A stretch of DNA of 64,000 bases from Chelatococcus caeni. Lineage in GTDB: Bacteria > Pseudomonadota > Alphaproteobacteria > Rhizobiales > Beijerinckiaceae. Below are positions 1 through 64,000 of this stretch, piece after piece. The position numbers and the translations under genes were made by a program. The DNA lies in NCBI RefSeq assembly GCF_014196925.1, contig NZ_JACIEN010000006.1, forward strand, positions 124,001-188,000. Direction: 5' to 3'. How positions within the stretch are numbered: the stretch's first letter is position 1; the number at the start of each line of letters is the position of its first letter. The notes under the pieces were generated by a model. That model ran no database searches, had not been told where the DNA came from, and saw only the letters and a list, made by a program, of their open reading frames with translations.

Positions 1-1480
1 CACCCGGCCGGTGAATATTGGCGAGCGCAAGGCGCGGCGCCGTGCGCCGTGGGCGCGGCAGGCGGCGGGCGAGCGCCATGAGGCCGAGCGCGACCAGCCT
101 CAGCAGCAGGAAGGCACCCGCCGCGGCGGCGATGAAGATGAGCGCGACGCGCCGGTCGTAGGCAAAGACGACGGCGACCACCACCAGCGCCGCGACGGCC
201 GCGAGGCTCGCGAGCCGGTAGCGCAAACGCGGCCCCTTCGCGGCGGGGTCGACTTCGTCGCGGAACAGGGCCGAGACCGGCACGTCGTGGGCCCGGCCGA
301 GCGGGCCGAGCGCGAAGGCAAGCGCCGTGAGGAGGCCGTAGAGCGCGGCGACGGCGAGTTCGAGCGGGGCGAGCGCCGGCGTCAGCGGCAGGGGCAGCAG
401 GCTCTTGGCCGCTTGGGCCACGGCGAAGGGCATCGCCGCGCCGATAACGAGCCCGATGGCGATGCCGACCGCGGCGATGATCATGACCTGGGTCAGGTAC
501 ACGGCCACCACCTGCCCGCCCGGCGCGCCGAGGCTCTTCAGCGTGGCGATGGAATGCAGCTTGCGTTCGACGAAGGCGTTCACCGCATTGGCGACGCCGA
601 CCCCGCCGACCATGAGGGCGGTGAGGCCGACGAGGGTGAGGAACTGCGTGAAGCGCTCGATGTTGCGGGCGAACTGCGGCGAGGCGTTGTTGCGCGAGCG
701 GATCTGCCAGCCGGCATCGGGCAGGCGCTGCCGCGCCTCGGCTTCGAGGCGCTCCAGGGCGCGCTCGCCCCCGCTCGCAGCGGGCAACGCCACGCGGTAG
801 GTCCAGCGCACGAGGCTGCCGGGCTGCACGAGGCCGCTCGCCGCGAGCCCCTCCTGCGACATCAGGAGCCGCGGGCCGAAGCCGACGCCGGCCGCGATCT
901 TGTCCGGTTCCGAGACGAGGCGCGCCCGGAGCGCGACGCGGGCGTTGCCGAGGCTGACGACGTCGCCGACCGCAAGGCCGAGGCGATCGAGCAGGACGGG
1001 GTCGACGAGAGCCCCATAGGTGCCGTCGCGCGCGGCGAGCAGCTCCGCGACCGGGGCGGCGGGCTCGCTCTCCACCGCGCCGATCATCGGATAGGCCCCG
1101 TCGACGGCCTTGACCTCGACGAGGGCGGATTCGCCGTTCGTCGCGATCGCCATGGCGCGCAACGTGGCGATGGCGGAGACGCGCCCCGCAGCGTCGAGGA
1201 AGGCGCGCTCCTGCGGGCTCGCCTCGCGCTGCACGAGGCTGAAGGAGAGGTCGCCGCCGAGGATGCGCCGCCCCTCCACGGCAAGGCCCTCGGTCAGGCT
1301 GCGCGAAACGGAGGAGACGCCGGCGATGGCTGCGACGCCGAGCGCGATGCAGGCGAGGAACACGCCGAAGCCGCGCACGCCCCCGCGCAGCTCGCGCAGG
1401 GCGAGGCGCAGCACGAGCGGCAGGCGTGGGCCGGGGCGGGACGCAGAGGCGCCGACGAAACCGTGCATGGCCGCCCTCAT
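1..1480 (-). CDS. FtsX-family ABC transporter permease (YbbP-like), 3' end beyond window
   Basis: This is the membrane permease partner of the downstream-strand ATPase, in an exporter of the YbbA/YbbP type whose substrate is not established. The ATG at 1480 overlaps the ATPase stop codon (ATGA), so the two are translationally coupled. The N-terminus has a basic stretch and a first membrane segment (FLACIALGVAAIAGVSSV). This is followed by EGLAVEGRRILGGDLSFSL, which resembles the start of the extracytoplasmic domain in this family. The frame stays open to the window edge, where ALANIHRPG is read, so about 493 codons are seen and the C-terminal membrane segments are missing. Family assignment is firm; the substrate is unknown. 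Confidence 0.88.
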   Translation of the reverse strand, partial: MRAAMHGFVGASASRPGPRLPLVLRLALRELRGGVRGFGVFLACIALGVAAIAGVSSVSRSLTEGLAVEGRRILGGDLSFSLVQREASPQERAFLDAAGRVSAIATLRAMAIATNGESALVEVKAVDGAYPMIGAVESEPAAPVAELLAARDGTYGALVDPVLLDRLGLAVGDVVSLGNARVALRARLVSEPDKIAAGVGFGPRLLMSQEGLAASGLVQPGSLVRWTYRVALPAASGGERALERLEAEARQRLPDAGWQIRSRNNASPQFARNIERFTQFLTLVGLTALMVGGVGVANAVNAFVERKLHSIATLKSLGAPGGQVVAVYLTQVMIIAAVGIAIGLVIGAAMPFAVAQAAKSLLPLPLTPALAPLELAVAALYGLLTALAFALGPLGRAHDVPVSALFRDEVDPAAKGPRLRYRLASLAAVAALVVVAVVFAYDRRVALIFIAAAAGAFLLLRLVALGLMALARRLPRPRRTAPRLALANIHRPG

Positions 1481-2196
1481 GCGCTCACGGGCGCTTCGTC
1501 CGGCACGACGGTGCCGGAGCGCAGCCGCACGACACGGTCGCACTGCTCGGCGAGGCCCATGTCGTGCGTGACGAGGACGAGCGTCGCACCCCTGTCGCGT
1601 TTGAGCGCGAAGAGGAGGTCGACGATGCCGCGCCCGGTGCGCTCGTCGAGATTGCCGGTCGGCTCGTCGGCGACGAGGATGGCCGGGTCGGCGACGATGG
1701 CGCGGGCGATGGCGACGCGCTGCTGCTCGCCGCCCGACAGCTGGGAGGGATAGTGATGCAGCCGCTCGCCGAGCCCGACGGCCGCAAGCTCCGCCTCGGC
1801 CCGGGCGAAGGCGTCGGGCGCATCGGCGAGCTCGAGCGGCAGGGCGACGTTCTCGAGCGCCGTCATGGTCGGCACGAGATGGAAGGACTGGAAGACGATG
1901 CCGACGTTGCGGCCGCGGAAGCGGGCGAGCGCGTCCTCGTCGAGCCGGGCGAGATCCTTGCCGGCGACGGTCACGGTGCCGCTGTCCGGCCGCTCGAGCC
2001 CGGCCATGGTCATGAGCAGGGTGGACTTGCCGGAGCCCGACGGGCCGACGAGGCCCACGGCCTCGCCGCGCCGCACGCCGAGCGATACGCCCTGGAGGAT
2101 GTGCACGCGCGCGGCGCCGCGTCCGAGGCTCAAATGGACATCCGCGAGGGAAATGACCATATCGGCAGGTGGCGTCAGATCCGTCGCGCTGTCCAT
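1477..2196 (-). CDS. ABC transporter ATP-binding protein (YbbA/LolD-like)
   Basis: This cytoplasmic ATPase of 239 aa powers the FtsX-type permease that overlaps its 3' end. It shows Walker A (GPSGSGKSTLL), a Q-loop (VFQSFHLVPTMTALENV), the signature LSGGEQQRVAIARAI, Walker B (ILVADEPTGNLD) and the switch His (VTHD), in the order usual for LolD/MacB-type exporters. I chose the ATG at 2196; an in-frame TTG at 2265 would run into the divergent esterase start. The divergent tesA-ybbA-ybbP arrangement is also known from Escherichia coli. Confidence 0.9.
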   Translation of the reverse strand: MDSATDLTPPADMVISLADVHLSLGRGAARVHILQGVSLGVRRGEAVGLVGPSGSGKSTLLMTMAGLERPDSGTVTVAGKDLARLDEDALARFRGRNVGIVFQSFHLVPTMTALENVALPLELADAPDAFARAEAELAAVGLGERLHHYPSQLSGGEQQRVAIARAIVADPAILVADEPTGNLDERTGRGIVDLLFALKRDRGATLVLVTHDMGLAEQCDRVVRLRSGTVVPDEAPVSA

Positions 2197-2257
2197 CAAT
2201 CGATCCGTCGAGGCTGAGGGGTATGAGAACACCCCGTCATATGGGACCTGGTCCGGG

Positions 2258-2908
2258 ATGATCAAACGTCTTCGTCGCGCCCTGCCGCTCGCTCTCCTTC
2301 ATGTGATGCTGGTCCTTGCCCCGGCCGGCGGCGCGCTCGCCGAGCCGCTGCGCCTCGTCGCCCTCGGCGACAGTCTGACGGCGGGCTATGGCCTGCCGCA
2401 GGAGGCGGCCTTCCCCGTCGTCCTCGAGAAGGCCCTGCGCGAGCGGGGCGTGGAGGTCGAGATCGCCAATGCCGGCGTCTCCGGCGATACCGCCTCGAGC
2501 GGCCTCGCACGGCTCGACTGGTCGGTGCCGGAGGGGACCGATGCGGTCATCCTGGCGCTCGGTGCCAACGACATGCTGAGGGGTCTGTCGCCGGAGGTGA
2601 CGCGCAAGGCGCTCGAGGACATCGTCACGCGGCTCAAGGCACGCAACATCCCCGTGATGCTGGTCGGCATGGTGGCCGCGCCGAACCTCGGCGAGGATTA
2701 CAGGCGCCGCTTCGACGCCATCTATAAGGATATTGCGGCGCGACACGGCCTCGTGTTCTATCCTTTCTTCCTCGAAGAGGTGGCGGCGGATCCCGGCCTC
2801 AACCTCCCCGACGGACTGCACCCCAATGCCGAGGGCGTGAAACGCATCGTCGCGCGCATGCTGCCGACGGTCGAGCGTTTCGTGTCCTCCCTGCCTCCCC
2901 GCGGCTGA
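2258..2908 (+). CDS. tesA: Arylesterase / TesA-like SGNH lysophospholipase
   Basis: This is a predicted periplasmic GDSL/SGNH hydrolase of 216 aa acting on acyl thioesters, aryl esters or lysophospholipids. It begins with a signal peptide (basic MIKRLRR, hydrophobic core, ALAEP cleavage region). Block I is ALGDSLTAGYG (nucleophile Ser), block II contains the Gly of NAGVSGDTA, block III is GANDML, and block V is DGLHPN with the catalytic Asp-x-x-His. Length fits TesA. It is divergent from the ABC exporter genes with a 61 bp gap that must hold both promoters. The exact natural substrate cannot be told from sequence. Confidence 0.88.
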   Translation: MIKRLRRALPLALLHVMLVLAPAGGALAEPLRLVALGDSLTAGYGLPQEAAFPVVLEKALRERGVEVEIANAGVSGDTASSGLARLDWSVPEGTDAVILALGANDMLRGLSPEVTRKALEDIVTRLKARNIPVMLVGMVAAPNLGEDYRRRFDAIYKDIAARHGLVFYPFFLEEVAADPGLNLPDGLHPNAEGVKRIVARMLPTVERFVSSLPPRG

Positions 2909-2972
2909 CCGGCCGCTTTCTCTTGCAAGGGCCAGACGCGGCGCCATGGCGCCGCACGATGAGGACTGCCTT

Positions 2973-4019
2973 ATGAACTACCGCAAACTCGGCCGCACCG
3001 ATCTCATGGTCAGCGAATTGTGCCTCGGCACCATGACCTGGGGCGAGCAGAACACCGAGGCCGAAGGCCACGCGCAGATGGACTACGCCCTCGAGCGCGG
3101 CATCAACTTCTTCGACACCGCCGAACTCTATCCGATTCCGCCCAAGGCCGAGACGCAGGGCGCCACCGAACGCGTCATCGGCTCCTGGTTCAAGGCGCGC
3201 GGCAATCGCGACAAGGTCATCCTCGCCACCAAGGTGGTCGGCCGCACCGACATGGACTGGTTCCGCGACGGCGGCCGCAAGGGCGAGCTCAACCGGGCGC
3301 AGATCGAGGAGGCGGTGAACAAGAGCCTCAAGCGGCTCCAGACCGACTACATCGACCTCTACCAGCTGCACTGGCCGGACCGGGCGGTCACCCAGTTCGG
3401 CTCCAACCCCACCATCTTCCGCGCCGCCGAGGGGCCGGAGAACCCGATCGACGAGATTCTCGCCGTGCTCGGTGACCTCGTGAAGGCCGGCAAGGTCCGC
3501 CACATCGGTCTCTCCAACGAGAGCGCCTGGGGCACGATGACCTTCCTTCATCACGCAACCGTGAAGGGCCTGCCGCGGGTGCAGTCGATCCAGAACGCCT
3601 ATTCGCTGGTCAACCGCACCTTCGAGGTGGGCCTCGCCGAGATCGCCATGCGCGAGAACGTCGGCCTTCTCGCCTATTCGACGCTCGCCCAGGGCTACCT
3701 CACCGGCAAGTACCGCGACGGCGCCCTGCCGCCCGGCAGCCGCAAGCAGCTCTTTGATCGGCTGCAGCGCTACGAGAAGCCCGGCGCGGCCGAGGCGGTC
3801 GACGCCTATGTGACGCTGGCTGCAGACCTCGGTCTCGACCCGGCGCAGATGGCGATCGCCTTCGCAACCAGCCGGCCCTTCGTCACCGCGACCATCATCG
3901 GCGCGACGACCATGGAGCAGCTGCGCACCGACATCGACGCCCTCGACGTGAAGATCACCGAGGAGGTCGAGGCCCGCATCGACGCCATCCACCAGCGCCA
4001 GGGCAATCCCTGCCCCTGA
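2973..4019 (+). CDS. Aldo/keto reductase (Tas-like)
   Basis: This is an NADPH-dependent aldo/keto reductase of 348 aa, a soluble TIM barrel. Catalytic positions are visible: Asp and Tyr in FFDTAELYP, Lys in ILATKVVG and His in LYQLHWPDR. The C-terminal cofactor region FVTATIIGATTMEQLRTD is also present. The closest known type is the Tas / YghZ-like group of oxidoreductases, whose substrates are poorly defined. I chose the ATG at 2973, preceded by GATGAGGA; an in-frame ATG at 2946 would add nine residues not typical of the family. It appears to be a single-gene unit. Confidence 0.87.
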   Translation: MNYRKLGRTDLMVSELCLGTMTWGEQNTEAEGHAQMDYALERGINFFDTAELYPIPPKAETQGATERVIGSWFKARGNRDKVILATKVVGRTDMDWFRDGGRKGELNRAQIEEAVNKSLKRLQTDYIDLYQLHWPDRAVTQFGSNPTIFRAAEGPENPIDEILAVLGDLVKAGKVRHIGLSNESAWGTMTFLHHATVKGLPRVQSIQNAYSLVNRTFEVGLAEIAMRENVGLLAYSTLAQGYLTGKYRDGALPPGSRKQLFDRLQRYEKPGAAEAVDAYVTLAADLGLDPAQMAIAFATSRPFVTATIIGATTMEQLRTDIDALDVKITEEVEARIDAIHQRQGNPCP

Positions 4020-4215
4020 GGCCGCGGCGCCGAAGCAGGCCGAAGGCGGTCCGCCCCGCTCTGGACAGGGGCGGGCGGGCGCGCGATCCTTGGGTGAGGG
4101 AGCGATTCGCCAGGGCCGGTGCCGCCTGCGGCATACAAGGCCCAGCGGGAGGGGGAGCCCGGCATCCGTGACGGCTGCCGGTGCCGCGAAGCCTCTGGAA
4201 CGAAGGAGGATGGCC

Positions 4216-4791
4216 ATGCCTCGTCTGTTCACCGGCCTCGAAATTCCCGCCGACATCGCCGAGGCGCTCGCGCGCCACCGCGGCGGCCTCTACGGCGCGC
4301 GCTGGATCGATGTCGAGAACTATCACATCACCCTGCGCTTCGTCGGTGACGTCGACGCCACGACGGCGGCGGACATCTACGATTCCCTCGCCGACATCGA
4401 CCGTCCGCCGGTGACGGTGACGCTCGACATGCTGGATTCCTTCGGAGGCGGCCGGCCGCGGGCGATCGTCGCGCGCGTGCGGCTCAACTCCGCGCTCACC
4501 GAGTTGCAGGCCGACCACGAGCGCTGCGTGCGCCGCGCCGGCCTGCCGCCCGAGCCACGCAAGTTCACGCCGCACGTCACCCTGGCGCGGCTGCGCGATG
4601 CTTCGCCGCTCGATGTCGCGGATTACTTTGCCGGGCAGGGCGCCTTCCGGCCGCTGACCTTCACCGCCGACCGCTTCGTGCTGTTCTCCTCGCGCGCCTC
4701 GGTCGGCGGCGGCCCCTACATCGTCGAGGCCGCCTACGCGCTATCGCGTCATCCCTACATGTCGGGCCGGCGCCTGGCGGCCGGCGCCTGA
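4216..4791 (+). CDS. thpR: RNA 2',3'-cyclic phosphodiesterase (ThpR/LigT)
   Basis: This 2H-phosphoesterase of 191 aa hydrolyses 2',3'-cyclic phosphate RNA ends to 2'-phosphates and can ligate tRNA halves in vitro in E. coli. The two family signatures are YHITLRFVG and HVTLARLR, each giving one catalytic His and Thr of the HxTx pair. An AGGAGG at 4204-4209 sits six bases before the ATG at 4216; an ATG directly abutting it at 4210 is less likely. The stop codon touches the convergent kinase stop and lies within a palindrome. Confidence 0.9.
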   Translation: MPRLFTGLEIPADIAEALARHRGGLYGARWIDVENYHITLRFVGDVDATTAADIYDSLADIDRPPVTVTLDMLDSFGGGRPRAIVARVRLNSALTELQADHERCVRRAGLPPEPRKFTPHVTLARLRDASPLDVADYFAGQGAFRPLTFTADRFVLFSSRASVGGGPYIVEAAYALSRHPYMSGRRLAAGA

Positions 4792-4798
4792 TCAGGCG
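4785..4798. repeat. 14-bp perfect palindrome spanning two convergent stop codons
   Basis: CGCCTGATCAGGCG is perfectly self-complementary. It contains the TGA of thpR (4789-4791) and, on the other strand, the TGA of the HWE kinase (4792-4794), which abut. There is no T-tract on either side, so it is not a classical intrinsic terminator. It could fold at both mRNA 3' ends. Confidence 0.6.
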
Positions 4799-5823
4799 AG
4801 GCGGTCGAGCCGGGCTGTCAGCGTCACGACGAGGCCGTCCGGCCGCCACGCGCGGGCGAGGGAGCCGCCGAGCTGGCTGCGCACGGTGCTGCGGGCGAGC
4901 ACGCTGCCGAAGCCTTCGTCCGCCGTGCCGCCGGACGCGGCGGGGCCTCCCTCCTCGCGCCAGACGAGGTGCAGCGTGTCCGCATCCGTGCGCCAGGAGA
5001 CGATGACGCGCCCTCGGGATGAGGACAGCGCGCCGTATTTGGCGGCGTTGGTGGCGAATTCGTGCAGCAGCAGGGCAAAGCTGGTCAGGCCCCCGCCGCC
5101 CAAGGTGATCTCAGGCCCGTCGACGACGATCCGCGGCTCCTCGGGACGGGCGTCGACGAACGGCAAGACGATCGTGTCGATCAGGGCGGCAAGCGTCGCG
5201 CTGCGCGCCTCTTCGCGGCCGAGGCCGGCGGCCGGCAGCGTCAGGGTGTGGGCCCGGGCCAGCGCTTCGAGGCGGCGCCGGGCCGTCTCGGCGGTTTCCT
5301 GCGGGGTCGTGGCGCCCCGGGCGCTGAGACCGACGATGCCACTCGCCAGCGCGAAGAGGTTCTTGACGCGGTGGTCCATCTCGCGCAGCAGCAGCTCCTG
5401 CCGCTCGTGCATCCGCCGCCGCTCGCTGATGTCGCGGAAGCAGTTGACGGCGCCGACCACCGCGCCGGAGTCGTCACGGATCGGTTCGATGTTGACGAGG
5501 ACGAACAGCGTCTCGCCGTCGGGACGCTCGATGACCACCTCGGCATCGCTCACCGCCTGGCCGGTCCTCAGGGCGTCGGCCATGGGGCAGCAGGCATGCG
5601 CGATGGGCGTGCCGTCGGGCGCGCGAAGGGCGAGGGAGCCGCAGAAGCGGTCCTGCGGCGCCGGCTCGCGCCCCCACAGCTCGGCCGCGGAGCGGTTGTG
5701 CCGCACGATGAAGCCGTCCCGATCGCAGACATAGATGGCGACCGGCAGCAGATCGATGAAACGTTGCGAGGCCCCGAGCACGTCACTGGCGCTCCCGGGC
5801 CGGGAAGCAAGGGTCGCGTTCAC
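4792..5823 (-). CDS. PAS-domain HWE-family sensor histidine kinase
   Basis: This soluble sensor kinase has 343 aa from the GTG at 5823. Residues about 20-150 form a PAS domain (LLPVAIYVCDRDGFIVRHN through DISERRR). The HWE kinase core follows, with phospho-acceptor motif MDHRVKNLFALASGIV, N-box LLHEFATNAAKYGAL and the diagnostic LVWREEGGP. Family members sense light or stress and often feed the PhyR general stress response; no response regulator lies next to it. The start is uncertain: no in-frame ATG exists upstream, while an out-of-frame ATG with a good AGGAG opens a 14-codon frame ending in TGA that overlaps the GTG. Confidence 0.85.
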   Translation of the reverse strand: MNATLASRPGSASDVLGASQRFIDLLPVAIYVCDRDGFIVRHNRSAAELWGREPAPQDRFCGSLALRAPDGTPIAHACCPMADALRTGQAVSDAEVVIERPDGETLFVLVNIEPIRDDSGAVVGAVNCFRDISERRRMHERQELLLREMDHRVKNLFALASGIVGLSARGATTPQETAETARRRLEALARAHTLTLPAAGLGREEARSATLAALIDTIVLPFVDARPEEPRIVVDGPEITLGGGGLTSFALLLHEFATNAAKYGALSSSRGRVIVSWRTDADTLHLVWREEGGPAASGGTADEGFGSVLARSTVRSQLGGSLARAWRPDGLVVTLTARLDRLA

Positions 5824-5864
5824 GATGGGCCGTACCAACCGCCCGTGCTGCCGTTTCCCGTCAT
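5820..5864 (-). other. Possible 14-codon leader ORF coupled to the kinase
   Basis: On the minus strand AGGAGACGGC precedes an ATG at 5864. The frame encodes MTGNGSTGGWYGPS and stops with TGA at 5822-5820, overlapping the kinase GTG (GTGA). This could be a coupling leader, or the true kinase start separated from the body by a single-base frameshift. I cannot tell which. Confidence 0.35.
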
Positions 5865-5997
5865 GCCGTCTCCTGCGGTTCGCGCGACCGGTCACCGGAG
5901 GGCTAGAATGGCCCCCGGCCGGAACGCGCGCCAACAGAACGCGGCATTGAGGCAGCAATGGGCCGAGGCCGCGCCGGCCTTGCCGCGCGGCCGGCTG

Positions 5998-6783
5998 CTA
6001 CTTCGGCGCGAGGCGGATGGCCCCGTCGAGGCGGATGGCCGAGCCGTTGAGCATGTCGTTCTCGATGATGGCGCGCACGAGCGCGGCATATTCCTCCGCC
6101 TTGCCCAGCCGGGACGGGAAGGGCACGCTCGCCTCGAGCGCCGTGCGGTAATCCTCGGGGACGGAAGCGAACATCGGCGTCTCGAACAGCCCGGGCATGA
6201 TCGTCATGACGCGGATGCCGAGCGTCGAAAGGTCGCGCGCCACCGGCAGCGTCATGCCCACCACGCCCGCCTTGGAGGCGGCATAGGCCGCCTGGCCGAT
6301 CTGCCCGTCGGTCGCCGCGACCGAGGCCGTGCAGACGATCACGCCGCGCCCGCCGTCGGGCGTGACGGGCGCGAGGGCCGCCATATCGGCGGCCGCCTTG
6401 GCCGCCACGGTGAACGTGCCGACGAGGTTGATCGCGACGGTGCGGGCGAAGGTCGCGATATCGTGAGCGACGGGCTCGCCGGTGTCGCGCTTCTTCGCCA
6501 CGGTGCGCTTGCCGGGGGCGATGCCGGCGCAGTTGACGACGATCCGCGCCGGCCCGTGGGCGGCTCTGGCCGCCGCGAGCGCGGCATCGACGGAAGCCTC
6601 GTCCGAGACGTCCGTGCGCGCGAAGAGCCCGCCGATATCCTCGGCCACGGCCCGCCCGCGCTCCTCGTTCATGTCGAGGATCGCCACCTTGGCGCCAGCC
6701 GCCGCGAGCATGCGCGCCGTGGCCTCGCCGAGGCCGGAGGCCCCGCCGGTGACGATGGCGGCCATCGATGCGTCGAGCTTCAT
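5998..6783 (-). CDS. SDR-family 3-hydroxyacyl-CoA dehydrogenase-like oxidoreductase
   Basis: This is a short-chain dehydrogenase/reductase of 261 aa. It has the nucleotide-binding TGGASGLGEATARML, an acidic residue after beta-2 (ILDMNEERG) suggesting NAD(H), NCAGIAPGKR, and the catalytic Ser and YAASK in TASVAATDGQIGQAAYAASKAG. The insert KRTVAKKRDTGEPVAHDI and the C-terminal FETPMFASVPEDYR resemble the HSD10 / 2-methyl-3-hydroxybutyryl-CoA dehydrogenase group. A role in branched-chain amino acid or fatty acid oxidation is therefore likely but inferred. The ATG at 6783 has GGGAGGAG seven bases upstream. It stands alone, divergent from the YkvA-like gene. Confidence 0.85.
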   Translation of the reverse strand: MKLDASMAAIVTGGASGLGEATARMLAAAGAKVAILDMNEERGRAVAEDIGGLFARTDVSDEASVDAALAAARAAHGPARIVVNCAGIAPGKRTVAKKRDTGEPVAHDIATFARTVAINLVGTFTVAAKAAADMAALAPVTPDGGRGVIVCTASVAATDGQIGQAAYAASKAGVVGMTLPVARDLSTLGIRVMTIMPGLFETPMFASVPEDYRTALEASVPFPSRLGKAEEYAALVRAIIENDMLNGSAIRLDGAIRLAPK

Positions 6784-7034
6784 GCCTGCTCCTCCCTCGT
6801 GTTCTCTTGCCGGCAAGCTTTGCCGGGATGTGCCAGGGTCCGATGCTCCTTCGGGGTTTAGCGCACCTCGGGCCTGGTGCAAACGCCGTGGGCGGTGCGC
6901 CGGTGCCAATGCCGATGGGACGCCGGTCGCGAAACCTTGTGTGGCCGGCCTTGGCAAACCATCTTCTGGCCTTGGTCTTGCGGCACCAGAGCCGATGGTG
7001 GGCGATGCGCTGTCGCCCGTGAAGGAGACAGGGA

Positions 7035-7406
7035 ATGGACGAGACGATCGCGCGCCCGCTGACGCGCGAGGAGATGCAGGCCATGCGGCGTGCGGTGCGC
7101 GACGAGGAGAGCGTCACGCGCCGCTTCTGGAAGGCGCTGCGCCGTGTCGCCGCGAATACCCCCTTCGCCGAGGACCTCGTCGCCGTCTACTTCTGTGCGA
7201 CCGACCCGGCGACACCGCGCCGCGTCAAGCTCACCTTGCTCGGCGCGCTCGGCTACTTCATCCTGCCGACCGATGCCGTTCCCGATTTCCTGCCGCTCCT
7301 GGGCTTCAGCGACGATATGGCCGTCCTCGCCGCCGCGATCGCCATGGTGGCGGGCGCCATCACCGATGATCACAGGCGCCGCGCGCGGGAAATAATCTCT
7401 CAATAA
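7035..7406 (+). CDS. YkvA family protein (DUF1232)
   Basis: This is a small protein of 123 aa with the DUF1232 signature, here VKLTLLGALGYFILPTDAVP followed by DFLPLLGFSDDMAV. That part probably forms two short membrane-associated helices with a Pro-Asp-rich turn. The rest is polar N-terminal helix and a basic tail. No biochemical function is established for the family. The ATG at 7035 follows GAAGGAGACAGG. No operon partner is apparent. Confidence 0.82.
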   Translation: MDETIARPLTREEMQAMRRAVRDEESVTRRFWKALRRVAANTPFAEDLVAVYFCATDPATPRRVKLTLLGALGYFILPTDAVPDFLPLLGFSDDMAVLAAAIAMVAGAITDDHRRRAREIISQ

Positions 7407-7550
7407 AATTCGATTAACGTTTCGGCTTCATGAACGGCTGCGCACCGGGACCGATGCCTGCCGGCGCGACCATAATTTCGCCCCCTTCCGGACGCCTAGG
7501 AGGCGCCGGGCGGGATGTGTTCCACTCGAACGAGGGAGTGTGACGCTCTG

Positions 7551-8102
7551 ATGATTCGAGGATTCTCGGCGCGGCCCGGCGCGGGCCTTTTCATGATCGG
7601 CGCGGCTGTCGCCGCTGCCCTCGTCGCGAGCCAGCCGGCGGCGGCGCAGGGCGCGGCCGGCGGCCAGGCGACGCTGCTTGCCACCTATGGCGACTGGGGC
7701 GCCTATGCCTCCGGTCAGGGCAACGCGCGCGTGTGCTATGCCATGACCCAGCCCAAGCAGCGCCTGCCGGCCGGCCTCAACCGCGATCCGGCCTATCTCT
7801 TCGTGTCGAAGCGGCCGGCCGAGAACGTGCGCAACGAGGTCAGCTTCGTGATGGGCTTCCCCACGCGCGAGAATGTCGACGCCCGTGCGACGGTGGGCGA
7901 TGCGGCCTTCGCGCTCGTGACGAAGGGTGAGAACGCCTGGGTCAAGGACCCGGCGCAGGAGGGCCAGGTGATCACGTCCCTGCAGCGAGGCGCGAAGCTG
8001 GTCATCAACGTTGAATCGCGCCGCGGCAACAAGCTGACCGATGAATATTCGCTCCAGGGCTTCACCCAGGCGCTGAAGCGGGTGAACGACGAGTGCAAGT
8101 GA
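7551..8102 (+). CDS. Invasion-associated locus B (IalB)-like secreted protein
   Basis: This is an exported protein of 183 aa. The N-terminus has a hydrophobic signal segment (LFMIGAAVAAALVASQPAAAQ). The mature part begins like IalB, with TYGDWGAYASGQGNARVCYAM, contains NEVSFVMGFPTRENVDARAT, and ends with a Cys near the C-terminus (NDECK) that may pair with the Cys at CYAM. IalB was named in Bartonella, but homologues are widespread in Hyphomicrobiales and have no proven general function. The start is the ATG at 7551, with GGGAG 15 bases upstream, a rather long spacing. A hairpin downstream probably ends the transcript. Confidence 0.82.
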   Translation: MIRGFSARPGAGLFMIGAAVAAALVASQPAAAQGAAGGQATLLATYGDWGAYASGQGNARVCYAMTQPKQRLPAGLNRDPAYLFVSKRPAENVRNEVSFVMGFPTRENVDARATVGDAAFALVTKGENAWVKDPAQEGQVITSLQRGAKLVINVESRRGNKLTDEYSLQGFTQALKRVNDECK

Positions 8103-8189
8103 GCGACAAGTGAGCGGCCGCGGCTGACCGGCTGCGATCGATCGTTGCCGGATGCGCGTGGCGCGCCCGGCACGAGGTGACGATGACGG

Positions 8190-8222
8190 CCCCGGCGTGT
8201 TATAGCGCCGGGACTTTCTGTT
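8190..8222 (+). terminator. Probable intrinsic terminator after the ialB-like gene
   Basis: CCCGGCG (8191-8197), an eight-base loop and CGCCGGG (8206-8212) form a GC stem, followed by ACTTTCTGTTTT. It lies between the ialB-like gene and rlmN, 88 bases past the first stop codon. Confidence 0.6.
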
Positions 8223-8235
8223 TTGGACCGGACCC

Positions 8236-9480
8236 ATGCAAGTGCCCTCGCAGGAGGCGGCGCTCCGCGCCCCTTCACAACCGCGCCCCGTGGCGATGCC
8301 CGTCAAGCCCTCGCTCGTGGGCATGACGCGCCAGGAGCTGCGCGACAGCCTCGCCGCGCTCGACATCCCCGAGCGCGAGCTGCGCATGCGCGTCGGCCAG
8401 CTGTGGCACTGGATCTACCTGCGCGGCGCCCGCGACTTCGACGTCATGACGACCATCGGCAAGGGCCTGCGCGCGCGGCTCGCCGACGCCTATACGCTGG
8501 CGCGGCCCGAGGTGGTCACCGAGCAGGTCTCGCGCGACGGCACGCGCAAGTGGCTCATGCGCATGCCCTCGACCGGCCCCTTCGACAAGGGCGCCGAGAT
8601 CGAGTGCGTCTACATTCCCGAGGTCGATCGCGGCACGCTCTGCGTCTCGAGCCAGGTCGGCTGCACGCTCAACTGCTCCTTCTGCCACACCGGCACGCAG
8701 AAGCTCGTCCGCAATCTCACCTCCGCCGAGATCGTCGCCCAGGTGATGGTCGCGCGCGACCGGCTCGGCGACTGGCCGGACGAGAGCCCGCCCGAGGGCG
8801 CCTTCGTGCCGAGCGACGGCGGGCGCTTCGTCACCAACATCGTCCTCATGGGCATGGGCGAGCCGCTCTACAACTTCGACAACGTCAAGGCGGCGATGGA
8901 CGTCGTCTGCGACAACGAGGGCCTCGGCATCGGCCGCCGCCGCATCACGCTGTCGACCTCCGGCGTCGTGCCGATGATCGCCCGCGCCGGCGAGGAGATC
9001 GGCTGCATGCTGGCCATCTCCCTGCACGCCGTGCGCGACGACCTGCGCGACGTGCTGGTGCCGCTCAACAAGAAATATCCCATCGCCGAGCTGCTCGAGG
9101 CCTGCCGCACCTATCCCGGCGTCTCCAACGCCAAGCGCATCACCTTCGAGTATGTGATGCTGAAGGGCGTCAACGACAGCGAGGCGGACGCCCGCGCCCT
9201 CGTGCGCCTGCTCAAGGGCATCCCGGCCAAGATCAACCTCATCCCGTTCAATCCCTGGCCGGGCACCGAATACGAATGCTCGGACTGGGAGACGATCGAG
9301 CGCTTCTCGCAGATCGTGTTCGACGCCGGCTATGCGAGCCCCGTGCGCACGCCGCGCGGCCGCGACATCCTGGCGGCCTGCGGCCAGCTCAAGAGCGAGA
9401 CGGAAAAGCTGAGGGCCCGCGCCCGCATGATGCTCGAATCCGGCATCGGCGCCGAGGGCATGTTCTCCGCCGCCGAATAA
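8236..9480 (+). CDS. rlmN: Dual-specificity 23S rRNA m2A2503 / tRNA m2A37 methyltransferase RlmN
   Basis: This radical-SAM enzyme of 414 aa methylates C2 of A2503 in 23S rRNA and A37 in some tRNAs. It has the N-terminal accessory domain ([23 protein letters not shown]). The radical-SAM cluster motif is [14 protein letters not shown], followed by [15 protein letters not shown] and the C-terminal catalytic Cys region ([10 protein letters not shown]). The mechanism uses a methyl-Cys intermediate with this last Cys. The start is ATG at 8236, about 20 bases past the upstream terminator. The first 28 residues are longer than in E. coli and could be trimmed to a later start. Confidence 0.96.
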
Positions 9481-9489
9481 AGGCCCCTC

Positions 9490-9972
9490 ATGCGCTTTCT
9501 CGCCCGGCTCGCCGTCGTCGCCTTCGCGCTCGGGGCCGCCATCACGGCCGGCTTCATCTTCATGGTCATCGCCGGCCTCGGCGAGCCCGCCATGCACGAG
9601 CTCATCGCCGGGCTCGGCTTTGCCGGCTTCTTCGCCCTGTTCGACGCCATCATGAGCGAGGGCGCGCCGGATGCGGCGGCGCTCGCCATCGGCGCCGCGC
9701 TGTGGACGATGGCGCTCATGGTGCTCGTCCTGCCGCCGGTGGTCGCGGCGGTCGTCGGCGAGATCGGCGGCTGGCGTTCCTTCGTCTGGTATGGCGGGGC
9801 GAGCGGCGCCATCAGCGCCGCCGTGCCGTGGGCGGCCGGCGCCGGCCGGGCCGGCGAGGGCGAATTGCGCATCACCTTGCTTCTGTTTCTCACCGGCACG
9901 CTGTCGGGGCTCGTCTATTGGCTCATCGCCGGCCGCACGGCCGGCGTCGAGCGCGGCGAGCCTCCGGCATGA
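9490..9972 (+). CDS. Four-helix integral membrane protein of unknown function
   Basis: I do not recognise this 160-aa protein. It has four hydrophobic segments: residues about 5-28, 36-58, 68-92 and 126-146, separated by short polar loops. The fold is therefore a small four-TM membrane protein without charged catalytic signatures. It starts nine bases after rlmN and ends about 30 bases before the LemA-like gene, so the three may be co-transcribed. Confidence 0.7.
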   Translation: MRFLARLAVVAFALGAAITAGFIFMVIAGLGEPAMHELIAGLGFAGFFALFDAIMSEGAPDAAALAIGAALWTMALMVLVLPPVVAAVVGEIGGWRSFVWYGGASGAISAAVPWAAGAGRAGEGELRITLLLFLTGTLSGLVYWLIAGRTAGVERGEPPA

Positions 9973-10003
9973 GGCCAGATCATTTCAAGAAGGAGTTCAG
10001 TCG

Positions 10004-10582
10004 ATGATCTCGCGCCGATTTGCGCTCGTTGCCGGCCTCGCCGTGATCGTGGCGGCCGCTGCCTGGGTGGCCGTCAGCGCCAACAATGCGCCGCATTACG
10101 GCGCGGCGGCGCGCGAGGCCTGGCGCGAGGTGGAGCAGCAGTTCCGTGCCCGCGCCGACATGGTGCCCGAGATCATCGCCATGGTGGAGACGGTCAACAC
10201 CACCCAGGGGGCTCTCATCGAGCGGCTGCGCGAGGCGCAGGCCGCGGTTCTTGCCCTGCCGCCCCAGCCGGAGGCGCCGACGGATCCCGCACGCTTCCGG
10301 ACCTTCATGGACACTCAGGACAACCTCTCCCGTGCGCTCGGCAAGGTCATGGACCTCATGAACCTCTATCCCGACCGGCGCTCCAACCCCGAGATCCGGC
10401 AGGTGCTCGACGCGCTCGAGACGCGCGAGAACCGCATCGTCGTCGCCCGCAGCGATTTCGTGAGCCTCGCCCGCAACTACAACCTGTCGATCAGCCGCGT
10501 GCCCGACCGCTGGGTGGCGCTCGCCTTCCTCGGGCCCCAGCCGCTCATGATCGAGACCTTCGATCGGCCGCGCAACAGCTGA
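10004..10582 (+). CDS. LemA-like membrane-anchored coiled-coil protein
   Basis: This protein of 192 aa has one N-terminal membrane segment (residues about 7-23) and then a helical domain. The helix REVEQQFRARADMVPEIIAMVETV matches the start of the LemA fold, which normally has an N-x-R-x-D-L-V-P-x-L pattern. Later helices ENRIVVARSDFVSLARNYNLSISRVP correspond to the family motif ending in a Tyr-Asn pair. LemA proteins have no defined biochemical role. AAGGAG at 9989-9994 precedes the ATG. It ends convergent with the LysE gene inside a shared hairpin. Confidence 0.75.
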   Translation: MISRRFALVAGLAVIVAAAAWVAVSANNAPHYGAAAREAWREVEQQFRARADMVPEIIAMVETVNTTQGALIERLREAQAAVLALPPQPEAPTDPARFRTFMDTQDNLSRALGKVMDLMNLYPDRRSNPEIRQVLDALETRENRIVVARSDFVSLARNYNLSISRVPDRWVALAFLGPQPLMIETFDRPRNS

Positions 10583-10604
10583 CGGCAGGCGTTCTCCCGT
10601 CAGC
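10578..10604. repeat. Hairpin containing both convergent stop codons
   Basis: GCTGACGG (10578-10585) and CCGTCAGC (10597-10604) form an 8-bp perfect stem with an 11-base loop. The left arm holds the TGA of the LemA-like gene and the right arm holds the reverse-strand TGA of the LysE gene. No T-tract follows. Confidence 0.55.
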
Positions 10605-11241
10605 GGCCCTGGGTCGCGAGGATCTTCAGCGCGAAGGCGCCGAAGAGGCCGGCGAAGGCGAAGTCGAGCCCGCGCATGATTCGCAGGCGGCCCTTGAGGG
10701 CGTGCACCACCTTGTCCGCCGCCAGGATGAGCAGCACGGCGAGCGGCAGCGAGAAGGCGACGAAGTAGAGGCCGAGGAAGACGAGCTTGGCCGAGGCATG
10801 GGGGTCGCTGGCCGCGACGAACTGCGGCAGGAAGGTCACGAAGAACAGCACGATCTTCGGATTGGTGAGATTGACGCCGATGCCGAGGAGGAAGGTGCGC
10901 GCGAAGGACGCCGGCGGGCGCGCCCCCGCCTTGACGTTGAGCGCCGAGCCGTTGCGGACGGCATCCACGGCGAGCCACAGCAGGTAGAGCGCACCGACCA
11001 CCTTGAGGATGGTGAAGGCCGTCGCCGAGGCTGCGAGCAGGGCCGAGACGCCGAGCGCCGCGAGCAACGTGTGCACGCAGCAGCCGGTGAGCGCGCCGAG
11101 CATGGCGGCGATGCCCGAGCGCCGCCCTTCGGCCATCGTCTTGGCGAGGAAGAGGCTCATGTCCGGCCCGGGCGTGACGAACAGCACGAAACAGGCCAGC
11201 GAATAGGCGATGAGGACGGCGGGATCGGGCAGGAACGTCAT
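10600..11241 (-). CDS. LysE/RhtB-family amino acid exporter
   Basis: This is an inner-membrane exporter of 213 aa with about six membrane helices. The N-terminus carries the family signature FVLFVTPGPDMSLFLAKTMAEGRRSG (split: VTPGPDMSLFLAKT). A further conserved patch is GIGVNLTNPKIVLFFVTFLPQFV. The substrate is probably a neutral or basic amino acid or a homoserine-like compound, not predictable from sequence. The ATG at 11241 follows GAGGTCTCGC. The gene is divergent from gamma-glutamyltransferase across a 115 bp gap containing an inverted repeat. Confidence 0.88.
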   Translation of the reverse strand: MTFLPDPAVLIAYSLACFVLFVTPGPDMSLFLAKTMAEGRRSGIAAMLGALTGCCVHTLLAALGVSALLAASATAFTILKVVGALYLLWLAVDAVRNGSALNVKAGARPPASFARTFLLGIGVNLTNPKIVLFFVTFLPQFVAASDPHASAKLVFLGLYFVAFSLPLAVLLILAADKVVHALKGRLRIMRGLDFAFAGLFGAFALKILATQGR

Positions 11242-11287
11242 GCGAGACCTCGTATGGGCAGCGGCTGCCACTTTTCCACGGCGCGCA

Positions 11288-11347
11288 CCACATGCGGCAT
11301 GTTTATCAGCATGCGGACAAGACGCTAACCTCCACTTTCGCATGTGG
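11288..11347. repeat. Inverted repeat in the lysE/ggt divergent promoter region
   Basis: CCACATGCG (11288-11296) and CGCATGTGG (11339-11347) are exact 9-bp reverse complements, 42 bases apart, between two divergent genes. The spacer also repeats GCATG. It may be an operator; the binding protein is unknown. Confidence 0.35.
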
Positions 11348-11356
11348 AGGAGATCC

Positions 11357-13123
11357 ATGACGTCATTCCGCACCATCCGGCCGCTCCAGGCGCTTCTTGC
11401 CGCCGCTTCCATCGCCGTCGCCGCCCCGCTCGCCCTCGCCCAGCAGCCGGCGGCGACGCCCCCGGCCGGCCAGCCCATCCTCTCCGCCCAGGCGCGGCTG
11501 CTGCCGGTCATCGCGCCGAACGGCATGGTCTCCTCGCAGGAGGCCGAGGCGACGCGCGTCGGCGTCGAGGTGTTGCGCAAGGGCGGCAACGCCGTCGACG
11601 CGGCGGTCGCGGTCGGCTTCGCGCTCGCCGTGACGCTGCCGCGGGCGGGCAATCTCGGCGGGGGCGGCTTCATGCTGGTGCATCTTGCCGAGCGCAACGA
11701 GACCGTCGCCATCGACTATCGCGAAAGCGCGCCCGCCGCCGCGCACCGCGACATGTTCCTCGACGAGAAGGGCGAGCCGGACCCGAAGAAGTCACGCGAT
11801 TCGGGCCTCGCCGTCGGCGTGCCGGGCACTGTTCTCGGCCTTGCCCATGCGCTCGAGAAATACGGCTCGGGCAAGTTCACCCTCGCCGATCTCGTCGCCC
11901 CGGCCGAGCGGCTGGCGCGCGAGGGCATCGCGGTCGAGGACGACCTCGCTGATTCGCTGCCGCAGGCCGCGGCCCGTCTCGGCCGTGATCCGGCGACGGC
12001 CGCCATCTTCCTGAAGGACGGCCGGCCCTTTCACCGCGGCGAACGCCTGGTGCAGACCGATCTCGCCGACACGCTCGCCGCCATCGCCAGGGGAGGGCCG
12101 GATGCCTTCTACCGCGGCCCCGTGGCCGAGAAGATCGCCGCCTCCGTCAAGACGGCGGGCGGCGTCATGACGGTGGAGGATCTTGCCCGCTATCGAGTCA
12201 TCGAGCGCAAGCCCGTGCGCGGCACCTATCGCGGCCACGAGGTGGTGTCGATGCCGCCGCCGAGCTCGGGCGGCGTGCATCTCGTCCAGATCCTCAACGT
12301 CCTCGAGGGCTTCGATCTTGCCGCCATGGGCGCCGGCAGCGCCGACGCGCTGCACGTCATGGCCGAGGCGATGAAGCCGGCCTATGCCGACCGGGCGGCC
12401 TGGCTCGGCGATCCCGACCGCGTCGACGTGCCGGTCCGGGGCCTCACGTCGAAGCTCTATGCCGACAGCCTGCGCGTCGCGCTCGACAAGGACCGCGCCC
12501 GCCGCGCCGAGGAGGTCAAGGCCGGGGATCCCCTGCCGCACGAAAGCGACCAGACGACGCATTTCTCGGTGGTCGACAAGGACGGCAATGCGGTCGCCAA
12601 CACCTATACCCTCAACTTCTCCTACGGCGCCGCCTTTGTCGCCGCCGGCACCGGCGTGCTGATGAACAACGAGATGGACGATTTCGCCGCCAAGGTCGGG
12701 GCGCTCAACGCCTACGGCCTCGTCGGCGGCGAGACCAACAGCGTCGCCCCGGGCGCGCGCCCGCTCTCCTCGATGACGCCCACCTTCCTGTTCAAGGACG
12801 GCAAGCTCGTGCTCGTCACCGGCAGCCCCGGCGGCAGCCGCATCATCACCACGGTGCTGCAGGTCATCGTCAACGTGGTCGACTTCGGCATGAACCTCGC
12901 CGAGGCGGTGGTCGCCCCGCGCATCCACCACCAGTGGCAGCCCGACCGGCTGCTGGCCGAGGGCGGTCTGTCTCCCGACACGCTGAAGATCCTGACCGCG
13001 CGCGGCCAGAAGATCACCGTCGGCGCCACCTCGGGCTCGGCGAATTCGATCATGGTGACGCCGGAGGGGCTCGCCGGCGCGTCCGACACGCGCCAGCGCG
13101 GTACGCTCGCCGCCGGCTACTGA
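11357..13123 (+). CDS. ggt: Gamma-glutamyltransferase (glutathione hydrolase)
   Basis: This is a periplasmic Ntn-hydrolase of 588 aa that cleaves gamma-glutamyl bonds of glutathione and transfers or hydrolyses the glutamyl group. It has a signal peptide (LLAAASIAVAAPLALAQ). The large subunit has GGNAVDAAVAVGFALAV and the substrate-binding YRESAP. The autoprocessing and nucleophile site is SDQTTHFSVVDKDGNAV, where the second Thr begins the small subunit. The small subunit carries SSMTPTFLFKDGKLVLVTGS. Length is typical. GTGGAGGAGATCC lies just before the ATG. A terminator follows. Confidence 0.95.
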   Translation: MTSFRTIRPLQALLAAASIAVAAPLALAQQPAATPPAGQPILSAQARLLPVIAPNGMVSSQEAEATRVGVEVLRKGGNAVDAAVAVGFALAVTLPRAGNLGGGGFMLVHLAERNETVAIDYRESAPAAAHRDMFLDEKGEPDPKKSRDSGLAVGVPGTVLGLAHALEKYGSGKFTLADLVAPAERLAREGIAVEDDLADSLPQAAARLGRDPATAAIFLKDGRPFHRGERLVQTDLADTLAAIARGGPDAFYRGPVAEKIAASVKTAGGVMTVEDLARYRVIERKPVRGTYRGHEVVSMPPPSSGGVHLVQILNVLEGFDLAAMGAGSADALHVMAEAMKPAYADRAAWLGDPDRVDVPVRGLTSKLYADSLRVALDKDRARRAEEVKAGDPLPHESDQTTHFSVVDKDGNAVANTYTLNFSYGAAFVAAGTGVLMNNEMDDFAAKVGALNAYGLVGGETNSVAPGARPLSSMTPTFLFKDGKLVLVTGSPGGSRIITTVLQVIVNVVDFGMNLAEAVVAPRIHHQWQPDRLLAEGGLSPDTLKILTARGQKITVGATSGSANSIMVTPEGLAGASDTRQRGTLAAGY

Positions 13124-13129
13124 CAAGAG

Positions 13130-13155
13130 GCCCGGGCTTACAATCCCGGGCTTTT
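13130..13155 (+). terminator. Intrinsic terminator of ggt overlapping the convergent gene's end
   Basis: GCCCGGG (13130-13136), loop CTTACAAT and CCCGGGC (13145-13151) are followed by TTTT. The hairpin begins seven bases after the ggt stop and covers the stop and last codons of the convergent DUF1223 gene. Confidence 0.75.
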
Positions 13156-13941
13156 GGCGGCGCCGAGGATCGGCCCCGGCGCCTTGCCGGTGCCGCGCTG
13201 CAGGATGAGCACGTAGCCGTCGCATCCGTCCGGGCGGGCGATGTCCTGCGGCAGCATGAAGGTGGCCTCGCGGCCATACCACTTGCCCACCTTCATGATG
13301 CCGCGCACCACGTTGGTATAGATCACCTGCCGGCCGGTGTTCTCGCCACGGCCGATCTTCACGCGCTCGCGGCGCTTCACCGGCATCAGCCACAGCACGC
13401 CCTTCGGCGGGCCCTTCTTCGCCTCGCCCTCGTCCGTGGCGGCGACGTCGGCCGGGCCAACATCCTCATCCCCTTCGGGCGCCGCTGCGACGGAGACGTG
13501 TACCGTCGTCTCGTCTGACGAGATCGTGAGCGGTACGCTCATGGCGCCGGCCTCCTTCTCGGCGGCGAGCGCCGCCTCGACCGCCTTGCGGTCCGAGCCG
13601 ATGGCGTGGCGCTGTCCGTCGATGACCATCTGCGGGGTGTAGACCTGCCGGTCGCCCCGCTGTTCGGCATAGCCGCGCTGGCGGGCGGTGTAGGAGGCGC
13701 TCGCGAGCGTGTCCTTCCAGCCGAGATAGTCCCAGTAGTCCACCGGCAGCGTCAGGGCGACGAGCCCCGTTTTGTCCGCGAGCTCGCCGAGCAGCGCGTC
13801 GGCCGGCGGGCAGGAGGAGCAGCCCTGGCTGGTGAACAGCTCGACCACGCCGCGGACCGCCTGCTCCGCCTGGGCGCGATGCCCGGTGGCGGCGGCGAGA
13901 ACCATGGTTGCGAGGACGAGGCTGGCGGCCCAGCGCTTCAT
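13138..13941 (-). CDS. DUF1223 family secreted thioredoxin-like protein
   Basis: This is an exported protein of 267 aa. The signal peptide is residues about 1-26 (MKRWAASLVLATMVLAAATG, cleavage near RAQA-EQ). The family hallmark VVELFTSQGCSSCPPADALL gives a CxxC within a thioredoxin-like fold, followed by LPVDYWDYLGWKD and VYTPQMVIDG. Between residues about 165 and 200 an acidic low-complexity stretch is inserted. The family has no proven function; a periplasmic redox role is inferred from CxxC. The ATG at 13941 is preceded by GGGATCGG. Confidence 0.82.
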   Translation of the reverse strand: MKRWAASLVLATMVLAAATGHRAQAEQAVRGVVELFTSQGCSSCPPADALLGELADKTGLVALTLPVDYWDYLGWKDTLASASYTARQRGYAEQRGDRQVYTPQMVIDGQRHAIGSDRKAVEAALAAEKEAGAMSVPLTISSDETTVHVSVAAAPEGDEDVGPADVAATDEGEAKKGPPKGVLWLMPVKRRERVKIGRGENTGRQVIYTNVVRGIMKVGKWYGREATFMLPQDIARPDGCDGYVLILQRGTGKAPGPILGAAKSPGL

Positions 13942-14033
13942 GAAGACCGATCCCTTTTCAGAAGGGTCACAATGAAGCGCAAGCCGTGCCGTTGCGAAAG
14001 TCACTTTGCCTTGATCGTGGGCGACGCCCGGCC

Positions 14034-14966
14034 TCATCGCCCCGGAACCCGCCAGCGCCGGTGCATCCACAGCCATTGCTCCGGGTGCTCCCGCACCCAG
14101 CCTTCGACCACTGCCGTCATGGCGGCCATGGCGCCCTCGACGTCGATCTCGCCGTCCGCGTCGCGCGGCAGGTCGATGGGCGGTGTCAGCTCCAGGCGAA
14201 AGCGCAGGCCGGGGAGGCGGATCACCCGCACGCCATGCACCGGACAGTCGAAGCGCCTGGCGAACTTGGCGAGGATCGGGTTGGTCTTGGCCGGGCGGCC
14301 GAAGAAGGGCACCGTGACGCCGCGGGTGAAGTGCTGGTCGATCAGCATGCCGAGATGGCCGCCGCGCTCCAGCACGCTCTGCATGGCGAAGGCTGCGCCC
14401 TGCCGCGCCGCCTCGAGCCCGCCCATGGTGCCGCTGCGCACCTCGTGCACCACGCGGGCGACGGCCGGCGTGTTGGGGGCGCGGAAGACGGCCGTGGCGT
14501 CGAGCCCGTAGCGGGCGGCGCAGATGGCCGGCAGTTCCCAGTTGGCGAGATGGGCGGAGAAGATGATGCCCGGCTTGCCGTCGTCGCGCAGGGCCTCGAA
14601 ATGCTCGATGCCCTTAACCTCCACCCGCGCGTCCGCCTTCGGATTGAAGTGGTCGTAGTCGAAGAGCACGTCGAGATGGGCATATTCGGCGCCGGTGCGG
14701 CCAAGGTTTTCCCACGCGCCGCGCACGATGGCGCGAATCTCGGCCTCGCTCCTGTCCGGAAAGGCCGCGCGCGCATTGGCGAGGCCGACGCGGTGGACAG
14801 GCAGCAGGGGGCCGATGGTGCGGGCGACGGCTCCGCCGAGATTGCTCGCCCGCTCAGGGCCGAGGAGGCGCAGGAAGCCGAAGACGGTCCGCACGAGGCC
14901 GACCATCACGACCTCGGCGACCGCAAGCCCGGCCCGCTCGAGCGCGGAAGCCGGCCTCACGCGCAC
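14034..14966 (-). CDS. lpxXL: Lipid A long-chain acyltransferase (LpxXL-type, LpxL/HtrB family)
   Basis: This inner-membrane acyltransferase of 310 aa is predicted to move the very-long-chain acyl group from AcpXL onto lipid A. It has an N-terminal membrane helix, the catalytic H-x4-E motif in FSAHLANWELPA, and later blocks GHLGMLIDQHFTRGVTVPFFG and EQWLWMHRRWR that are characteristic of LpxL/LpxM. Being last in the acpXL-fabZ-fabF-fabF cluster is the main reason for LpxXL rather than LpxL. The start is a GTG, with AAGGGGCGTG upstream; a second GTG two codons later is possible. It begins 58 bases after the MDR gene. Confidence 0.88.
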   Translation of the reverse strand: MRVRPASALERAGLAVAEVVMVGLVRTVFGFLRLLGPERASNLGGAVARTIGPLLPVHRVGLANARAAFPDRSEAEIRAIVRGAWENLGRTGAEYAHLDVLFDYDHFNPKADARVEVKGIEHFEALRDDGKPGIIFSAHLANWELPAICAARYGLDATAVFRAPNTPAVARVVHEVRSGTMGGLEAARQGAAFAMQSVLERGGHLGMLIDQHFTRGVTVPFFGRPAKTNPILAKFARRFDCPVHGVRVIRLPGLRFRLELTPPIDLPRDADGEIDVEGAMAAMTAVVEGWVREHPEQWLWMHRRWRVPGR

Positions 14967-15024
14967 GCCCCTTCGCGGGCCGGCCGCCGGGTCGATGCCA
15001 TGCGCCGCACCTTCGGCCGCATCG

Positions 15025-16047
15025 TCAGAAGCGCACCAGGATCTTGCCGAAGACCTTGCGGCTCTCGAGCCGCTCCAGCCCTTGCGCGAAATCCTCGAGC
15101 GGGAACACGGTGTCGATCACCGGCGTGAGGCCCGACGCCATCTTGTCGAGCGATTCGCTGATGTTGCGCATCGAGCAGCCGAAGGATCCGAAGATGCGGT
15201 ACTGCTGCTGGAAGAGCTGCATCAGGTTCATGGTCGTCGATACGCCCGAGGTTGAGCCGCAGGTGACGAGCCGGCCGCCGCGCTTGAGGCAGAGCAGCGA
15301 GCCGTTCCACGTGTCGGCGCCCACATGCTCGAAGACGACGTCGACGCCCTTGCGCTTGGTGAGGCGCCTGACCTCGCCCTCGAAACGCTCGTTGCGGTAG
15401 TTGATGACGTAATCGGCGCCGAGCGCCTTCGCCTTCTCGCCCTTCTCGTCGTCGCCGACGGTGGTGTAGACCGTGCAGCCGATGGCCTTCGCCATCTTGA
15501 TGGCGGCGGTGCCGATGCCCGAGCCGCCGGCGTGCACCAGCACGCTCTCGCCCGGCTCCAGCCGCGCATTGTCGAACAGCATGTGCTGCACGGTGCCGAA
15601 GGCGATCGGCGCGCAGGCCGCCTCCTCGAAGGAGACGCCGTCCGGCACCTTCACCACGAGCCGCTGCGGCATGTTGACGAAATCGCAGGCGAAACCGTCG
15701 ATGTGGAAGCCCATGATGCCGCCGACGTTCTCGCACAGGTTGTCGCGGCCCTCGACGCAGGCCCGGCAGGTGCCGCAGGTGCGCGCGCCGTACATGACGA
15801 CCTTGTCGCCGACGTCGACATGCGTCACGTCCTCGCCGATGGCGACGACCGCGCCGGCGGCCTCCGCGCCGACGACGAGCGGCATCTTGCGCTTGGCGAA
15901 GGCCATGCCGCGGAAGCCCCACACGTCGATGTGGTTGAGCCCGACGGCATGGACGCGGATCTGCACCTCGCCGGGGCCGGGATGGGGCGGGTTCTCCACC
16001 TCCTCCAGCCTCAGGTCGCGGTCGCCGTGGAGCCTTAATGCGCGCAT
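15025..16047 (-). CDS. MDR-family zinc-binding reductase of the VLCFA cluster (candidate enoyl reductase)
   Basis: This is a medium-chain dehydrogenase/reductase of 340 aa. The structural zinc lobe is intact, with four Cys in CGTCRACVEGRDNLC. The nucleotide site is VHAGGSGIGTAAIKMAKA. Catalytic zinc ligands appear absent: the usual Cys is Asn in VGLNHIDVW, the usual GHE is GAE, and the third ligand region reads PIAFGTVQHM. That points away from an alcohol dehydrogenase and towards quinone or enoyl reductases. Homologues in this position are annotated as alcohol dehydrogenase in Rhizobium lipid A clusters. Given its neighbours I infer that it reduces the enoyl-ACP intermediate. This is not proven. 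Confidence 0.8.
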   Translation of the reverse strand: MRALRLHGDRDLRLEEVENPPHPGPGEVQIRVHAVGLNHIDVWGFRGMAFAKRKMPLVVGAEAAGAVVAIGEDVTHVDVGDKVVMYGARTCGTCRACVEGRDNLCENVGGIMGFHIDGFACDFVNMPQRLVVKVPDGVSFEEAACAPIAFGTVQHMLFDNARLEPGESVLVHAGGSGIGTAAIKMAKAIGCTVYTTVGDDEKGEKAKALGADYVINYRNERFEGEVRRLTKRKGVDVVFEHVGADTWNGSLLCLKRGGRLVTCGSTSGVSTTMNLMQLFQQQYRIFGSFGCSMRNISESLDKMASGLTPVIDTVFPLEDFAQGLERLESRKVFGKILVRF

Positions 16048-16091
16048 GAGCCTCGCCGTCTCTTCGAAATTCTGGTCTGGGGCGTGCCGCC

Positions 16092-16853
16092 TCAGCGGTG
16101 CACGCCGATCTGTGCGGTGAGCCCGCCGTCGATCGGCAGGACCGTACCCGTGATATAGCCCGCCGGCTCCGAGAAAAGGAAGGCGACGAGGCCGGCGACC
16201 TCTTCCGGCCGGGCGAAGCGGCCGGTCGGGATCTGCTTTTCCATATTGGCGCGATAGGCGGCGTAGGGCGCCATCATATCCGTGTCGATGAAGCCCGGCG
16301 CCACGTAGTTGACGGTGACGCCGCGCTTGGCCGTCTCCACGGCGAGCGTGCGGATGTAGCTGAGGAGCGCACCCTTGGAGGCGGCATAGGCGGCATTGCC
16401 CGGGTTGCCCTGCAGGGCCGCCACGGAGCCGATGACGACGATGCGCCCGGCCCGCGCACGCAGCATGGTGCGCATCAGGCTCTTGGCGATCTGGGTCAGC
16501 GACCAGAAATTGACCTGCATCGCCGCTTCCGCCTTGTCCTGCGCCATCATGGCCGCGAGCGCGTCGTAGGACTGGCCGGCATTGTGAACGAGGCCGAAAT
16601 AAGCCGTCTCCTCGACGGCCGCGCAGAAGGCGTCGAGCGCCGCTCGGTCGGCCAGGTCGAGCGCGAGCGTCCGCACCGAGCGGCCGGGATGGGCCTGTTC
16701 GAGCTCCGCGGCGAGGGCCTCGGCCGCCTCGGCCGAGGCCCGGTAGGTGAAATCGACGTCGAAGCCCTGCGCCACGAGCGCGCGCACGATGGCCCCGCCG
16801 ACGCCCTTGGCGCCGCCGGTGACGAGGACGCGCCTTGCGGTTTCGCCGCTCAT
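16092..16853 (-). CDS. 3-oxoacyl-ACP reductase-like SDR (FabG-type) in the VLCFA cluster
   Basis: This short-chain reductase of 253 aa has VTGGAKGVGGAIVRAL for nucleotide binding, VHNAGQ, and the catalytic Ser and YAASK in GSVAALQGNPGNAAYAASKG. The FabG-like C-terminus reads GFIDTDMMAPY and ITGTVLPIDGGL. Its start overlaps the stop of the upstream ketosynthase (ATGA), so it is made with that enzyme. In this setting it most likely reduces the 3-oxoacyl-AcpXL intermediate, the step between condensation and FabZ dehydration. It is a dedicated copy, not the housekeeping fabG, which normally sits with fabD and acpP. Confidence 0.86.
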   Translation of the reverse strand: MSGETARRVLVTGGAKGVGGAIVRALVAQGFDVDFTYRASAEAAEALAAELEQAHPGRSVRTLALDLADRAALDAFCAAVEETAYFGLVHNAGQSYDALAAMMAQDKAEAAMQVNFWSLTQIAKSLMRTMLRARAGRIVVIGSVAALQGNPGNAAYAASKGALLSYIRTLAVETAKRGVTVNYVAPGFIDTDMMAPYAAYRANMEKQIPTGRFARPEEVAGLVAFLFSEPAGYITGTVLPIDGGLTAQIGVHR

Positions 16854-18133
16854 GCCGGTTCCGCCGCGAAGACGAGGCAGGTGTTCTGCCCGCCGAAGCC
16901 GAAGGAGTTGGAGAGCACGCGGCCGACCCTTGCGTCCCGCGCCACGTTCGGCACCACGTCGAGCGGGATCGTCGGGTCGGGCACCTTGTAGTTGATGGTG
17001 GGCGGAATGCGCCCCTCGCCGATGGTCAGGAGCGAGAACACCGCCTCGATGGCGCCGGCCGCCGTCAGCGTGTGGCCGATCATCGACTTGTTGGAGGAGA
17101 TCGGCACCTCGCGCATGCGCTCGCCCATGACGGCGAGGCAGCCCGCGGACTCCATCTTGTCGTTCTCCGGCGTCGAGGTGCCGTGCGCGTTGATGTAGTC
17201 GATGTCGTCGGGCGTCAGCCCCGCATCCGCGATGGCCTCGCGCATGGCGGCGATGGCGGGCGCCCCGTCCGGGCTCGAGCGCGTGCGGTGGAAGCCGTCG
17301 CCCTTCTCGCCGCAGCCGAGGACGAAGCCGAGGATCTTCGCCCCGCGCGCGAGCGCGTGGTCATAGTCCTCCAGCACCAGCGCCGCCGCGCCTTCGCCCA
17401 TGACGAAGCCGTCGCGGTTCTTGGAGAAGGGCTTGGCCGCCTCCTCCGGCGGGTCGTTCTGGGTCGACAGTGCCGAGAGCAGCGAGAAGCGGATGAGCGA
17501 TTCCGGGTTCACCGAGCCGTCGGTGCCGATGGCGAGCGCCGCCGAGACCTCGCCGCGGCGGATCGCCTCGACGCCGAGCTGGATGGCGGTGGCGCCCGAC
17601 GAGCAGGCGGTCGACAGCGAGACGGGCGAGCCCTTGGTGCCGAAGCGGTCCTGGATGCGGGCCGCCACCGTGCCGAAGAGGAACAGCTCGTGCCAGGCCT
17701 TGAAGCGGCCGGTCTGGGCGCCGGCGAGCAGCGTGCCGTAGTCGGCCTCGCCGTTGCGCCTGCCGGCTTCGGCGAGTGCCTCGCGCTGCGGCCATTCCAT
17801 CTCGACCGGCGGCACGGCCATGAACAGCGCCCCCGGAAAGTCGCCCGGGTGGCCGATGCCGGCCTGGCCCACGGCCTCGCTCGCCGCGCGCAGGGCGAAC
17901 TGCTCCGAAAGGGCAGGGGCGCAGAACGGCTCGGCGGCGACGAAATCGACCGTGCCGGCGATGGTCGTGCGCAGGTTGTCGGTGGCGAAGCGGCTGATGC
18001 GGTGGATGCCGGACCGCCCGGCCGTCAGCGCCGCCCAGTTGTCGGCCTTGCCCTCGCCGAGCGAGGTGACGACGCCCATGCCCGTCACGACGACGAGGGG
18101 GCGCCCATGCTTGTCCCTGTGTGGCGTGGCCAT
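16850..18133 (-). CDS. Beta-ketoacyl-ACP synthase, catalytically complete (FabF1XL-type)
   Basis: This is a condensing enzyme of 427 aa that would extend acyl chains with malonyl-ACP. The active-site triad is intact: Cys177 in VSLSTACSSGATAIQ, His317 in NAHGTSTPENDKME and His354 in KSMIGHTLTAAGAIE. The C-terminus shows NSFGFGGQNTCLVF. Twelve bases separate it from the upstream ketosynthase-like gene, with GGAGG before its ATG. The pairing with a sequence-degenerate homologue suggests a heterodimer. Product length is inferred from the cluster, since the C28 hydroxy acyl group of rhizobial lipid A depends on equivalent genes. Confidence 0.92.
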   Translation of the reverse strand: MATPHRDKHGRPLVVVTGMGVVTSLGEGKADNWAALTAGRSGIHRISRFATDNLRTTIAGTVDFVAAEPFCAPALSEQFALRAASEAVGQAGIGHPGDFPGALFMAVPPVEMEWPQREALAEAGRRNGEADYGTLLAGAQTGRFKAWHELFLFGTVAARIQDRFGTKGSPVSLSTACSSGATAIQLGVEAIRRGEVSAALAIGTDGSVNPESLIRFSLLSALSTQNDPPEEAAKPFSKNRDGFVMGEGAAALVLEDYDHALARGAKILGFVLGCGEKGDGFHRTRSSPDGAPAIAAMREAIADAGLTPDDIDYINAHGTSTPENDKMESAGCLAVMGERMREVPISSNKSMIGHTLTAAGAIEAVFSLLTIGEGRIPPTINYKVPDPTIPLDVVPNVARDARVGRVLSNSFGFGGQNTCLVFAAEPA

Positions 18134-18145
18134 TCCTGCCTCCGC

Positions 18146-19282
18146 TCAGATGCGCTCGACGAGGGCGAGGCCCTCGCCGCGGGCATGTCCGATGCTGGTC
18201 ACCGCCGCCTGCCGCGCGTCGCCGCGCTTGACGAGGGCCGCTGCCAGCGCCACGCCGGCGGGGAACTGCGGCTCCAGCATGTTGCCGAAGAGATCGCCGG
18301 TGGCGATGCGCCGCGCGCCGTCGGTGCGCCGGTCGAGCACCGCCTTCTCTTCCGCCGTGATGCCGGCGACGCCGGTGGCGCCCGAGACGACGAGGCCGCT
18401 CGCAGCATCGAAGCCGCCGGCCTTTTCGAACAGGCCGTCGAGCGCCTCGCCCGCCGCGCCGGGTGCACGGCGCACCTGGTCGGCGCCGACATGCGCCAGC
18501 CGGGCGATCGGCGTCGCGCCGCGCGCCTCGGCATGGTCGCGCGCCTCGAGCACGAGGAAGGCGGCGCCGCTGCCGGGAATGAAGCCGCCACCCTTCGCCT
18601 CGCGCTCCCACACGCCGGCGAAGCTGTCCTTCCACAGGAGGCCGGCCATCTCGTAGACGAGCAGCACGTCCGGCCGCTCGGCATTGTAGGAGCCGCCGAC
18701 GAGGAAGATGTCGCCCTGGTCCGCGGCGATGCGCGCCTGGGCGATGCGTAGCGCGTCGACGCCGGCCTGCTCCTCGCCCATGAAGGTGCGCGTCGCGCCG
18801 GTCACCCCGTGCACGATGGAGATGTTGCCGGCGAGCAGGTTCGACAGCTGGGCGAGAAAGAGCGTCGGCCTCAGGTCGCCCATCAGCCGCTCGTTGAGGA
18901 AGGCGCCGGGGTCGGCCGCCTGCGGCAGGCCGGTGAGCACCTGGCTGTCCACCTGATAGTCGCGCTCGCCGCCGCCGGCTGCGCAGATGAGGTGGAGATG
19001 GCCGAGGAGCGCCTTGTCCTCCTTGATGCCGGCGTCGTCGAGGGCGAGCCCCGCCGCATAGACGCCGAGCTTCTGCCAGGCCTCCATCTGCCGCTGGTCG
19101 GACTTCTTCGGAATCTGCCGCTCCCATTCGAGCGGCACGACCGGATGCACCAGATGCGGCTTGAAGCGCTCGGCCTCGACGGTCCCCGGGCGGCCGGCAT
19201 CGACGGCGGCGAGATGCGCCTCGATGCCTTCGCCGAGATTGGAGACGATGCCGATGCCGGTGATGAAGACCTCGCGCGTCAT
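18146..19282 (-). CDS. Ketosynthase-like protein lacking the catalytic triad (FabF2XL-type, chain-length-factor-like)
   Basis: This protein of 378 aa has the thiolase-fold start of a ketosynthase (REVFITGIGIVSNLGEGIEA). None of the three catalytic motifs survive. The nucleophile region reads IVHGVTGATRTFMGEEQAG with no Cys (the only Cys in the protein is near residue 100). The HGT motif is replaced by VVSGATGVAGITAEE and the KSxxGH motif by GDLFGNMLEPQFPAG. Such loss is typical of the chain-length factor (KS-beta) of type II polyketide synthases, so a non-catalytic partner of the next gene is likely. The ATG at 19282 has GGAGG six bases upstream, just after the fabZ stop. Confidence 0.86.
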   Translation of the reverse strand: MTREVFITGIGIVSNLGEGIEAHLAAVDAGRPGTVEAERFKPHLVHPVVPLEWERQIPKKSDQRQMEAWQKLGVYAAGLALDDAGIKEDKALLGHLHLICAAGGGERDYQVDSQVLTGLPQAADPGAFLNERLMGDLRPTLFLAQLSNLLAGNISIVHGVTGATRTFMGEEQAGVDALRIAQARIAADQGDIFLVGGSYNAERPDVLLVYEMAGLLWKDSFAGVWEREAKGGGFIPGSGAAFLVLEARDHAEARGATPIARLAHVGADQVRRAPGAAGEALDGLFEKAGGFDAASGLVVSGATGVAGITAEEKAVLDRRTDGARRIATGDLFGNMLEPQFPAGVALAAALVKRGDARQAAVTSIGHARGEGLALVERI

Positions 19283-19283
19283 G

Positions 19284-19757
19284 TCATGCCTCCGGGGCGG
19301 GCGCGTCGAGCGCAAGGCCGAGCCCAAGGGCCTGCTCGCGCATGCGGCCCGACAGCCCCTCGGGGAAGGGCAGCATGCGGAACATGAGCTCGGCGTCGCA
19401 GATGTCCTTGCCGGCGCTCGAAATCTTCGCCTTGGTCACGGCGTAGCCGGAACCCTGGTGGATGCGCCTGGCCTCGATGACGAGCGACGCGCCCGGCCCG
19501 ACGAAGGAGCGGAACTTCGCCTTTTCGACGCCGGCGAGGAAGGGCATGTGCGTGAAGCGCGTCAGCGCCAGGATGAGATAGCCCGAGGCCTGCGCCATGG
19601 TCTCGGTGAGGAGCACGCCCGGCATCAGCGGGTGGTCGGGAAAATGCCCCTCGAAGACGGGGCTTTCCATGGGCACCGTCGAATGGGCTTCGAGCCGCTC
19701 GCCCGCCTCGTCGAAGAGGGCGACACGGTCGATCATCTGGAAATATTCGAGGCGCAT
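19284..19757 (-). CDS. 3-hydroxyacyl-ACP dehydratase (FabZXL-type)
   Basis: This hot-dog-fold dehydratase of 157 aa has the FabZ active site FEGHFPDHPLMPGVLLTETMAQASG, here read in parts: FEGHFPDHPLMPGV carries the catalytic His and LLTETMAQ the Glu. The substrate-tunnel region FLAGVEKAKFRSFVGPGASL is also family-like. It probably dehydrates 3-hydroxyacyl-AcpXL during elongation. It lies between acpXL and the ketosynthase pair, its stop codon one base from the next start. Confidence 0.9.
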   Translation of the reverse strand: MRLEYFQMIDRVALFDEAGERLEAHSTVPMESPVFEGHFPDHPLMPGVLLTETMAQASGYLILALTRFTHMPFLAGVEKAKFRSFVGPGASLVIEARRIHQGSGYAVTKAKISSAGKDICDAELMFRMLPFPEGLSGRMREQALGLGLALDAPAPEA

Positions 19758-19835
19758 GGGCTCTTCGGGATCTGCCGGCCCCGGCGCCGCGGTGAAAGGC
19801 CGCGCCGCCGGTGGAAAGACGTGTTCAGGCGTGCA

Positions 19836-20114
19836 TCAGGCCTTGGCGGCGACGAGCTCGTCGATGCGCGCGCACAGGTTCTTCAGCACGAAATATTCCT
19901 CGGCGGGCACCTTGCCTTCGTTGACTTCCTGCGTCCACGTCTCGAGCGGCAGCTTGATGCCGAAGGCCTTGTCGATGGCGAAGGCGATGTCGAGAAAGGC
20001 GAGCGAGTCGACACCGAGATCGTCGATCGCGTGGCTCTCGGGCGTGATCTGCTCACGGGGGATGTCGCACGTCTCCGAGATGATGCCGGCGACGGTCTCG
20101 AAAGTGGAAGCCAT
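19836..20114 (-). CDS. acpXL: Acyl carrier protein AcpXL
   Basis: This is a dedicated acyl carrier protein of 92 aa for very-long-chain acyl groups of lipid A. The phosphopantetheine Ser lies in [20 protein letters not shown], close to the AcpXL form and different from the housekeeping DSLDTVEL. The downstream helix [20 protein letters not shown] and the longer C-terminus also fit AcpXL. It is first in the operon and has a predicted promoter 90 bases upstream. GGAGAGAG lies before the ATG. Confidence 0.93.
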
Positions 20115-20210
20115 CGCTTCTCTCTCCTGTCTGTTTGCGGCGGGGCGGAGCAGCGGTCGCGGATGGGCGCCCCGTCATCCGCCGAACGCAGGTTCCGTTG
20201 AAAGCGGTTC

Positions 20211-20239
20211 CCTATACATGAGCGCCGGCGGTTGTCCAA
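20211..20239 (-). promoter_or_regulatory. Predicted sigma-70 promoter for the acpXL operon
   Basis: On the minus strand TTGGAC (20239-20234) and TATAGG (20216-20211) are separated by 17 bases. They lie about 95 bases before the acpXL ATG. The -35 box falls inside the hairpin at 20223-20248. Confidence 0.45.
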
Positions 20240-20248
20240 CCGCCGGCG
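20223..20248. repeat. 11-bp stem palindrome between acnA and acpXL
   Basis: CGCCGGCGGTT (20223-20233), loop GTCC and AACCGCCGGCG (20238-20248) form a perfect stem. It lies 60 bases beyond the acnA stop. In the acnA direction no T-tract follows, so termination would need help. It overlaps the predicted acpXL -35 box. Confidence 0.55.
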
Positions 20249-20308
20249 TCGTTGTTCTCCATAAACCCGCTGCCGGTGCCTGCGCAAGCGCCGGCCTGCC
20301 GGCCCGGA

Positions 20309-23017
<2,709 letters not shown>

Positions 23018-23220
23018 GGCTGGGATCCTCACATCACGATGATCGAACTAGAGGTTCGTTCGGCCGATGCGCGAAGTGCGCGCGCCGCTCCGGGGGCGCC
23101 CGGGGATCCACGCGACGAGGCGCGCGGCGCAGCCACGGGTCATATAGAGAATTTTCCTGCGTTCCGCTACACGGACGACAATCATTCTAAAGAAGGCAGG
23201 CATGCGAGAGGGGCGGGCTC

Positions 23221-23865
23221 ATGCGCATTTCGGTTGAAGGGCTCGCCTGCCGGCGCGGGGAGCGCCTCCTGTTCAGGGACCTGTCGTTCTCGCTGGCGAG
23301 CGGCGAGGCCCTCGTCGTCACCGGTCGCAACGGCGCCGGCAAGTCGAGCCTCATCGCCATGCTCGCCGGCCGCCTCGCGCCGGCGGCTGGAGCGATCCGC
23401 GCCGAGGGCATCGGCGAGGCGACGCTCGCCGAGGTCACCAACCATGTCGGCCACAAGGAAGGGCTGAAGGCGGCGCTGACGGCCGAGGAGAACCTCGCCT
23501 TCGCCGGCGCCATGCTCGGCCGGCCGCGGCTCTCCCCGCGCGAGGCGCTCGCGCGCGTCGGCCTCGCCCGCGCCGCGGACCTGCCGGCGGGCTATCTCTC
23601 CGCCGGGCAGCGGCGGCGCGTCGCGCTTGCCCGCCTTTTCGTCTCCCGTCGCCCGCTGTGGCTCCTCGACGAGCCGACCTCGGCCCTCGACGCGGCCTCG
23701 CAGGTCCGGCTCGCCGAGGTCATGCAGGGCCATCTGGCCGAGGGCGGCCTCATCATCGCCGCGACCCATGCGCCGCTCGGGCTCGAGGGGACGAAGACGC
23801 TGAGCATCGATGCGCATGTGCCCAGCGTCGACTTGCCCGGCGGGGCAGAGGGGGAGCGGGCATGA
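23221..23865 (+). CDS. ccmA: Heme exporter ATP-binding protein CcmA
   Basis: This is the cytoplasmic ATPase (214 aa) of the CcmABCD complex, which releases holo-CcmE during cytochrome c maturation. It shows Walker A (GRNGAGKSSLIAML), the CcmA-type NHVGHKEGLKAALTAEENL, signature LSAGQRRRVALARL and Walker B (LWLLDEPTSALD), with the switch His in AATHAPL. The start is the ATG at 23221. It is the first gene of the ccm set here. The gap to ccmB is 208 bases, unusual in this otherwise overlapping operon, because a palindromic repeat pair occupies it. Confidence 0.94.
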   Translation: MRISVEGLACRRGERLLFRDLSFSLASGEALVVTGRNGAGKSSLIAMLAGRLAPAAGAIRAEGIGEATLAEVTNHVGHKEGLKAALTAEENLAFAGAMLGRPRLSPREALARVGLARAADLPAGYLSAGQRRRVALARLFVSRRPLWLLDEPTSALDAASQVRLAEVMQGHLAEGGLIIAATHAPLGLEGTKTLSIDAHVPSVDLPGGAEGERA

Positions 23866-23902
23866 GGATGGAGAACACGGTCTTTCAGCCAGGCGCGCCT
23901 CT

Positions 23903-24032
23903 CCCCTCCCCCTTGCGGGGAGGGGTCGGGGGTGGGGGGCGCTGGGGAAGTGATGGGAGGTGCGAGGGAGGCGCAAGGCGTCCTGCATGCGGCACCACCC
24001 CCACCCCTCCCCCTCCCCGCAAGGGGGAGGGG
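23903..24032. repeat. BIME-like pair of inverted palindromic repeats between ccmA and ccmB
   Basis: Two 23-bp units, 23903-23925 and 24010-24032, are exact reverse complements. Each is also a hairpin by itself, CCCCTCCCC and GGGGAGGGG around loop CTTGC. Beyond the core, G/C-rich flanks also match roughly. The 84-base spacer has no gene. The architecture is that of REP elements arranged as a BIME. It leaves an unusually long untranslated stretch inside the operon. Confidence 0.75.
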
Positions 24033-24073
24033 CTAGACCGTGCCGCCCTCCTAAAACCCCAAAGCCCCCTGAC

Positions 24074-24742
24074 ATGACCCGCGCCTTCCTCGCCCTCGTT
24101 CTGCGGGATCTCAGGCTCGCGGCCCGCGTCGGCGGCAGCGGCGCCATGGGGCTCGTCTTCTTCCTGATGCTCGTCGCCGTGGTGCCCTTCGCGCTCGGGC
24201 CGGATCTCAACCTCCTCGCCCGCATCGGCCCGGCGCTTCTGTGGTTCTCGGCCGTGCTCGCCACGCTCATCGGGCTCGACCGGCTGTTCCAGACCGACGT
24301 CGAGGACGGCGCCATCGACCTCATCCTGTCGAGCGACACGCCGCTCGAGGTGCTGGTGGCGGCGAAGGGGGTGGCGCACTGGCTGACCACCGGCCTGCCG
24401 CTCGCGCTTCTCGCGCCGCTCTTCGGTCTGCTCCTGGCGCTGACGCCCGGGGCGATGCTCGCCGTCGCGGCGACGCTCGTCGTCGGCACCCCGGCGCTGA
24501 CCTTCATCGGTGCCGTCGGCGCCGCGCTCACGGCCTCGCTCGGGCGCGGCGGGCTGCTGCTCGCCATCCTCGTCATGCCGCTGATGGTGCCCACCCTCAT
24601 CTTCGGCGTCTCGGCGGCCAATGCGGCGACGGGCGGCACCATCGCCTTCCTCACCCCCTTCCTGATCCTTGCGGCCTTGTCTCTTGTCGCGATCGTGATC
24701 GGCATCTTCGCCGCCGCCGCCGCCCTGCGGCAAAGCGCGTGA
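24074..24742 (+). CDS. ccmB: Heme exporter membrane protein CcmB
   Basis: This integral membrane subunit (222 aa) has about six helices. Characteristic parts are LVLRDLRLAARVGGSG at the N-terminus, RLFQTDVEDGAIDLILSS and KGVAHWLTTGLPLALLAPLFG. It partners CcmA in the transporter-like complex that frees heme-loaded CcmE. The ATG at 24074 lies 41 bases after the repeat pair. A longer frame open from 23960 reads through the repeat and is not needed. Confidence 0.93.
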   Translation: MTRAFLALVLRDLRLAARVGGSGAMGLVFFLMLVAVVPFALGPDLNLLARIGPALLWFSAVLATLIGLDRLFQTDVEDGAIDLILSSDTPLEVLVAAKGVAHWLTTGLPLALLAPLFGLLLALTPGAMLAVAATLVVGTPALTFIGAVGAALTASLGRGGLLLAILVMPLMVPTLIFGVSAANAATGGTIAFLTPFLILAALSLVAIVIGIFAAAAALRQSA

Positions 24743-24821
24743 CGAAGCGCCCAATTGCAGCCACGATCGCGCGACGTTAGATCAGGCCCAAGATTCCTCG
24801 AAACCTGGAACGAACGACCGC

Positions 24822-25598
24822 GTGCCGCGCCTCTCGAGCCTCTGGAACCTCGCCAATCCGACGCGCTTTCTCGGCCTCGCCGACAGGCTGCTGCCGTGGC
24901 TCGCCGCGCTCGCGGCCGCGCTGCTCGCGGTCGGGCTCTACCTGTCGTTCTTCGTCGCGCCGCCGGACTACCAGCAGGGCGAGACGGTGCGCATCATGTT
25001 CATCCACGTGCCGGCCGCCTGGCTCGGCCTGTTCATGTACGTGATGATGAGCGCCTCGGCGCTCGGCACGCTCGTGTGGCGCCACCCGCTCGCCGATGTC
25101 GCGCAGAAGGCCGCCGCGCCCATCGGCGCCGCCTTCACCTTCGTCTGCCTCGTCACGGGTTCGCTCTGGGGCAAGCCGATGTGGGGCACCTGGTGGGTGT
25201 GGGACGCGCGGCTCACCTCCGTCCTCGTGCTCTTCCTCATGTATCTCGGCATCATGGCCCTGTGGCGGGCGGTGGACGATCCCGGCCGCGCCGCGCGGGC
25301 CGTCGCCGTCCTGACGCTCGTCGGCGTGGTCAACATCCCGATCATCAAGTTCTCGGTGGACTGGTGGAGCACGCTGCACCAGCCGGCGGCCGTCTTCCGC
25401 ATCGACGGGCCGACCATCCATCCCTCGATGCTGTGGCCGCTCCTCGTCATGGCGCTCGCCTTCACGGTGCTCGCCGTTGCCCTCCATGTCGCCGGCATGC
25501 GCAACGAGATCCTGCGCCGGCGCGTGCGCAGCCTGTGGCTGATGGAGGCCGAGCGCCTCGACGCGGGCGCCGAGACGGCTGCGGGAGCCGCCCGATGA
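24822..25598 (+). CDS. ccmC: Heme-handling protein CcmC
   Basis: This six-helix membrane protein (258 aa) delivers heme to CcmE. The WWD domain is seen as WGTWWVWDARLTS. The flanking heme-ligand His are in MFIHVPAAWLG and in the STLHQPA region before the last helices. The start is a GTG at 24822; an ATG is not available nearby. It follows ccmB by 79 bases, and its stop overlaps the ccmD start. Confidence 0.94.
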   Translation: MPRLSSLWNLANPTRFLGLADRLLPWLAALAAALLAVGLYLSFFVAPPDYQQGETVRIMFIHVPAAWLGLFMYVMMSASALGTLVWRHPLADVAQKAAAPIGAAFTFVCLVTGSLWGKPMWGTWWVWDARLTSVLVLFLMYLGIMALWRAVDDPGRAARAVAVLTLVGVVNIPIIKFSVDWWSTLHQPAAVFRIDGPTIHPSMLWPLLVMALAFTVLAVALHVAGMRNEILRRRVRSLWLMEAERLDAGAETAAGAAR

Positions 25599-25768
25599 GC
25601 GATCCCCACGCCGGCTTCATCATCGCGAGCTATGCCCTCACCGGGCTCGTCGTCGGCGGGCTCGTGCTGCGCGCCGTCGTCGAGCATCGCGCCCTGCGGC
25701 GCGCGCTCGAGCAGCTCGAGGCGCGCGGCGTGCGCCGCCGCTCCGCCCGCCAGGAGACCGCCCGATGA
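25595..25768 (+). CDS. ccmD: Heme exporter small subunit CcmD
   Basis: This small protein of 57 aa has one membrane helix (FIIASYALTGLVVGGLVLRAV) followed by a basic, charged tail. CcmD is needed for release of holo-CcmE from CcmABC. Identification rests on position, size and the typical H-x-x-F-I-x-x-S-Y start (HAGFIIASYAL). It overlaps ccmC (ATGA) upstream and ccmG (ATGA) downstream. Confidence 0.87.
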   Translation: MSDPHAGFIIASYALTGLVVGGLVLRAVVEHRALRRALEQLEARGVRRRSARQETAR

Positions 25769-26385
25769 GCGAGCAGCAGAACGGCATCGCGGCAGAGGAC
25801 CCTGCGGGCTCGCCCGAGGTGCGCCGCCGCCGGCTCATCCTTCTCCTCCCGCTCGGGGTCTTCCTGCTGCTCGCCGCGCTCTTCCTCGTGCGGCTCTTCG
25901 CGGGCGATCCCTCGCGCGTGCCTTCGGCGCTGATCGGCCGCCCCGTGCCGGCCTTCTCCCTGCCGCCGCTCGAGGGGCTGTCGGGATCGGGCGGCACGCC
26001 GGTCCCGGGCTTCTCCGACGCGGAGCTGAAGCGGGGCGAGGTCACCATCGTCAACGTCTGGGCCTCCTGGTGCGCGCCCTGCCGGCAGGAGCATCCCCTG
26101 CTGATGGAGCTCGCGGCCCAGCCGGGCGTGCGCCTCCTCGGCCTCAACTACAAGGACAATCCCGAGAACGCGCGCCGCTTCCTCGGTGCCCTCGGCAATC
26201 CCTTCGGCGCGGTCGGCGTCGACGAGAGCGGCCGCGCCGCCATCGACTGGGGGGTCTACGGCGTGCCCGAGACCTTCATCGTCGGCCCCGACGGCACCAT
26301 CAGGCACAAGCACATCGGCCCGTTGACGCCGGACAGCCTGAACGGCACTTTCCTGCCGGCACTGAGAGCGGCGCAGCAACGCTAG
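25765..26385 (+). CDS. ccmG: Thiol:disulfide interchange protein CcmG/DsbE
   Basis: This is a membrane-anchored periplasmic thioredoxin-like protein (206 aa) that keeps apocytochrome c or CcmH thiols reduced. An N-terminal anchor spans residues about 23-44. The active site is NVWASWCAPCRQEHP, and the CcmG signature GVYGVPETFIVGPDG contains the cis-Pro. The gene overlaps ccmD. ccmE, ccmF and ccmH are not in this window. Confidence 0.94.
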   Translation: MSEQQNGIAAEDPAGSPEVRRRRLILLLPLGVFLLLAALFLVRLFAGDPSRVPSALIGRPVPAFSLPPLEGLSGSGGTPVPGFSDAELKRGEVTIVNVWASWCAPCRQEHPLLMELAAQPGVRLLGLNYKDNPENARRFLGALGNPFGAVGVDESGRAAIDWGVYGVPETFIVGPDGTIRHKHIGPLTPDSLNGTFLPALRAAQQR

Positions 26386-26393
26386 AGGAACCG

Positions 26394-27719
26394 ATGGCGC
26401 CAGCCCTTCCGGCGAATGGCAGCGAACGCCTGCTGCTCGAGGCCGACCTGTCGGCCGAGCGGGCGGCGAGCGTGGTCCGCATGGCCATCGCCATCGTGCT
26501 CCTCGTCACCGTCGAGGTCGTCCTCAAGCGCAGCAACGACATCTCGCTGCTCGATCTCACCGAGGCGCGCAACCAGGCGCGGGCGACGCTCGGCCTGCTC
26601 TTCTTCGCGGGTCTTGCCGTCTATCTCCTCGTTAAATTCGGCCGCTGGCGGCCTTGGATGGCCTATGTGACGGTGACGGTGGACATCGCCGTCCTCGTCG
26701 GCAGCCTTCTCGCCGACCTGCGCGACCTGCGCCTGCCGGTCGCGTTCATGAGCATGTTCCCGGTGGTCGGGGTCTTCCCGCTGCTGCTTGCCGTCAGCGC
26801 CCTGCGCATCCGCCCCTGGGTGCAGCTCTATGCCCTCTGCCTGACCCTCGTCGGCCTGGCGCTGGTCGCCTGCATGGGGGGATGGGGCTCGAACCTCGCT
26901 CCGGAGACCTTCCTGCGCGATGCGGAGATGTTCTATTCCGTGCCGGCGAACACGGCCCGCGCCGCCATGCTCGCGCTCGGCGGGGCGGTGCTCGTGCTCG
27001 GCGCCCTGCGCGGCCGGCGCCTGCTCAACCGGGCGGTGGCCGAGACGACTCGCCGGCTCAACCTCGCGCGCTATCTCCCTGCCGAGCTCCTGCCCGTGCT
27101 GTCGAGCGACAACATCGAGGAGCTGCGGACGGGGCGCCGCGCCGAGGTGGCGCTCGTCTTCATCGACATTCGCGGTTCCACCGCCATGGGCGAGGCGATG
27201 AGCCCGGCGGCGCTCACCGGCTTCATCGGCGCCTTCCGCGCCCGCGTCACGCGGGCGGCGCGCCAGCACGGCGGTGTCATCGACAAGTTCATCGGCGACG
27301 GCGCCTTCATCATCTTCGGCCTGCCGCAGACGAACGGCGACGATGCGGCCCGGGCGCTCGCCTTCTGCCGCTCCATGCTCGCGTCCGTCGACGAGTGGAA
27401 CGGCCTGCGCAAGGCAACCGACGCCGTCCCGGTCGCAGTCGGCATCGGCGTGCACTTCGGCACGGCCTTCGTCGGCGCCATCGGCGACGAGCAGCGCCTG
27501 GAATTCACCGTCATGGGCGATGCCGTGAACGTCGCGGCCCGGCTCGAGGATGCGACCAAGGCCTTCGAGGTGCCGCTGGTCGCCTCGCGCGACGCGCTCA
27601 AGGCGGCGGGCGAGGATCCACAGAGCGCCGGCTCGCCATGGCGCAGCCTCGGAACGCAGGCCCTGCGCGGGCGCAACGAGGCGATGCCGATCTACACGCT
27701 GGAGAACAGCGCCGTCTGA
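26394..27719 (+). CDS. Membrane-bound class III adenylate/guanylate cyclase
   Basis: This protein of 441 aa has an N-terminal membrane region with about six helices (residues 25-205), then a class III cyclase catalytic domain. Metal-binding Asp are in VALVFIDIRGSTAMGE and in FIGDGAFIIFG. The transition-state Asn and Arg are in GDAVNVAARLED. The base-selecting segment reads RLEFTVMGD. It begins eight bases after ccmG and so is probably read with the ccm genes, although no functional link is established. Product (cAMP or cGMP) is not certain. Confidence 0.88.
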   Translation: MAPALPANGSERLLLEADLSAERAASVVRMAIAIVLLVTVEVVLKRSNDISLLDLTEARNQARATLGLLFFAGLAVYLLVKFGRWRPWMAYVTVTVDIAVLVGSLLADLRDLRLPVAFMSMFPVVGVFPLLLAVSALRIRPWVQLYALCLTLVGLALVACMGGWGSNLAPETFLRDAEMFYSVPANTARAAMLALGGAVLVLGALRGRRLLNRAVAETTRRLNLARYLPAELLPVLSSDNIEELRTGRRAEVALVFIDIRGSTAMGEAMSPAALTGFIGAFRARVTRAARQHGGVIDKFIGDGAFIIFGLPQTNGDDAARALAFCRSMLASVDEWNGLRKATDAVPVAVGIGVHFGTAFVGAIGDEQRLEFTVMGDAVNVAARLEDATKAFEVPLVASRDALKAAGEDPQSAGSPWRSLGTQALRGRNEAMPIYTLENSAV

Positions 27720-27732
27720 GCCTGCGGCTCAG
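27716..27732. repeat. Palindrome containing both convergent stop codons
   Basis: CTGAGCC (27716-27722), loop TGC and GGCTCAG (27726-27732) pair perfectly. The left arm includes the TGA of the cyclase gene and the right arm includes the reverse-strand TGA of ispZ. No T-tract follows. Confidence 0.6.
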
Positions 27733-28391
27733 GGCTTGCGGTCCTCTTCCGTCGCCGGGCTGTGGCGCATGATGAGCGGCGTCTGCGCGAGCGCGAAGGC
27801 GAGCGTGATGGGCATCACGCCGAAGACCTTGAAGTTCACCCAGAAGTCCGTCGTCTGCGTGCGCCAGACGACCTCGTTCAGCAGCGCCAGAAAGAAGAAG
27901 AACAGGCCCCAGCGCAGGGTCAGCTTGCGCCAGCCCTCGGCGTCGAGCTCGAAGACGCTGTCGAGCACGAAGCCGAGCAGCGACTTGCGGAACAGGAGCC
28001 CGACGAGCAGCACCGAGCCGAACAGCGTGTTGACGATGGTCGGCTTCAGCTTGATGAACAATTCGTCGTGCAGGACGAGCGTCAGCGTGCCGAAGACGAG
28101 GACGACGACGCCGGAGACGAGCGGCATGATCGGCAGCTTGCCGACCAGCCGGTAGTGGAGGGCGAGCGCCACCAGCGTCGCCAGCATGAAGACCGCCGTC
28201 GCCGTAAAGATGCCGGCCTGTCCGCCCGCGAGGATCGAGGCCGGCACGAGCGGCTGCATGAGCGGCGCGAACAGCTCGGGGCGGGTGTTGGCGAGGAAGA
28301 ACAGCCCGAGCGGCCCGAGCTCCAGCGCGAGCTTGATGAGCGGCGGCAGGTGCTGGCCCTTCGGGTCGCTTTCCACGAGTTCTTTCGACAT
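27729..28391 (-). CDS. ispZ: Intracellular septation protein A (IspZ/YciB)
   Basis: This is an integral membrane protein of 220 aa with about five or six helices. YciB proteins interact with cell-division and cell-elongation factors; the exact activity is not known. The signature is the aromatic block [22 protein letters not shown] followed by [18 protein letters not shown]. It lies four bases after ftsY and is probably co-transcribed with it. Confidence 0.9.
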
Positions 28392-28395
28392 GCTT

Positions 28396-29505
28396 TTAGG
28401 CTTCCAGTCCGGCGATGGCGCGGGCGAAATCGCGCGCCGTGAAGGGTTCGAGGTCCTCGACGCCCTCGCCGACGCCGATGAAATGCACGGGCAGGCCGAA
28501 CTTGGCGGCGATGGAGACGAGAATGCCGCCGCGGGCGGTGCCGTCGAGCTTGGTCATGACGAGGCCGGTGACGCCGGCCGTCTTGCCGAAGATCTCCACC
28601 TGGTTCACCGCGTTCTGGCCGGTCGTGGCGTCGAGCACGAGGAGCACGGCATGCGGCGCCGTCTCGTCGAGCTTCTTCATCACGCGCACCACCTTCTCGA
28701 GCTCGGCCATGAGGCCGGCCTTGTTCTGCAGGCGCCCGGCGGTGTCGACGAGCACGATGTCCGTGCCGGTTTCGCGCGCCTCGCTGAGGGCGTCGAAGGC
28801 GAGGCCCGCCGCATCCGCCCCCTGCTCGCGGGCGATCACCGCCGCGCCGGTGCGCTCGCCCCACACCTTGAGCTGCTCGATGGCCGCGGCACGGAAGGTG
28901 TCGCCCGCCGCCAGCATGACCTTGCGCCCCTCGGCGCGGAACTTCGCCGCGAGCTTGCCGATGGTGGTCGTCTTGCCCGAGCCGTTGACCCCCACCATGA
29001 GGATGACGAAGGGCTTCCTGCCGGCGTCGACGGCAAGCGGATGCGCCACGGGGGCGAGCACCGCCTCCACCTCGCGCGCCAGCACGGCCTTGACCTCCTC
29101 GGGGTCGATGGCCTTGTCGTAGCGCCCCTCGGCGATCGAGCGGGTGATGCGAGCGGAAGTCTCGATGCCGAGGTCGGCCTGGATCAGGATGTCCTCGAGG
29201 TCATCGATGGTCGCGGCGTCGAGGCGGCGCTTGGAGAAGAGCTCGGTGATGCCGAGGCCGAGCGAGGACGAGGTGCGCGCCAGCCCCTCCTTCAGCCGCT
29301 GCCACCAGCTGCGCCGGGGCGCGGGCTGGGGAGTGGCCTCGGGCGACGTTTGGGGCACTGCCTGGGGCGGAGCCTCCTGCGGCGGTGATGGCGGCTGCGG
29401 CGCCTCGGCTTCGGGAGGCGGCGCCTGCGGCTCCGGCTGGGCGGTCTCGCCGCGCCGGAAGAGCCGGGCCAGCATCCCGCGCTTGTCCTTGTCGCCGTCG
29501 CTCAT
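28396..29505 (-). CDS. ftsY: Signal recognition particle receptor FtsY
   Basis: This SRP-receptor GTPase (369 aa) docks ribosome-nascent-chain complexes at the inner membrane. Residues about 20-65 are a proline- and glutamine-rich acidic linker (the A domain). The N domain follows ([20 protein letters not shown]). GTPase motifs of the G domain are [37 protein letters not shown] and [10 protein letters not shown]. The ATG at 29505 gives a family-typical length. It is divergent from a pseudouridine synthase gene. Confidence 0.95.
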
Positions 29506-29562
29506 CTGTCCTCGCGTTCTTTTCCCTTGCCCTCGGCCTGCCCCCTCGATAGCCCGAAGCGC

Positions 29563-30297
29563 ATGAACGAGAAAGAGTTGCCGTTCGATATAGTGTCGTG
29601 CCTCCTCTATCGCGACGCGCTGATGCTGGTGATCGACAAGCCGGCGGGCATGCCCGTCCATCCCGGTCCGCGCAGCGGCACAGCGACGAGCGACGAGACG
29701 CTGAGCGACCATCTCGACGCATTGCGCTTCGGCCTGCCGCGGCGGCCCGAGCTCGCCCACCGGCTCGACCGCGACACCTCCGGCTGCCTCGTGCTCGGCC
29801 GCCATCGCAAGGCGCTCGACAAGCTGGGACGCCTGTTCCAGTCGGGCAAGGTCGAGAAGACCTACTGGGCCATCGTCGAGGGAGGCCCCGCCGGCGACGC
29901 GGGCGAGATCGACCTGCCGCTCGCTCCGCGCGATCCCGCGCGCGGCTGGTGGATGAAGGTGGACGCCGCCGGCCAGCCGGCTCTGACGCGCTGGCGCGTC
30001 CTCGGGCGGGGCGAAGGCCTCGCCTGGCTCGCACTGACGCCGGTGACCGGCCGCACCCACCAGCTGCGCGTCCATTGCGCCGCGGCGGGCTTTCCGATCC
30101 TCGGTGACGCCATCTACGGCAACGCCCCGCGCATCGGCGGGCCGGGGCTGCACCTGCATGCCGCCGCGCTCGCCATCCCGCTCTATCCCAGCCGCGAGGC
30201 CGTGCGGATCGCGGCCCCCGCGCCGCCGCATATGCACGCGGCCCTCCGCGCAGCCGGCTGGTGCGCGACATCCCCGGACGCGGTGGCCGGCCGCTGA
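29563..30297 (+). CDS. RluA-family pseudouridine synthase
   Basis: This RNA pseudouridine synthase (244 aa) has the catalytic Asp in ELAHRLDRDTSGCLVLGR, the GKVEKTYWAIVEG strand, and the C-terminal TGRTHQLRVHCAAAGFPI and GDAIYG. There is no S4 domain, so it is like TruC or RluA rather than RluC/RluD. The RNA target cannot be told. The ATG at 29563 lacks a strong ribosome binding site; a GTG or ATG about 12 codons upstream is possible. Confidence 0.88.
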   Translation: MNEKELPFDIVSCLLYRDALMLVIDKPAGMPVHPGPRSGTATSDETLSDHLDALRFGLPRRPELAHRLDRDTSGCLVLGRHRKALDKLGRLFQSGKVEKTYWAIVEGGPAGDAGEIDLPLAPRDPARGWWMKVDAAGQPALTRWRVLGRGEGLAWLALTPVTGRTHQLRVHCAAAGFPILGDAIYGNAPRIGGPGLHLHAAALAIPLYPSREAVRIAAPAPPHMHAALRAAGWCATSPDAVAGR

Positions 30298-30679
30298 GGC
30301 GGTGATTCGCTGCCCGCACGACGTCGCCGCGTCCCGGTGCCATATCGCTCGACGTATCTGCATGCCATCCTGTGTCGGGTGAATGGCGGGCTTTCAGTCA
30401 CTCATGGTGCAATCAATAATATTCAGCTGGTATTTTGCTTCCAGCGCAATTGATGTGGCGCCCTTGTCACTCAGGTTTATTGAGTAAAATTGTAGGCGTA
30501 TACAGATTGTGCGGGCGCTTCCGGTCAGGGGCGCTTCGGCCGGGGGGCGGCGGTCCTTCCACCTTCCCCCACGGTGTGCCGCAGCACGCCGCCCCCCGGC
30601 TCCGCACCCGGCGGCTGCGCGATTGCCGCGTCTGCCTGACGTCATCCGCTGCGGCGGACTGTCCTAGGGACACGAGCCG
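30298..30679. other. 382-bp intergenic region before the type I secretion genes
   Basis: The first part, about 30390-30510, is AT-richer than its surroundings. It holds TTGTCA (30464) and TAAAAT (30485) spaced 15 bases, and a small inverted repeat ACTCA / TGAGT (30469-30485). These may be promoter and operator for the secretion genes, at low confidence. A 14-bp inverted repeat follows and is listed separately. No gene is seen. Confidence 0.4.
30539..30600. repeat. 14-bp perfect inverted repeat in the secretion operon leader
   Basis: GCCGGGGGGCGGCG (30539-30552) and CGCCGCCCCCCGGC (30587-30600) are exact reverse complements with a 34-base spacer. The stem ends 79 bases before the ATPase start codon. 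If the promoter is in the AT-rich part, it would form in the 5' leader. Confidence 0.6.
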
Positions 30680-32419
30680 ATGAGTGAGCCGCGCAGTGAA
30701 CTGGCGACTGCATTTCGGCGACTGCGTTGGGTTTTCGGAGGCCTTGCCCTCATCTCCGGCGTGGTCAACTGCCTGGCGCTGTCCGGCTCCATCTTCATGC
30801 TGCAGGTCTACGACCGGGTGCTGTCGAGCCGCAGCGAGGCGACCCTTGCCGCGCTGTGCGTTCTCGTCGTGCTCCTGTTCGGGTTCCAGGGACTGCTCGA
30901 GGCGGTGCGCAGCCGGGTGCTGGCCCGCATCGCCAGTCAGGTTCATGCCGAACTCGGGCCTCGCGTCTTCCGCTGCGTTCTGGCGCTGCCGCTGAGGAGC
31001 GCGATCGAGGACGACGGCCTCACCCCGGTGCGCGACCTCGACAACCTGCGCAACTTTGCTGCCGGGCCCGGCCCCTCGGCCTTCTTCGACCTGCCGTGGA
31101 TGCCGCTCTACCTGCTCTTCGTCTTCGTGCTGCATCCCTTCCTCGGCCTCCTCGCGACGGCGGGCGCCCTGGTGCTCGTCGGCCTGACCGTGGCGGCCGA
31201 GATCCTGTCGCGCCGGCCCCAGCGCGTGTTGGCCGCGCAGAACGTGCAGCGCATCAGTCTCGGCCTCGCCGGCCGCCGCAACGCCGAGGTGCTGCGCGCC
31301 ATGGGCTTCGGCGAGCGGCTGACGGCGCGCTGGCTGCGCCTCAACGACGCATTTCTCGCCGAGCAGCGGCGGGCGGGCGACATCGTCGGTGGGCTCGGCG
31401 CTGCCTCACGCGTCCTGCGCCTCTTGCTGCAGTCGCTCATCCTGGCGCTCGGCGCGTGGCTGACCATCCGCGGCGAGGTGACGGCGGGGGCGATCATCGC
31501 CGCCTCCATCGCCGCGACCCGGGCGCTTGCGCCGGTGGAGCTCGCCATCGGGCAGTGGAAGTCCTTCGTCGCCGCGCGCGCGAGCTGGCGCCGGCTCGCC
31601 GGGCTGCTCCAGGCCCTGCCGCCGCCGGCGCGGCCGCTCGATCTGCCGCCGCCCGTCGCCGGCCTCGCCGTCGAGCAGCTGTCGGTCGCCGCGCCCGGCC
31701 AGCGCCGGCCGAGCGTGCGCAATGTCTCCTTCAAGCTGCAGGCGGGGCAGGGGCTCGGCATCATCGGCCCGAGCGCCGCCGGCAAGTCGTCCCTCGTGCG
31801 CGGCCTCGTCGGCGTCTGGCCGCTCCTGTCGGGAACGGTGCGCCTCGACGGCGCCGCGCTCGACCAGTGGGACGAGACGGCGCTCGGCCGCCACATCGGC
31901 TATCTGCCCCAGGACGTGGAACTGTTCGCCGGCACCGTCGCCGCCAACATTGCCCGCTTCGAGGACGAGCCGGACGCCGCGGCGGTCATCGCTGCCGCCA
32001 CGGCAGCGGGCGTGCACGGGATGATCCTGCGCCTGCCCGACGGCTACGAGACCGAGATCGGCGAGGGCGGCGAGGCGCTGTCGGCGGGTCAGCGCCAGCG
32101 CCTGGCGCTCGCCCGGGCGCTCTATCGCGATCCCTTCCTCGTGGTCCTCGACGAGCCCAATTCCAACCTCGATGCGGAGGGGGAAGCGGCGCTGACGCAA
32201 GCCATCCGGGGCGTGCGCGCCCGCGGCGGCATCGTCGTCGTCGTGGCCCACCGCCCGGCCGTGCTCGTCGGGGTCGACCTGATCGCCATCCTCCGTGACG
32301 GGGCGCTGCAGGCCTTCGGCACGCACCAGGAGGTGATGCGCGGGCGCAGGCAGCCCGGTCCGGCCCGGAATGGTCCGCCGCTCGCGGTGGTCGAGGACAG
32401 GAAGGCTGGCGTGCAATGA
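30680..32419 (+). CDS. Type I secretion system permease/ATPase (PrsD/AprD-like)
   Basis: This is the inner-membrane ABC exporter of a type I secretion system, 579 aa. Residues about 20-300 hold the membrane domain, starting with GLALISGVVNCLALSGSIFMLQVYDRVL, a signature of PrsD/AprD/HlyB-related permeases without a C39 peptidase domain. The ATPase has Walker A (GPSAAGKSSLVRGL), LSAGQRQRLALARALYRD and Walker B (VVLDEPNSNLD). Its stop overlaps the adaptor start. No RTX-type substrate or TolC-like gene is nearby, so the cargo is unknown. Confidence 0.92.
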   Translation: MSEPRSELATAFRRLRWVFGGLALISGVVNCLALSGSIFMLQVYDRVLSSRSEATLAALCVLVVLLFGFQGLLEAVRSRVLARIASQVHAELGPRVFRCVLALPLRSAIEDDGLTPVRDLDNLRNFAAGPGPSAFFDLPWMPLYLLFVFVLHPFLGLLATAGALVLVGLTVAAEILSRRPQRVLAAQNVQRISLGLAGRRNAEVLRAMGFGERLTARWLRLNDAFLAEQRRAGDIVGGLGAASRVLRLLLQSLILALGAWLTIRGEVTAGAIIAASIAATRALAPVELAIGQWKSFVAARASWRRLAGLLQALPPPARPLDLPPPVAGLAVEQLSVAAPGQRRPSVRNVSFKLQAGQGLGIIGPSAAGKSSLVRGLVGVWPLLSGTVRLDGAALDQWDETALGRHIGYLPQDVELFAGTVAANIARFEDEPDAAAVIAAATAAGVHGMILRLPDGYETEIGEGGEALSAGQRQRLALARALYRDPFLVVLDEPNSNLDAEGEAALTQAIRGVRARGGIVVVVAHRPAVLVGVDLIAILRDGALQAFGTHQEVMRGRRQPGPARNGPPLAVVEDRKAGVQ

Positions 32420-33735
32420 GCGCGACGTCCTCCCTCCGCGGCCGCGAGGAACGCTCGATCCGGCGCAACATGGCGCTGGGCCTCGCGATCTCCTTCCTGC
32501 TGCTCGGCACGATCGGCGGCTGGGCGTCGGTGGCGCAGCTGGCCGGCGCCGTCATCGCCCCCGGCGTTCTCGTCGTCGAATCGAACGTCAAGCGGGTGCA
32601 GCATCCGACGGGCGGCGTCATCGGCCAGCTCGATGTCAGGGAAGGCGACGTGGTGCGGGCGGGCGACGTTCTGGCGCGGCTCGACGCCACCGTCGCCACG
32701 GCCAGCCTGCAGCTCGTCTCCAAGCAGCTCGACCAGGCGGTCGGCCGCGTCGCGCGGCTCGCCGCCGAGCGGGACGGCCTCTCCGAGATCGCCTTCCCGG
32801 CGGAGCTGGCCACCAGGGCCGGCACGGATGCAGAGGCCGCCGCGGTGATCGACGGCGAAAGCCGCCTCTTCAGGGCGCGCCGCTTGGCGATGGAGGGGCA
32901 GAAGGCGCAGCTGCGCGAGCGCATCTCGCAGTCGCTGCGCGAGATCGAGGGCCTCGATGCCCAGCAGGCCGCGAAGAGCGAGGAGATCGCGCTGATCGAG
33001 GACGAGCTCGCCGGGGTCCTGGCGCTGTTCGAGCGCAACCTCGTCCAGATCAACCGGCTCAAGCTGCTGCAGCGGGAGGCCGCCCGCCTCGGCGGCGAGC
33101 GCGGCCAGATCGTCGCCGCCATCGCCCAGGCCCGGGGGCGCATCGCCGAGACGCAGCTGCAGATCATCCAGCTTGACCAGAACCGCCGGACCGAGGTGAT
33201 GCAGGAGTTGCGCGACTACGAAACCCGCATCGGGGAATATGTCGAGCGCAGGGTCGCGGCGCAGGACCAGCTGGCGCGCGTCGACATCCGCGCGCCCCAG
33301 GACGGCATCGTCCACCAGCTCGATGTACACACGGTCGGCGGGGTCGTCAGCGCGGGACAGGTCATGATGCTCATCGTGCCGCGCAGCGACGAGCTCATCA
33401 TCGAGGCCCGGGTCTCGCCTGTCGACATAGACCAGGTGACGCCGGGCCAGACGACGGTGGCCCGCTTTTCGGCCTTCAACCAGCGCACCACGCCCGAACT
33501 CGCCGGCACCGTCACCGGTGTCGCGCCCGATCTCCTCACGGTCGCGGCGACGGGCGAGACGTTCTACAAGGTCCGGATCCACATCGCGCCGGAGGAGCTC
33601 GCCCGCCTGCGGGATCTCAAGCTCGTCCCCGGCATGCCGGTCGAGGTCCATATCCGGACCGGCTCGCGCTCGGCCCTGTCCTACGTGATGAAGCCACTGA
33701 CCGACCAGCTGGCGCGCGCCTTCCGGGAGGAGTGA
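32416..33735 (+). CDS. Type I secretion periplasmic adaptor (HlyD/PrsE family)
   Basis: This membrane-fusion protein (439 aa) bridges the ABC exporter to an outer-membrane channel. It has one N-terminal membrane helix (residues about 18-38), then GVLVVESNVKRVQHPTGGVI of the lipoyl domain. A long coiled coil covers residues about 95-270, rich in Glu, Arg and Leu. The HlyD-type C-terminal barrel contains VRIHIAPEELARL and LVPGMPVEVHIRTG. It overlaps the ATPase by ATGA. Confidence 0.92.
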   Translation: MSATSSLRGREERSIRRNMALGLAISFLLLGTIGGWASVAQLAGAVIAPGVLVVESNVKRVQHPTGGVIGQLDVREGDVVRAGDVLARLDATVATASLQLVSKQLDQAVGRVARLAAERDGLSEIAFPAELATRAGTDAEAAAVIDGESRLFRARRLAMEGQKAQLRERISQSLREIEGLDAQQAAKSEEIALIEDELAGVLALFERNLVQINRLKLLQREAARLGGERGQIVAAIAQARGRIAETQLQIIQLDQNRRTEVMQELRDYETRIGEYVERRVAAQDQLARVDIRAPQDGIVHQLDVHTVGGVVSAGQVMMLIVPRSDELIIEARVSPVDIDQVTPGQTTVARFSAFNQRTTPELAGTVTGVAPDLLTVAATGETFYKVRIHIAPEELARLRDLKLVPGMPVEVHIRTGSRSALSYVMKPLTDQLARAFREE

Positions 33736-33751
33736 CGCGCGCCGGCAGGGC

Positions 33752-34480
33752 TCAGCCGTTGGCGATGTACTGGCCGCCGTTGATGGTCAGCACCGAGCCG
33801 GTGGCGAAGGCGGCGGCATCGGAGGCGAGATAGACCACCGCGGCGGCGATTTCCTCGGCGCGGCCGAGGCGGCCGACGGGGATGCCGGCGATGATCTTCT
33901 TGAGCACGTCCTCCGGCACCGCCGCCACCATGTCGGTGTCGATGTAGCCGGGGCAGATGCAGTTGACCGTGACGCCCTTGGCGGCGTTCTCCTGCGCCAG
34001 CGCCTTGGTGAAGCCGATGACGCCGGCCTTGGCGGCGGAATAGTTGGACTGGCCCATCTGGCCCTTCTGGCCGTTGATGGACGAGATGTTGATGATGCGG
34101 CCGAAGCCGCGCTCGCGCATGCCCTCGATGACCGGGCGGGTCATCGTGAACATGGAATCGAGATTGGTGCGGATCACCGCCTGCCACTGCTCGAGGTTCA
34201 TGCGGTGGAACATGCCGTCGCGGGTGATGCCGGCATTGTTGACGAGGACGTCCACCGGGCCGAGATCGGCCGCGACGCGCGCGAGCCCGTCCGCACAGGC
34301 GCCGGCATCGCCCACGTCCCATTTGTAGACGGCGATGCCGGTCTCGCTCTTGAAGCGGGCGGCGGCCTCGTCGTTGCCCGCATAGTTGGCGGCCACCGTG
34401 TGCCCCGCCGCTTTCAAGGCGCGCGCGATCGCCGAGCCGATGCCGCGCGTGCCGCCGGTGACGACTGCAACTCGTGCCAT
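33752..34480 (-). CDS. phaB: Acetoacetyl-CoA reductase PhaB
   Basis: This SDR enzyme (242 aa) reduces acetoacetyl-CoA to (R)-3-hydroxybutyryl-CoA with NADPH for polyhydroxybutyrate synthesis. It has VTGGTRGIGSAIARALK, NNAGITRDGMFHRM, and the catalytic SSINGQKGQMGQSNYSAAKAG. The ending FATGSVLTINGGQYIANG is a close match to PhaB. It follows phaA by 77 bases. That gap contains an 8-bp hairpin (34515-34522 with 34535-34542) that could affect mRNA stability. phaC is not in the window. Confidence 0.94.
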   Translation of the reverse strand: MARVAVVTGGTRGIGSAIARALKAAGHTVAANYAGNDEAAARFKSETGIAVYKWDVGDAGACADGLARVAADLGPVDVLVNNAGITRDGMFHRMNLEQWQAVIRTNLDSMFTMTRPVIEGMRERGFGRIINISSINGQKGQMGQSNYSAAKAGVIGFTKALAQENAAKGVTVNCICPGYIDTDMVAAVPEDVLKKIIAGIPVGRLGRAEEIAAAVVYLASDAAAFATGSVLTINGGQYIANG

Positions 34481-34557
34481 GTTTCTCTCCCTCTGGCCGT
34501 TATCGTTGTCGGGAAGGGGCGTGCCGCCGCCGGAACGCCCCTCCGGGTCCGCCCTCC

Positions 34558-35736
34558 TCAGCGCTCCACGCACATGGCGACGCCCATGCCGCCGCCGATG
34601 CACAGCGTCGCGAGGCCCTTCTTCGCGTCGCGCCGGCCCATCTCGTGCAGCAGGGTCGTCAGGATGCGCGCGCCGGAGGCGCCGATGGGATGGCCGATGG
34701 CGATGGCCCCGCCATTGACGTTCACGATGTCCGGGTTCCAGCCCATGTCCTTGTTGACGGCGAGCGCCTGGGCGGCGAAGGCCTCGTTGGCCTCGACGAG
34801 GTCGAGGTCCTGCGCCTTCCAGCCCGCCTTCTCGAGGGCCTTGCGCGAGGCGGGGATGGGGCCTGAGCCCATGACGGCGGGCTCGACGCCGGCCGTCGCC
34901 CAGGAGGCGATGCGAGCGATCGGCTTGAGGCCGCGCCGCTCGGCTTCCGCCGCTGTCATCAGCACGAGCGCCGCGGCCCCGTCGTTGAGGCCCGAGGCGT
35001 TGCCCGCCGTCACCGTGCCGTCCTTCTGGAAGGCGGGCCGCAGCTTGGCGACCGCGTCGAGCGTCGCCCCGTCGCGGATGTACTCGTCGGTGTCGACGAC
35101 GACGTCGCCCTTGCGCGAGGCGACCGTCACGGGCGTGATCTCCTCCGCGAAGCGGCCGGCCTTCTTGGCGGCTTCCGCCTTGTTCTGGGAGGCGACAGCG
35201 AAGGCGTCCTGCTCCTCGCGGCTGATCTGCCACTTCTGGGCCACGTTCTCGGCCGTCACGCCCATGTGGTAGCCGTGGAAGGCATCCCACAGCCCGTCGC
35301 GAATCATCGTGTCGACGAACTGCACGTCGCCGAACTTCGTGCCGGCACGCATGTGGGCCGCGTGCGGCGCCAGCGACATCGATTCCTGCCCGCCGGCGAC
35401 GATGACGGAAGCGTCGCCGTTGGCGATCTGCTGCATGCCGAGGGCGACGGCGCGCAGGCCCGAGCCGCAGACCTGGTTGAGGCTCCAGGCCGTCTTGTCG
35501 ACCGGGATGCCCGCCTTCATGGCGGCCTGGCGGGCCGGGTTCTGTCCTTCGGCGGCCGTCAGCACCTGGCCGAGGATGACCTCGTCCACTTCCTCGGCGG
35601 CGACGCCCGCCCGCTCGAGGGCGCCCTTGATGGCGGTGGCTCCCAGCACATGCGCGGGCACGTTGGCGAAGGCGCCGTTGAAGGAGCCGACCGCAGTGCG
35701 CGTGGCGGCGACGATGACGATGTCCGTGGAGGCCAT
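34558..35736 (-). CDS. phaA: Acetyl-CoA acetyltransferase PhaA
   Basis: This biosynthetic thiolase (392 aa) condenses two acetyl-CoA to acetoacetyl-CoA, the first step of polyhydroxybutyrate synthesis. The acyl-carrying Cys is in [15 protein letters not shown]. The catalytic His is in [12 protein letters not shown] and the second Cys in [11 protein letters not shown]. Length is typical. It is the first gene of the phaAB unit and is divergent from the regulator phaR. Confidence 0.95.
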
Positions 35737-36038
35737 GGTGATCTCCCTTGTTCCTTGTTCCGCCGCTCTTGGCGGCCTTGCTGTCATGCTGCGGCCGCCT
35801 GGACGGGGGCCATGTGGACGGGTCGAAGCCATCTTCGGGGGGCCTCCGCGGAGCGTCAAGCGCCACATCGGGCGCGCACCGCGCCCCCATGTCGCACAAA
35901 TGAGTTTTCGTCGGGCTGATTAGCGCCTATCGTCTGCGCCGGGGAGGCCGTGCGCAGGCAACCGGTTCCGATGCCGGGAATGCTTCGGGCGCCGCGGCAT
36001 GAGCCCTTACCGGGGCCGGGACGAGACAAAGTAGAGCC
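35737..36038. promoter_or_regulatory. Divergent phaA/phaR intergenic region
   Basis: This 302-base gap must hold promoters for phaA and phaR. One inverted repeat is visible, CTGCGC (35934-35939) and GCGCAG (35952-35957), 12 bases apart. PhaR proteins are known to bind TGC-rich sites, so this is a candidate autoregulatory operator. No clear -35/-10 pair was recognised. Confidence 0.35.
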
Positions 36039-36644
36039 ATGGCGACAGAAGAAAATCCGACCGTCATCAAGAAATACGCCAACCGCCGCCTCTATCACAC
36101 GGGAACCAGCACATACGTCACCTTGGAGGATCTCGCGCAGATGGTGCGGGACGGCGAGGACTTCATCGTCTTCGACGCCAAGACCAACGAGGACATCACC
36201 CGTTCGGTGCTGACGCAGATCATCTTCGAGGAAGAGAACAAGGCCGGGCAGAACCTGCTTCCGGTCGCCTTCCTGCGCCAGCTCATCCGCTTCTACGGCG
36301 ACAGCATGCAGGCGCTCGTGCCGAGCTACCTGGAGTTCTCCATCGAGAACTTCACGCGCGAGCAGCAGAAGTTGCGCGAGAAGATGGCCGAGGCCTTCGG
36401 CCCGGCAGCCGCCTTCAAGAGCATGGAAGAGCACGTGCGCACGAACATGGCGATGTTCGGCGAGGCGCTCAAGCTGTTCTCCCCCTTCAGCCCGCGCGGC
36501 GAGCAGCAGGGCGAGGCCGCGGCGAGGCCGCGCGAGGGCGAGGCCCGGCAGCCGGGCGGCGACCTCGACGACCTCAAGCGCCAGGTGCTCGAGATGCAGG
36601 CGCGGCTGGACGCACTGGCCGGCAAGGGCTCCGGCCGCGGCTGA
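36039..36644 (+). CDS. phaR: Polyhydroxyalkanoate synthesis repressor PhaR
   Basis: This DNA-binding regulator (201 aa) represses phasin and other PHA genes and is released by binding PHA granules. The N-terminal DNA-binding domain is IKKYANRRLYHTGTSTYVTL with the following EDLAQMVRDGEDFIVFDAK. The PHB-accumulation domain contains VLTQIIFEEENKAGQNLLP and LIRFYGDSMQALVPSYLE. The C-terminus is charged and probably coiled coil. It is divergent from phaA, the usual placement. Confidence 0.94.
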   Translation: MATEENPTVIKKYANRRLYHTGTSTYVTLEDLAQMVRDGEDFIVFDAKTNEDITRSVLTQIIFEEENKAGQNLLPVAFLRQLIRFYGDSMQALVPSYLEFSIENFTREQQKLREKMAEAFGPAAAFKSMEEHVRTNMAMFGEALKLFSPFSPRGEQQGEAAARPREGEARQPGGDLDDLKRQVLEMQARLDALAGKGSGRG

Positions 36645-36765
36645 GGGCGCGACGCCACTGTCATCGGGATGACGCGGAAGAGCGGTTGAGATGATCTCTT
36701 AACGTGCCGCCCGTCCCGATTCGCCGGCCTCGGTTGCCGGGGGAGCGGCCGGTTCGGGCAAGGGC

Positions 36766-38055
36766 ATGATCGAGACGACCAAGAACAGCCTGCGGCTTAG
36801 CGCCAATGCCATCGCGCTCAGAACCGCCGGCCTCAGCAGCGCCATCTTCACGCTCGCCGCGCTCGCCGGCGGCTCGGTCGGGATCTCGACCGCGCTCGCC
36901 GCGGTTGCCAGCCTCGTCGTCGCAGGGCTCGCCTTCCGCGACCGACGGCCGCTGAGCGGCCGCGTCGTCACGACGAGCGAGCGGCGCCAGAAACACGCCT
37001 TCGGGCCGGCGGCGGTGCTGGCGGCCCTGCCGGATCCTGTCGTCATCGTCGATCGGCGCGGCCTCGTGGTTGACGCCAATCGGGCGGCGACAGCGGTGCT
37101 GCCGGGCCTGCGCAACGCCCATCCTCTGTCCTTCGCGCTGCGCGCGCCCGACGTGCTCGACGGCCTCGAGCGGGTGGTGAAGGGCGGCCAGGCCGAGGCG
37201 GTCGAGTATGTCGAGCGCGTGCCGGTGGAGCGCGCCTTCGAAGTGCATATCGCCCCCCTGTCCGGCGAAGCCGGCGACGATTCCGGCCGTGCCGGCGCCG
37301 CCCTCTATTTCCGCGATCTGACGCCGGCGCGCCGGCTCGAGCACATGCGGGTCGACTTCGTCGCCAATGCGAGCCATGAGCTGCGCACGCCGCTCGCCTC
37401 CCTGATGGGCTTCATCGAGACCCTGCAGGGGCCGGCCCGCAACGACGCGGCCGCGCGCGAGCGCTTCCTCGCCATCATGCGCGAGCAGGCGCAGCGCATG
37501 GCGCGGCTCATCGACGACCTCCTGTCGCTGTCGCGCATCGAGCTCAGCGTGCACGTGCAGCCGACGGCGATCGTCGACGTCATCGCCCTGCTGCGCCACA
37601 TGATCGACACGCTCTCGCCGCTGGCGCGCGAGCGCGGGGTCGAGATCGTGCTCGAGGCCCCGCCGGGACCGGTCAACGTACGCGGCGAGCGCGACGAGCT
37701 CCTGCGCGTCTTCGAGAACCTCATCGAGAATGCCGTGAAATACGGCGAAGGCGGCGGCCGGGTCGACGTGCGGGTCGCGACCACGGTGCCCGGCAGCGGC
37801 GGCGGCGAAGTGTCGGTCGTGGTGCGCGACTATGGCCCCGGCATCGCGCCCGAGCACCTGCCGCGCCTGACCGAGCGCTTCTACCGCGTCGATGTCGCGG
37901 CCAGCCGGGGCAAGGGCGGCACGGGCCTCGGCCTCGCCATCGTCAAGCACATCGTGATGCGCCACCGCGGACGCCTCGCCATCGCCAGCGACGTGGGCCG
38001 GGGCGCCTCGTTCACGGTGACGCTGCCAGCGCTCGGCGACGAATCGCAAAATTAA
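36766..38055 (+). CDS. phoR: Phosphate regulon sensor histidine kinase PhoR
   Basis: This kinase (429 aa) senses phosphate status through the Pst transporter and phosphorylates PhoB. Two hydrophobic segments lie in residues about 18-55. A PAS-like domain follows (AALPDPVVIVDRRGLVVDAN). The H-box is FVANASHELRTPLASLMGF, with the N-box FENLIENAVKYGEG and G-boxes DYGPGIAPEHLPR and GGTGLGLAIVKHI. It sits directly before the Pho box and pst genes. The upstream gap contains GTCATC/GATGAC (36660-36673), a small palindrome of unknown meaning. Confidence 0.92.
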   Translation: MIETTKNSLRLSANAIALRTAGLSSAIFTLAALAGGSVGISTALAAVASLVVAGLAFRDRRPLSGRVVTTSERRQKHAFGPAAVLAALPDPVVIVDRRGLVVDANRAATAVLPGLRNAHPLSFALRAPDVLDGLERVVKGGQAEAVEYVERVPVERAFEVHIAPLSGEAGDDSGRAGAALYFRDLTPARRLEHMRVDFVANASHELRTPLASLMGFIETLQGPARNDAAARERFLAIMREQAQRMARLIDDLLSLSRIELSVHVQPTAIVDVIALLRHMIDTLSPLARERGVEIVLEAPPGPVNVRGERDELLRVFENLIENAVKYGEGGGRVDVRVATTVPGSGGGEVSVVVRDYGPGIAPEHLPRLTERFYRVDVAASRGKGGTGLGLAIVKHIVMRHRGRLAIASDVGRGASFTVTLPALGDESQN

Positions 38056-38074
38056 GACAAATCAAATTGTTAGG

Positions 38075-38103
38075 CTGTCATTCGGTTGTCACCTTGCCGT
38101 CAT
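38075..38103 (+). promoter_or_regulatory. Pho box upstream of pstS (three direct repeats)
   Basis: Three 7-bp repeats, CTGTCAT (38075), TTGTCAC (38086) and CCGTCAT (38097), recur at exactly 11-base steps with 4-base spacers. This is the known PhoB-binding architecture. It ends 110 bases before the pstS start codon, so phosphorylated PhoB should activate pstS under phosphate limitation. Confidence 0.88.
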
Positions 38104-38213
38104 AGACAAGGGGCCGTCGGTGGTGCCTGCGGCATCGCCGAAGCGGATGCGGCATGGCCCCCGTCACAGCCGTGCGATCGTCGCCCCGCTCCAAGAGATC
38201 AGGGAGATATACC

Positions 38214-39260
38214 GTGAATTTCCGTTCCCTCGTCAGCGTCGCCGCCCTCACGCTGGCCGGCGTCGCCGCTGCCGGTGCCGCTCAGGCGCGCGACCAGATC
38301 CGCATCGTCGGCTCCTCGACGGTCTATCCCTTCACCACGGCGGTCGCCGAGCAGTTCGGCCGCTCGGGCGCCGGCAAGGCCCCGGTCGTCGAGTCGACCG
38401 GCACGGGCGGCGGCATGAAGCTGTTCTGCGCCGGCGTCGGCACCGACCACCCGGATGCCACCAACGCCTCGCGCCGCATCAAGAAGTCCGAGTTCGACGA
38501 CTGCCAGAAGAACGGCGTCGCCGACATCATCGAGCTCAAGGTCGGCTTCGACGGCCTGACCGTCGCCAATTCCAAGTCCGGCCCGGACTTCAACCTGAGC
38601 AAGGAGCAGCTCTTCCTCGCCCTCGCCAAGGAAGTGCCCGGCGCGGACGGCAAGCTCGTCGCCAACCCCTACAAGAACTGGTCGGACATCGACAAGGCGC
38701 TGCCGAACGAGAAGATCGAGGTGCTCGGTCCGCCGCCGACCTCCGGCACGCGTGATTCCTTCCTCGAGCTCGTCATGGAGCCGGGCGCCGAGAAGATCCT
38801 CGCCGACCTCAAGAAGAGCGACGCGAAGGCCTTCGCCGCTGCCTGGAAGACGATCCGTGAGGACGGCGCCTACATCGATGCCGGCGAGAACGACAACCTC
38901 ATCGTCCAGAAGCTCGACGCCAACCCGAAGGCGGTCGGCATCTTCGGCTACTCCTTCCTCGAGGAGAACGCGGCCAAGATCAAGGGTGCCAAGATCGACG
39001 GCGTGACGCCGGACTTCGACACCATCGCCGACGGCAAGTACTCGGTGTCGCGCCCGCTGTTCGTCTACTTCAAGAAGCAGCACATCGGCGTGGTGCCGGG
39101 TCTCGACAAGTTCATCGGCGAGTACGTCTCCGAGAAGGCGCTCGGCGAGGATGGCTACCTCTCGCGCAAGGGCCTCGTGCCGCTGCCGGCCGACCAGCTC
39201 ACGCAGGTGCGGGCGGACGTCGAGGCGCAGAAGCCCCTGTCGGCCGACGCCGGCCTCTGA
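38214..39260 (+). CDS. pstS: Phosphate ABC transporter substrate-binding protein PstS
   Basis: This is the periplasmic phosphate-binding protein (348 aa). It has a signal peptide (MNFRSLVSVAALTLAGVAAA, cleavage near AQA-RD). The phosphate-binding strand begins IRIVGSSTVYPFTTAVAEQF. A second ligand loop is GPPPTSGTRDSFLELVM. The start is a GTG with AGGGAG seven bases upstream. Control comes from the Pho box. A strong terminator follows the stop codon and separates it from pstC. Confidence 0.94.
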   Translation: MNFRSLVSVAALTLAGVAAAGAAQARDQIRIVGSSTVYPFTTAVAEQFGRSGAGKAPVVESTGTGGGMKLFCAGVGTDHPDATNASRRIKKSEFDDCQKNGVADIIELKVGFDGLTVANSKSGPDFNLSKEQLFLALAKEVPGADGKLVANPYKNWSDIDKALPNEKIEVLGPPPTSGTRDSFLELVMEPGAEKILADLKKSDAKAFAAAWKTIREDGAYIDAGENDNLIVQKLDANPKAVGIFGYSFLEENAAKIKGAKIDGVTPDFDTIADGKYSVSRPLFVYFKKQHIGVVPGLDKFIGEYVSEKALGEDGYLSRKGLVPLPADQLTQVRADVEAQKPLSADAGL

Positions 39261-39274
39261 TCCGCTGACGAAGG

Positions 39275-39306
39275 CGAAGCGGGTGGACGGCCACCCGCTT
39301 CGTTTT
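39275..39306 (+). terminator. Intrinsic terminator/attenuator between pstS and pstC
   Basis: CGAAGCGGGTGG (39275-39286), loop ACGG and CCACCCGCTTCG (39291-39302) form a 12-bp perfect stem followed by TTTT. Partial read-through would make much more PstS than membrane subunits. Confidence 0.85.
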
Positions 39307-39372
39307 GCCGTCAAAATGCGGTAGAGCCCGTCGCCGACGCGGCCTCCTGCCGCTGCTCTCCCGGGGGCGGAG

Positions 39373-40746
39373 ATGGTTAGCTTATTCTTCCTGCTCATTG
39401 TCGCCGTCGCGCTGGCGGCCTTCGCCTTCGGGCGCTCCAGGGGGCGTGCGTTCGTAGGCGGCGGCGCGCGGCTTCATTCGTTGCCCGTCTATCACGGCCT
39501 GTTTCTGGCCACGCTCTGCGTCCTGCCGATGCTCGTCGCCCTCGCGGTGTGGACGCCGCTTGCGCCGCGCTACGTCGAGGCGCGCACGCTCGCGGCCCTG
39601 CCGGCGGATCTCGCGCCGCAGAACGCGCTGGAACAGGAAGGGCGCCTGCGCGAGGCGCGCCTCGTCGCCCTCGGCCAGTTCGCGGGCACGCCCGATCCCG
39701 GCATCGCCGTTGCGGCCGACGCCTACTCGGGCGCGCGCACGGAGGCGGAGGTGGCGCTCCTCGTCCTCGGCCTTGCCGGGGCGGCGGCGGGTTTTGCCTT
39801 CGGCCGCCGGCGCCTTGCGCCCGACTTCCGCGCCCGCAACAGCTTCGAGCACGTCACCAAGGTCGTCCTCATCGCCTGCTCGGGCGTCGCCATCCTGACG
39901 ACCGTCGGCATCGTCTTCTCGGTGCTGTTCGAGACGCTGCGCTTCTTCGCACGCTATCCCTGGTACGATTTCCTCTTCGGCCTGCAGTGGTCGCCGCAGA
40001 CGGCGATCCGGGCCGACCAGGTCGGCCAGTCCGGCACCTTCGGCGCCGTGCCGCTCTTCGCCGGCACCACCTTGATCATGCTGATCGCGATGATGGTCGC
40101 AGGGCCGGTCGGCCTCTTCGCGGCGATCTACATGTCCGAATACGCGACACCGCGCGTCCGGGCCGTCGCCAAGCCCGTGCTGGAGGTGCTCGCCGGCATC
40201 CCGACCGTGGTGTTCGGCTTCTTCGCCGCGCTTACCGTGGCGCCCTTCATCAAGAGCGTCGGCGAAACGCTCGGCCTCTCCGTCGCGTCGGAGAGCGCGC
40301 TCGCCGCCGGCCTCGTCATGGGCGTCATGATCATCCCCTTCGTCTCGTCCCTGTCGGACGACGTCATCAACGCCGTGCCGCAGTCGCTGCGCGACGGCTC
40401 CTACGGCATGGGCGCGACGCGGTCGGAAACCATCAAGCGCGTCGTGCTGCCGGCCGCGCTGCCCGGCATCGTCTCGGCCCTCATGCTCGCCATCTCGCGG
40501 GCCGTCGGCGAGACGATGATCGTCGTCATGGCGGCGGGCCTCGCCGGCAATCTCACCTTCAATCCGCTCGAGGCCGTGACGACGGTCACCGTGCAGATCA
40601 AGACGCTGCTCGTCGGCGACCAGGAGTTCGACAGCGCCAAGACCCTGTCGGCCTTCGCCCTCGGCTTCGTGCTCTTCTTCTTCACGCTGGCGCTCAACAT
40701 CATCGCCCTGCGCATCGTCCGCAAATACCGAGAGCAATATGACTGA
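39373..40746 (+). CDS. pstC: Phosphate ABC transporter permease PstC (long form)
   Basis: This inner-membrane permease has 457 aa, well over the roughly 300-320 aa of E. coli PstC. Residues 1-150 carry extra membrane helices and a periplasmic segment (residues about 65-115), a form common in alphaproteobacteria. The core starts near FEHVTKVVLIACSGVAIL. The ABC-binding EAA-like loop is SLRDGSYGMGATRSETIKRVVLPAALPG. It overlaps pstA by eight bases. Confidence 0.92.
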   Translation: MVSLFFLLIVAVALAAFAFGRSRGRAFVGGGARLHSLPVYHGLFLATLCVLPMLVALAVWTPLAPRYVEARTLAALPADLAPQNALEQEGRLREARLVALGQFAGTPDPGIAVAADAYSGARTEAEVALLVLGLAGAAAGFAFGRRRLAPDFRARNSFEHVTKVVLIACSGVAILTTVGIVFSVLFETLRFFARYPWYDFLFGLQWSPQTAIRADQVGQSGTFGAVPLFAGTTLIMLIAMMVAGPVGLFAAIYMSEYATPRVRAVAKPVLEVLAGIPTVVFGFFAALTVAPFIKSVGETLGLSVASESALAAGLVMGVMIIPFVSSLSDDVINAVPQSLRDGSYGMGATRSETIKRVVLPAALPGIVSALMLAISRAVGETMIVVMAAGLAGNLTFNPLEAVTTVTVQIKTLLVGDQEFDSAKTLSAFALGFVLFFFTLALNIIALRIVRKYREQYD

Positions 40747-42493
40747 CATTGCTGCACCCCCTCCAGGCGCCCGTCGGTTCGGTCTCTCCTCGGACGAGGC
40801 CCAGGCGCGGCTGAGGCGGCGCCACGCCGCGGAGGCACGGTTCCGTGCCTATGGCATCGGCGCCATCGCGCTCGCGGCGATCTTCCTCGTCGTCCTGATC
40901 AGCGACGTCGTCGTCAAGGCGATGCCGGCCTTCACCGAATATCGCCTGACGATGACCGTGACGCCGACGCTGGAGCAGGTCTCCAGCGACGGCACGACCG
41001 ATCCGCAGGCGCTGCGCAGCGGCGACTACGACGCGGTGCTGCGCGCGGGCCTGCAGGAGCTCTTCCCGCAGGTCACGACGCGTGCCCTGCGCCGCAAGCT
41101 CAACAACGACCTCCTGTCCTCCGGTGCGGCCATGACGCTGCGCGATCGGGTGCTGGCCGATCCCGCCGTCATCGGCCAGCCGGTGACGATCGAGGCGCTG
41201 TTCGACGACGCGGCCGACCTCTATCTCAAGGGCCTGATGACCGGGCGGCGCGAGAGCGCCGGCCAGGGGCAGGCGCAGGTGACGCTCGACGGCGAGGACG
41301 TGGTGCTGACGAGCTCGGCCCCCGACTTCGCCCGCGCCCTCGCCGAGGTCAAGGAGAGCCTGCGCGAGGAAGCGGCCGCCGACCGCCGCGAGGCCGCGCG
41401 GCTGACCGCCGCGGCGGCCGATGTCAGCGGCGACCAGCGCGAGGCCCTTCAGAGGCGCATCGCCGACCTCGAGGGTGAAGCCGCTGCCGCCGAAGCGCGC
41501 GCTGCCGCGGCGGATGCGCCCGAGCGGCTGACGGCAGACCTGCCCTCGAAGCTCGTCTTCATCAACGGCGGCATCGTCAAGCTGACCGAGATCAGTGCCT
41601 CCGAGGCACGCGGCACGGTGCTCGTGCCGCTGGCCAACACCGACGCCGTGGCCGCCGGCCGGTGGGACATCCTCACCCTGACCCAGCCCGAGGCCAACCG
41701 CCGCCTCGACGACCAGGTGGTCGCCTGGCTCGAGGACCTGAAGCAGCGCGGCATGGTCGCGTCGCATTTCGCCAGCCGCTTCTTCACCTCCGGCGACAGC
41801 CGCGAGCCGGAGCAGGCGGGCATCCTCGGGGCCCTCATCGGCTCGGCGCTGACCATGCTGGTGACACTGGTCCTGTGCCTGCCGATCGGCGTCGGCGCCG
41901 CTGTCTATCTCGAGGAATTCGCACCGAAGAACCGGCTGACGGATCTCATCGAGGTCAACATCAACAATCTCGCGGCCGTGCCCTCGATCGTCTTCGGCCT
42001 GCTCGGCCTCGCGATGTTCCTCAACTTCTTCGGCCTGCCGCGCTCGGCGCCGCTCGTCGGCGGTCTCGTGCTCGCCCTCCTGGTGCTGCCGACGATCATC
42101 ATCGCGAGCCGCGCCGCCCTGAAGTCGGTGCCGCCGTCGATCCGCGAGGCAGCGCTCGGCATCGGCGCCTCGCACCAGCAGGCGGTGTTCCACCACGTGC
42201 TGCCGCTCGCCATGCCCGGCATCATGACGGGGACGATCATCGGCATGGCGCATGCGCTCGGCGAAACCGCGCCCCTGCTCCTCATCGGCATGGTGGCCTT
42301 CATCGTCGACGTGCCGGGCTCGATTACCGACGCGGCGACGGCGCTGCCGGTGCAGATCTACCTGTGGTCGGACCTGCCGGAGCCGCTGTTCCAGGCCAAG
42401 ACGGCCGCCGCCATCCTGGTTCTGCTCGCTTTTCTCTTTATCATGAACGGGCTCGCCATCCTGCTGCGCCGCCGCTTCGAGCGCCGCTGGTGA
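40739..42493 (+). CDS. pstA: Phosphate ABC transporter permease PstA (long form)
   Basis: This permease has 584 aa, nearly twice E. coli PstA. A DUF3333-type N-terminal region includes a membrane helix (residues about 40-62) and a large extracytoplasmic part. That part contains an Ala/Arg-rich predicted coiled coil (residues about 195-255). The permease core begins near [21 protein letters not shown], with the ATPase contact loop [20 protein letters not shown]. This extended form is known in alphaproteobacteria; the role of the extra domain is not established. Confidence 0.92.
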
Positions 42494-42522
42494 GCCGCGT
42501 CCCGAGCCGAAGGGAGTTCTCT

Positions 42523-43344
42523 ATGATGACGACGATGCCGAACATCGAGCTGGCCAAGGCCACGGCGGCCGAAGCCGCGGACGAGGCGGTGACGAAGGTC
42601 GTCGCCCGGGACGTCAACGTCTACTACGGCGACAAGCACGCCCTGCACGATGTCTCGATCGACATTCCCGAGAAGGCGGTGACGGCCTTCATCGGCCCGT
42701 CCGGCTGCGGCAAGTCCACCTTCCTGCGCTGCATCAACCGGATGAACGACACGATCCCGATCTGCCGCGTCAGCGGTCGCATCGAGATCGACGGCAGCGA
42801 CATCTACGACCGGGGCCTCGACCCGGTGCAGCTGCGGGCGAAGGTCGGCATGGTGTTCCAGAAGCCGAACCCCTTCCCCAAGTCGATCTACGAGAACGTC
42901 GCCTACGGGCCGCGCATCCACGGGCTCACCAGTTCCAAGGCCGACCTCGACGAGGTCGTCACCATGAGCCTCAAGCGCGCCGGCCTCTACGAGGAGGTGA
43001 AGGACCGCCTCACCTCGCCGGGCACCGGCCTCTCCGGCGGCCAGCAGCAGCGCCTTTGCATCGCCCGCGCCATCGCCGTCAATCCCGAGGTCATCCTCAT
43101 GGACGAGCCGTGTTCGGCGCTCGATCCCATCGCCACCGCGAAGATCGAGGAGCTGATCGACGAGCTGCGCGAGAACTACACCATCGTCATCGTGACGCAC
43201 TCGATGCAGCAGGCGGCGCGCGTCTCGCAGCGCACGGCCTTCTTCCACCTGGGCAAGCTCGTGGAAGAAGGATCGACGGAACAGATCTTCACGGCCCCGC
43301 AGGACAAGCGGACGCAGGACTACATCACCGGGCGCTTCGGCTGA
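42523..43344 (+). CDS. pstB: Phosphate ABC transporter ATPase PstB
   Basis: This ATPase (273 aa) energises phosphate import and takes part in PhoR signalling. Walker A is [19 protein letters not shown], the Q-loop is [19 protein letters not shown], the signature is [16 protein letters not shown], and Walker B is [12 protein letters not shown]. The Cys-containing Walker B and the NRMND stretch are PstB-specific. AGGGAG precedes the ATG. Confidence 0.96.
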
Positions 43345-43373
43345 GGCCGCCGCAGGAACAAGGATTGCCGACG

Positions 43374-44093
43374 ATGACCGATCATATCGTCAGCTCGTAT
43401 GACGTCGAGCTCGACACCCTGCGCAGCAAGATCGCCGAGATGGGCGGCATCGCCGAGAAGATGCTGGGCGACGCGACGATGGCCCTGGTGCGGCGCGATG
43501 CGGCCCTCGCCCAGGCGGTGATCGCCGTCGACGAGCGGCTCGACGCCCTGCAGCACGACGTCGAGGAGCGCGCCGTGCTCACCATCGCCAAGCGCCAGCC
43601 GATGGCGGTGGACCTGCGCGAGATCGTCTCCGCCATCCGCGTGGCGGGGGACATCGAGCGCGTCGGCGACCTCGCCAAGAACACCGCCAAGCGCGTCGTC
43701 GCCATCAGCAACGAGATGCAGCCGCAGAAGATCGTCGGCGGCGTGCAGCACATGAGCGACCTCGTGCAGGCCCAGCTCAAGGACGTGCTCGACGCCTATG
43801 CGCAGAAGGACACGGCCCGCGCGCTCGACGTGTGGCAGCGCGACGACCGCATCGACGCGCTCTACACCTCGATCTTCCGCGAGCTCCTGACCTACATGAT
43901 GGAAGATCCGCGCAACATCAGCTTCTGCACGCATCTCCTGTTCCTCGCCAAGAACATCGAGCGCATCGGCGACCACACCACCAATGTCGCCGAGACCATC
44001 CACTATCTCGTCACCGGCAAGCCGCTCGCCGCCGAGCGGCCGAAGAGCGACGAGTCGAGCTTCACCACGGTGCCGGTCGCCGGCCAGCAGTAA
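43374..44093 (+). CDS. phoU: Phosphate signalling regulator PhoU
   Basis: This all-helical peripheral protein (239 aa) mediates between PstB and PhoR, repressing the Pho regulon when phosphate is plentiful. It has two PhoU repeats. Metal-binding signatures are RVAGDIERVGDLAKNTAKR and KNIERIGDHTTNVAETIHY. It lies 29 bases after pstB and before phoB. Confidence 0.95.
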   Translation: MTDHIVSSYDVELDTLRSKIAEMGGIAEKMLGDATMALVRRDAALAQAVIAVDERLDALQHDVEERAVLTIAKRQPMAVDLREIVSAIRVAGDIERVGDLAKNTAKRVVAISNEMQPQKIVGGVQHMSDLVQAQLKDVLDAYAQKDTARALDVWQRDDRIDALYTSIFRELLTYMMEDPRNISFCTHLLFLAKNIERIGDHTTNVAETIHYLVTGKPLAAERPKSDESSFTTVPVAGQQ

Positions 44094-44121
44094 GCGTCGA
44101 TCACGCGTAACGGAAGGACCG

Positions 44122-44823
44122 ATGGGACCTCGTATCCTCATCGTCGAAGACGAAGAGCCGCTCACACTCCTCCTGCGTTACAACCTCGAGGCCGAAGGCT
44201 ACACCGTCGACGCCGTCGCCCGCGGCGACGAGGCCGAGGTGCGCCTGCGCGAGCAGGTCCCGGACCTCGTGTTGCTCGACTGGATGCTGCCGGGCCTGTC
44301 CGGCATCGAGCTGTGCCGGCGCATGCGCGCCCGGCGCGAGACCGAGCGGCTGCCCGTCATCATGCTCACCGCCCGCGGCGAGGAGGGCGAGCGCGTGCGC
44401 GGCCTCGCCACCGGCGCGGACGACTATGTCGTCAAGCCCTTCTCGGTGCCGGAGCTGCTGGCGCGCGTGCGCGCGCTGCTGCGCCGCGCCAAGCCGGGCC
44501 ATGTGGCCACCCTCCTCACGGCCGGCGACATCGAGCTCGACCGCGAGACCCGTCGCGTGCGCCGTTCCGGCCGCGAGCTGCACCTCGGCCCCACCGAGTT
44601 CAAGCTGCTCGAGTTCCTGATGCAGAGCCCCGGCCGCGTGTTCACGCGCGAGCAGCTGCTCGATGGCGTCTGGGGCCACGACGTCTACATCGACGAGCGC
44701 ACGGTGGACGTGCATGTCGGCCGCCTGCGCAAGGCCATCAACCGCGCCCGCAAGCCCGATCCCATCCGCACGGTGCGTGGCGCCGGCTATTCCTTCGACG
44801 AGACCTTTTCGCACGCGGAGTGA
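44122..44823 (+). CDS. phoB: Phosphate regulon response regulator PhoB
   Basis: This OmpR-type response regulator (233 aa) binds Pho boxes. The receiver has the acidic pair in VEDEEP, the phospho-acceptor Asp in LVLLDWMLPGLSG, and the conserved Lys in DYVVKPFS. The winged-helix domain has LGPTEFKLLEFLMQSPGRVF and DVHVGRLRKAI. As last gene of the pst operon it would be part of a positive feedback loop, if transcribed from the Pho box. GGAAGGACC precedes the ATG. Confidence 0.95.
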   Translation: MGPRILIVEDEEPLTLLLRYNLEAEGYTVDAVARGDEAEVRLREQVPDLVLLDWMLPGLSGIELCRRMRARRETERLPVIMLTARGEEGERVRGLATGADDYVVKPFSVPELLARVRALLRRAKPGHVATLLTAGDIELDRETRRVRRSGRELHLGPTEFKLLEFLMQSPGRVFTREQLLDGVWGHDVYIDERTVDVHVGRLRKAINRARKPDPIRTVRGAGYSFDETFSHAE

Positions 44824-44869
44824 GGGGCGGCGGTGCCGGCCGCCCGTCCGCTTCCTCGCCATCAAAGAA

Positions 44870-44899
44870 AAAGGCCGGAGCGTCGCCGCCCCGGCCTTT
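44870..44899. terminator. Bidirectional terminator between phoB and gcrA
   Basis: AAAGGCCGG (44870-44878) and CCGGCCTTT (44891-44899) form a 9-bp perfect stem with A-rich sequence to the left and T-rich to the right. It can therefore stop transcription from both convergent genes. Confidence 0.82.
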
Positions 44900-44926
44900 C
44901 GTTTATCTTGAAGCCCGCTGCGAGGC

Positions 44927-45472
44927 TCAGGAGCGCATCACCTTCTTCTCGCGCCGGCGGTCCGCCGCCGGCTGGTAGGCGATGCGCGCATGGTGCGCGC
45001 AATAGGGCATGCCGAGGAGGGAGCGGGCGCCGCAGAAGCGGAAGTCCGGCGTCGTCGGGTCGCCCATCGGCCAGCGGCACATGGCTTCCCGCAGCTCCAT
45101 GATGGTGACGCGCTCGCTCAGCGGCACGACCACCTCTTCCTGCGGCTGGAACTGTTGCTGCGGCACCGCCTCGGTCTCGAGCTCCGGCGCTGCGGCGAGG
45201 GCCGTGTTGCCGCGCACGACGGTCTGGCCCGACGGCTGCGCCATGGGATGGCTCAGGCTGCGTGTGGGCGCCGCCTTGCGTGGCCGGGATGCCGCCGGGG
45301 CCGCCGACTTGGCGCGGCCGGAGAGGCCGAGCCGATGCACCTTGCCGATGACGGCATTGCGCGTCACGCCGCCGAGCTCGGCGGCGATCTGGCTGGCGCT
45401 GAGGCCCTCGGTCCAGAGCTTGCGCAGCAGCTCCACCCGCTCGTCGCTCCAGGTATTGCTCTGATCGCTCAT
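44927..45472 (-). CDS. gcrA: Cell cycle regulator GcrA
   Basis: This is an alphaproteobacterial transcription factor (181 aa) that works with RNA polymerase at CcrM-methylated GANTC promoters to activate division genes. The N-terminal helix-turn-helix is WSDERVELLRKLWTEGLSAS and ASQIAAELGGVTRNAVIGKV. The C-terminal GcrA domain has CRWPMGDPTTPDFRFCG and MPYCAHHARIAYQ. Three Cys and two His in this part are conserved. It is convergent with phoB and divergent from argD. Confidence 0.95.
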   Translation of the reverse strand: MSDQSNTWSDERVELLRKLWTEGLSASQIAAELGGVTRNAVIGKVHRLGLSGRAKSAAPAASRPRKAAPTRSLSHPMAQPSGQTVVRGNTALAAAPELETEAVPQQQFQPQEEVVVPLSERVTIMELREAMCRWPMGDPTTPDFRFCGARSLLGMPYCAHHARIAYQPAADRRREKKVMRS

Positions 45473-45717
45473 CGCTCTCTCCGCCCGGCTCGTCTCGGCG
45501 CGCGCAAGGGAAGCGCGAAAGAGGCTCTCGCCTCGTCGCATCCTGCTGCAGGTAGCGCCGATAGGGAATTGGCCACACGATATGTCGTGGTCTGTGGCTC
45601 GGAAACTACAATATGAGGGAAGGCGCGAGCAAGGCTTCGCGCCGGCCGATCTGCGTTTTCCCCAAGATCATGACAGCAATCGGGCGCCGGCTGATCGATC
45701 GTATCAATGCGATTGAA

Positions 45718-45745
45718 TTGACAGGCTCCGTGACCCATCTAAAAT
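45718..45745 (+). promoter_or_regulatory. Predicted sigma-70 promoter for argD-argF
   Basis: TTGACA (45718-45723) and TAAAAT (45740-45745) are separated by 16 bases. They lie about 100 bases before the argD start in the 371-bp gcrA/argD divergent region. Apart from these boxes and the hairpin below, I see no other clear element in that region. Confidence 0.6.
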
Positions 45746-45753
45746 TGTGGACG

Positions 45754-45786
45754 GTGCCGCCCCTGCCCGGGCGGCACTTTGATTTT
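45754..45786 (+). terminator. Hairpin with T-rich tail in the argD leader
   Basis: GTGCCGCCC (45754-45762), loop CTGCCC and GGGCGGCAC (45769-45777) are followed by TTTGATTTT. It would lie at the very 5' end of the argD transcript, or it may insulate argD from upstream transcription. The terminator-like tail is imperfect. Confidence 0.5.
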
Positions 45787-45843
45787 CGGGAAAATCCGAG
45801 GCGTCCGGCGGCAGGCCGGTGCCTCATCGCGGAGACGAGAGAC

Positions 45844-47043
45844 GTGACTTCGCCGCTTCTGCAGACCTATGCGCGGGCCGACATCGAATTCGAGAAGGGC
45901 GAGGGCGCGTGGCTCGTGACGCGAAGCGGCGAGCGATACCTCGATTTCGGCGCCGGCATCGCAGTCAACGCCCTCGGCCATTGCCATCCGCATCTCGTCG
46001 AGGCGCTGACCGCGCAGGCCGGCAAGCTCTGGCACACGTCGAACCTCGTGCGCATCCCCGAGGGCGAGCGGCTCGCCCAGCGGCTGGTCGATGCCACCTT
46101 CGCCGACAATGTCTTCTTCACCAATTCCGGCGCCGAGGCGCTGGAATGCGCCATCAAGATGGCCCGGCGCTACCATTCGTCCAAGGGCCAGCCCGAGCGC
46201 TTCCACATCGTCACCTTCGAGGGCGCCTTCCACGGCCGCACGCTGGCGACCATCGCCGCCGGCGGCCAGAAGAAATATCTCGAGGGCTTCGGCCCCAAGG
46301 TCGAGGGCTTCGACCAGGTCGCCTTCGGCGACTGGGAGGCGCTCGAGGCCGTCGTCGGCCCGCAGACCGGCGCCATCCTCATCGAGCCGATCCAGGGCGA
46401 GGGCGGCATCCGCGCCGTTGCGCCCGAGGCGCTGCGCCGCCTGCGCAAATTCTGCGACGAGCGGGGCCTCCTCCTCATCCTCGACGAGGTGCAGAGCGGC
46501 GTCGGCCGCACGGGCAAGCTCTTCGCGCACGAATGGGCCGGCATCACGCCGGACATCATGGCGGTGGCCAAGGGCATCGGCGGCGGCTTCCCCATGGGCG
46601 CCTGCCTCGCCACCGCCGAGGCGGCGAGCGGCATGACCTATGGCGTGCACGGCACCACCTTCGGCGGCAACCCGCTCGCCATGGCGGTCGGCAATGCGGT
46701 GCTCGACGTGGTGCTGGCGCCCGGCTTCCTCGATCAGGTGGCGCAGACCGGCCTGCTCCTGAAGCAGCGCCTTGCCGCGCTCAAGGACAGGCATCCCGGT
46801 GTCATCGCCGAGGTGCGCGGCGAGGGGCTGATGCTCGGCCTCAAGCTCGCCGTGCCGAACACGGAATTCGTCGATGCGGCGCGGGCCAACCGGCTCGTCG
46901 TCATCGGCGCCGGCGACAACGTGGTGCGGCTGCTGCCGCCGCTCACCATCGGCGAGGCCGAGGTGAGGGAGGCGCTGGAGCGCCTAGAGGCGACCGCCGC
47001 CGCCGTCGAGGCCGCCCGCTCGGCCGAGAAGGGAGCAGCGTGA
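45844..47043 (+). CDS. argD: Acetylornithine aminotransferase ArgD
   Basis: This PLP enzyme (399 aa) transaminates N-acetylglutamate semialdehyde in arginine synthesis. It has [21 protein letters not shown] at the N-terminus, and the cofactor loop [38 protein letters not shown] and the PLP-Lys in [13 protein letters not shown] follow. The start is a GTG after GGAGACGAGAGAC; an in-frame extension to 45613 adds residues foreign to the family. Its stop overlaps argF. Confidence 0.94.
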
Positions 47044-47972
47044 TGAGCGGCTCCGTGCGTCACTTCCTCGACCTCACCGATTTCACGCAAGGCGATCTGC
47101 GCCAGGTGCTCGACGCCAGCGCGGCGTTGAAGGCCGGGCGCCGCAAGGGCCAGCCGCCGAAGGAGAAGCCGCTCGCCGGCAAGGTGCTGGCGATGATCTT
47201 CGACAAGCCGTCGACGCGCACGCGCGTGTCCTTCGACCTCGCCATGCGCGAGCTCGGCGGCGAGCCGCTGATGCTGACAGGCAAGGAGATGCAGCTCGGC
47301 CGCGGCGAGACCATCGCCGATACGGCGCGCGTCCTCTCGCGCTATGTCGACGCCATCATGATCCGCATCCTCGACCACGAGGCGATGCTGGAGCTCGCCC
47401 GCCATGCCGACGTGCCGGTGATCAACGGGCTGACGAAGCGTTCGCATCCCTGCCAGATCATGGCCGACGTGCTGACCTTCGAAGAGCATCGCGGCCCGAT
47501 CAAGGGCCGCACCGTCGCCTGGTCGGGTGATGCCAACAACGTGCTCGCCTCCTGGGTGCACGCCGCGGCGCGGCTCGATTTCACGCTCAACATCGCGAGC
47601 CCGCCGGAGCTCGCCCCGCCCGAGGAGGTCATCGCCTTCGCCCGGCGGGAGGGCGCGCGCGTCAATGTCACGAGCGATCCCTTCGCGGCGGTGGACGGCG
47701 CCGATGCCGTCGTGACCGACTGCTGGGTGTCCATGGGCGACGAGGACGAGGGCCGCCGCCACAACCTGCTCAAGCCCTACCAGGTCAACGGCAAGCTGAT
47801 GGGCGCCGCTGCCAAGGGCGCCATCTTCATGCACTGCCTGCCGGCGCACCGGGGCGAGGAGGTGACGGACGAGGTGATGGACGGGCCGGCTTCGGTCGTC
47901 TTCGACGAGGCGGAGAACCGCCTCCATGCACAAAAGGGTATTCTGGCTTGGTGTCTGGGAGCAATCGCGTAA
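47043..47972 (+). CDS. argF: Ornithine carbamoyltransferase ArgF
   Basis: This enzyme (309 aa) joins carbamoyl phosphate and ornithine to citrulline. The carbamoyl-phosphate loop is [13 protein letters not shown], then [11 protein letters not shown], the ornithine-binding DCWVSMGDE and the catalytic Cys in [12 protein letters not shown]. The ATG overlaps the argD stop (TGATG), and its own stop overlaps the hslO start, so three genes are tightly coupled. Confidence 0.96.
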
Positions 47973-48952
47973 TGGACATGGCTGCGTCGCCGGCCGGCGA
48001 CGACCGCGTCCTGCCCTTCGCGGTGGAGGGGCTCGACGTGCGCGGCCGCGTGGCCAGCCTCGGGACGAGCGTCGACACGATCATCGCGCGCCACGACTAT
48101 CCCGCCCCCGTCTCGCGCGTGGTCGGCGAAGCCGTGGTGCTGACGGCGCTGCTCGGTTCGGCGCTCAAGCTCGACGGCCGCTTCCAGCTGCAGACGCGCA
48201 GCGACGGGCCGATCGACATGGTCATCGTCGATTTCGATGCGCCGGGCCGGCTGCGCGCCTGCGCCCGCTTCGATGCCGGGCGCCTCGAGGCGGCCATCGC
48301 CGAGCGCGCGACGGCGACGGGCGACCTCATCGGCCACGGCCATCTCGCCCTCACCATCGACCAGGGCGGCGACATGAACCGCTACCAGGGCGTGGTGGCG
48401 CTCGAGGGGCAGAGCTTCGAGGAGGCGGCGCACCAGTACTTCCGCCAGTCCGAGCAGATCCCGACGCTCGTGCGCCTCGCCGTCGGCGAGGCGCTGGGCG
48501 GCGGCGACCATGCCTGGCGGGCCGGCGGCCTCATGGTGCAGTTCCTGCCGCGCTCGGCCGACCGGATGCGCCAGCCGGACCTGGACCCCGGCGATGCGCC
48601 CGAGGGGCACGATCCGGCGGCCGGGCCGGACGAGGACGATGCATGGGTCGAGGCCAAGCTCCTCGTCTCCACCGTCGAGGATCACGAGCTGCTCGATCCG
48701 ACGCTGACGCGCGAGCAACTGCTCTACCGCCTCTTCCACGAGCGCGGCGTGCGCGTCTTCGAGCCGCAGCCGGTCGAGGAGAGCTGCCGCTGCTCGTCCC
48801 ACCGCATCCTTGCCATGCTCAAGCGCTTCTCGCCCGAGGATCGTGCCGACATGGTGGGGGACGACGGCCGCATCGGCATCACCTGCGAATTCTGCTCGCG
48901 CCATTACGACATCGACCCGGCGGATGTCGCGGAGGAAGCCGATGCCGGCTGA
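47972..48952 (+). CDS. hslO: Redox-regulated chaperone Hsp33
   Basis: This cytoplasmic holdase (326 aa) is switched on by oxidation of a zinc-bound Cys cluster. The N-terminal fold carries PVSRVVGEAVVLTALLGSAL and the region ALTIDQGGDMNRYQGVVAL. The C-terminal zinc centre has CRCSS and CEFCSRHY, giving CxC and CxxC. The ATG at 47972 overlaps the argF TAA by one base; a GTG at 47948 is an alternative. Linkage of hslO with argF is common in Hyphomicrobiales. Confidence 0.94.
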   Translation: MDMAASPAGDDRVLPFAVEGLDVRGRVASLGTSVDTIIARHDYPAPVSRVVGEAVVLTALLGSALKLDGRFQLQTRSDGPIDMVIVDFDAPGRLRACARFDAGRLEAAIAERATATGDLIGHGHLALTIDQGGDMNRYQGVVALEGQSFEEAAHQYFRQSEQIPTLVRLAVGEALGGGDHAWRAGGLMVQFLPRSADRMRQPDLDPGDAPEGHDPAAGPDEDDAWVEAKLLVSTVEDHELLDPTLTREQLLYRLFHERGVRVFEPQPVEESCRCSSHRILAMLKRFSPEDRADMVGDDGRIGITCEFCSRHYDIDPADVAEEADAG

Positions 48953-49562
48953 CGATCGCGGACGTCCGCGGGGCACGGACGGCTATGGCGAGAACGCCGA
49001 GGTGCTGGTGGCCCGTTACGAGAGCCTGTCGTTCCTCGACAACCATGCCGACATCCTGCACCTGCTGCCGGCCGCGCCGGCGCGCGTCGTCGATATCGGC
49101 GCCGGCTCGGGCCGGGACGCGGCGGGCTTCGCCCGCCTCGGCCACGAGGTCGTCGCCGTGGAGCCGACGGCGGAGATGCGCAGCCGCGGCGAGGAACTGC
49201 ACCGCGATGTCGCCATCACCTGGCTCGACGATTGTCTGCCGGACCTCGCGGGGCTGCGGCCGATGGGCCCTTTCGACGTCGTCGCCATGACCGCGGTGTG
49301 GATGCATCTCGATGCGGCGGAGCGCGAGGCCGCCATGGCCGTGATCGGCAATCTGGTCGCGCCGGGAGGCCTCCTCGTCCTCTCCCTGCGCCATGGCCCG
49401 GTGCCGCCCGGCCGCCACATGTTCGCGGTGACGGGCGACGAGACCGTCGCCCTTGCCGCAAGGCACGGCTTCGAGCAGGTTTTCCGGGCGCAGGTCCCGA
49501 GCAAGCTCAGCCAGCCGGGCGTGAGCTGGACCAAGCTCGCCTTCCGCAAGCGGCGTGGCTGA
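48942..49562 (+). CDS. Class I SAM-dependent methyltransferase of unknown substrate
   Basis: This protein (206 aa) has the Rossmann methyltransferase motif I VVDIGAGSGRDAAGFARLGH, followed by an acidic end of strand 2 (VAVEPTAEMRSRG). Motif IV lies near FDVVAMTAVWMHLD and post-IV near VAPGGLLVLSLRHG. The substrate is not predictable. It overlaps hslO by 11 bases and is therefore the last gene of the argD-argF-hslO unit. Confidence 0.82.
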   Translation: MPADDRGRPRGTDGYGENAEVLVARYESLSFLDNHADILHLLPAAPARVVDIGAGSGRDAAGFARLGHEVVAVEPTAEMRSRGEELHRDVAITWLDDCLPDLAGLRPMGPFDVVAMTAVWMHLDAAEREAAMAVIGNLVAPGGLLVLSLRHGPVPPGRHMFAVTGDETVALAARHGFEQVFRAQVPSKLSQPGVSWTKLAFRKRRG

Positions 49563-49568
49563 CGCCGC
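49550..49568. repeat. Hairpin at the convergent methyltransferase/argE junction
   Basis: GCGGCGT (49550-49556), loop GGCTG and ACGCCGC (49562-49568) pair perfectly. The methyltransferase stop codon TGA spans loop and right arm. The argE stop begins on the next base. Confidence 0.5.
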
Positions 49569-50729
49569 CTATTGCGCGAGGCTGCGCGCCAGGTCGCGCA
49601 TGAAGGCGGCGCCCGCCTCCAGTTCCGCGAGCGTGATGTACTCGTCCGCCTGATGCGCCCGGTCGATGGTGCCCGGCCCGCAGACCACGGTGGCGATGCC
49701 GGCGTTCTGGAAGTGCCCGGCCTCCGTGCCGAAGGGCACGGTGATGGTGCGGTTGCGGCCGGCAAGGCGCAGCGCCAGCGTCTCGGCGGCCGAGCCTGTG
49801 TCGGGCCTGAGGCCGGGAACGGAGACCTCGCACAGGGTTTCGATGCGGCTCGCCGGCGCCGTGCGCCGCATGCGCGCGAGGACCGTCTCGGATACCGCGG
49901 CGAAGCGGCGCGGGATCTCCTCAGGGTCGAGATCCGGCAGGCCGCGGAACTCCCAGTGGAAGGTGCAGTTGCGCGCGAGGATGTTGCGCGCCGTGCCGCC
50001 GGCGATGGTGCCGATGTGGATCGTCGTATAGGGCGGGTCGAAACGGCCGGACGCGTCGCCGCGCGCCACGAAGTCCTCGGCCATGCGGTTGAGTTCCGCC
50101 ACGAGGTCGCAGGCGGCCATGACCGCGCTCGCGCCGAGCTCGGGCTTCGAGGAATGCGCCTCGACGCCGTGCACCTGCGTCTCGAAGGTCACGACGCTCT
50201 TGTGCGCATCGGCCACCTCGAGGCCCGTCGGCTCGCCGACGAAGACGGCGCCGGGCAGCGGCAGGTCCTTGCCGAAGCAGGCGATGCCGTCGACCACGCC
50301 GAGGCAGGTCGTTTCCTCGTCATAGGAGAGGAAGATGTGGATCGGCCGCTTGAGATCCGCGGCCAGGAACTCGGGCACGAGGGCGAGCGCCAGCGCGCAG
50401 AAGCCCTTCATGTCCACCGCGCCGCGGCCATAGGCGCGCCCGTCCGCGACGCGCAGGCTGTAGGGATCGCTCGTCCAGGCCTGGCCGGCCACGGGCACGA
50501 CGTCGGTATGGCCGGAGAGGACGACACCGCCGGGCACGGCCGGGCCGATGGTGGCGAGCAGCGCCGCCTTGTCGCCGGTGGCGTTCGGCAGGCGGATGTA
50601 CGGCACGCCCCAGCCGTCGAGATAGGCCGCGACGAATTCGACGAGCGCGAGGTTGGACTTGGCGCTCTCGGTGTCGAAGGCGACGAGCCGCGCCAGCATG
50701 TCGAGAGGGGAAAGGCGCGTGCCGGTCAT
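49569..50729 (-). CDS. argE: Acetylornithine deacetylase (M20 family)
   Basis: This metallo-hydrolase (386 aa) removes acetate from N-acetylornithine. Zinc ligands and catalytic residues are seen in VLSGHTDVVPVAGQ, GRGAVDMKGFCALAL, SYDEETTCLG, EPTGLEVADAHKS and near the C-terminus IDRAHQADEYI. It lies close to argD and argF but on the other strand. The ATG at 50729 is 31 bases after apaG. Confidence 0.92.
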   Translation of the reverse strand: MTGTRLSPLDMLARLVAFDTESAKSNLALVEFVAAYLDGWGVPYIRLPNATGDKAALLATIGPAVPGGVVLSGHTDVVPVAGQAWTSDPYSLRVADGRAYGRGAVDMKGFCALALALVPEFLAADLKRPIHIFLSYDEETTCLGVVDGIACFGKDLPLPGAVFVGEPTGLEVADAHKSVVTFETQVHGVEAHSSKPELGASAVMAACDLVAELNRMAEDFVARGDASGRFDPPYTTIHIGTIAGGTARNILARNCTFHWEFRGLPDLDPEEIPRRFAAVSETVLARMRRTAPASRIETLCEVSVPGLRPDTGSAAETLALRLAGRNRTITVPFGTEAGHFQNAGIATVVCGPGTIDRAHQADEYITLAELEAGAAFMRDLARSLAQ

Positions 50730-50760
50730 GCGGGGCCCGATCGGTTGCTGCTGCGAAGGA

Positions 50761-51153
50761 TCAATGCATGACCCGCCGCACATAGGGGCTGTCCAGCGGG
50801 AACAGCGGGATATCCACGGGAAAACGCTCGCCGCGCTGCGTGATCATGTCGTAGGAGCCCGTCATCGTACCGTGGGCCGTCGAGAGGGGGCAGCCGCTGG
50901 TGTAGGTGAAGCTCTCGCCCGGCTCGAGGATCGGCTCCTCGCCGATGACGCCGGGGCCGTGCACCTCCTGGGAGCGGCCCTCGCCGTCGGTGATCGTCCA
51001 GTGGCGCGTCTTGAGCTGCACGGTCTCGGCGCCGAGATTGACGATCTCGACCGTGTAGGCCCAGAAGAAGCGGCTTTCGCGCGGCGAGGATTCGTCCTCG
51101 AGGAAACGCGGCTCGACAGTGACGCGAATTCCCTTCGTTTCGGCCCGGTACAT
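50761..51153 (-). CDS. apaG: ApaG domain protein
   Basis: This small protein (130 aa) has a fibronectin-III-like fold. Typical parts are IRVTVEPRFLEDESSP, FFWAYTVEIVNLGAETVQL, LKTRHWTITDGEGRSQEV, GPGVIGEEPILEPGESFTY and GTMTGSYDM. ApaG was linked genetically to Co2+ resistance and Mg2+ efflux in enterobacteria, but the biochemical role is not settled. It precedes argE on the same strand. Confidence 0.94.
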   Translation of the reverse strand: MYRAETKGIRVTVEPRFLEDESSPRESRFFWAYTVEIVNLGAETVQLKTRHWTITDGEGRSQEVHGPGVIGEEPILEPGESFTYTSGCPLSTAHGTMTGSYDMITQRGERFPVDIPLFPLDSPYVRRVMH

Positions 51154-51258
51154 CTCGCAGCTCCGTGAACGTCGCAAACGGACAACGCCCCGTCCGGCGT
51201 GGTAAGCGCTAACGGGGCCGAGCGTCAATCGCCCCGCGCGCCGGGGAGGCAGCACGAC

Positions 51259-51927
51259 ATGCTCGATGGGATCATGCGCCGTGTCATCGACCCGCCGCTC
51301 GCCGTCGCGGGCCGGCGGCTGGCCGCCGCCGGCGTTGCGGCCGATGCGGTGACGCTCGCGGGCTTCGCAGCCGGGCTTGCCGGCGCGGCAGCGGTCGTCC
51401 TGCGGCTCGATGTCCTTGCCGCCCTTCTCTTCCTCGCCGGGCGCCTCGCGGACGGCCTCGACGGGGCGATCGCGCGGGCCGGCCGGCGCACCGACCGCGG
51501 CGGCTTTCTCGACATCGTCTGCGACTTCGCCTTCTACGGCGCCTTCCCGCTCGCCTTCGCGCTGCGCGATCCCGACGCCAATGCGCTCGCCGCGGCGGCC
51601 CTTCTGTTCAGCTTCTACGTCAACGGCGCGACTTTCCTCGCCTATGCGGCGGTGGCGGCCCGGCGGGGATGGGAGACCGAGGCGCGCGGCGTGAAATCCA
51701 TCTATTTCACGGCCGGCCTCGCGGAGGGTACCGAGACGATCCTCGCCTTCCTCCTCATGCTGGCGCTGCCGCAGCATTTTCCGGTGATCGCCTACGCGTT
51801 TGCCGCCATGACGCTGGCGACGGCCCTCGGCCGGGGGCTCGTCGGCTGGCACCGCTTTCGCGATGCCCCGCAGGGGCGCGCTCCGGGCTTTTCCCCGCCG
51901 GAACGGGACGATCACGCGCGGCCATAG
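51259..51927 (+). CDS. CDP-alcohol phosphatidyltransferase family membrane protein
   Basis: This membrane enzyme (222 aa) has about six helices. The active-site motif is complete: DGLDGAIARAGRRTDRGGFL and then DIVCD, giving D-x2-DG-x2-AR-x7-G-x3-D-x3-D. Family members transfer a phosphatidyl or phospho-alcohol group from CDP-linked donors, as in phospholipid synthesis. The acceptor is not identifiable. GGGGAGG precedes the ATG. Confidence 0.87.
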   Translation: MLDGIMRRVIDPPLAVAGRRLAAAGVAADAVTLAGFAAGLAGAAAVVLRLDVLAALLFLAGRLADGLDGAIARAGRRTDRGGFLDIVCDFAFYGAFPLAFALRDPDANALAAAALLFSFYVNGATFLAYAAVAARRGWETEARGVKSIYFTAGLAEGTETILAFLLMLALPQHFPVIAYAFAAMTLATALGRGLVGWHRFRDAPQGRAPGFSPPERDDHARP

Positions 51928-52011
51928 CCTTTGCGGTGAAAGCGCGCTAATCACGGTGCGCCCGCTCATCGGGCGTTGTCCGTTTGTCCCGCGAGGTTCC
52001 TGCGAGGTTTC

Positions 52012-53112
52012 ATGGTCCAGCTCGTTCCCGGCATCCAGCCTGCAGAGACGATCGCCGCCTTCGCCGAGACCGGCGTCATCCGCACCGCGGCGGCCTTCGA
52101 CGGGGACCAGATCCAGCCGGCGAGCCTCGACCTGCGCCTCGGCGCACGGGCCTATCGTGTCAGGGCGAGCTTCCTGCCCGGCCGCGGCCGCTCGGTGCGC
52201 GAGCGGCTCGCGGGCCTCTCCCTGCACGAGATCGACCTGACCCGCGGGGCCGTGCTCGAGACGGGCTGCGTCTACATCGCCGAGCTGCAGGAGGGGCTTG
52301 CGCTGCCTGCCGGGCTCGCCGCCGCGGCCAACCCCAAGAGCTCGACGGGCCGCCTCGACGTCTTCACCCGCGTCATCGCCGACCACGGCCGTGAGTTCGA
52401 CGTCATCGACGCCGGCTACGAGGGGGCGCTGTTCGCCGAAATCTCGCCGCGCACCTTCCCGGTGCTGGTGCGCCAGGGTTCGCGCCTGTCGCAGCTGCGC
52501 TTCCGCCACGGCGCCTGCCGTCTGACCGATGCGGAGCTCACGGCCCTGCACGAGGAGGAGCGGGTAGTCACCTCGCACGAGCCCTCGATCCAGGCCGGCG
52601 TCGCCGTCAGCGTCGACCTCGCCGGTTTCGGCGAGCGCCGCCTCGTGGGCTATCGCGCCAAGCGCCACACTGGCCTCGTCGATGTCGACAGGCCCGGCGC
52701 CTATCAGGCGAGCGCCTTCTGGGAGCCGCTCTATGCCGGCGGCCAGGGCGAGCTCATCCTCGATCCGGGCCAGTTCTACATCCTCGCCTCCAAGGAAGCC
52801 GTGCACGTGCCGCCGGACTACGCGGCCGAGATGGTGCCCTTCGATCCGCTGGTCGGCGAGTTCCGCGTGCACTACGCGGGCTTCTTCGATCCCGGCTTCG
52901 GCCATGCCGGGGCGGGCGGCTCGGGCGCCCGCGCCGTGCTCGAGGTGCGCTCGCGCGACGTGCCCTTCATCCTGGAGGACGGGCAGATCGTGGGCCGCCT
53001 CGTCTACGAGCGCATGGCCGCCCGCCCGGCCGTGCTCTACGGCGCCGGCGCCGGCTCGCACTATCAGGCGCAGGGGCTGAAGCTCTCCAAGCACTTCGTC
53101 ATGGACGTGTGA
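52012..53112 (+). CDS. Bidomain 2'-deoxycytidine 5'-triphosphate deaminase
   Basis: This protein (366 aa) is twice the length of E. coli Dcd and consists of two dUTPase/Dcd-like halves, the alphaproteobacterial form. The first half has QIQPASLDLRLGARAYRV, ANPKSSTGRLDVFTRV and IDAGYEGALFAEISPRTFPV. The second half repeats the pattern with GQFYILASKEAVHVPP and the YAGFFDPGFG strand. It should convert dCTP to dUTP for thymidylate synthesis. The ATG at 52012 follows GCGAGG. Confidence 0.9.
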   Translation: MVQLVPGIQPAETIAAFAETGVIRTAAAFDGDQIQPASLDLRLGARAYRVRASFLPGRGRSVRERLAGLSLHEIDLTRGAVLETGCVYIAELQEGLALPAGLAAAANPKSSTGRLDVFTRVIADHGREFDVIDAGYEGALFAEISPRTFPVLVRQGSRLSQLRFRHGACRLTDAELTALHEEERVVTSHEPSIQAGVAVSVDLAGFGERRLVGYRAKRHTGLVDVDRPGAYQASAFWEPLYAGGQGELILDPGQFYILASKEAVHVPPDYAAEMVPFDPLVGEFRVHYAGFFDPGFGHAGAGGSGARAVLEVRSRDVPFILEDGQIVGRLVYERMAARPAVLYGAGAGSHYQAQGLKLSKHFVMDV

Positions 53113-53136
53113 CCGGCCGGCCTGTGGCGCCGGAGC

Positions 53137-53157
53137 GCGGCGCGGAGGCCGCGCCGC
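53137..53157. repeat. GC-rich hairpin between convergent dCTP deaminase and cupin genes
   Basis: GCGGCGCGG (53137-53145), loop AGG and CCGCGCCGC (53149-53157) form a 9-bp stem in the 61-bp gap between two convergent genes. It has no T-tract. Confidence 0.5.
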
Positions 53158-53173
53158 CGGCGGGGCTGTGATA

Positions 53174-54106
53174 TCAGGCCTTCTTCTCACCATAGTAGTA
53201 ATTCGCCTGCTTGCCGAAGACCAGGCCGCGCAGGGTGCGGCGCATGCCCTCCGAGCGTCGCAGCGGCTCGATGACAGCGCGCATGGCCCGGTAGGCGGCG
53301 ACCTTCACGCCGTCCATCAGCGGGCTGGTCCCCGGCGCGGGCTGCGGAAACCCATATTTGCGCAGCAGGCCGTTGGCGCGCAGCAGGGTGTTGAGACGCT
53401 CCGCCCGCGGCGACTTCCAGGTGATGGCCATGGAGACGGAATGGCCGTCGCCGGTGCGCACCCAGTGCGGCCACAGGTGAGGCACGAAGAGCCCGTCGCC
53501 GGCCTGGAGCGAAAAGACCTGCGCCTTCTCCTCGTGGCGCGGGTCGTAGCGCTTGTTGCGGTGCTTGGAGGGCAGCATCTCCAGTTCCTCGTCGCTCAGC
53601 AGCGAGCGGTCGCGGTTGTCGAAGATGTGGAAGAACTTCGGCCCGCGGATCTGGACGAAGAAGTTCTCCTCCGGGTCGACATGGAAGGGCGTGGTCGCAT
53701 TCGCGGAGGCGACGAAGACGAAGCCCTGGATGTCGTGGAAGCCTGCCTCCTCCAGGGAGCCGTGGCCGAGCTTCTCGGCGACGCCGGTCAGCACCTCCTC
53801 GAGGAGCGCGCGATAGGCCGGCTCCACCTCGACGCGCTTCAGCACCATCCAGGCGTTGCACTGCTCGATGCGGTGCACGACCTCCTCGGCCGGCATGTCG
53901 AGCGTCGGCACGTCTTCCGGCTTGACGCCCGGCGCGACATCGCCGGCGTTATACTCCACCCGGTCGCGCGGCAGCGTCTTGGCGAGGCGGGCGAGCGTGG
54001 TGAGCGAGAACAGCGGGTGGTCGGCGAGATTGTGGCGCGTGGCGAAGGGCTCGCGCGGGAAGCGGCTGGAAAAGTCGGCCTCGGTGGCGGTGATCTCGGC
54101 AATCAT
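53174..54106 (-). CDS. Cupin-like (JmjC-type) Fe(II) dioxygenase-family protein
   Basis: This soluble protein (310 aa) has a JmjC/cupin_8-like core. A metal-binding H-x-D is likely in TTPFHVDPEENFFVQIRG, followed by the strand KFFHIFDN. The distal His is near GLFVPHLWPHWVRTGDGHSV. Members are typically Fe(II)/2-oxoglutarate hydroxylases. The substrate is unknown. Its start lies five bases after the stop of an acetyltransferase gene on the same strand, so the two probably act together or are at least co-expressed. Confidence 0.8.
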   Translation of the reverse strand: MIAEITATEADFSSRFPREPFATRHNLADHPLFSLTTLARLAKTLPRDRVEYNAGDVAPGVKPEDVPTLDMPAEEVVHRIEQCNAWMVLKRVEVEPAYRALLEEVLTGVAEKLGHGSLEEAGFHDIQGFVFVASANATTPFHVDPEENFFVQIRGPKFFHIFDNRDRSLLSDEELEMLPSKHRNKRYDPRHEEKAQVFSLQAGDGLFVPHLWPHWVRTGDGHSVSMAITWKSPRAERLNTLLRANGLLRKYGFPQPAPGTSPLMDGVKVAAYRAMRAVIEPLRRSEGMRRTLRGLVFGKQANYYYGEKKA

Positions 54107-54111
54107 GGCTG

Positions 54112-55353
54112 TCAGTATCCCTTCAGGCGGTAGTAGACGTGCTTGGCCGCGCCGCGCAGGCGGCGACGCAGGTGCTCGAGGCGGGCGACGGCGGCCGGGA
54201 GGCCGTGGCCCTCCGGACGCAGGCCGATGAAGAGATCGGCGACGGCCATCCGTTCCGGCCACAGGTGGTCGATCATCGGATAGTCGGCGATGGCGCAGGA
54301 ATCGGTGCGTTCCACCGTCGGGCGCTCGAGCTGGGACCGGGTGAGGGCCAGCGTCAGCTGAACCCCGGGCGAGAAGCGGGCGAACTGCTCGTCGTAGGCG
54401 ATCTTCCAGAACCAGCTGTGGCTGCCGGCATCCAGCAGGAGGCCCGCGGCGACGGGTGTCGCGCCCGCGCGCAGCATGACGACCCGGCAGCGGCCTTCGC
54501 TGGCGAGCAGCCGCGTCATGGTGCGCACGAAGGTGGCCGTGCCGTTGGATTGCAGCAGGGCCGTACCGCGTTCCGCCTTCCAGCCGGACGCCTCGAGCGC
54601 GAGGAACATCTCGGTGGCGTCGCGCACGGCCTGCGGCTCGCTCGCCGTCTCGATGTGCACCTCGCCGAGGTCGCCGAGCCGGCGCAGCTGGCGGCGCAGT
54701 TCCTTCAGCTTCTTGCTCGGCAGACCCGCTGCCTGGAACGTCTCGGGGTCGTGCCCGCCGTTGAGCACGGCCCGCTCGTGACGGTCGAAGGGGCGAACCG
54801 GCAGGCCGCGGGCCTGGGCGGCGGCCGTGAGCGTCCGCGCCACCGCCCCCTCCGCCGGAAGCAGCGGGAACAGGATGCCGCCGGCCAGCGCGGCGCGCTC
54901 CGCCATGTGGTCGAGGAACGCGCCGGCGACGGCCGGGGCGTCGTCCGCATCGATCAGCGGCGTATCGAGGCCGCAGAACGGCATGTGCCACATGCGCGAC
55001 ACGCCGGGTACATCGATCCGCCGGCCGTCGGCGAGGAAGAGGCCGAGGAGATCGCGCGGCTCACGGCCGCTGTCCCGCCAGACGAGCACCGCGCCGGTGT
55101 GCTGTTCCGAGGCGATGTGCAGCGCGGCGGTGAGCGCGAAGGCGCGCTCGGTGAAGATGTTGCGCTCCAGCGCCCGGCGGGCGAGGTCGTCCCAGGCCTC
55201 CGCGAGGTCAGACAGTCCTGCAACGGGCCGCCGCTCGATGACGAAACGGCCGCCGGAGGCGGCTGTGAGGCCCGCAACAGGCCTTGTGGTGCCGCGCGCC
55301 GCGGGCGGCTTCTTGGGGATGTCCTGCAAGCGACGAGCGGCGTTGGATGTCAT
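54112..55353 (-). CDS. CelD/BcsL-type GNAT acetyltransferase, copy 1
   Basis: This protein (413 aa) has a central to C-terminal GNAT-like domain of the Acetyltransf_6 / CelD type. Evidence includes EAWDDLARRALERNIFTERA near the N-terminus, ASGWKAERGTALLQSNGTAT, the strand AAGLLLDAGSHSWFWKIAYD and RFSPGVQLTLALT. Other members act in polysaccharide or lipid-linked synthesis; the substrate here is unknown. A paralogue lies at 57486-58730 on the same strand, with much of the sequence shared. The N-terminal 40 residues differ. It is followed directly by the cupin-like gene. Confidence 0.82.
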   Translation of the reverse strand: MTSNAARRLQDIPKKPPAARGTTRPVAGLTAASGGRFVIERRPVAGLSDLAEAWDDLARRALERNIFTERAFALTAALHIASEQHTGAVLVWRDSGREPRDLLGLFLADGRRIDVPGVSRMWHMPFCGLDTPLIDADDAPAVAGAFLDHMAERAALAGGILFPLLPAEGAVARTLTAAAQARGLPVRPFDRHERAVLNGGHDPETFQAAGLPSKKLKELRRQLRRLGDLGEVHIETASEPQAVRDATEMFLALEASGWKAERGTALLQSNGTATFVRTMTRLLASEGRCRVVMLRAGATPVAAGLLLDAGSHSWFWKIAYDEQFARFSPGVQLTLALTRSQLERPTVERTDSCAIADYPMIDHLWPERMAVADLFIGLRPEGHGLPAAVARLEHLRRRLRGAAKHVYYRLKGY

Positions 55354-55475
55354 GCCGGCTGTTCCGATCTGCAACTTTTTGTCCCACCACGAAACGGGTC
55401 CGGCCGTCGTGCGGCCGGCTACGGGGGCTGTTGCATGGATCGTGCCGGCGTGAAGGCCGGGAGTGCCGTTCGGCG

Positions 55476-55679
55476 TCAGCGCGCGTGGTCGATGGCTGGC
55501 CGCGGATCTGTGGTCGTCTGCGCATCCGGCACATCCGACGCGGGCGCGCCGTAAAGCTTGTAGAGCTGTCGCGCGGCGCCGAGGCCGATGACGACCACGA
55601 TGACGATGTAGGCGATGAGCCACAGACGCCGCTCGCGGCGACTCTCCCAGCCCGGCGGAACATTGGACGGATCGTCCAT
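55476..55679 (-). CDS. Small single-pass membrane protein
   Basis: I do not recognise this 67-aa protein. It has a polar N-terminus (MDDPSNVPPGWESRRERR), one membrane helix (LWLIAYIVIVVVIGLGAA) and a polar tail. GGAGGTG lies seven bases before the ATG, which supports it as real. A longer in-frame reading to 55910 would include the tandem repeat and is rejected. The orientation is that of the acetyltransferase genes. Confidence 0.65.
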   Translation of the reverse strand: MDDPSNVPPGWESRRERRLWLIAYIVIVVVIGLGAARQLYKLYGAPASDVPDAQTTTDPRPAIDHAR

Positions 55680-55735
55680 CGGCGCACCTCCGGCTGCAGC
55701 ATGGCAGAGGCGTGGCGCCATCCGCAACGAGGCCG

Positions 55736-55799
55736 AGCCAGGAAGTTCGGCCAGGAAGCTGGGCCAGAAAATCGGCCAAGGAAACGGGGCAAGGAAAGC
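55736..55799. repeat. Five imperfect 12-13-bp tandem repeats
   Basis: Units of the form GGCCAGGAAGCTG repeat five times: AGCCAGGAAGTTC, GGCCAGGAAGCTG, GGCCAGAAAATC, GGCCAAGGAAACG and GGGCAAGGAAAGC. They lie between the small membrane protein and tRNA-Gly. The array does not need to be coding. Confidence 0.7.
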
Positions 55800-55917
55800 G
55801 GGGATGTATTGCCCTCGCCACGAAGCCCCATGGTGACAGCTGCGCCGGAACCGGCTATGGAAAGGCGTCGCCATCGTTGCATTGGAACGAATGCGCGACA
55901 GGCCGCACACAGGCTTC

Positions 55918-55992
55918 GCGGGTGTAGTTCAGTGGTAGAACGACAGCTTCCCAAGCTGTATGTCGAGGGTTCGATTCCCTTCGCCCGCTCCA
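55918..55992 (+). tRNA. tRNA-Gly (anticodon CCC)
   Basis: The 75-base gene includes an encoded CCA end. The acceptor stem GCGGGTG pairs with CGCCCGC. The anticodon arm ACAGC-TTCCCAA-GCTGT gives anticodon CCC, reading GGG. The T-arm contains GGTTCGATTCC. All arms of the cloverleaf can be drawn. Confidence 0.97.
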
Positions 55993-56223
55993 AAAAATCA
56001 AGGAAATTAATTCCCCGGCTCCCGTCCCGTTCTCGTGGAGATCGGAGCGGAACGGGGCCATGAGGATCTGGATCGGGCAGGTCGGGACAAAATGTCCCGA
56101 AAACCCGCAGTGGCTGTCGGCTTGTTGCGCAGCGCTCAGAGCAGGGCTGGCTGTCGGCGCTCCGGCTGCGGTCCCTTCGCGGAGATGATCAGCTCCCTCC
56201 CATGCCGTGGCCCGGTGCGCACC
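55993..56223. other. Gap between tRNA-Gly and the HTH-like gene
   Basis: This 231-base stretch has an A-rich beginning just after the tRNA. No gene, integrase fragment or repeat of the tRNA 3' end is recognisable. Confidence 0.5.
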
Positions 56224-57291
56224 CTAGAGGCCAAGCCATTTGTTGAGGATGCTGTAGCCGATGGGGCCATACCGGCGCTCGAGGGGCTCCAGAAGTTCAT
56301 AGGTGGTCGTGCCCGGATGCAGTCGATCCAGAACTTCCTGCCGATCCTCGGGTCGCACGGTGACGAGCGTTCCATCCGGCCGCGTGACTGTCCAAACCTG
56401 CAGTGGTTGGGACGGGGGGCGCTGCCTCGTCGTTGGCGGCTCGTCCGTAAGTCCCAACGCCCACCTGAACTGGTCCGTTCTTTCCATGATGCGCCGTTCG
56501 GATTGAACCAGCGGATAGCTCACGTTGAGCCGCTTCGCGAGGTCTTTCGACTCGATCCACGGGCGCTCCTTTAATCCTTCCCTGATCTTCTGGCGATCTG
56601 GTCCGATCTCTTGAGTTCCGCCGTAAGCGGCTGCCGTGACAAGCCCGCATCGAAGAAAGGCTTGTCGCCTCTCCCAAACGGTATGTTCGCTGACGTTGTT
56701 TGCGCGCGCGAGCTCTTTGTTATTCTGTTCCGGATTATCCAATATGGCTTGTTCCAAATGCGTCAGCATGGGACGTATTCGGGAAAGCTGCACATCATAC
56801 GCATCGAGTTCGCGCTGGATCGCAGCCGCAACGCTGGTTCCGGCCGCCTCCGGCGAAGTATCATGCGGCATACCCCGGTCCACCCGGTCCGGCGCAGCCG
56901 AGGCATGCGACGGACGGGACGCCTGTCGGGGCAATTGTTGATTGGGCATGGACTGTTCGAGGAGAGCCCGACTCGTGCTGGGCGCAGCCGGGCTCGACGG
57001 CGCGCGGGCACTCGCAGGTGATAAGGCTGCCCCTCGCCATGCATCCGGCTGAGACCTGCTCGCTCTCGGATGATCGGGCGAGATCTCGGCAGCCCGCCAC
57101 CTCTCGCCTCCCGAGGCCGCATTCAAATCCCGGGAAGGACCATAGGCAGGCGGTGAAACAGGAGGGGTCAGCCCACTTTCATGCGGCATGTCCGGTGCAA
57201 GCAATACAAGGGGCGGAAATTCGGGGGACGCCTGGAAGGCCTGGGTAGGTTTGGGAGGTCTCGTCTGGCCGACGGGCGGGCTGCGATCCAT
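56224..57291 (-). CDS. Proline-rich protein with two helix-turn-helix-like segments, unknown function
   Basis: I do not recognise this 355-aa protein. Residues 1-150 are rich in Pro, Ser and Ala and probably disordered. Residues about 175-205 (LEQAILDNPEQNNKELARANNVSEHTVWER, in parts NKELARANNVSEHTVWERR) look like a winged HTH. A second such segment is IREGLKERPWIESKDLAKRL followed by NVSYPLVQSERRI. The C-terminus repeats a THPG-like small domain (VRPEDRQEVLDRLHPG). Its codon use is less GC-biased than that of neighbours, and its upstream region is AT-rich, so acquisition by transfer is plausible. It follows a tRNA gene. Confidence 0.65.
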   Translation of the reverse strand: MDRSPPVGQTRPPKPTQAFQASPEFPPLVLLAPDMPHESGLTPPVSPPAYGPSRDLNAASGGERWRAAEISPDHPRASRSQPDAWRGAALSPASARAPSSPAAPSTSRALLEQSMPNQQLPRQASRPSHASAAPDRVDRGMPHDTSPEAAGTSVAAAIQRELDAYDVQLSRIRPMLTHLEQAILDNPEQNNKELARANNVSEHTVWERRQAFLRCGLVTAAAYGGTQEIGPDRQKIREGLKERPWIESKDLAKRLNVSYPLVQSERRIMERTDQFRWALGLTDEPPTTRQRPPSQPLQVWTVTRPDGTLVTVRPEDRQEVLDRLHPGTTTYELLEPLERRYGPIGYSILNKWLGL

Positions 57292-57485
57292 GATTCTAAG
57301 CCTATAAACTGGTCAAAATGATAATCCATGTATGTGTCAATGAAGTTGTAGGCCGCTATTAGGAAAATGGGAAAAGAGGTTTCGTGGTTCAAATGCAATG
57401 CAATATATTTGCCATGTGAGCTTTCTCTCTTGAGATTCGCAAGCTCAGCCTCTTGGTGCGATGCCGGATAGGCCGCCTGTTGAAG
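57292..57485. other. AT-rich upstream region of the HTH-like gene
   Basis: This 194-base gap is clearly lower in GC than the rest of the window. On the minus strand TTGACA and several T/A-rich blocks lie 40-60 bases before the HTH-like gene, but no confident -10 box at proper spacing was found. No gene is seen. Confidence 0.4.
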
Positions 57486-58730
57486 TCACAATTTGAGCCT
57501 GTGGTAGGCGCGTTTTGCCGCGGCGCGGAGCGCCCGCCGCATCAGCTCGAGGCGCAGGGCCGTCCAGGTCCGGGCGTCGCCCGCCGGGCGCAGGCCGATG
57601 AAGAGATCCGTGACCGCCATGCGCTCGCGCCAGAGATGGTCGATCATCGGATGGTCGGCGATGGCGCAGGAATCCGTGCGGGTAAGGGTGGTCTCGGCCA
57701 ACTGTCGGTGGGTCAGCGCGAGCGTGAGCTGCACGCCCGGGGAGAAGCGCGCGAAACGCTCGTCATAGGCGATCTTCCAGAACCAGGCCTGGTCGCCGCT
57801 CTGCAGCACGAGCGCTGCCGCCACCGGCATCTCGTCGACCGAGAGCGTCTCGACATGGCAGCGTCCCTCGCGCGCCAGCAGTCGGGTCATGGACCGCACG
57901 AAGGTGGCCGTGCCGTGGTCCTGCACGAGGGCGGTGCCGCGCGCGCCCTTCCAGCCCGAGGCCTCGAGGCCGAGGAACACCTCGGTCGCGTCCCGCACGC
58001 CCTGCGGGTCACGCGCTTCCTCGATCCGCACCCGGCCGTGGTCGCCCAGCCGGCGCAGCTGGCGGCGCAGGTCCTTCAGCTTCTTCGCCTTGAGGCCGGC
58101 GTGCAGGAGCCGTTCGGCATCCTGACCGCCATTGAGGACGGCGCGCTCGTGCCGGTCGAGCATGTGCACCGGCAGGCCCCGGGTGCGGGCGGCCTCCGCA
58201 AGCGCCGTCGCCACCGAGCCCTCGGCGGCCAGCATCGGCAGGACGAGGCCGGCGCCGGCGCGTGAGCGGCGGGAGAGGTGGTCGAGCAAAGCGGCGGCCA
58301 CGGCGCCGCCATCATCGGCATCGATCAGCGGCGTGCCGAGGCCCGAGAGCGGCACGTGCCAGCCGCGGAGGAGGCCGGGCGCGCCAAGGCGCCGGCGCGC
58401 GGCGAGCAGGAGGAGGCCGGCGAGCTGCCGCTCGGCGTCGCGCTCGCGCCAGACGAGGACGGCGCAGGTGCCCTGCGCCCCGGCGAGGTGCTGCATCGCG
58501 GCGAGGGCGAACGGCCGCTCGGCGAACACGTTGCGCTCCAGCGCGCGGCGGGCGAGATCGTCCCAGGCCTCGGCGATGTCGCCGAGCTCGGTGCCGGCGC
58601 GCTCCTCGACCACGAGACTGCCCGCATCGGCATCGCACGGCTTTTCGCCCTTGCCGGGCGTGGACGGACGCGGCGAGCCGGCGGGGGCGATCACCGCGCC
58701 GAATCTGAAACGGACGACATTCGGTTCCAT
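57486..58730 (-). CDS. CelD/BcsL-type GNAT acetyltransferase, copy 2
   Basis: This protein (414 aa) is a paralogue of the gene at 54112-55353. Shared blocks include AEAWDDLARRALERN, FDRHERAVLNGG (here LDRHERAVLNGG), LRRQLRRLGD, FLGLEASGWKGARGTAL and FWKIAYDERFARFSPGVQLT. The C-terminus matches through RMAVTDLFIGLRP. N-termini differ. No cupin-like partner follows this copy, unlike the first. Substrate unknown. Confidence 0.82.
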   Translation of the reverse strand: MEPNVVRFRFGAVIAPAGSPRPSTPGKGEKPCDADAGSLVVEERAGTELGDIAEAWDDLARRALERNVFAERPFALAAMQHLAGAQGTCAVLVWRERDAERQLAGLLLLAARRRLGAPGLLRGWHVPLSGLGTPLIDADDGGAVAAALLDHLSRRSRAGAGLVLPMLAAEGSVATALAEAARTRGLPVHMLDRHERAVLNGGQDAERLLHAGLKAKKLKDLRRQLRRLGDHGRVRIEEARDPQGVRDATEVFLGLEASGWKGARGTALVQDHGTATFVRSMTRLLAREGRCHVETLSVDEMPVAAALVLQSGDQAWFWKIAYDERFARFSPGVQLTLALTHRQLAETTLTRTDSCAIADHPMIDHLWRERMAVTDLFIGLRPAGDARTWTALRLELMRRALRAAAKRAYHRLKL

Positions 58731-58844
58731 GGCGGCCCTGTCCCGCTTCTGCCCCTGGCGTCCCGTCGCGGGACGGATGTCGCCGTCGTGGAGCGGTCGA
58801 TCATCCCAATAGCAGGGGGCGTGCCGGAAAGGCGCGCCGAAGGA

Positions 58845-60035
58845 TCAGCGGTTTCCGCCGATGGCGAGCGGATTGTCGGTGAGCGCCTGGGCATCGGGCG
58901 TGTCGACCGCAGGCGTGCCGTCGAAGGCGCCCCACAGGCGCCTGACGAAGCTCTCGTCGAGGTCGCGCAGGATGAAGACGATGCGCGTGCGCCGGTCCCC
59001 GTCCGGCCAGGCGTCGAGCACCACCGGCGGGTGGAAGATATGTTGCACGCCATGGATGACCACCGGGTGCTCCGGCTCCTCCTTCACGGCGACGAGGCCC
59101 TTGACGCGCAGCAGGTTGGGCCCGTGCACCGAGCGCAGCAGGTCGAGAAAGAGGTCGAAGGAGGGGGCCGGGATCGGCCGGTCGCTGGTCAGGCAGAAGG
59201 CGCGGATACGCGCGTCGTGCCGGTTGACGTCGTGATGGTGGTGGCCGTGGCTGTGGCCGTGATCGTCGTGATGATGATGGTCATGATCAGGGTGGCCATG
59301 GTGATCGTGCCCGTGGCCATGATGATGCGCCTCCTCGAAGGCCTCGGCGCCGAGCCAGCGGGCGACGTCGCCGATCTTGCCATCCGGGCAGTAGAGGCCG
59401 TGGTCGAGAAGGCGTTCGGCGGTCGCGGCGGCATCGTCCACGCGCACGATGTCCGCCGCGGGGTTGAGGGCGGCAAGACGCGCCGTGAGCCGCTTCAGGC
59501 TGTCCGGGCTGCCCTCCGGCAGCAGATCGGCCTTGGTCAGGACGAGGCAGTCGGCCACGGCGGCCTGTTTCACCGCCTCCTCATGCGCATCGAGCGTCGC
59601 CTCGCCGTTGACAGCGTCGACGAGCGTCACGACCCCGTCGAGCGCATAGCGCATCGACAGGTAGGGGTGGCGCAGGATCGTGTGCAGGATGGGAGCGGGA
59701 TCGGCGAGACCCGTGGTCTCGATGACGACGCGGCGGAAGGGTCGGATGCGGCCGTTGTCGCGCCGGCGCAGGAGGTCCTCCAGCGTCCCCACGAGATCGC
59801 CGCGGATGCTGCAGCACAGGCAGCCCGCCGCCATCAGTACGAGGTCCTCGTCGACCTTCTCGACGAAGAGGTGATCGAGCCCGATTTCGCCGAATTCGTT
59901 GATGACGACGATGGTGTCCGCCATCCACGGGTCGCGCAGCAGCCGGTTGAGCAGGGTCGTCTTCCCCGCCCCGAGGAAGCCGGTGACGACATTGAGCGGG
60001 ATCGGCGCCGGACGGCCGGGCTGGGCAGCGGTCAT
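58845..60035 (-). CDS. CobW/COG0523-family GTPase, probable zinc metallochaperone
   Basis: This GTPase (396 aa) has Walker A GFLGAGKTTLLNRLL, the metal-binding CxCC in AAGCLCCSIRGDL, the switch region ETTGLADPAP and the base-recognition LTKADLL. A His-rich loop lies near residues 230-265 (HHHGHGHDHHGHPDHDHHHH). The C-terminal CobW_C domain follows. A Zur-like palindrome upstream suggests induction under zinc starvation, as for ZigA/ZagA-type proteins. The start is uncertain: ATGs at 60053 and 60095 are also in frame. Confidence 0.88.
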   Translation of the reverse strand: MTAAQPGRPAPIPLNVVTGFLGAGKTTLLNRLLRDPWMADTIVVINEFGEIGLDHLFVEKVDEDLVLMAAGCLCCSIRGDLVGTLEDLLRRRDNGRIRPFRRVVIETTGLADPAPILHTILRHPYLSMRYALDGVVTLVDAVNGEATLDAHEEAVKQAAVADCLVLTKADLLPEGSPDSLKRLTARLAALNPAADIVRVDDAAATAERLLDHGLYCPDGKIGDVARWLGAEAFEEAHHHGHGHDHHGHPDHDHHHHDDHGHSHGHHHHDVNRHDARIRAFCLTSDRPIPAPSFDLFLDLLRSVHGPNLLRVKGLVAVKEEPEHPVVIHGVQHIFHPPVVLDAWPDGDRRTRIVFILRDLDESFVRRLWGAFDGTPAVDTPDAQALTDNPLAIGGNR

Positions 60036-60123
60036 GGAAAGAAAGTCCCGCATGGCTGGCGGGCCACCGGCCGTGCCGGCGGTCGCGTCAAACATTCCAC
60101 GCCGCCGGCCCTGCGCCGGCGGC

Positions 60124-60142
60124 AATGTTCTACTATTACATT
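60124..60142 (-). promoter_or_regulatory. Zur-box-like palindrome upstream of the COG0523 GTPase
   Basis: AATGTTCTACTATTACATT matches 16 of 18 defined positions of the AATGTTATAnTATAACATT type recognised by Zur proteins. It lies 30-90 bases before possible start codons of the GTPase gene. The other neighbour, dacF-like, only ends here, so the operator should serve the GTPase. Confidence 0.65.
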
Positions 60143-60204
60143 TGTCGCGCGATGGACAAGCGCAAGACCGGGCGAGCGCTGCCTGCGCGCGACCGGTCGG
60201 GCCG

Positions 60205-61497
60205 CTAATTGCCGCTCACCTTCCGGGCCGGCGGTGTCTTCTGCACGGCCTTTTTCGCAGGGGCCTTCGTCTTGATGGCGGGGCGCGGCGGCGGTCGCAC
60301 GGCGCCCTGCAGCACCATCGGCCCACTGCCGCTGAGCGTGGTGCCCTCGGCCTCCTGCGGCGCGAAGGCGCGGGCGGCGGTCGGCGTCGCGGCCGGCGGC
60401 GTCGCGGCGACGGCGGCCGGGGCTGCTTTGGAGCCCGGGGCGCGGCCGACATAGACGTCGATGGGCGTCGTCGGCTCCCGCGGCCCGAGCGTGCCCGGCT
60501 TGTCGCCCATGACCTTGGAGAGGCCGGGGGAGGGCGAGAAGATATTGAACAGGCCGGCGTTCGCCTCGACCGGCTGGATCTCGTCGCCATCCTCGCCGAC
60601 CGTGCCGCGGTTGCGGCCGCATACCGCCTCGCGCATGTCGGGCGGGGACGTGTAGGAGGCGGGCATGGCCTCCAGGCTCGAGCCGCCCCAGCCGGCGCTG
60701 GCGAAGCCCTTGTCGAAGAGCGCCGCGGCGCGGATCGTACGCTCGGTGGCATTGTGCGCGCCGAGCACCACGGTGATGAGGGTGCGCCCGCCCCGCGTCG
60801 CCGTGGCGACCACGTTGAAGCCCGAGGCGCAGATGAAGCCGGTCTTCATGCCGTCGGCGCCCGGATAGCGGCCGATGAGGCCGTTGGTGTTGCGCATGAT
60901 GCGCTTGCCGAAGCGGATCGCCCCGATGCCGAAATAATCCTTGTACTGCGGAAATTCCGTCAGCAGCGCCCGGGCCAGCACGGCCATGTCGCGGGCGCTC
61001 GTGCGCTGGCGCTCGTCGGGCAGGCCGTGCGGGTTGACGAAATAGCTGTCGTGCATGCCGAGCCGGCTGGCGGAGGCATTCATCATGCCGGCGAAGTTCT
61101 CGACCGAGCCGCCGACCCCCTCCGCGAGCGCCACGGCCATGTCGTTGGCTGACTTGACCATGATCATCTTGAGGGCGTTGTCGACCGTCACCTCGGTGCC
61201 CGGCTTGAAGCCCATCTTGGAGGGGATGACGGCCGTGGCCGTCGCGCTCACCGCCAGCGGCGTCTCGAAGGTGACGCGCCCGGCGCGGATCTCACTGAGC
61301 ACGACATAGGTCGTCATCAGCTTGGTGATCGAGGCCGGATACCAGGCGAGCGTCGCATCCTCCGCGTGCAGCACGCGGCCGGAACTGGCATCCACCACGA
61401 TGGCGGGCGCGGCGAGCGCCATGGACGCCGAGAAAAAGAGTGCCGCAAGGCCGGAAAAAAGAGGTGCAGCCGTTCGCGAGAAGAGAGCGGATGTCAT
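60205..61497 (-). CDS. D-alanyl-D-alanine carboxypeptidase (PBP5/6 family)
   Basis: This penicillin-binding protein (430 aa) trims the terminal D-Ala from peptidoglycan stem peptides. It has a signal peptide (residues about 1-30) and the three active-site motifs: SxxK in PASITKLMTTY, SxN in KSANDMAVALAEG and KTG in GMKTGFICASG. After the peptidase domain (about residue 270) a low-complexity tail rich in Ala, Pro and Lys extends to the C-terminus, without the usual PBP5 membrane anchor. Confidence 0.92.
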   Translation of the reverse strand: MTSALFSRTAAPLFSGLAALFFSASMALAAPAIVVDASSGRVLHAEDATLAWYPASITKLMTTYVVLSEIRAGRVTFETPLAVSATATAVIPSKMGFKPGTEVTVDNALKMIMVKSANDMAVALAEGVGGSVENFAGMMNASASRLGMHDSYFVNPHGLPDERQRTSARDMAVLARALLTEFPQYKDYFGIGAIRFGKRIMRNTNGLIGRYPGADGMKTGFICASGFNVVATATRGGRTLITVVLGAHNATERTIRAAALFDKGFASAGWGGSSLEAMPASYTSPPDMREAVCGRNRGTVGEDGDEIQPVEANAGLFNIFSPSPGLSKVMGDKPGTLGPREPTTPIDVYVGRAPGSKAAPAAVAATPPAATPTAARAFAPQEAEGTTLSGSGPMVLQGAVRPPPRPAIKTKAPAKKAVQKTPPARKVSGN

Positions 61498-61725
61498 GTC
61501 GAACCTGTCCGGGTCGCCTGCCGGCGCATGGCCGACACCGTGGTGCGATGCGGCCCGAAGCAGTCCTCCCGGGCTTTCAAACCCGGAAGGCAAGCGTTTT
61601 CGCTGGTCAGTCGTAACCTGTATCGTCTGATTTGCATAGGGTCGCAGCCGCCTGTAGACAGCAATTGCGGCAGCGTCCGGGCGGACGGTGGCGTCTTCCA
61701 CACCCCGTATCACCGGACGTCCATC

Positions 61726-62628
61726 GTGGTCACAGCCCTTCTGTGGATCCCCGCCACCATCGCGGCCGCGGCCGCGCAGACCCTGCGCAACGCCATGCAG
61801 CGCAGCCTGACCGATGTGCTCGGCACGGTCGGCGCGACGCAGGTGCGCTTTCTCTACGGCTTTCCTTTCGCCCTTCTCTTCCTCGCGCTCGTCACCGTCG
61901 TGACGGGGGAGGTTGTGCCGGCGCCGGGCGCGGGCTTCCTCGCCTTTGTCACGGGCGGGGCGCTGGCCCAGATCGCGGCGACGGCGCTCATGCTCGCCGC
62001 CATGCGCCGCGAGGGCTTCGCCGTCACCATCGCCTATACCAAGAGCGAGCCGGTGCAGGTCGCCCTCTTCGGCCTCATCGTCCTCGGCGACCGGCTGACC
62101 TTGCTCGGCGCCGGCGCGGTCGTCGTCGCGACGCTCGGCGTCGTCATGATGTCGGTGAAGCCGGGCAGCCGCCTCACCTCCCTTGCCCGCGGCGGGCCGG
62201 CGCTCGCCGGCATCGCCTCCGGCGCGTGTTTCGCGCTCGCCGCCATCGGCTTCCGCGGCGCCATCCTCGCCCTGCCGGAAGGCTCGTTCCTGGTGCGGGC
62301 GACGACGACGCTCGTCTTCGGGCTCGGCATCCAGACGCTGGTGCTCCTCGCCTATCTCGCCCTCTTCGACAGGGGCGCGCTCATCGGCAGCTTCCGGGCC
62401 TGGCGGCCGTCGCTCTTTGCCGGCTTCATGGGCGCGCTCGCCTCGCAGTTCTGGTTCGTCGGCTTCTCGCTCACGAGTGCAGCCAACGTGCGCACCCTCG
62501 CCCTCGTCGAGGTGTTCTTCGCCCAGATCGCGGCGCGGCGCCTCTTCGCCCAGTCGGCGTCGCGGCGCGAGATCGCCGGCATGCTCCTCGTCTGCCTCGG
62601 CGTCGCCATGCTCTTCGCCGCACAGTGA
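61726..62628 (+). CDS. DMT-superfamily (EamA-like) transporter
   Basis: This membrane protein (300 aa) has about ten hydrophobic segments arranged as two EamA halves. Helices start at LLWIPATIAAAAAQTL and end with IAGMLLVCLGVAMLFAAQ. The mid region VTIAYTKSEPVQVALFGLIV is typical of EamA permeases. The substrate is not predictable. No ATG is available near the expected N-terminus, and I assume a GTG at 61726. It is divergent from the carboxypeptidase gene. Confidence 0.82.
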   Translation: MVTALLWIPATIAAAAAQTLRNAMQRSLTDVLGTVGATQVRFLYGFPFALLFLALVTVVTGEVVPAPGAGFLAFVTGGALAQIAATALMLAAMRREGFAVTIAYTKSEPVQVALFGLIVLGDRLTLLGAGAVVVATLGVVMMSVKPGSRLTSLARGGPALAGIASGACFALAAIGFRGAILALPEGSFLVRATTTLVFGLGIQTLVLLAYLALFDRGALIGSFRAWRPSLFAGFMGALASQFWFVGFSLTSAANVRTLALVEVFFAQIAARRLFAQSASRREIAGMLLVCLGVAMLFAAQ

Positions 62629-62704
62629 TATGAGCGATAATCGGGTTGCGACCCGTCATAGGCGGGTGCACAGTGCGCCGCACAATGATGGGAGGATGAC
62701 AGAA

Positions 62705-63871
62705 ATGACCGCGGCAATCGTCGGCTGGGCCCACACGCCGTTCGGCAAGCTCGACACCGAGAGCGTCGAGAGCCTCATCGTCCGCGTCGCCAACGAGGCG
62801 CTCGCCCATGCCGGCATCGGCGCCGACGATGTCGACGAGATCGTGCTCGGCCATTTCAACGGCGGCTTCTCGCAGCAGGACTTCACGGCCTCGCTCGTGC
62901 TGCAGGCCGATCCCGCGTTCCGCTTCAAGCCGGCGACGCGCGTCGAGAACGCCTGCGCCACCGGCTCGGCCGCCGTCCATCAGGGCCTCAAGACCATCGC
63001 CGCCCGCGATGCGCGCGTCGTGCTCGTCGTCGGCGTCGAGCAGATGACGACGACGCCCGGGCCCGAGATCGGCAAGAACCTGCTCAAGGCCTCCTATCTC
63101 AAGGAGGAGGGCGACATCACCGGCGGCTTCGCCGGCGTCTTCGGCAAGATCGCCGGTGCCTATTTCCAGCGCCACGGCGACCAGTCCGACGCGCTCGCCA
63201 TGATTGCGGCCAAGAACCACAAGAACGGCGTCGACAATCCTTATGCCCAGATGCGCAAGGATCTCGGCTTCGACTTCTGCCGCGCCGAGAGCGAGAAGAA
63301 CCCCATCGTCGCCGGGCCGCTGAAGCGCACCGACTGCTCGCTCGTCTCCGACGGCGCGGCCGCCATCGTCCTCGCCGACATCGAGACGGCCTTGAGGATG
63401 CGCCGGGCCGTGGCCTTCCGCGGCACGGCCCATGCACAGGACTTCCTGCCCCTGTCGCGCCGCGACATCCTGAAGTTCGAGGGCTGCACCAGGGCTTGGG
63501 GCGAGGCGCTCGATCGCGCCGGCCTGACGCTCGACGACCTGTCCTTCGTCGAGACGCACGACTGCTTCACCATCGCCGAGCTCATCGAATACGAGGCCAT
63601 GGGCCTCGTGCCCGAGGGCGAGGGTGCTCGGGCCATCAAGGAAGGCTGGACGGAGAAGGGCGGGCGCCTGCCGGTCAATCCCTCCGGCGGCCTCAAGGCC
63701 AAGGGCCATCCCATCGGCGCGACGGGCGTCTCCATGCACGCGCTCTCCGCCATGCAGCTGTGCGGCGAGGCCGGGGGCATCCAGGTGCCTGGCGCAACCC
63801 TCGCCGGCATCTTCAACATGGGCGGGGCGGCGGTCGCCAACTATGTCTCGGTGCTCGAGCGCATCAAGTAA
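62705..63871 (+). CDS. SCP2-thiolase-type acyl-CoA acetyltransferase
   Basis: This thiolase-superfamily protein (388 aa) has the acylation Cys in VENACATGSAAVHQGL and the catalytic His in GHPIGATGVSMHAL. The SCP2-type motif is THDCFTIAELIEYEAMGL. The second Cys of classical thiolases (CxGGG) is replaced by NMGGAAVA. This pattern is that of SCPx/lipid-transfer-like thiolases acting on branched or steroid acyl-CoA, rather than PhaA. GGGAGG lies nine bases before the ATG at 62705. A strong hairpin follows. Confidence 0.87.
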   Translation: MTAAIVGWAHTPFGKLDTESVESLIVRVANEALAHAGIGADDVDEIVLGHFNGGFSQQDFTASLVLQADPAFRFKPATRVENACATGSAAVHQGLKTIAARDARVVLVVGVEQMTTTPGPEIGKNLLKASYLKEEGDITGGFAGVFGKIAGAYFQRHGDQSDALAMIAAKNHKNGVDNPYAQMRKDLGFDFCRAESEKNPIVAGPLKRTDCSLVSDGAAAIVLADIETALRMRRAVAFRGTAHAQDFLPLSRRDILKFEGCTRAWGEALDRAGLTLDDLSFVETHDCFTIAELIEYEAMGLVPEGEGARAIKEGWTEKGGRLPVNPSGGLKAKGHPIGATGVSMHALSAMQLCGEAGGIQVPGATLAGIFNMGGAAVANYVSVLERIK

Positions 63872-63893
63872 CGGCATCGCCTGCCGGCGGTCA

Positions 63894-63917
63894 GGGGCGC
63901 CTCGGGCGCCCCTTTGC
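63894..63917 (+). terminator. Intrinsic terminator after the thiolase gene
   Basis: GGGGCGCC (63894-63901), loop TCG and GGCGCCCC (63905-63912) are followed by TTTGC. It lies 23 bases after the stop codon. The remaining 80 bases of the window show no recognisable gene. Confidence 0.75.
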
Positions 63918-64000
63918 ATTCCAGGGGCCGATGCCCATATCCTGTGGGCGACTTCCCGCCGAAGCCGAAGATGTTCTGCCGAGGATCATTCCCCCGGCGC

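Follow-up and report, generated by a model that had tools for sequence, protein, structure and literature searches.

The locus raises the question of whether a run of genes for very-long-chain fatty acid (VLCFA) synthesis amounts to a synthase of its own, and of what would set the length of the chain that it delivers to lipid A. In the window (the whole 64,000-nucleotide stretch of Chelatococcus caeni DNA analysed here), seven genes lie head to tail, all on the minus strand, within 14034-20114. Their order is acpXL, fabZ, KS-beta, KS-alpha, fabG-like, MDR reductase and lpxXL, with spacings from acpXL to lpxXL of 78, 1, 12, -4, 44 and 58 bases; the negative value is a 4-base overlap between KS-alpha and the fabG-like gene. 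A promoter scan found none. AcpXL, paired ketosynthase (KS) genes and LpxXL co-occur in a single orientation and, judged from sequence, the operon is the seven-gene form of the known acpXL-lpxXL lipid A cluster. Family matches and coordinates bear out the gene content and location proposed in an earlier sequence-only reading, and a complete beta-processing gene set plus acyltransferase in an acpXL-type cluster is likewise supported.

Family calls were based on NCBIfam cut-offs and Pfam gathering scores. AcpXL (19836..20114; 92 aa) is a specialised acyl carrier protein (NF005079, 176.6 bits, cut-off 83) whose nearest solved structure is 2kw2, "Specialized acyl carrier protein" (E 2.6e-46); the Ser of its DSL phosphopantetheine site is kept in 143/143 sequences (window and relatives). 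LpxXL (14034..14966) belongs to the acyltransferase family that loads lipid A with its very long chain (NF005120, 453.6 bits, cut-off 273), and the His and Glu of its HX4E motif are kept in 117/117 sequences of the window and relatives. The fabZ-type 3-hydroxyacyl-ACP dehydratase (19284..19757; 157 aa) carries the catalytic His and Glu, as do all 134 sequences of the corresponding set (window and relatives). It scores 78.1 bits with PF07977 and 95.4 bits with NF000582 (cut-off 113) so that, like the FabG-like and MDR proteins, it falls under the NCBIfam cut-off and above the Pfam gathering score.

It is unlikely that the product in Chelatococcus is another long or very long acyl chain instead of the rhizobial 27-hydroxy-C28, or that it goes to an unusual destination; LpxXL, well above its family cut-off and inside the operon, argues against this. 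Such a product would agree with the lack of a hydroxylase in the operon and with ten clusters (f18) in which no lpxXL was found in the approximately 13-15 kb downstream of acpXL. Excerpts of two reports (PMC11901934, PMC5644692) also describe Azorhizobium as having up to seven ORFs, yet a lipid A devoid of VLCFA in the free-living state. Gene content is therefore no proof of product. A literature search on the origin of the (omega-1)-hydroxyl returned no useful paper.

The claim of the sequence-only reading that the synthase is self-contained is too strong. The cluster lacks a malonyl transferase; more broadly, the operon has no genes for malonyl loading (FabD), phosphopantetheinylation, the primer or (omega-1)-hydroxylation, and a match search found no FabH-type gene in the cluster. 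A self-contained type II fatty acid synthase (FAS), with its own malonyl-ACP loading and initiation, is thus not what is encoded here. The single FabD of the genome sits outside the cluster, in a housekeeping region with FabD, FabG and FabF (G000:C1:677689-680712). The housekeeping type II FAS has reaction types in common with the cluster, whereas the cluster has a separate FabG clade, a separate ACP family and no FabD. In M. loti, the use of the housekeeping FabZ has been reported (PMC7663294, in excerpt).

AcpXL, KS-beta and KS-alpha were found together in 65/65 sampled clusters, one of which (L178) retains KS-alpha only as a contig-end fragment; fabZ, fabG and the MDR gene come and go. The same core occurs in other bacteria without FabG, without MDR or without FabZ, which also weighs against self-containment, and Bradyrhizobium-like clusters (f33/g38, affiliation inferred) lack both reductases in 8/8 cases. 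The full order (A-Z-2-1-G-M-X) was found in 66 of 80 named relatives, which were retrieved with the FabG-like query and are consequently informative for gene order only, not for the presence of fabG. In some Microvirga, other ORFs lie between fabG and the MDR gene. Within the whole explanation that we regard as rather probable, the KR, DH and ER genes would be dedicated but replaceable additions to a fixed AcpXL/KS-beta/KS-alpha core.

The fabG-like gene (16092..16853) encodes an SDR protein that is, from its context, a probable 3-ketoacyl-AcpXL reductase. Ser, Tyr and Lys with the YxxxK spacing are present in 114/114 cluster FabG sequences, which places them among the SDR proteins. The gene is named "FabG-like" because its NF004200 score (211.2 bits, cut-off 273) leaves it outside the FabG equivalog family; against solved structures, only two ordinary FabG-type entries were matched at E 1e-45. 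In a quick tree of 86 rows (40 cluster sequences and 46 paralogues from the window genome and from matches in other genomes), cluster FabG forms one clade (SH-aLRT 99), separate from the housekeeping FabG whose gene adjoins fabD. The neighbour of this clade is unsure: meeting long branches were flagged in the tree, including two paralogues (L191, L192) adjacent to it. By its placement in this tree, the FabG-like gene is cluster-specific. Its origin as a recent copy of housekeeping FabG was rejected on the separate clade. All seven genomes without cluster FabG that were searched give best matches of only 36-40% identity, which is the housekeeping level.

The statement that rhizobial clusters lack this gene holds for S. 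meliloti. The data do not support treating a FabG-containing cluster as an exception: in an AcpXL-based sample across the order, the gene is present in 33/64 informative clusters and in 12/15 family codes (L178, which ends at a contig end, was excluded from this count, and a second AcpXL contig of G242 lies outside the sample). One paper, in the part available, puts the Azorhizobium cluster at up to seven ORFs (PMC11901934). In the comparison of acpXL clusters that had been suggested, FabG is widespread; it is missing from the S. meliloti cluster, 10/10 f22 clusters and 8/8 f33/g38 clusters. The idea of a Chelatococcus oddity was rejected on the same count.

A further possibility is that the FabG-like and MDR proteins are operon bystanders and that housekeeping FabG and FabI carry out VLCFA reduction. 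The Bradyrhizobium-like clusters devoid of both reductases would agree with this, and in 7/8 of the genomes concerned a search at E 1e-45 gave no MDR match, the remaining one having a 36% paralogue. Bradyrhizobium ORS278 is described as producing C26 and C30 chains without adhA2XL (PMC5613085, in excerpt), and the Microvirga ORFs separating fabG from MDR point the same way. However, cluster FabG is one clade that stays at this position, and its match begins no more than 30 bases from the KS-alpha end in 61/79 named loci. Moreover, an A. fabrum adhA2XL insertion mutant is reported, in a portion of PMC11901934, to have no lipid A VLCFA, and a plasmid with this single gene restores it in part. 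Bystanders are a distinctly unlikely explanation.

In the reading of dedicated reductases, the MDR protein (15025..16047; "adhA2XL" of rhizobia) is a probable enoyl reductase, its substrate being suggested by context. It scores 220.7 bits with TIGR02824 (cut-off 296.8). In 116/116 sequences, Asn stands at the Cys46 position and Ala or Val replaces His67, the catalytic-zinc ligands by zinc alcohol dehydrogenase numbering, and all four structural-zinc Cys are kept. With these ligands lost, the protein resembles an enoyl reductase more than a zinc alcohol dehydrogenase, in agreement with the dedicated enoyl reductase envisaged earlier. It is quite improbable that it acts as an alcohol dehydrogenase on the (omega-1)-hydroxyl, as the rhizobial name suggests. 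The "zinc-binding dehydrogenase" annotation and the second-best NCBIfam family (NF010344, named alcohol dehydrogenase) would favour this role, as would the best solved relative, 2eih, which bears the same name but also lacks the catalytic-zinc ligands in the printed alignment. The A. fabrum mutant, as described in that portion of PMC11901934, loses the entire chain and does not merely show an altered oxidation state.

The new finding concerns the KS genes. KS-alpha ("fabF1XL", 16850..18133; NF005076, 748.2 bits, cut-off 629) is a condensing enzyme in which the Cys, the Lys and the His residues of HGT and GHT are all in place, and the catalytic Cys is present in 141/143 sequences, the remaining two rows being a gap and an X. 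KS-beta ("fabF2XL", 18146..19282; NF005084, 523.8 bits, cut-off 320), for which the ATG at 19282 was chosen as start (TTG at 19327 in the ORF list), has the ketosynthase fold with Glu replacing the catalytic Cys (Glu in 143/144 sequences, Asp in 1/144). Among these 144 there is no His at the HGT column (G 115, A 24, S 1, gap 4) and no Lys at the Lys column, and the second His remains in 123; outside the Cys motif the column alignment is less certain because the window KS-alpha and KS-beta share only 19% identity. The motif RTFMGEE is almost invariant, and KS-beta of a named S. meliloti also lacks the Cys. A predicted model of KS-beta (pLDDT 87.9, pTM 0.90) was assigned to the KS fold by Foldseek; a single-chain read-through model of KS-alpha and KS-beta was poor (pLDDT 62.5, pTM 0.48).

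The supposed ketosynthase pair is thus, by its residues, not two enzymes: one KS with an active site stands beside a KS-fold protein devoid of the catalytic Cys, a loss described as new here. A search of open-licence PMC articles found no paper on a chain length factor (CLF) in an acpXL cluster, which is weak evidence of novelty. A KS whose neighbour has its catalytic Cys replaced is the arrangement of a KS/chain length factor pair, and KS-beta is probably a non-catalytic, chain-length-factor-like partner of KS-alpha. The pair also occurs without the remaining cluster genes on a Bradyrhizobium plasmid (seven matches among plasmid records, three of them inspected), which fits a two-gene unit. 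That both are ordinary condensing enzymes acting separately, for instance one in early and one in late elongation, is very improbable: each shows a KS fold or family match and carries a beta-ketoacyl-ACP synthase annotation (two FabF), but the replacement of Cys by Glu or Asp throughout, the missing His and Lys and the conserved RTFMGEE of KS-beta argue against it.

Sequence shows the gene content, the residues and the distribution; the heterodimer, its chain-length role, the FabG and MDR substrates and the Chelatococcus product are inferred. In this seven-gene synthase, likely in its entirety to be the best explanation, very long chains would be assembled on AcpXL, KS-alpha condensing malonyl-AcpXL with the growing acyl chain and KS-beta pairing with it, probably shaping the acyl tunnel and hence the length. 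Cluster FabG would reduce the 3-keto group, FabZ would dehydrate, the MDR protein, devoid of catalytic-zinc ligands, would reduce the enoyl group and LpxXL would hand the finished chain to lipid A. That lipid A VLCFA require AcpXL, KS-beta, MDR and LpxXL comes from published work on rhizobia, consulted in part. For instance, an A. fabrum fabF2XL insertion mutant has no VLCFA in lipid A and is partially restored by a single-gene plasmid (excerpt of PMC11901934), which indicates that the gene is needed, although, for these operon insertions, polar effects can be discounted only in part.

A broader proposal, evenly poised between holding and failing as a joint claim, is that lipid A VLCFA in Hyphomicrobiales are made by a KS-alpha/KS-beta machine operating in the manner of a highly reducing type II polyketide synthase. 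A dead KS (RTFMGEE) would set C26-C30, the fixed AcpXL/KS-beta/KS-alpha core would gain and lose KR, DH and ER, and the seven-gene form would be near ancestral, with the rhizobial forms reduced. In rhizobia, stress tolerance and symbiosis have been linked to the acpXL cluster, and two ordinary FabF enzymes do not explain how C26-C30 is reached. A dead KS partner would offer a direct, testable answer on chain length and would alter the reading of the published fabF2XL mutants. The seven-gene form offers a good starting point for in vitro reconstitution of the pathway, as it has a separate gene for every reducing step.

Among known systems, the Rhizobiaceae cluster (S. meliloti Ak57, CP090106.1) contains acpXL, fabZ, KS-beta, KS-alpha, MDR and lpxXL in the same order as the window, which differs from it and from that of A. 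fabrum by the additional FabG-like gene between KS-alpha and MDR. The Azorhizobium caulinodans cluster matches the window in gene number (up to seven ORFs; PMC11901934, in excerpt). KS search matches include the ketosynthase 6kxd and 1tqy_B, an actinorhodin chain. Both the sequence-profile and the Foldseek search place KS-beta no nearer to CLFs than to ordinary FabF, FabF entries ranking above or level with CLF entries. Many CLFs have Gln at the Cys position, where the window has Glu; the window product would be a fatty acid, and its heterodimer is only proposed. Type II polyketide KS/CLF pairs, including the ishigamide pair (6kxd), share with the window adjacent genes with one KS active site present and one absent, and both systems also have an ACP and reducing enzymes.

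Seven genes lie head to tail on the minus strand from 20114 to 14034, as the sequence-only reading had proposed, in the order acpXL, fabZ, KS-beta (fabF2XL in rhizobia), KS-alpha (fabF1XL), a fabG-like gene, a gene for an MDR reductase (adhA2XL) and lpxXL. The intergenic gaps are, in the same order, 78, 1, 12, -4, 44, and 58 bases. In profile matches, the AcpXL, KS-beta, KS-alpha, and LpxXL proteins of the window score above the curated NCBIfam cut-offs; FabZ, the FabG-like protein and MDR are under these cut-offs, yet above Pfam gathering scores. The operon is flanked downstream by a DUF1223 gene and upstream by a co-oriented aconitase gene. A G+C-rich hairpin of 12 pairs (20222-20249) separates the latter from acpXL and was scored as terminator-like on the plus strand only.

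Named loci were collected with the FabG-like protein as query, and the best 80 of 117 relatives were compared, a sample that is uninformative about fabG frequency because of the query used. The closest named relative among them is Chelatococcus sambhunathii (FabG 98% identical). The complete seven-gene order is present in 66 of the 80 loci. The 14 incomplete ones comprise four cut by contig ends (L059, L080, L088, and L093), nine that carry the first five genes but lack the downstream MDR and/or lpxXL within the stretch covered (in one, L099, MDR is located upstream instead), and L049 of Microvirga terricola, in which fabG, MDR, and lpxXL are present and acpXL, fabZ, and the two KS genes are without a match over the preceding 9 kb. 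In some Microvirga loci (L043, L044, L049, L051, L055, and L068) extra ORFs separate fabG from MDR, with gaps of 1.0-1.7 kb.

The comparison of gene content over the whole order was based on an AcpXL search of 249 genomes, the window genome included, of which 66 were above cut-off. The 65 clusters other than that of the window were scored with profiles built from the first sample, so that very diverged genes may escape detection. Denoting the seven genes in operon order as A, Z, 2, 1, G, M, and X, the patterns were AZ21GMX (17 clusters), AZ21MX (15), AZ21G (13), AZ21X (8), A21MX (8), AZ21GM (2), A21GM (1), and AZ21 (1, locus L178, at a contig end). Thus, 33 of the 64 informative clusters carry fabG, and these are spread over 12 of 15 family codes. 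The gene is lacking in every sampled cluster of f22 (n=10), f15 (n=7), f48 (n=1), and f33/g38 (n=8); by gene content, f22 looks Rhizobiaceae-like and f33/g38 Bradyrhizobium-like. In the named record of Sinorhizobium meliloti Ak57 the cluster has six genes and fabG is missing, in line with the earlier statement that rhizobial clusters lack this gene. Loci L127 and L111 appear to be one genome, suggesting that both samples overlap.

All ten f18/g23 clusters (L154, L155, L157, L159-L161, L163, L164, L166, and L167) consist of acpXL, fabZ, KS-beta, KS-alpha, and fabG, with no lpxXL within the fetched stretch. MDR lies directly upstream in the opposite direction and is partly visible in eight of them; a whole MDR, 68-69% identical, was found in 3/3 genomes searched, including those of the other two loci.

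In a quick tree, 40 cluster FabGs form one clade (SH-aLRT 99) separate from 46 paralogues, which include the housekeeping FabG adjoining fabD. On a tree of AcpXL and both KS proteins (74 rows), the fabG label requires seven changes, or at least six by starred branches. None of the seven genomes searched among those without cluster fabG has an orthologue elsewhere, the best matches being 36-40% identical. The single clade, fixed position and scattered distribution would fit an old cluster gene that has been repeatedly lost, a reading limited by quick trees, a long-branch warning and unrooted counts, which cannot prove loss. The Ser, Tyr, and Lys residues with YxxxK spacing, the ketoreductase pattern, are conserved in 114/114 FabG-like sequences.

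With MDR sequences scoring <450 excluded, the four structural-zinc Cys are kept in 116/116, and the two catalytic-zinc positions carry Asn at one and Ala or Val at the other. With these substitutions, MDR has a stronger resemblance to double-bond reductases than to zinc alcohol dehydrogenases. Its top family matches, which all fall under cut-off, are to a subfamily of quinone oxidoreductases, a subfamily labelled "putative alcohol dehydrogenase" and acryloyl-CoA reductase, and its best solved relative is 2eih, named as an alcohol dehydrogenase. MDR is missing from 8/8 g38 clusters; genome-wide, seven of these eight genomes have no match at E 1e-45 and the eighth has a 36% paralogue.

The proposal that the operon is self-contained is not supported, since the sole malonyl transferase of the genome is outside the cluster (G000:C1:677689, beside FabG and FabF), as are the FabH-type matches. 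The AcpXL/KS-beta/KS-alpha core is fixed in the sampled clusters, and the three genes for beta-processing are replaceable. Mesorhizobium loti is reported to rely on the housekeeping FabZ and to lack fabZXL (PMC7663294), consistent with the A21MX pattern, and Bradyrhizobium ORS278 reportedly lacks adhA2XL (PMC5613085). A growth disadvantage in one medium is reported for S. meliloti mutants in cluster genes other than acpXL (PMC5539429). Azorhizobium reportedly has up to seven ORFs and, when free-living, lipid A devoid of VLCFA (PMC11901934, PMC5644692); gene content is therefore no proof of product.

For the ketosynthase pair, 143 KS-alpha and 144 KS-beta sequences were aligned. The residues of a ketosynthase active site are Cys, which is the condensing residue, the HGT His, Lys, and the GHT His. 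The earlier description of a pair is sustained for KS-alpha, where Cys is present in 141/143 (the other two rows being one gap and one X) and each of the three remaining residues in 142/143, with one gap. It fails for KS-beta, in which Cys is replaced by Glu (143/144) or Asp (1/144) within a near-invariant RTFMGEE motif. In KS-beta, moreover, His is missing from the HGT column (G 115, A 24, S 1, gap 4), as is Lys from its own column (gap 4); the second His is kept in 123/144 and is Asn in the window protein. Columns distant from the Cys motif are less certain, because KS-alpha and KS-beta of the window are only 19% identical over 360 columns. The named S. meliloti KS-beta likewise lacks the catalytic Cys. 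The model of the window KS-beta (pLDDT 87.9, pTM 0.90) has a ketosynthase fold, with FabF structures and the ishigamide ketosynthase among its top matches; modelling the two subunits as one fused read-through chain gave a poor model that carries no weight in the interpretation.

Among 200 genomes sampled across the phylum, 20 have a member of the KS-beta family, and 19 of these belong to the order. A KS-beta/KS-alpha pair is also present on a conjugative Bradyrhizobium plasmid (locus L275, NZ_CP100605.1 360629-373786), at 5974-8495 of that stretch, where it follows a gene for a SAM-dependent methyltransferase. The 13 kb around it contain no acpXL, fabZ, fabG, MDR or lpxXL match; this is possibly a second use of the pair.

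An A. fabrum insertion mutant in fabF2XL, which is the KS-beta gene by position and length, is reported to have no lipid A VLCFA and to be partly restored by the gene alone (PMC11901934). In Bradyrhizobium ORS278, acpXL, fabZ, and the two KS genes reportedly resisted mutation attempts (PMC5613085). Being needed despite the lack of a condensing Cys, KS-beta is most plausibly a partner subunit rather than a condensing enzyme. By analogy, it might set chain length, as polyketide chain length factors do.
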